From contig JACCXN010000071.1 in the NCBI GenBank assembly GCA_013696965.1, positions 1 through 13,915 on the forward strand: a stretch of DNA of 13,915 nt, in the 5' to 3' direction. The translations under genes and the position numbers were made by a program. Positions 1-13,915 of this stretch are shown here, in pieces. This DNA comes from Bacteroidota bacterium. Lineage in GTDB: Bacteria; Bacteroidota; Bacteroidia; JACCXN01. Each line of letters opens with the position of its first letter. Position 1 is the stretch's first letter. The notes under the pieces were generated by a model that saw only the letters and a program-made list of their open reading frames with translations, did no database searches and was not told the origin of the DNA.

Positions 1-146
1 CAAATTCGGTAAAGCATAAATTTGATATAGAAAAAGTCATTTCCCAGGATTTCCGGACTGATATTCTTCAGGAAAACTATTTTGTCATAGAATCTTTTGC
101 ACAGCTTAAAAATTCTGTAAAAGACATCTTTTTGTCAAGTAAATAA
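1..146 (+). CDS. phhA: Phenylalanine 4-monooxygenase (biopterin-dependent aromatic amino acid hydroxylase), C-terminal end only
   Basis: The gene enters from the left edge; the readable frame starts at base 3 and gives 47 residues to a TAA at 144-146. The stretch FRTDILQENYFVIESFAQL resembles the C-terminal end of bacterial PhhA (family pattern YRIDILQ..YFV...L..L), the part after the iron-binding catalytic core. The full enzyme would hydroxylate phenylalanine to tyrosine with a tetrahydropterin cofactor in the cytoplasm. No catalytic residue lies in the window, so the call rests on this C-terminal pattern from memory. A stem-loop starting inside the last codons probably ends its transcript. 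The next gene starts 187 bases downstream behind its own promoter, so the two are unlikely to be co-transcribed. Confidence 0.68.
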   Translation, partial: NSVKHKFDIEKVISQDFRTDILQENYFVIESFAQLKNSVKDIFLSSK

Positions 147-166
147 CATAGAATACTTGACATTTT
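133..166 (+). terminator. Stem-loop terminator overlapping the phhA stop codon
   Basis: TGTCAAGTA (133-141) pairs perfectly with TACTTGACA (154-162) around a 12-base loop and is followed by TTTT (163-166). The stop codon TAA (144-146) sits in the loop. The stem is AT-rich and the U-run short, so it may be a weak terminator, but a 9-bp perfect stem directly at a gene end is unlikely to be chance. Confidence 0.6.
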
Positions 167-235
167 GGTATGGCTGTAAGTCAACTATTGTCATTCTTTA
201 TTGTCTGCCGGATTATCGATGGTCTTATTAAATTA

Positions 236-255
236 TTATATGCTATCACATATAA
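236..255. promoter_or_regulatory. Operator-like palindrome O1, probable HipB site
   Basis: TTATATGCTATCACATATAA has perfect 7-bp arms (TTATATG/CATATAA) around 6 bases. It shares both outer half-sites with the palindrome at 276-295 and is centred exactly 40 bp upstream of it. HipB-family repressors bind several such palindromes ahead of their own operons; that this HipB binds here is inference from position and repetition. Confidence 0.65.
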
Positions 256-275
256 TTTATGTTTATTTCAACATT

Positions 276-295
276 TTATATGCGTTCGCATATAA
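276..295. promoter_or_regulatory. Operator-like palindrome O2, probable HipB site
   Basis: TTATATGCGTTCGCATATAA is a perfect palindrome with 9-bp arms and a 2-base centre, the best of the three copies and probably closest to consensus. It lies immediately upstream of the TATATTTG box, where the -33 contacts of RNA polymerase would fall, so occupancy should block transcription. Confidence 0.72.
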
Positions 296-300
296 TTCCG

Positions 301-308
301 TATATTTG
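301..308 (+). promoter_or_regulatory. Bacteroidota-type -7 box of the hipBST promoter
   Basis: TATATTTG matches the Bacteroidota -7 consensus TAnnTTTG exactly. It sits between palindromes O2 and O3, which would place the transcript start near 313-316, inside or just before O3, with a leader of only about 20 bases. I see no clear -33 TTTG at the usual distance; O2 occupies that region. This placement makes ATG codons upstream (259, 280) unusable as hipB starts. Confidence 0.58.
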
Positions 309-314
309 TCTAAA

Positions 315-334
315 ATCAATGCGATCGCATATAA
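315..334. promoter_or_regulatory. Operator-like palindrome O3, overlapping the hipB start
   Basis: The right half GCGATCGCATATAA repeats the O2 arm (CGCATATAA), while the left half is diverged (ATCAATGCG). The core ATGCGATCGCAT (319-330) is a perfect 12-bp palindrome. It is centred 39 bp from O2 and its last base is the A of the hipB ATG, so repressor bound here would cover the transcription start and initiation region. Confidence 0.62.
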
Positions 335-564
335 TGAAGACATTAGCCGAATTTGTAAAAAACAAAAGGAAAGAAGCCAAACTTACTCAGGAACAGTTCG
401 CTGAACGGGCTGGCGTGGCACTAACTATCGTACGAAAAATTGAACAAGGAAAAGAAAATGTAAAACTGGAAAAGGTAAACCAAGTGCTTAAAATGTTTGG
501 GCATTTATTAGTTCCCGTAAGCAGTAAAGAACTATCATTAAAAAAAGATAATTCAAAACCATGA
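334..564 (+). CDS. hipB: HipB-like antitoxin, XRE-family transcriptional repressor
   Basis: This 76-residue protein is almost entirely an XRE/Cro helix-turn-helix. Residues 18-39 read TQEQFAERAGVALTIVRKIEQG, the usual TQxxxAxxxG...ixxiExG pattern, followed by VKLEKVNQVLKMFG, typical of HipB-type regulators. It probably represses the operon through the palindromes at 236-334 and anchors the HipS-HipT pair on DNA. I chose the ATG at 334 because the longer in-frame start at 259 lies upstream of the TATATTTG promoter box; the ATG at 319 is inside O3 and remains possible. The C-terminal ~16 residues (SSKELSLKKDNSKP) are polar and probably disordered. Its TGA overlaps the next ATG by 4 bases (ATGA), so translation is coupled. 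Confidence 0.82.
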   Translation: MKTLAEFVKNKRKEAKLTQEQFAERAGVALTIVRKIEQGKENVKLEKVNQVLKMFGHLLVPVSSKELSLKKDNSKP

Positions 565-893
565 GGAGAGCAGAAATATATTATAAAGATGAAGTTGCCG
601 GTATCCTAATTGAAACCAACGAAGGACGTTACACTTTCCAGTATGGTAAAGAATATGTTGCAAAATATCCTGATCAATTTATTACTTTTTCTATGCCGGT
701 TACTGAACAAATTTATAGCGAAAATCGGTTATTCCCATTTTTTGAAGGCTTAATTCCCGAAGGATGGCTATTGGATATTGCATCAAAAAACTGGAAGATA
801 AATCAAAATGATCGCATGGGTTTGCTTTTGGCTTGTTGTCATAATTGCATTGGAGCAGTAGGCGTTAAACCAATACCAGAAGAAGATGAATAA
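561..893 (+). CDS. hipS: HipS-like protein (HipA N-terminal subdomain 1 encoded separately)
   Basis: The 110-residue protein corresponds to the small N-terminal subdomain of HipA (Couple_hipA): a beta-rich start (EIYYKDEVAGILIETNEGRY...FQY), a substrate-like SMPV at 44-47, and the diagnostic block LFPFFEGLIPEGWLLD (57-72) then DRMGLLLACCHNCIGAVGV. In the E. coli HipBST system HipS, not HipB, neutralises the kinase, and a Trp of HipS inserts near the HipT active site; Trp69 in the EGW motif is the natural equivalent here (inference). Three cysteines cluster at 92, 93 and 96 and are unusual. It overlaps hipB by 4 bases and hipT by 8, consistent with fixed-ratio production. The alternative is that HipS and HipT are a split HipA in which HipB remains the antitoxin. 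Confidence 0.8.
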   Translation: MRRAEIYYKDEVAGILIETNEGRYTFQYGKEYVAKYPDQFITFSMPVTEQIYSENRLFPFFEGLIPEGWLLDIASKNWKINQNDRMGLLLACCHNCIGAVGVKPIPEEDE

Positions 894-1836
894 GAAATGT
901 TTATACTGTTATAAAGAGCTGGAGAAAAAAAATGAAAGTGATTTTCACATCCAGTGCAGCTTAGCGTTTTTCGGAACAAAAACAGCACCTTTATTACCTT
1001 ATTCATTAAATCAAATGTCGGAGTTGGCTAAGGATGTTGTGGAGCGAAGTGTTGCTGTACCAGGTGTGCAACCAAAACTGTCCTTGTCGTTGGGAAAAGA
1101 TACTATGGGAGATGGAAACAAAAGTCGTTTAACGGTTGTTGGAGCTTTAGGTGGAAATTATATTTTTAAACCACCATCACAACATTACCCTGAAATGCCG
1201 CAGAATGAACATGCAACAATGCGCATGGCAGAAGCTTTTGGAATACATACAGTGAATTCAAGCTTGATACGTTTGCAATCGGGGGAGTTATCTTACATCA
1301 CTAAACGAATTGACCGGACAAAAAACGGAGAAAAAATTCACATGTTGGATATGTTTCAAGTGCTGGAAGCATTTGATAAATACAAAAGCTCTATGGAAAG
1401 AGTTGGTAAAGCAATAGGAGAATACTCAAGCGATACTTTATTAGACAAATTATATTTTTTTGAATTAAGCATTTTTAGTTTCCTTACGGGCAACAATGAC
1501 ATGCATCTTAAAAATTTTTCCATGATTAAAAGTGATGCTAAATGGGTATTGGCTCCTGCCTACGATCTATTGAATGTTGTGATTGTTAATCCTGATGATA
1601 AAGAGGAGCTTGCATTAACAATTGAAGGAAAAAAGAAAAAATTAAGACGCGAAAATTTTGAGTGGCTTGGAAAAGTATTAGAATTAAACGAGAAACAAAT
1701 TGAAGGTGTATTTAAGCGGTTCATAAATAATAAACCTGTTGCAATCCAATGGATTGATAATTCTTTCTTATCAAATGAGCTCAAAGAAAAGTATCGGGTA
1801 CTTTTAGAGGAAAGATACATAGCAATATCAAAATAG
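886..1836 (+). CDS. hipT: HipT-like Ser/Thr kinase toxin (HipA C-terminal kinase)
   Basis: The 316 residues carry the HipA_C kinase fold without the HipA N-terminal subdomain, about the size of E. coli HipT. Visible motifs: G-loop SVAVPGVQPK (55-64), ATP-binding Lys95 in NYIFKP, NEH (107-109), TKRIDR (139-144), catalytic loop GNNDMHLKN with Asp205 and Asn210, and metal-binding APAYD with Asp227. All core catalytic residues look intact. HipA/HipT kinases phosphorylate an aminoacyl-tRNA synthetase (GltX for HipA, TrpS for E. coli HipT) and stop translation; the target here is unknown. Residues 57 and 59, which I recall as the autophosphorylated serines of E. coli HipT, are Ala and Pro. The N-terminus has CLYC...C (Cys5, 8, 24), a possible small metal-binding knuckle. 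It overlaps hipS by 8 bases and is convergent with the next gene. Confidence 0.82.
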   Translation: MNKKCLYCYKELEKKNESDFHIQCSLAFFGTKTAPLLPYSLNQMSELAKDVVERSVAVPGVQPKLSLSLGKDTMGDGNKSRLTVVGALGGNYIFKPPSQHYPEMPQNEHATMRMAEAFGIHTVNSSLIRLQSGELSYITKRIDRTKNGEKIHMLDMFQVLEAFDKYKSSMERVGKAIGEYSSDTLLDKLYFFELSIFSFLTGNNDMHLKNFSMIKSDAKWVLAPAYDLLNVVIVNPDDKEELALTIEGKKKKLRRENFEWLGKVLELNEKQIEGVFKRFINNKPVAIQWIDNSFLSNELKEKYRVLLEERYIAISK

Positions 1837-2057
1837 AAATTTGTTGCACAGGGGCAGAAAAAAAGTTATGGCATTTATCAAAGCTAAGGGCCAGTATTAA
1901 ATCAAAATCCAACACCGATCACACTCCAGATACGCTTTGCAATCGGGATGGCTTTATTCCCGAAGATCGGGATTCTTCTTTGACTTCGTCAAATTCTCAC
2001 ACCGATCACACACACATCATCATTCCCGAAGCAAGTTCGGGATTGACGATTTATGTA
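1837..2057. other. Convergent intergenic region with three short hairpins
   Basis: No gene is visible between the two convergent genes. Three compact hairpins occur: TCCCGA-AGA-TCGGGA (1958-1972), TTTGAC-TTC-GTCAAA (1979-1993) and TCCCGAA-GCAAG-TTCGGGA (2024-2042). The ACCGATCACAC string occurs twice, near 1914 and 2001. None has a long U-run on either strand, so they look like extragenic hairpin repeats that could serve as bidirectional transcript ends. Confidence 0.5.
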
Positions 2058-2093
2058 TTATAATCTAACGCCTATAATACATACATCGTCAAT
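2042..2093. repeat. Inverted repeat with 21-bp arms across the phosphatase gene's stop codon
   Basis: The arm at 2042-2062 pairs with 2073-2093 over 21 bp with one mismatch and a 10-base loop (ATCTAACGCC). On the minus strand, 2073-2093 encodes the last conserved residues (IDDVCII), the loop covers most of GVR, and the TAA at 2058-2060 lies inside the other arm. So sequence just after the gene mirrors its coding end. Confidence 0.75.
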
Positions 2094-4679
2094 CTGCTCA
2101 AGGCTGCCTTTCCAGAAAGAAAAAGTTTCGCTGATAATTTCTTTCTGTCGTTCCATTGTTTCTGATTGGATGGAAAGCAACAGTTTTTTAAAATTAGCAG
2201 ATTTGAATTTTTTGCCTTGTTCACCGCCAAACTGATCAGCAAAACCATCTGTGAAAATGTAGAGGTTATCGTTTTTTTGAAGTTCTATGCTATGGGTGGT
2301 AAAAAGTTTGTTTTCTGCATACTTTCCTATGGGCTGTTTGTCGGCCCTGTATTCTATAATTTCATTGCTGCGGATAATCCAAAGAGGATTGTTGGCACCC
2401 GCCCAGTGCAGGGTGTTGCCTTGTAAAGCGCACAGTGAAATATCCATTCCGTCTTTTACTTCATCATCGCTTTTTTCAAATTCCTGTATTACTATCTCTC
2501 TTGTTTTATCCAGGATTTTGCCCGGGTCTGTAATTCCGTATTCCCTTACGCTTCTGTTCAGGCCATTGTTGCAGATTACCGATACCATAGCTCCGGGAAC
2601 ACCATGACCGGTGCAATCAGCAGCAGCAAAAAGAATTAGCTGATTAGATGATGTGTTAATTTGCTGAATGGAAGATGTGTTAATTTGCTGATGTGCTGAT
2701 GTGCTAATTAGCTGATTAGCTGATGTGTTAATTTGCTGATGATCTTCTAGCTTTCTTTTCCCATCAGCTAATCCGATAATTTTCTCATCGTTTAACTGAA
2801 CAGTTTCCAACCAATAAAAATCCCCTGCAACAATGTCTTTTGGTTTGTATATAATGAAACTATCAGGAAGGTACTGTTTCACTATACGCTGTGGTGGTAA
2901 AATGGCTGTTTGGATCCTCTTGGCATAGTTGATGGAATCCAGTATCTCCTTTTGTTTTTCTTCGATTACCTGTTTTTGCTGTTCCACCGCAGTTTTCTGC
3001 TTTTCTACTTCCTGCTTCTGTTTTATAATAATCAGATTCGATCTTCTTTTGTTCCTGTAGGCTTTCAATGCAAATGCCAGAACTACCAGTATTAGCATTC
3101 CTCCTCCGGCTGCAGCGTAGGTGGCTATTCGTTGTTTTTTTAGCTCTTCTTCTTTCTTTGCAGCTTGGGCCTGTTTTAACAGATTGTCTTTGTTGAGCAG
3201 TTCTATTTCTTTTTTCTGATTTTCCGAAAAGCTTTCTTTTTGTTTGAGTTCTGCAGTGGAATGCGCCAGGGCAAGAGTTCTCAGTTCATTGTCCTGCTCG
3301 AGTATCACTAGGCTTTGTTTGTTCTTTACAAGCAGGATGTTGCGCTTTTCAAGCTCTGCTGCTGAGAGTTGTTGCTGTTTTTCAAATTCTGCCAGGGCTA
3401 TTGCTTCTTTTTTATCAAAATCAAATTGCATATGCTGCTGCATGGTTTTTTTGGTGTTTTCCTCATTGAGAAGGCTGTCGCGGTATAGTATGTATTGCTT
3501 GTAGTTTTCTAAAGCGGATTGATAGTTTCCAAGGGCGCTGTCGGCTTGGGCAAGGGCTTGATAATTTTTCACAACAATATCCAATGCCCCAATTTCATTA
3601 GAAAGCTGTAAGGACTTAAGGATATATTTTTTCCCTTCCTCTGCCTTACCTGTTTTTGTGTAAACATTTCCGATGTTATTTAAAGAGCTGGAAATACCAT
3701 TTTTATCCCCCAGTTCTTCCCTTATTTTTAATGAAGCCAGGAAATTTTTAAGCGCCTCGGGGTAATTGCCCTGAATAGAATAAACACCTCCAATGTTATT
3801 TAAGGTACTGGCATTACCTTTTTTATCCCCCAATTCTTCCATTATTTTTAATGAGGACAGGAGATTTTTAAGCCCCTCGGGATAATTGCCCTGATAAGAA
3901 TAAACATTTCCGATGTTATTTAAAGAACTGGCAATACCTTTTTTATCGCCCAATTCTTCCCTTATTTTTAATGAGGCAAGGTAATTTTTAAGCGCCTCGG
4001 GGTGATTTCCCTGATAAGAATAAATATTTCCAATGTTATTTAAAGAAACGGAAATACCTTTTTTATCCCCCAATTCTTCGTCTATCTTTAATGAGGACAG
4101 GTAATTTTTAAGCGCCTCGGGGTAATTGCCCTGATTAGTATAAATTAGTCCGATGTTAATTAAAGAACCGGCATTACCTTTTTTATCCCCCAGTTCTTCC
4201 CTTATTTTTAATGAGGCTAAGTGATTTTTAAGCGCCTCGGGGTAATTGCCCTGATTAGAATAAATATATCCAATGTTATTTAAAGAACTGGCAATACCGA
4301 ATTTATCCCCCAATTCTTCCCTTATTTTTAATGAGGACAGGTAATTTTTAAGCGCCTCGGGGTAATTGCCCTGATAAGTATAAATAAGTCCGATGTTATT
4401 TAAAGAAACGGCAATACCTTTTTGCACCCCCCTTTGGTTTTCCCCCTTTGCAAAAAAGGAGGATATTTTAGCAAGATTTATAGCATCATTAGCGTATTTC
4501 AGAGCGTTTTCATAATCGCTTGCATTAATTAATTTCCTACTAATATCATTATTCAGCTTAACACTGGTGGTATCCATTTTCTCATTTGACAGCAGGATTT
4601 TAAGGGAGTCAATGGCGGCATTCTGTGCAAAAGTTTGCACAGAAAAAAACAAAAAAATAAGCAACAAAAGTTTTTTCAC
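2058..4679 (-). CDS. TPR / coiled-coil / SpoIIE-type (PP2C) protein phosphatase, membrane-anchored
   Basis: The 873-residue protein starts at GTG directly before a signal peptide (MKKLLLLIFLFFSVQTFAQ); no in-frame ATG lies close upstream. Order: degenerate TPR (40-75), seven 40-residue TPRs (88-367, units like NNIGNIYSYQGNYPEALKNY), a last TPR-like pair (368-402), long coiled coil (405-516), one membrane segment (519-539), a second coiled coil (548-582), then a SpoIIE/PP2C domain (583-873). Putative metal ligands are Asp620 (AGDFYW), Asp688 (ADCTGHGVPGA), Asp811 (TDGFADQFGG) and Asp864/865 near the C-terminus, so it should be active. It probably senses a periplasmic or envelope signal through the TPRs and dephosphorylates a cytoplasmic Ser/Thr partner such as an anti-sigma or anti-anti-sigma protein; no such partner is in the window. 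Oddities: a 40-residue Gln/Asn/Ser/Thr insert (641-680) and an atypical spacer before repeat 1 (74-87). Confidence 0.85.
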   Translation of the reverse strand: MKKLLLLIFLFFSVQTFAQNAAIDSLKILLSNEKMDTTSVKLNNDISRKLINASDYENALKYANDAINLAKISSFFAKGENQRGVQKGIAVSLNNIGLIYTYQGNYPEALKNYLSSLKIREELGDKFGIASSLNNIGYIYSNQGNYPEALKNHLASLKIREELGDKKGNAGSLINIGLIYTNQGNYPEALKNYLSSLKIDEELGDKKGISVSLNNIGNIYSYQGNHPEALKNYLASLKIREELGDKKGIASSLNNIGNVYSYQGNYPEGLKNLLSSLKIMEELGDKKGNASTLNNIGGVYSIQGNYPEALKNFLASLKIREELGDKNGISSSLNNIGNVYTKTGKAEEGKKYILKSLQLSNEIGALDIVVKNYQALAQADSALGNYQSALENYKQYILYRDSLLNEENTKKTMQQHMQFDFDKKEAIALAEFEKQQQLSAAELEKRNILLVKNKQSLVILEQDNELRTLALAHSTAELKQKESFSENQKKEIELLNKDNLLKQAQAAKKEEELKKQRIATYAAAGGGMLILVVLAFALKAYRNKRRSNLIIIKQKQEVEKQKTAVEQQKQVIEEKQKEILDSINYAKRIQTAILPPQRIVKQYLPDSFIIYKPKDIVAGDFYWLETVQLNDEKIIGLADGKRKLEDHQQINTSANQLISTSAHQQINTSSIQQINTSSNQLILFAAADCTGHGVPGAMVSVICNNGLNRSVREYGITDPGKILDKTREIVIQEFEKSDDEVKDGMDISLCALQGNTLHWAGANNPLWIIRSNEIIEYRADKQPIGKYAENKLFTTHSIELQKNDNLYIFTDGFADQFGGEQGKKFKSANFKKLLLSIQSETMERQKEIISETFSFWKGSLEQIDDVCIIGVRL
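2640..2759 (-). repeat. Low-complexity repeat expansion inside the phosphatase domain
   Basis: Degenerate units of TGATGTGTTAATTTGC (plus-strand reading) and shorter GCTGATTAG/GCTGATGTG variants fill about 120 bp. They translate in frame to Q-I-N-T-S-[SA]-N/H-Q type repeats (residues 641-680) between IIGLADG and LILFAAADCTGHG, a loop position that in relatives is only a few residues long. The length is an exact multiple of three. Confidence 0.75.
3579..4418 (-). repeat. Seven tandem 120-bp repeats encoding TPRs
   Basis: Residues 88-367 are seven units of exactly 40 codons, the Gly-(Ile/Asn)-(Ala/Ser) register recurring at residues 88, 128, 168, 208, 248, 288 and 328. The DNA is also strongly conserved between units (for example, AATTTTTAAGCGCCTCGGGG recurs on the plus strand), more than TPR function needs, which suggests recent expansion or gene conversion. 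The last unit diverges in its second half. Confidence 0.85.
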
Positions 4680-4824
4680 TAAGGAAGAATTTATCGTAAA
4701 TATATTAATTCTGATCTTGCATAGGTTTGTTTTATGACATTTTTAGCGTTCACAAAACAGCAATTGGGCAATTTCACGGAGGAAGGCGATGAATCGAAAA
4801 CCTGCTTCACAAAGGAATTAATCA

Positions 4825-5123
4825 GGCAAAAACTTATCAAACCTTTACAAATCAAGTGATTTAGACTTAAAAGCCCGTTTACTGCGTTCGATATTTGCGG
4901 AAAAGTTTGTTTGTAATGGAAAGAATAATTATTACATATGAAATGTCGAACTCTCAGAATCAGTGAGTTCCTTCTTCGGATTCTCTTGATTAACAAAGGT
5001 TATGGGAAAATAAAAGCGGGACAACTTTCCAAAAATCTGGACTTGTCCCGCTGGGTGGAGCCGGAGAGATTCACCGATAAAATATATTTAATTGATATTC
5101 AATTTATTGTATTTGATGAATAG
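4825..5123 (+). pseudogene. Serine site-specific recombinase, decayed C-terminal end (copy A)
   Basis: Reading from 4825 gives GKNLSNLYKSSDLDL then KARLLRSIFAEKFVCNGKNN and a stop; after a frameshift, the frame from 4938 continues KCRTLRISEFLLRILLINKG. Together they match the end of Bacteroidota large serine recombinases (...LL.NL...Y..AD...K..ii.SIFpEKl.f....yRT.riNe...LI...KG). The catalytic resolvase domain and zinc ribbon are missing, and a TAA lies directly before GKNLSNLY. The second frame runs on through a hairpin into VEPERFTDKIYLIDIQ and ends at 5123, the same C-terminal ending as copy B. It is a remnant of a mobile element end. The call is from the pattern, not a search. Confidence 0.6.
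5016..5051 (+). terminator. Hairpin at the end of recombinase remnant A
   Basis: GCGGGACAA (5016-5024) and TTGTCCCGC (5043-5051) are perfect 9-bp arms; the loop contains a further TCCA/TGGA pairing. No T-run follows on the plus strand; AAAA precedes it, giving a T-run on the minus strand. It may be a terminator from either side or a recombination-related structure. Confidence 0.45.
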
Positions 5124-5159
5124 GTGATAGGTGAAACAATGGTGAAACATTTTTACTTA
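5054..5159 (+). repeat. Element-end direct repeat, copy A
   Basis: This 106-bp block, from GGTGGAGCCGGAGAGATTC to CATTTTTACTTA, recurs at 12095-12204 in the same orientation with few differences. It contains two tandem ATAGGTG heptamers (5120-5133; three in copy B) and two GGTGAAACA motifs. In both places it follows a serine-recombinase remnant and a hairpin, so it looks like the conserved terminus of a recombinase-bearing element. Confidence 0.78.
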
Positions 5160-5172
5160 GCTTTGTGGTTTA

Positions 5173-5262
5173 CTAATTCTTCATCACTTTCATTCTTTTT
5201 AACTCTCCATTTTGGTTTACTTCAATAAAATAGAATCCTGGAGCATATGAACTCATTTTTTG
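5173..5262 (-). pseudogene. T9SS C-terminal sorting domain fragment
   Basis: The minus strand reads MSSYAPGFYFIEVNQNGELK then RMKVMKN and TAG at 5175-5173. This is the end of a type A T9SS sorting domain (family pattern l..l..GiYfv.i...g....kkivv.). Nothing of the parent secreted protein remains: the frame breaks at about 5260, where the sequence switches to the transposase-like frame. It probably marks the loss of a secreted protein gene by insertion or deletion. Confidence 0.6.
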
Positions 5263-5440
5263 TATTGTAACCTAACTTTTTCATCCAGCGGAGCAACTGG
5301 CCATGCTCCTGCTTTTCGCCTGTATATTTCTCCCAAATTGCCTGTTTGATTAGTTGGTTTGCAAACAGCTCTTTTATAATTTCATGTTTCTCCGACTCGC
5401 TGAAAAGTCGATTCGATTTTTGAATGATTTTTTTGTTCAT
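5222..5440 (-). CDS. Truncated transposase-like protein (helix-turn-helix N-terminus)
   Basis: The 72 residues begin MNKKIIQKSNRLFSESEKHE and continue IIKELFANQLIKQAIWEKYT...LLRWMKKLGY. That is the pattern of an IS3-type OrfA or related HTH: an 'f.e..k.eii.e...g.....i..ky......ll.W.rkl.y' module with the RWMKKLGY end. After GYNTK the frame runs into the T9SS fragment (NEFICSRILFY), so the last ~11 residues are read-through of unrelated sequence. No catalytic DDE portion is nearby. The ATG has no evident ribosome binding site. It is an IS remnant, probably not functional; the exact IS family is uncertain. Confidence 0.5.
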   Translation of the reverse strand: MNKKIIQKSNRLFSESEKHEIIKELFANQLIKQAIWEKYTGEKQEHGQLLRWMKKLGYNTKNEFICSRILFY

Positions 5441-5621
5441 TTTACATTTTTTTAGTGTAAACCTATTTCAGAACAAGAACTCTGTTCTTTAAAAGTTATA
5501 GGATAGTTAACAGATGGGTTTTTACTAAAAAAACTGATATAAAGGGTGGTTTTTTATTTAATTTAAAGCACTCGTTTCTTGTGAATTTGCACCATTTGCT
5601 ATTATTTTTAATCTAAATTAT

Positions 5622-6020
5622 CTAGAAAAGAAATTTTTTCGATTGGCCAGGAATTTAACCTGGAATGGGAAGAAGAGTTTTCGAACCATTTTATGCCGTT
5701 TCCGGTTTTGAGGATCCAAAACTTCCGGTTATTACAACACAAGGTCATTTTAATCTTTAAAGATGGGCTTAATACCTTACTGGGTAAAAGATGGGGAAAT
5801 TGGTAGCATTTACAAGCCCTAGATACTTGTCATTGGTGATACAGTTGATTCCAACCATATTTTCAAGGAGCTGTAAAATTCGGTCGGTTTTGTGTAATTC
5901 CATTGAATGGAATTTATGAATGGCAACACCATGGCAACGGAAATAAATATCCCCATTAAATATATATCCAAAGGATGGTTCTTAATTTTTGTTGCAGGAT
6001 TGTATGAAATGTATCAGTAG
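5622..6020 (+). pseudogene. SRAP / HMCES-YedK-like gene (SOS response-associated peptidase), decayed
   Basis: Fragments in three frames line up in family order: VFEPFYAVSGFEDPKLPVIT (frame of 5677), MGLIPYWVKDGEIG (from 5763, for family RWGLIPfW), GRFCVIPLNGIYEWQHHG (frame of 5873, for RClvPvnGFYEWq) and IFVAGLYEMY before a TAG at 6018. Such proteins form a covalent thiazolidine with abasic sites in single-stranded DNA through Cys2; the MCGR start is not visible here. At least two frameshifts and several stops make it a pseudogene. It sits between transposase debris and the T9SS operon and faces opposite to both. Confidence 0.72.
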
Positions 6021-6112
6021 GACTTAATATACGCACTGTCTATTTTGCTTTCCCACTGGCCAAAACACGGAAAAATATCTGGTTAAAAAACCAACAAACT
6101 TTCTTACAAAGA

Positions 6113-9100
6113 TTACTGATGGATAAGCTTTTTAATTTCACTGTAATTTTCTCCACTTACCTTTATTACATAAACTCCTTTTGCATTTTTTGTAAAATCT
6201 ATTTCAAATTGAGAATAGTCCGTATTAGGTTTATATTCGCAAATAAAGTTTCCAAGTAGGTTGTAAATTCGAATTGTATGAATATTAGAAGCTTGAATTG
6301 TGAATTTACCACTTGTAGGATTAGGAAATAAATTAAAAACAGGTTTCTTAATTAAAACATTGGCTTCTTCTAAGGACTCATCCTTGTTTTCGAGGGGTTT
6401 TATAGAACCTGATATTTTTGAATTTTCTACATTTTTTGCCAATAATTTTACACTTATTCTCTTACTTTCTTGATCATCTTCATTCTTAACTCTATTTGAG
6501 GAAGAAAGTTGATTTTGACAATAATTTAAGTTCTCCGCAAAATCATTTAATTCAATATTTCCATCAATCAAGTCTTGCTCCTTACTTACAATACATATCC
6601 AATTGTCAAGTTCTGCAAAATTACTTGAATCAGCAATCAAATAATTTTCATAAAAAAGAGCCAATGCATCTGTTCTTTTATCAGCCAATACAAGAGTCTT
6701 AGCCTTATCTACCTTGACTGAATATTGAGTGTTAAAATCTGATTCAAGAATAGCCTTATTAATCTTATTATTTTGAATTGAAATGAGACTCTCAATTTGT
6801 GAATTCATTTGAGAACCTGAATTGGTTATCAATCCCTCTGAATAGGCTTTTCCAACAGAATAATGCAGATATTGATAAGAAAGCCCAATTACTTTTTTAG
6901 CAAGAGGCGTTGGTTGAGCAACATTTACTAATAATACATCCTTAAATTCATTTATTGCAGAAATAAAATCATTTTGATCAAGTTTATTTAAACCTCTTTC
7001 AAATTTCTTAAATATTGAGTTGGGGCCTCCCTGATTTGCTTCCGCAATTTCCATTGCTTTATAAAAAAAAGCAGGGCGAATACGAGGTCTTCCAATAGCA
7101 GGACATGATGCACTTCCTGGATTATTGTCAATAATAGTTACATTAGTATTAATACAAATAGGAGAGCGGACATGATAATCAACACCATTTACAGGGCTAC
7201 TATTAAAAGAATTCCATTTATTAAAAGTAGCTGAAATTGAACTAGGACATGAATCAAAATTAAAATGTCCCTTAATAGCCATGCCCTGAGAGCTTTTTGG
7301 TCTAAGGTCGTTTCGACCATCCTCAAGAAATAATTCATTTGCAGCACCTGCTGTAATTACTTTTCCAACACTATTACCATTGTCTTCTGAAATAAATAAT
7401 TCTCCTCCATAAATTGAAGTATGACCGGACACTATAGACTTCCCAGACGAAGGAGAAAGTGAGGGACTCATATTAATAGATGCTTTATCTGCTAAATAAA
7501 TACCTTTACTGAAATTATTATTTGCAGAATTAATATTGCTGCAATTTACACTCAATAATGCATTACCATAAAATGCAATTCCTTTATCCGTTGAGTTTGA
7601 TACTGAAGAATAATTTATGTTCAAATCTGCTGTAGGCCCTCCAATATAATTAATACCAATTGGACTATTTTGTACACTACTGTTTTTAAAATCAGAAGAT
7701 ATTGTCATTCCTTCAGCTGACCATCCTCGGACAGAATTATTGGAAAACTGAACAAATTCTAAATCTGCCCCCTGCCCTACTGTTACAAGTCCAATTTCAT
7801 TATTGCGAAAAATACAATTTCTTATATTAATCTTTTCTGCATAATTAGAATGGGTGTTTTTAGCTAACACAGAATACATTCCATATTGACCGTATTCAAA
7901 AATAACATTACTGATATTGTGATCCAAATCGACAGATGCATGTAGACCATAATGGTAATTTTTTGCGCCTGTTGTAGAAGTAAACTTTGCATTGTTTAAA
8001 TTCAAAATTGAATTTGATACTATTTTTGCCCCCTCCCCTAAGTGAACTGAAGCATTTTTAATTGTCAAAGGAAACCCTTTAGAAAGATAAGGGTGACTAT
8101 GTTGTAATATCATTTTAAGCGAACCTTCCAAAACTTCTATTTTTTTATTGTTTTGTCCACTACCATTTACAATAAATCTTGATCCGATTCCACCAATAAT
8201 CATATTATCTTGATCACAAATGAATCGCATGAATCCTTCGCCTGTAAAAGTAAAATCTGTATTTGCAGCCACAAATAGTTTCCCTTTATTAATTTCTAGT
8301 ATAGAATTCGCATAAGCCAACTGGATACTACTGTTTGCATAATGCATTTCACTCTCACTTCCTTCAATAAGTATTTTGCCAAAATCACTTACAATAATTT
8401 GAGCACCCTCCTCTATTATCAACTTGCTTCCTTCCCTTACTATAAATGAAGCACCGCCACCAATCAATAACTTACTACCACTTTTAAAAGTAAAAGTAGA
8501 TTCTTCTTTAATTTCAAGAATTGAATTGTTTTTTAATTCTATAAATGCCCCTGATTGTACTGTTAAAGTAGTAGGATTAAAAAAATCACCGTTAGTATTG
8601 AGTGTATTTCGATTTGGTGTTTCAGTTTTATTAAGAGTAAGGTGTTTATTAGCGTTAACAATTAATGAAGGTGAGAATTGGTCAGGATTAGGAGGCAGTA
8701 TAATTTCGCCACACCATCTAGTATTTTCATTGATATTAAAATCATCATATTTTATCTCAACAGTTATTGAATTATCCTGAAAAGTTTTAGAGACAATCCT
8801 TACAGAAAGTCCATGTAGGTATATTGGCGAAAGTTTTCTTGTATTTAAATCATAGGTTTGTAAATTGATTATTGCAGGGTTGGAACTAATGCTTGCTTTT
8901 CTTCCCACTGGAAATGCTATATCTGGAAGAAAAGGTCCATAAACTTTATTTCCACCTTCAACCAAAACTCCAAACTGTTCAGAAGTTACTGTTGCTGGAT
9001 TATTTGGGTTCAAATTTACTTCTATAATTCCATCATTTGAGGTGAAATCCCTAATCGTATTTACACGGGTATAAAAATCACTTCTAATATTTGAACCGTT

Positions 9101-10444
9101 ATGATGAGGGCCAAATGGGTTTGGGGAGGTTTTATTAAAATCATAGACATGAGTTTTACCCCACCAAAATTCTGGTAGAGTTGGAAGGGCAGAATGAGTA
9201 TAATCAAAATGGCCTGATCCATTTAATACTTTGAGCCCATTTGCCCCAGAAGTAAAGACACTTGTTTTTGATCTTTCTCCAGCAACATTTTCAATAAACA
9301 TCACTATTCCACGAGCAGGGTTTGGCAGGGGGTCTTCTACTCCATCATGTGCCCATCCATCACGATTGTCATAAACAGTAGCGCCTGTTCGATTCTCAAT
9401 CCAAAGATATTGGTTTTGTGTATAAGGTATTTTTACCCTCACAACATCCCCTGTAGTAACAAAATCTCTTAAGATAAAAAAACCATTGGTGGGAAGGAGG
9501 TCTGCAGGAGAATTTATGTCACTAATAATTTGCGAAGGTCCAGTTGTTAACTCTAACCAACCTAAATACCAACGTTCCCATGCATTGGCCGTATGAAATG
9601 CATTAGCTCCATTCATCATCCCCCATCCATTACTTGAATAAAACTTATTCCCGACTACTCCATTAGGACCATAAGTATGTGGAGCATCATACAAAGTGTG
9701 ACCAAATTCGTGATAAAAGAAATTTCTAAAATTAGTATTATTTGAATTTATTGCTGTAAATCCACTACCTATTATGTATGTTTTATTTACTCCTCCAAAA
9801 TTAGTGCTAAGCGTATGTGGGGTACTAGAATTTGAAACTATTTCTGCTTTTCCCTGATAACCGCCTCCACCTTTGTATACTAAAATTACATAATCTAAAA
9901 TATTATCAGGGCTAGAACTGCTATTGTCTATACTAAAGCTGTTTTTATTTTTTCTGTTATCATACTTTCCCCAATTATAGTTGGGATAGTTTGTTGAAAG
10001 ATACTGGAAGACTGAAGAGTTAATATTGAGTTCAGATCCACGATTTACAATTATTTGTTCAGGAAAAACGTCTGCAGTAAACAAAAAAGGATTAGCTGGA
10101 TTGGACATGGCTTTAAAAAAAGAACTCACATTTATTTTATTGCCTATATTAGCTATTGTTGAATTAAACATTTCATTGTCATTTTGATTAGCCCAATCTG
10201 GAATGTTGTCTGTCCATCCATTATCATTAATAGTATCACCAGTGAAATTTACAAAAATCATAAGTCCATGCAAATGTCCTTTTGGTGTATGTACTTTCCC
10301 ATTGGGAGAATAATTGGCTCGAGAGGGGTCATTGTCAGCACCCATCATGGTTTCATCCGTATGGCATTGATCATGTAATTGAGCAAATAATGAATAATTT
10401 ATTCCAATTAAAACTAGGATAAGAAGTAGAGTTCTTTTTGTCAT
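6113..10444 (-). CDS. T9SS-secreted M6-like zinc metalloprotease with beta-helix-like repeats and sorting domain
   Basis: A 1443-residue secreted protein with a signal peptide (1-21). The protease part covers roughly 50-480: HEFGH (245-249) with Glu246 as general base, a candidate third ligand at His256 (HEFGHTLYDAPH), and a Met-turn-like GWGMMNG (273-279) followed by ANAWERWYLGWL, resembling immune-inhibitor-A/M6 proteases. Residues ~590-780 are short beta repeats such as SGAFIELKNNSILEI and EGSKLIIEEGAQIIV; ~790-1060 look like a right-handed beta-helix (INIRNCIFRNNEIGLV). Residues 1120-1315 are helical and TPR-like. The end (1369-1443, FNLFPNPTSGKFTI to GVYVIKVSGENYSEIKKLI) is a type A T9SS sorting domain, so the protein is probably exported through the outer membrane and anchored or released. 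It lies 11 bases downstream of a second T9SS cargo gene and is probably co-transcribed. Substrate unknown. Confidence 0.82.
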   Translation of the reverse strand: MTKRTLLLILVLIGINYSLFAQLHDQCHTDETMMGADNDPSRANYSPNGKVHTPKGHLHGLMIFVNFTGDTINDNGWTDNIPDWANQNDNEMFNSTIANIGNKINVSSFFKAMSNPANPFLFTADVFPEQIIVNRGSELNINSSVFQYLSTNYPNYNWGKYDNRKNKNSFSIDNSSSSPDNILDYVILVYKGGGGYQGKAEIVSNSSTPHTLSTNFGGVNKTYIIGSGFTAINSNNTNFRNFFYHEFGHTLYDAPHTYGPNGVVGNKFYSSNGWGMMNGANAFHTANAWERWYLGWLELTTGPSQIISDINSPADLLPTNGFFILRDFVTTGDVVRVKIPYTQNQYLWIENRTGATVYDNRDGWAHDGVEDPLPNPARGIVMFIENVAGERSKTSVFTSGANGLKVLNGSGHFDYTHSALPTLPEFWWGKTHVYDFNKTSPNPFGPHHNGSNIRSDFYTRVNTIRDFTSNDGIIEVNLNPNNPATVTSEQFGVLVEGGNKVYGPFLPDIAFPVGRKASISSNPAIINLQTYDLNTRKLSPIYLHGLSVRIVSKTFQDNSITVEIKYDDFNINENTRWCGEIILPPNPDQFSPSLIVNANKHLTLNKTETPNRNTLNTNGDFFNPTTLTVQSGAFIELKNNSILEIKEESTFTFKSGSKLLIGGGASFIVREGSKLIIEEGAQIIVSDFGKILIEGSESEMHYANSSIQLAYANSILEINKGKLFVAANTDFTFTGEGFMRFICDQDNMIIGGIGSRFIVNGSGQNNKKIEVLEGSLKMILQHSHPYLSKGFPLTIKNASVHLGEGAKIVSNSILNLNNAKFTSTTGAKNYHYGLHASVDLDHNISNVIFEYGQYGMYSVLAKNTHSNYAEKINIRNCIFRNNEIGLVTVGQGADLEFVQFSNNSVRGWSAEGMTISSDFKNSSVQNSPIGINYIGGPTADLNINYSSVSNSTDKGIAFYGNALLSVNCSNINSANNNFSKGIYLADKASINMSPSLSPSSGKSIVSGHTSIYGGELFISEDNGNSVGKVITAGAANELFLEDGRNDLRPKSSQGMAIKGHFNFDSCPSSISATFNKWNSFNSSPVNGVDYHVRSPICINTNVTIIDNNPGSASCPAIGRPRIRPAFFYKAMEIAEANQGGPNSIFKKFERGLNKLDQNDFISAINEFKDVLLVNVAQPTPLAKKVIGLSYQYLHYSVGKAYSEGLITNSGSQMNSQIESLISIQNNKINKAILESDFNTQYSVKVDKAKTLVLADKRTDALALFYENYLIADSSNFAELDNWICIVSKEQDLIDGNIELNDFAENLNYCQNQLSSSNRVKNEDDQESKRISVKLLAKNVENSKISGSIKPLENKDESLEEANVLIKKPVFNLFPNPTSGKFTIQASNIHTIRIYNLLGNFICEYKPNTDYSQFEIDFTKNAKGVYVIKVSGENYSEIKKLIHQ

Positions 10445-10455
10445 TTTTAAAGTTA

Positions 10456-11328
10456 TTAATTAAGGATTATTTTTTCAATATGAACAATTTCATTTATTGA
10501 ATTATAGGTATTTAAAAAATACATACCTTTAGGAAATTCGGAAATATCAAGGTTAATTTCGTTTAAAAGATCAAGAGTTTCTTTTTCATAAACGATTCTA
10601 CCAAAGAAATCACTAATAGAAATTCTGCCCTTAAATCCTTTTGTAAAAGCAACATTAAATTGACCTGTTGAAGGATTTGGGCATAATACTGGTTTTGCGC
10701 TCTCCAATTCTTCAATTCCAACATATTGGCTTATCCAAACTTCCATTCTAAATTCAATAATCATATCATTAGAGCTACAATCCCAAGGAGTATATTCATA
10801 TATCAATGGTACTATATTATTGGAATTGGTAATTGTGTCATTTTCCCAGTATAAATCCCACATGTCATTGTCTATACCACTAAAATAACCACCATCAGAA
10901 TACATTCTGACCATAGTTATCTTATAATTCTGGTAGTTGTAATAAAAATCAAGAGAATCATATATTATTTCAACAGGATCAATTTGAGAGGTACCTGGAA
11001 AAGAGTCACTCTTTAAATAAAAAAAATATTCCACAACCCCAGTTTTAAACGCCTTGTAATCTCGTTTTAAATTTCCACAATAAGGTGTATTAAATTCTTG
11101 TCTTACTAGTTCGTCTTGAGCAAGAATGCTTATTGGATGTACAAGATCAGTATTAAGAGAATCGAGTCCTGATTGAAATCCATTTGCTGCATTTACATCT
11201 AGTCCAAACCAAACTGTATCCATGATACCTGTTGGATGTTTTACTACAAGTTTAGAATTCCAGGCTGGATTTTGAGAATAAATTAAACCAATACAAAAAA
11301 ATAATATAATTGTTATTAATGTTTTCAT
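10456..11328 (-). CDS. T9SS-secreted protein of unknown function, first gene of a two-gene unit
   Basis: A 290-residue protein with a signal peptide (MKTLITIILFFCIGLIYSQ) and a type A T9SS sorting domain (about 216-290: PVLCPNPSTGQFNVAF, then ISISDFFGRIVYEKE, then FPKGMYFLNTYN). The middle (20-210) is rich in Tyr, Asp and aromatic residues, with several DxD-like runs (FSGIDNDMWDLYWENDT) and two cysteines (PYCGN, WDCSS); I recognise no family. The start of the mature part (WNSKLVVKHPTGIMDTVWFG) looks beta-sandwich-like. It ends 11 bases before the metalloprotease start, which suggests co-expression; it could be an accessory or binding partner. A partial TAnnTTTG-like box (TTACTTTG, minus strand 11374-11367) lies about 40 bases upstream. 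Confidence 0.72.
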   Translation of the reverse strand: MKTLITIILFFCIGLIYSQNPAWNSKLVVKHPTGIMDTVWFGLDVNAANGFQSGLDSLNTDLVHPISILAQDELVRQEFNTPYCGNLKRDYKAFKTGVVEYFFYLKSDSFPGTSQIDPVEIIYDSLDFYYNYQNYKITMVRMYSDGGYFSGIDNDMWDLYWENDTITNSNNIVPLIYEYTPWDCSSNDMIIEFRMEVWISQYVGIEELESAKPVLCPNPSTGQFNVAFTKGFKGRISISDFFGRIVYEKETLDLLNEINLDISEFPKGMYFLNTYNSINEIVHIEKIILN

Positions 11329-11534
11329 TTATATTTTCAGAGTATAATATTATTTTTATTAAAAAGCAAAGTAATGTAAAAAATACAACATCATCAATAA
11401 AACTATACTATTTATCTATATTAAACTAATATTCATAGGAATAACAGAGGTTACGGAAGACTTCATTTATTAAAATTATATTTTCTTTTCTATTTGAATT
11501 TTCAATATTAAAGTTTATATCTATTTATTAAATT
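11329..11534. other. AT-rich gap between the T9SS operon and recombinase remnant B
   Basis: No open frame or clear hairpin is seen. It must carry the promoter of the leftward T9SS pair; the only candidate is the imperfect TTACTTTG noted with that gene. Confidence 0.4.
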
Positions 11535-12161
11535 GCAGAAAGTTCAGTTGGGAGAAATGCCTCTTTTACTATTGTAAGGAGGGCTGGCTTTGCAAACCCA
11601 GGAAGTGTAAGACTTTTCGCTGCCATTTTAAAAGATAAGTTAAAGAAAAATAATACGGAAGGAAAGTAAAGAAATAGATAAAGTAAATAAAGATATAGAA
11701 AAGCACAAGCAACGAATTCAAAATGCAAAATTTTTAATGTTAGATGCTGAAATTTCTCCAACCGAATACAAATAAATGAAGTTTGAATTGATGAGAAAAT
11801 CGTAAAACTTACATGTGATTTAACGACTTTAAATAAAGGTCTGCTTAATTTTGACAAAAAAATTGATGATTGTATCGAACTTCTTTCAAACCTTGGAAAG
11901 TATTATCAAGAAAGGGATACAGCAACCAAACAACGAATTGTGAGTTCGATTTTTTCCTCAAAGTTGGTTTTTGATAAAAACTCAATTCGAACTCTCGAGA
12001 TGAACAAGGCCTTAGCTCTAATAAGCAGTAATAACAAGGGACACGGAGACCGTAAAAAAGAAAAACACACCGAATTTGGTGTGCTTTCCCTTAAGGTGGA
12101 GCCGAAGAGATTCACCGATAAAATATACTTACTTGATATTCAATATACATTTGATGAATAG
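11535..12161 (+). pseudogene. Serine site-specific recombinase, decayed C-terminal half (copy B)
   Basis: Zinc-ribbon debris comes first (GRNASF, then in another frame YYCKEGWLCKPRKCKTF, 11540-11630). It is followed by EIDKVNKDIEKHKQRIQNAK (from 11671), a coiled coil interrupted by TAA at 11773 and 11803. The open frame from 11802 reads ...LLNFDKKIDDCIELLSNLGK, YYQERDTATKQRIVSSIFSS, KLVFDKNSIRTLEMNKALAL, ISSNNKG. The ending (SIFsxKLvFdxxxiRTlxxNxa..LI...KG) is the C-terminal pattern of large serine recombinases. The catalytic N-terminal resolvase domain is absent. The frame continues through a hairpin to VEPKRFTDKIYLLDIQ and stops at 12161, as in copy A. It is inactive, but it dates the element as one that used serine recombination. 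Confidence 0.7.
12062..12087 (+). terminator. Terminator-like hairpin at the end of recombinase remnant B
   Basis: CACACC (12066-12071) pairs with GGTGTG (12078-12083) around GAATTT; AAA before and TTT after extend the stem across one mismatch. Placement matches the unrelated hairpin of copy A, directly before the shared tail repeat. Confidence 0.5.
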
Positions 12162-12204
12162 GTGATAGGTGATAGGTGAAACAATGGTGAAACATTTTTA
12201 CTTA
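12095..12204 (+). repeat. Element-end direct repeat, copy B
   Basis: This 110-bp counterpart of 5054-5159 differs by a few substitutions, a 3-base shortening near 12141-12151 and one extra ATAGGTG heptamer (three copies, 12158-12178). Homology stops abruptly after TTTTTACTTA in both copies, which suggests a defined element boundary. Confidence 0.78.
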
Positions 12205-12283
12205 CCTCTCTAACTTAAAGCATCGACCCAAGATAAAAACAAATTCACTGGCATAACCTTTGTTTTTTTAATTAAAAAAGAAA

Positions 12284-12517
12284 ATGAAGCAGTTATTTCC
12301 TGATTTTTTATTCATGGTGGTTTTCTCTGCTAACGTTCAATAATATCGAGATTCTAATTATAGTTCTGATAATAAAAGACGACCAGAAAGTATATTAAAT
12401 GTAGAAAATAATTCTCAGGATGTCATTAATATTCAATACCCATTCCCAATTTATAAAGGGTCGGCCAGCATTTACACAGGACTTTCACATATGGATATTT
12501 TTATCTCTTTACCATAA
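12284..12517 (+). pseudogene. Possible broken secreted-protein gene start
   Basis: ATG at 12284 gives a signal-peptide-like MKQLFPDFLFMVVFSANVQ and then a stop. Beyond that TAA the same frame stays open for 57 codons (...PESILNVENNSQDVINIQYP...) to 12517. The hydrophobic start and the long open continuation suggest a small secreted protein inactivated by a nonsense mutation, but I recognise no family and chance is possible in AT-rich DNA. Confidence 0.3.
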
Positions 12518-12750
12518 ATAATCCAATCAACATTTCACATATTTTATTTACAATACAAAATGCACCGTTTCAATAGCTATCAATATCAAGTCAGCTTTTT
12601 GGATAATTGTAAGAAGTTAAGAGAGAGTTCAGGGCAGCCCTTCGCTTCGTGCTTTATGTATTTTTCCCTCCCCACAAAAAAGAATACACCCAGCGCAAAA
12701 ATTGCACTTTTGCCAACCCAAGGTCCTGCTTTTTTGATTTAGTATATATT
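12518..12750. other. Gap with compositionally distinct block, no gene called
   Basis: Bases 12518-12600 are plain AT-rich spacer. Bases 12620-12745 are markedly richer in G+C and contain GCAA-AAA-TTGC and GCCCTTCGCTTCG stretches. On the minus strand the block reads LGWQKCNFCAGCILFCGEG without a start codon and ends in TGA. It may be an extragenic repeat or the end of a lost gene. Confidence 0.35.
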
Positions 12751-13407
12751 TTAAATTAATTCATTTATTTTAATAAAATCTTTATTTAAACCGCCTTCCT
12801 CAATTTCAGTAACAACACTGCCATATCTTTTCATCATTTCACCAGATTGTTTTAATTCCTCTTCTTTTAAATAATTTATGAAAGTTGTTATTACATTTTT
12901 TCGGTCAAATAAAAATCGCTTCCCTTTAGCATCTGCTTTAGGAAAAATAGCTATAAGTTTTTGAAAAGATGTGACATTAAATATTGGAACGTCTTGTAAA
13001 ACTAGGTCCAAATACGAAAATCTATTTATAAGATTTGTGAAATAGTAGTAACCTTTTGAAGAAATACTAACATTAAAATCTTCAGTAGGTAATTGATTCC
13101 ACTCTGTATCAGAAATTATATTTTCTGATTCCAATAAACCAAACTTAAGTAATTCATTAATTTCTTTTTGAACAATACCAACGTTACAACCTAAATTAAC
13201 GAACTCAAGTGTTAATTTACTATACTGCTCTAATTTATCATTGACATCTCCATTTATAAATTTTGAATATAAGTATTTAAGGATTCTGCATTTCAAAAAA
13301 TGATCTGAACTACCTTGAGTAGGATAAAATATATTTTTTATCAAACTATGTTCATGATTATAATATACTTTATTATTTAAACCAATAGCTTTAATAAATT
13401 CGTGCAA
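12751..13407 (-). CDS. C-terminal fragment of an unidentified protein, winged-helix-like
   Basis: The 218-residue frame begins at a TTG, but it is open further upstream to the recombination junction at about 13440 (PKTNEKRISIPLHEFIKAIG), with no ATG. It is therefore probably the C-terminus of a longer protein rather than a complete gene. Residues ~30-125 look like a winged helix: HFLKCRILKYLYSKF, KLTLEFVNLGC, VQKEINELLKFGLLESENI, then VSISSKGYYYFTNLINRFSY. Similar C-termini occur on large bacterial P-loop ATPases, but I cannot name the parent family. The last ~50 residues are charged and helical. It overlaps the end of the truncated TPR frame by 31 bases as a result of the fusion, not as an operon. 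Confidence 0.5.
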   Translation of the reverse strand: MHEFIKAIGLNNKVYYNHEHSLIKNIFYPTQGSSDHFLKCRILKYLYSKFINGDVNDKLEQYSKLTLEFVNLGCNVGIVQKEINELLKFGLLESENIISDTEWNQLPTEDFNVSISSKGYYYFTNLINRFSYLDLVLQDVPIFNVTSFQKLIAIFPKADAKGKRFLFDRKNVITTFINYLKEEELKQSGEMMKRYGSVVTEIEEGGLNKDFIKINELI

Positions 13408-13915
13408 TGGGATAGAAATCCTCTTTTCGTTAGTCTTTGGATATATTTTTTCCCTTCCTCAGCCTTACCTGTTTTTGTATAAACATTTCCGATGTTATTT
13501 AAAGAGCTGGCAATACCTTTTTTATCTCCCAATTCTTCCCTTATTTTTAATGAGGCCAGGAAATTTTTAAGCGCCTCGGGGTAATTGCCCTGAATAGAAT
13601 AAACACCACCAATGTTATTTAAAGTGCTGGCATTACCTTTTTTATCCCCCAATTCTTCCATTATTTTTAATGAGGACAGGAGATTTTTAAGCCCCTCGGG
13701 GTAATTGCCCTGATCAGAATAAGCATTTCCGATGTTATTTAAAGAACTGGAAACACCTTTTTTATCCCCCAATTCTTCCCTTATTTTTAATGAGGCCCGG
13801 TAATTTTTAAGCGCTTCGGGGTGATTGCCCTGATAAGAATAAATATTTCCAATGTTATTTAAAGAAACGGAAATACCTTTTTTATCCCCCAATTCTTCGT
13901 CTATCTTTAATGAGG
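13377..13915 (-). pseudogene. Truncated paralogue of the TPR/SpoIIE phosphatase (TPR part only, cut at the right edge)
   Basis: The frame is open to the window edge and enters as SLKIDEELGDKKG. It matches residues ~197-353 of the 873-residue protein unit by unit, including private markers (GNHPEAL in one unit, NYPEGLKNLL in the next, NASTLNNIGG after that), so it is a copy of the whole gene, not an independent repeat array. Identity ends at KAEEGKKYI: the intact gene continues LKSLQLS, this one QRLTKRGFLSHCTNLLKLLV and stops. The coiled coil, membrane segment and phosphatase domain are gone. The N-terminal part lies outside the window. It probably makes no working phosphatase; a secreted TPR-only product is possible. 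Confidence 0.75.

What the first reader, a model, noticed from the sequence alone, without database searches (positions are those of the whole stretch)
334..1836. Three-gene HipBST-like toxin-antitoxin operon in a Bacteroidota genome
HipA is split exactly at the subdomain-1/kinase boundary, with hipB-hipS-hipT order and 4- and 8-base overlaps. All kinase residues (Lys95, Asp205, Asn210, Asp227) and the HipS EGW Trp69 are present, so the module looks alive. In E. coli HipBST the small subunit rather than HipB is the antitoxin; whether that holds here, and which aminoacyl-tRNA synthetase is hit, is open.
Basis: partly seen in the sequence, partly recalled or inferred. Interest (0 to 1): 0.6.

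Follow-up and report, generated by a model that had tools for sequence, protein, structure and literature searches.

The report
Bacteroidota three-gene HipBST toxin-antitoxin module
This is a real, apparently working three-gene toxin-antitoxin module (repressor, small antitoxin, kinase toxin) of a kind already known from Legionella and E. coli and common in Bacteroidota; it is mostly ordinary, except that its toxin lacks the usual self-phosphorylation serines and carries a strictly conserved, so far undescribed cysteine/histidine (zinc-type) motif.

Summary
In detail: hipB 334-564, hipS 561-893 and hipT 886-1836, with 4- and 8-base overlaps and every named residue present. It is a HipBST module, nearest to the Legionella pneumophila type (HipT E 3e-47) rather than E. 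coli's (7e-19). The split is not a frameshift: the same genome holds a second copy (87-89% identical), and 79 of 79 near relatives that can be read keep three separate genes. All three genes are under purifying selection (dN/dS 0.07-0.11). Three 18-bp inverted-repeat operators surround a Bacteroidota-type promoter. Lin et al. 2023 (PMC10653801) already reported such modules as widespread in Bacteroidota, so this is a new member of a known kind. HipS docking on HipT was not reproduced in a tethered AlphaFold2 model (inconclusive). The target is unknown.

The parts
237..254 (.). operator O1, imperfect 18-bp inverted repeat TATATGCTATCACATATA
   Evidence: inverted repeats at the equivalent position (-98) in many of 76 relatives
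277..294 (.). operator O2, inverted repeat TATATGCGTTCGCATATA
   Evidence: exact and one-mismatch matches in this genome lie only at the two hipBST copies
301..308 (+). TATATTTG, fits the Bacteroidota -7 promoter box TAnnTTTG; lies between O2 and O3
   Evidence: sequence; TAnnTTTG found in this region in 56 of 76 relatives; the consensus itself is general knowledge
316..333 (.). operator O3, abuts the hipB start codon; contains the perfect palindrome ATGCGATCGCAT
334..564 (+). hipB: 76-aa HTH (Xre-type) protein, inferred autorepressor
561..893 (+). hipS: 110-aa Couple_hipA protein, inferred antitoxin; P66-E67-G68-W69 motif and C92-C93-x2-C96
886..1836 (+). hipT: 316-aa HipA_C kinase, inferred toxin; N-terminal C5xxC8-x12-H21xxC24 mini-domain; Gly-rich loop with A57-V-P59 in place of E. 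coli SIS; K95, D205, H207, N210, D227

Best explanation
A functional tripartite HipBST toxin-antitoxin module of the Legionella/FCB type. HipB represses the operon by binding three 18-bp operators that cover the promoter and the start of hipB (anatomy shown, binding inferred). [quoted passage not shown] target unknown). HipS, encoded just before HipT with overlapping reading frames that suggest translational coupling, binds HipT and keeps its Gly-rich loop out of the active site, probably with the conserved Trp69 as in E. coli HipS (inferred). Because residues 57 and 59 of HipT are Ala and Pro, the kinase must act without the P-loop autophosphorylation sites of E. coli HipT, as Legionella HipT does when its P-loop serine is mutated. 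The invariant C2HC motif in HipT's N-terminal mini-domain is most likely a structural zinc knuckle (inferred from the motif only).
For: Domain profiles of all three genes. Best solved relatives are HipT_Lp 7vkb/8ezr (E about 3e-47) and HipS_Lp (7e-14), ahead of E. coli HipT 7ab3 (7e-19) and HipS (3e-11). Model of the HipT part: block pLDDT mostly 88-98 in the kinase core, Z 35 to HipT_Lp and 32 to E. coli HipT; HipS part TM 0.76 (target-normalised) to solved HipS. Second copy in the genome with the same split, overlaps and operators. Near relatives: 79 of 79 readable loci have hipB, hipS and hipT as separate genes; catalytic residues 81/81 rows, Trp69 80/80 rows. dN/dS 0.07-0.11. Operators: 7 motif matches against 0.12 expected in the window, nearly unique to the two hipBST copies in the genome. 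HipS as antitoxin and Gly-rich-loop ejection: PMC6581861, PMC10627512, PMC9325769, PMC10653801. HipT_Lp S54A stays toxic: PMC10653801.
Against: E. coli HipT loses toxicity when Ser57 is changed to Ala (PMC10627512), which is the natural state here, so toxicity is not guaranteed. Two tethered AlphaFold2 models did not place HipS on HipT as N-subdomain 1 sits in HipA (rmsd 22-26 A when both domains are superposed), although the direct fusion, unpaired rows and shallow alignments make this a weak test. No experiment.
Confidence: 0.85

Rival explanations
1. A hipBST-derived module whose kinase is no longer a growth-arresting toxin: a mild or domesticated signalling kinase under HipB control, kept for a regulatory role.
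For: Ala57 in 53 of 81 near rows and Pro59 in 80 of 81 remove the serines that E. coli HipT needs for toxicity (PMC10627512).
Against: Legionella HipT S54A remains toxic (PMC10653801); the module is patchy (16 of 60 relatives, 57 of 296 phylum genomes at E 1e-20) and also occurs on plasmids, as toxin-antitoxin modules do; catalytic residues and hipS are strictly kept.
Confidence: 0.1
2. A normal hipA gene broken by a sequencing error or a real frameshift into hipS and hipT.
For: The two genes are out of frame and overlap by 8 bases, as a frameshift would give.
Against: Same split in the second copy and in all near relatives examined; HipT has a mini-domain that HipA lacks; overlaps vary (8, 11, 4, or short gaps) as in real adjacent genes.
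Confidence: 0.01
3. HipB, not HipS, is the main antitoxin, as in E. coli HipBA, and HipS only assists.
For: HipB belongs to the couple_hipB family; HipB_Lp binds HipT_Lp (PMC10653801).
Against: In E. coli, Haemophilus, Tolumonas and Legionella HipBST the antitoxin is HipS (PMC6581861, PMC9325769, PMC10653801); the IPEGWLL segment is the most conserved part of HipS.
Confidence: 0.04

Closest known systems
HipBST of Legionella pneumophila (lpg2368-lpg2370), PMC9325769 and PMC10653801
   Same: Gene order and sizes, overlapping genes, HipT kinase fold (Z 35, 34-39% identity), three 18-bp inverted-repeat operators upstream of hipB; Lin et al. place FCB homologues in this subclade
   Different: HipS here has Trp69 (Legionella has Ile/Met there); HipT residue 57 is Ala, not Ser; HipT has a C2HC motif and HipS a CxxC, both missing in Legionella; operator sequence and spacing differ (40/39 bp start to start here, 53-bp gaps in Legionella)
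HipBST of E. coli O127:H6, PMC6581861 and PMC10627512
   Same: Architecture, HipS Trp (W65 there, W69 here), HipT N-terminal mini-domain
   Different: Distant HipT (22-23% in structural alignment), no SIS autophosphorylation motif here; no C2HC or CxxC in the E. coli-type Aliivibrio proteins read here; E. coli target is TrpS, target here unknown
HipBA of E. coli K-12
   Same: Kinase fold; HipS corresponds to HipA N-subdomain 1
   Different: Two genes and a fused HipA; HipB is the antitoxin; Ser150 switch

Membership tests
HipBST toxin-antitoxin modules | three adjacent co-directional genes hipB-hipS-hipT | tested here: met
   conserved in relatives
HipBST toxin-antitoxin modules | HipT is a HipA_C kinase lacking N-subdomain 1, with all catalytic motifs | tested here: met
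HipBST toxin-antitoxin modules | HipS is a separate Couple_hipA (N-subdomain 1) protein | tested here: met
HipBST toxin-antitoxin modules | P-loop serine(s) subject to autophosphorylation (E. coli SIS, Legionella S54); common, but not defining: Legionella HipT does not need it (PMC10653801) | tested here: not met
   Ala57/Pro59 in the window; two thirds of near rows also lack Ser/Thr at 57
HipBST toxin-antitoxin modules | HipS binds HipT and ejects the Gly-rich loop | tested here: inconclusive
   tethered AlphaFold2 models: HipT and HipS folds right, Gly-rich loop disordered (pLDDT under 50 at 164-188 of the fusion), but HipS not docked as in HipA
HipBST toxin-antitoxin modules | HipT arrests growth, HipS alone neutralises | not testable with these tools
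   needs a growth assay
Legionella-type (HipBST_Lp) subclade | HipT and HipS closer to Legionella than to E. coli proteins | tested here: met
   the tree puts Legionella HipT among Bacteroidota HipTs, but its deep branches are weakly supported
E. coli-type (HipBST_Ec) subclade | SxS autophosphorylation motif in HipT | tested here: not met

The most novel reading that the evidence does not exclude
The FCB branch of HipBST is a metal- or redox-tuned toxin-antitoxin system: the C2HC motif of HipT (and possibly the CxxC of HipS) binds zinc or reacts with oxidants and so sets HipS-HipT affinity or target choice, in place of the P-loop autophosphorylation sites that this branch has largely lost.
Probability: 0.1. 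Interest if true: 0.55.

Novelty: new member of a known kind. Interest (0 to 1): 0.27.

Why it matters
Most HipBST knowledge comes from E. coli and Legionella, while the modules are common in Bacteroidota. This branch combines an E. coli-type HipS Trp, a Legionella-like HipT and a natural Ala at the key P-loop serine, so it is a natural test of which features neutralisation and toxicity really need. The invariant C2HC motif suggests a role (structural metal site) for the HipT mini-domain, described in 2023 as of unknown significance.

Tried and rejected
Frameshift origin: rejected by the second copy and relatives. Phage-borne: no hit in 50,697 phage records. PADLOC: only weak hits to the PDC-M03A/B candidate families, not taken as defence evidence. 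Alignments that mix HipS-only and HipT-only rows went wrong in several tries; sets that align well were chosen offline. Superposition on HipA over both domains fails (22-26 A), taken as inconclusive. A zinc or cysteine motif in HipT/HipS: not found in the held papers; papers not held were not searched.

Full report
What is there. Three co-directional genes lie at 334-564, 561-893 and 886-1836. Their products match couple_hipB/HTH_3, Couple_hipA and HipA_C above the curated cut-offs.

It is not a frameshifted hipA. The genome (G000, 3.86 Mb, 106 contigs; the window is the whole of contig C71) has a second hipBST on C40, 87-89% identical in each protein, with the same split, and separately one full-length HipA on C41. 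In 46 loci read from related genomes (L005-L050, the C40 copy among them) hipS is a separate gene next to hipT in all, and hipB was found in 45; most overlap out of frame or leave a short gap. One of these, L037, has a hipT broken by a stop. In 80 further loci from named genomes, 79 show hipB, hipS and hipT as separate genes; the remaining one is cut by its contig end.

It looks alive. Nei-Gojobori dN/dS between the two copies is 0.07 (hipB), 0.11 (hipS) and 0.10 (hipT), with similar values against L055 and L056 (a simple method, with synonymous sites partly saturated for the more distant pairs). Catalytic residues are invariant in 81 of 81 HipT rows (80 relatives plus the window).

Which HipBST. 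The closest solved proteins are Legionella HipT and HipS. Lin et al. (PMC10653801) already reported that Legionella-type HipBST is widely distributed in Fibrobacterota, Chlorobiota and Bacteroidota. So the find is a new example of a described class. The tree joins window and C40 copy (100/99) inside a 15-row Bacteroidota clade (97/98); the order of the deeper branches and the place of the Legionella and E. coli types are weakly resolved, and the HipA outgroup is very distant.

Features that differ from the characterised modules. (a) Gly-rich loop: the E. coli HipT serines S57/S59 and Legionella S54 correspond to Ala57 and Pro59 here. In the 81 near rows position 57 is Ala 53, Ser 15, Thr 13, and position 59 is Pro in 80. 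In E. coli S57A abolishes toxicity (PMC10627512); in Legionella S54A does not (PMC10653801). (b) HipS Trp69 is invariant in 80 of 80 near rows and in 41 of 41 wider rows that bear the C2HC motif. Legionella HipS lacks it (PMC10653801; L051); Aliivibrio HipS, of the E. coli type, has it. (c) HipT C5xxC8...H21xxC24 is invariant in 81 of 81 near rows and present in 41 of 47 wider rows; it is incomplete in the Legionella and Aliivibrio HipTs read here. The near rows were picked for similarity to the window, so 81/81 shows constraint within the branch, not independent origins. E. coli HipT has a mini-domain at this place 'of unknown significance' (PMC10627512). (d) HipS C93xxC96 is present in 79 of 80 near rows and in 35 of 41 wider rows with C2HC, and in none of the 6 without. 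The two traits travel together on the tree, so this does not prove a functional link. Metal binding is an inference from the motif only.

Operators. Three 18-bp inverted repeats start at 237, 277 and 316, 40 and 39 bp apart, around TATATTTG (301-308), which fits the Bacteroidota -7 box. Seven matches to the motif in the window stand against 0.12 expected; six of the seven are the three sites read on both strands. In the whole genome all matches with at most one mismatch lie at the two hipBST copies; two other single sites appear at two mismatches. In 76 relatives inverted repeats sit most often at -98, -58 and -18 from the hipB start. Legionella has three operators with 53-bp gaps and another sequence (PMC10653801; L051). 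As the two copies here share operators and nearly identical HipB, cross-regulation is likely (inference).

Structure. A fused HipS-HipT chain was made by reading TAAG at 891 as one residue and predicted twice. The second model has mean pLDDT 84.5 and pTM 0.73. Its kinase part matches HipT_Lp (Z 35, rmsd 2.3, 292 aligned) and E. coli HipT (Z 32, rmsd 2.3, 284 aligned, from residue 2, so with the mini-domain); its HipS part matches solved HipS. The Gly-rich loop is disordered. The relative placement of the two parts does not match HipA (rmsd about 22 A). The chains were joined directly and the rows were unpaired and few, so this neither supports nor refutes complex formation.

Mobility. Relatives occur on plasmids of Bacteroidota, one of them conjugative; none was found in phage records.

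Verdict. An ordinary but intact Bacteroidota HipBST, with sub-branch features (Ala57/Pro59, C2HC motif, HipS CxxC) that deserve a short experimental follow-up.

Noticed in passing
G000:C40:5609-6556 (L003, L020): Second hipBST copy in the same genome, 87-89% identical, with the same three operators; cross-regulation or cross-neutralisation is likely.
   Followed up: partly
window 2058-4679 (-) and 13377-13892 (-): TPR protein with a SpoIIE-like phosphatase domain (873 aa), and near the other contig end a TPR gene with very similar repeats.
   Followed up: partly
window 6113-10444 (-) and 10456-11328 (-): Two proteins with type IX secretion C-terminal sorting domains; the 1443-aa one looks peptidase-like by eye, but Pfam shows only the sorting tail.
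   Followed up: partly
window 1-146 (+): Tail of an open frame cut by the contig start; by eye like the end of phenylalanine-4-hydroxylase, but the 47-aa piece has no Pfam hit.
   Followed up: partly
L054 2381-4488: Aliivibrio fischeri plasmid pCG103-32 carries two hipT genes in tandem behind one hipB-hipS.
   Followed up: no
L016-L019, L021: Distant Bacteroidota HipTs that keep an SIS motif (RISISG) but lack C2HC, with a HipS that lacks the Trp: a further HipBST sub-branch.
   Followed up: no
L022 and L079: The fused HipS-HipT reading of genome G133 and of Pedobacter sp. Leaf170 is identical (both became P0004), so they are probably the same or a very close genome.
   Followed up: no
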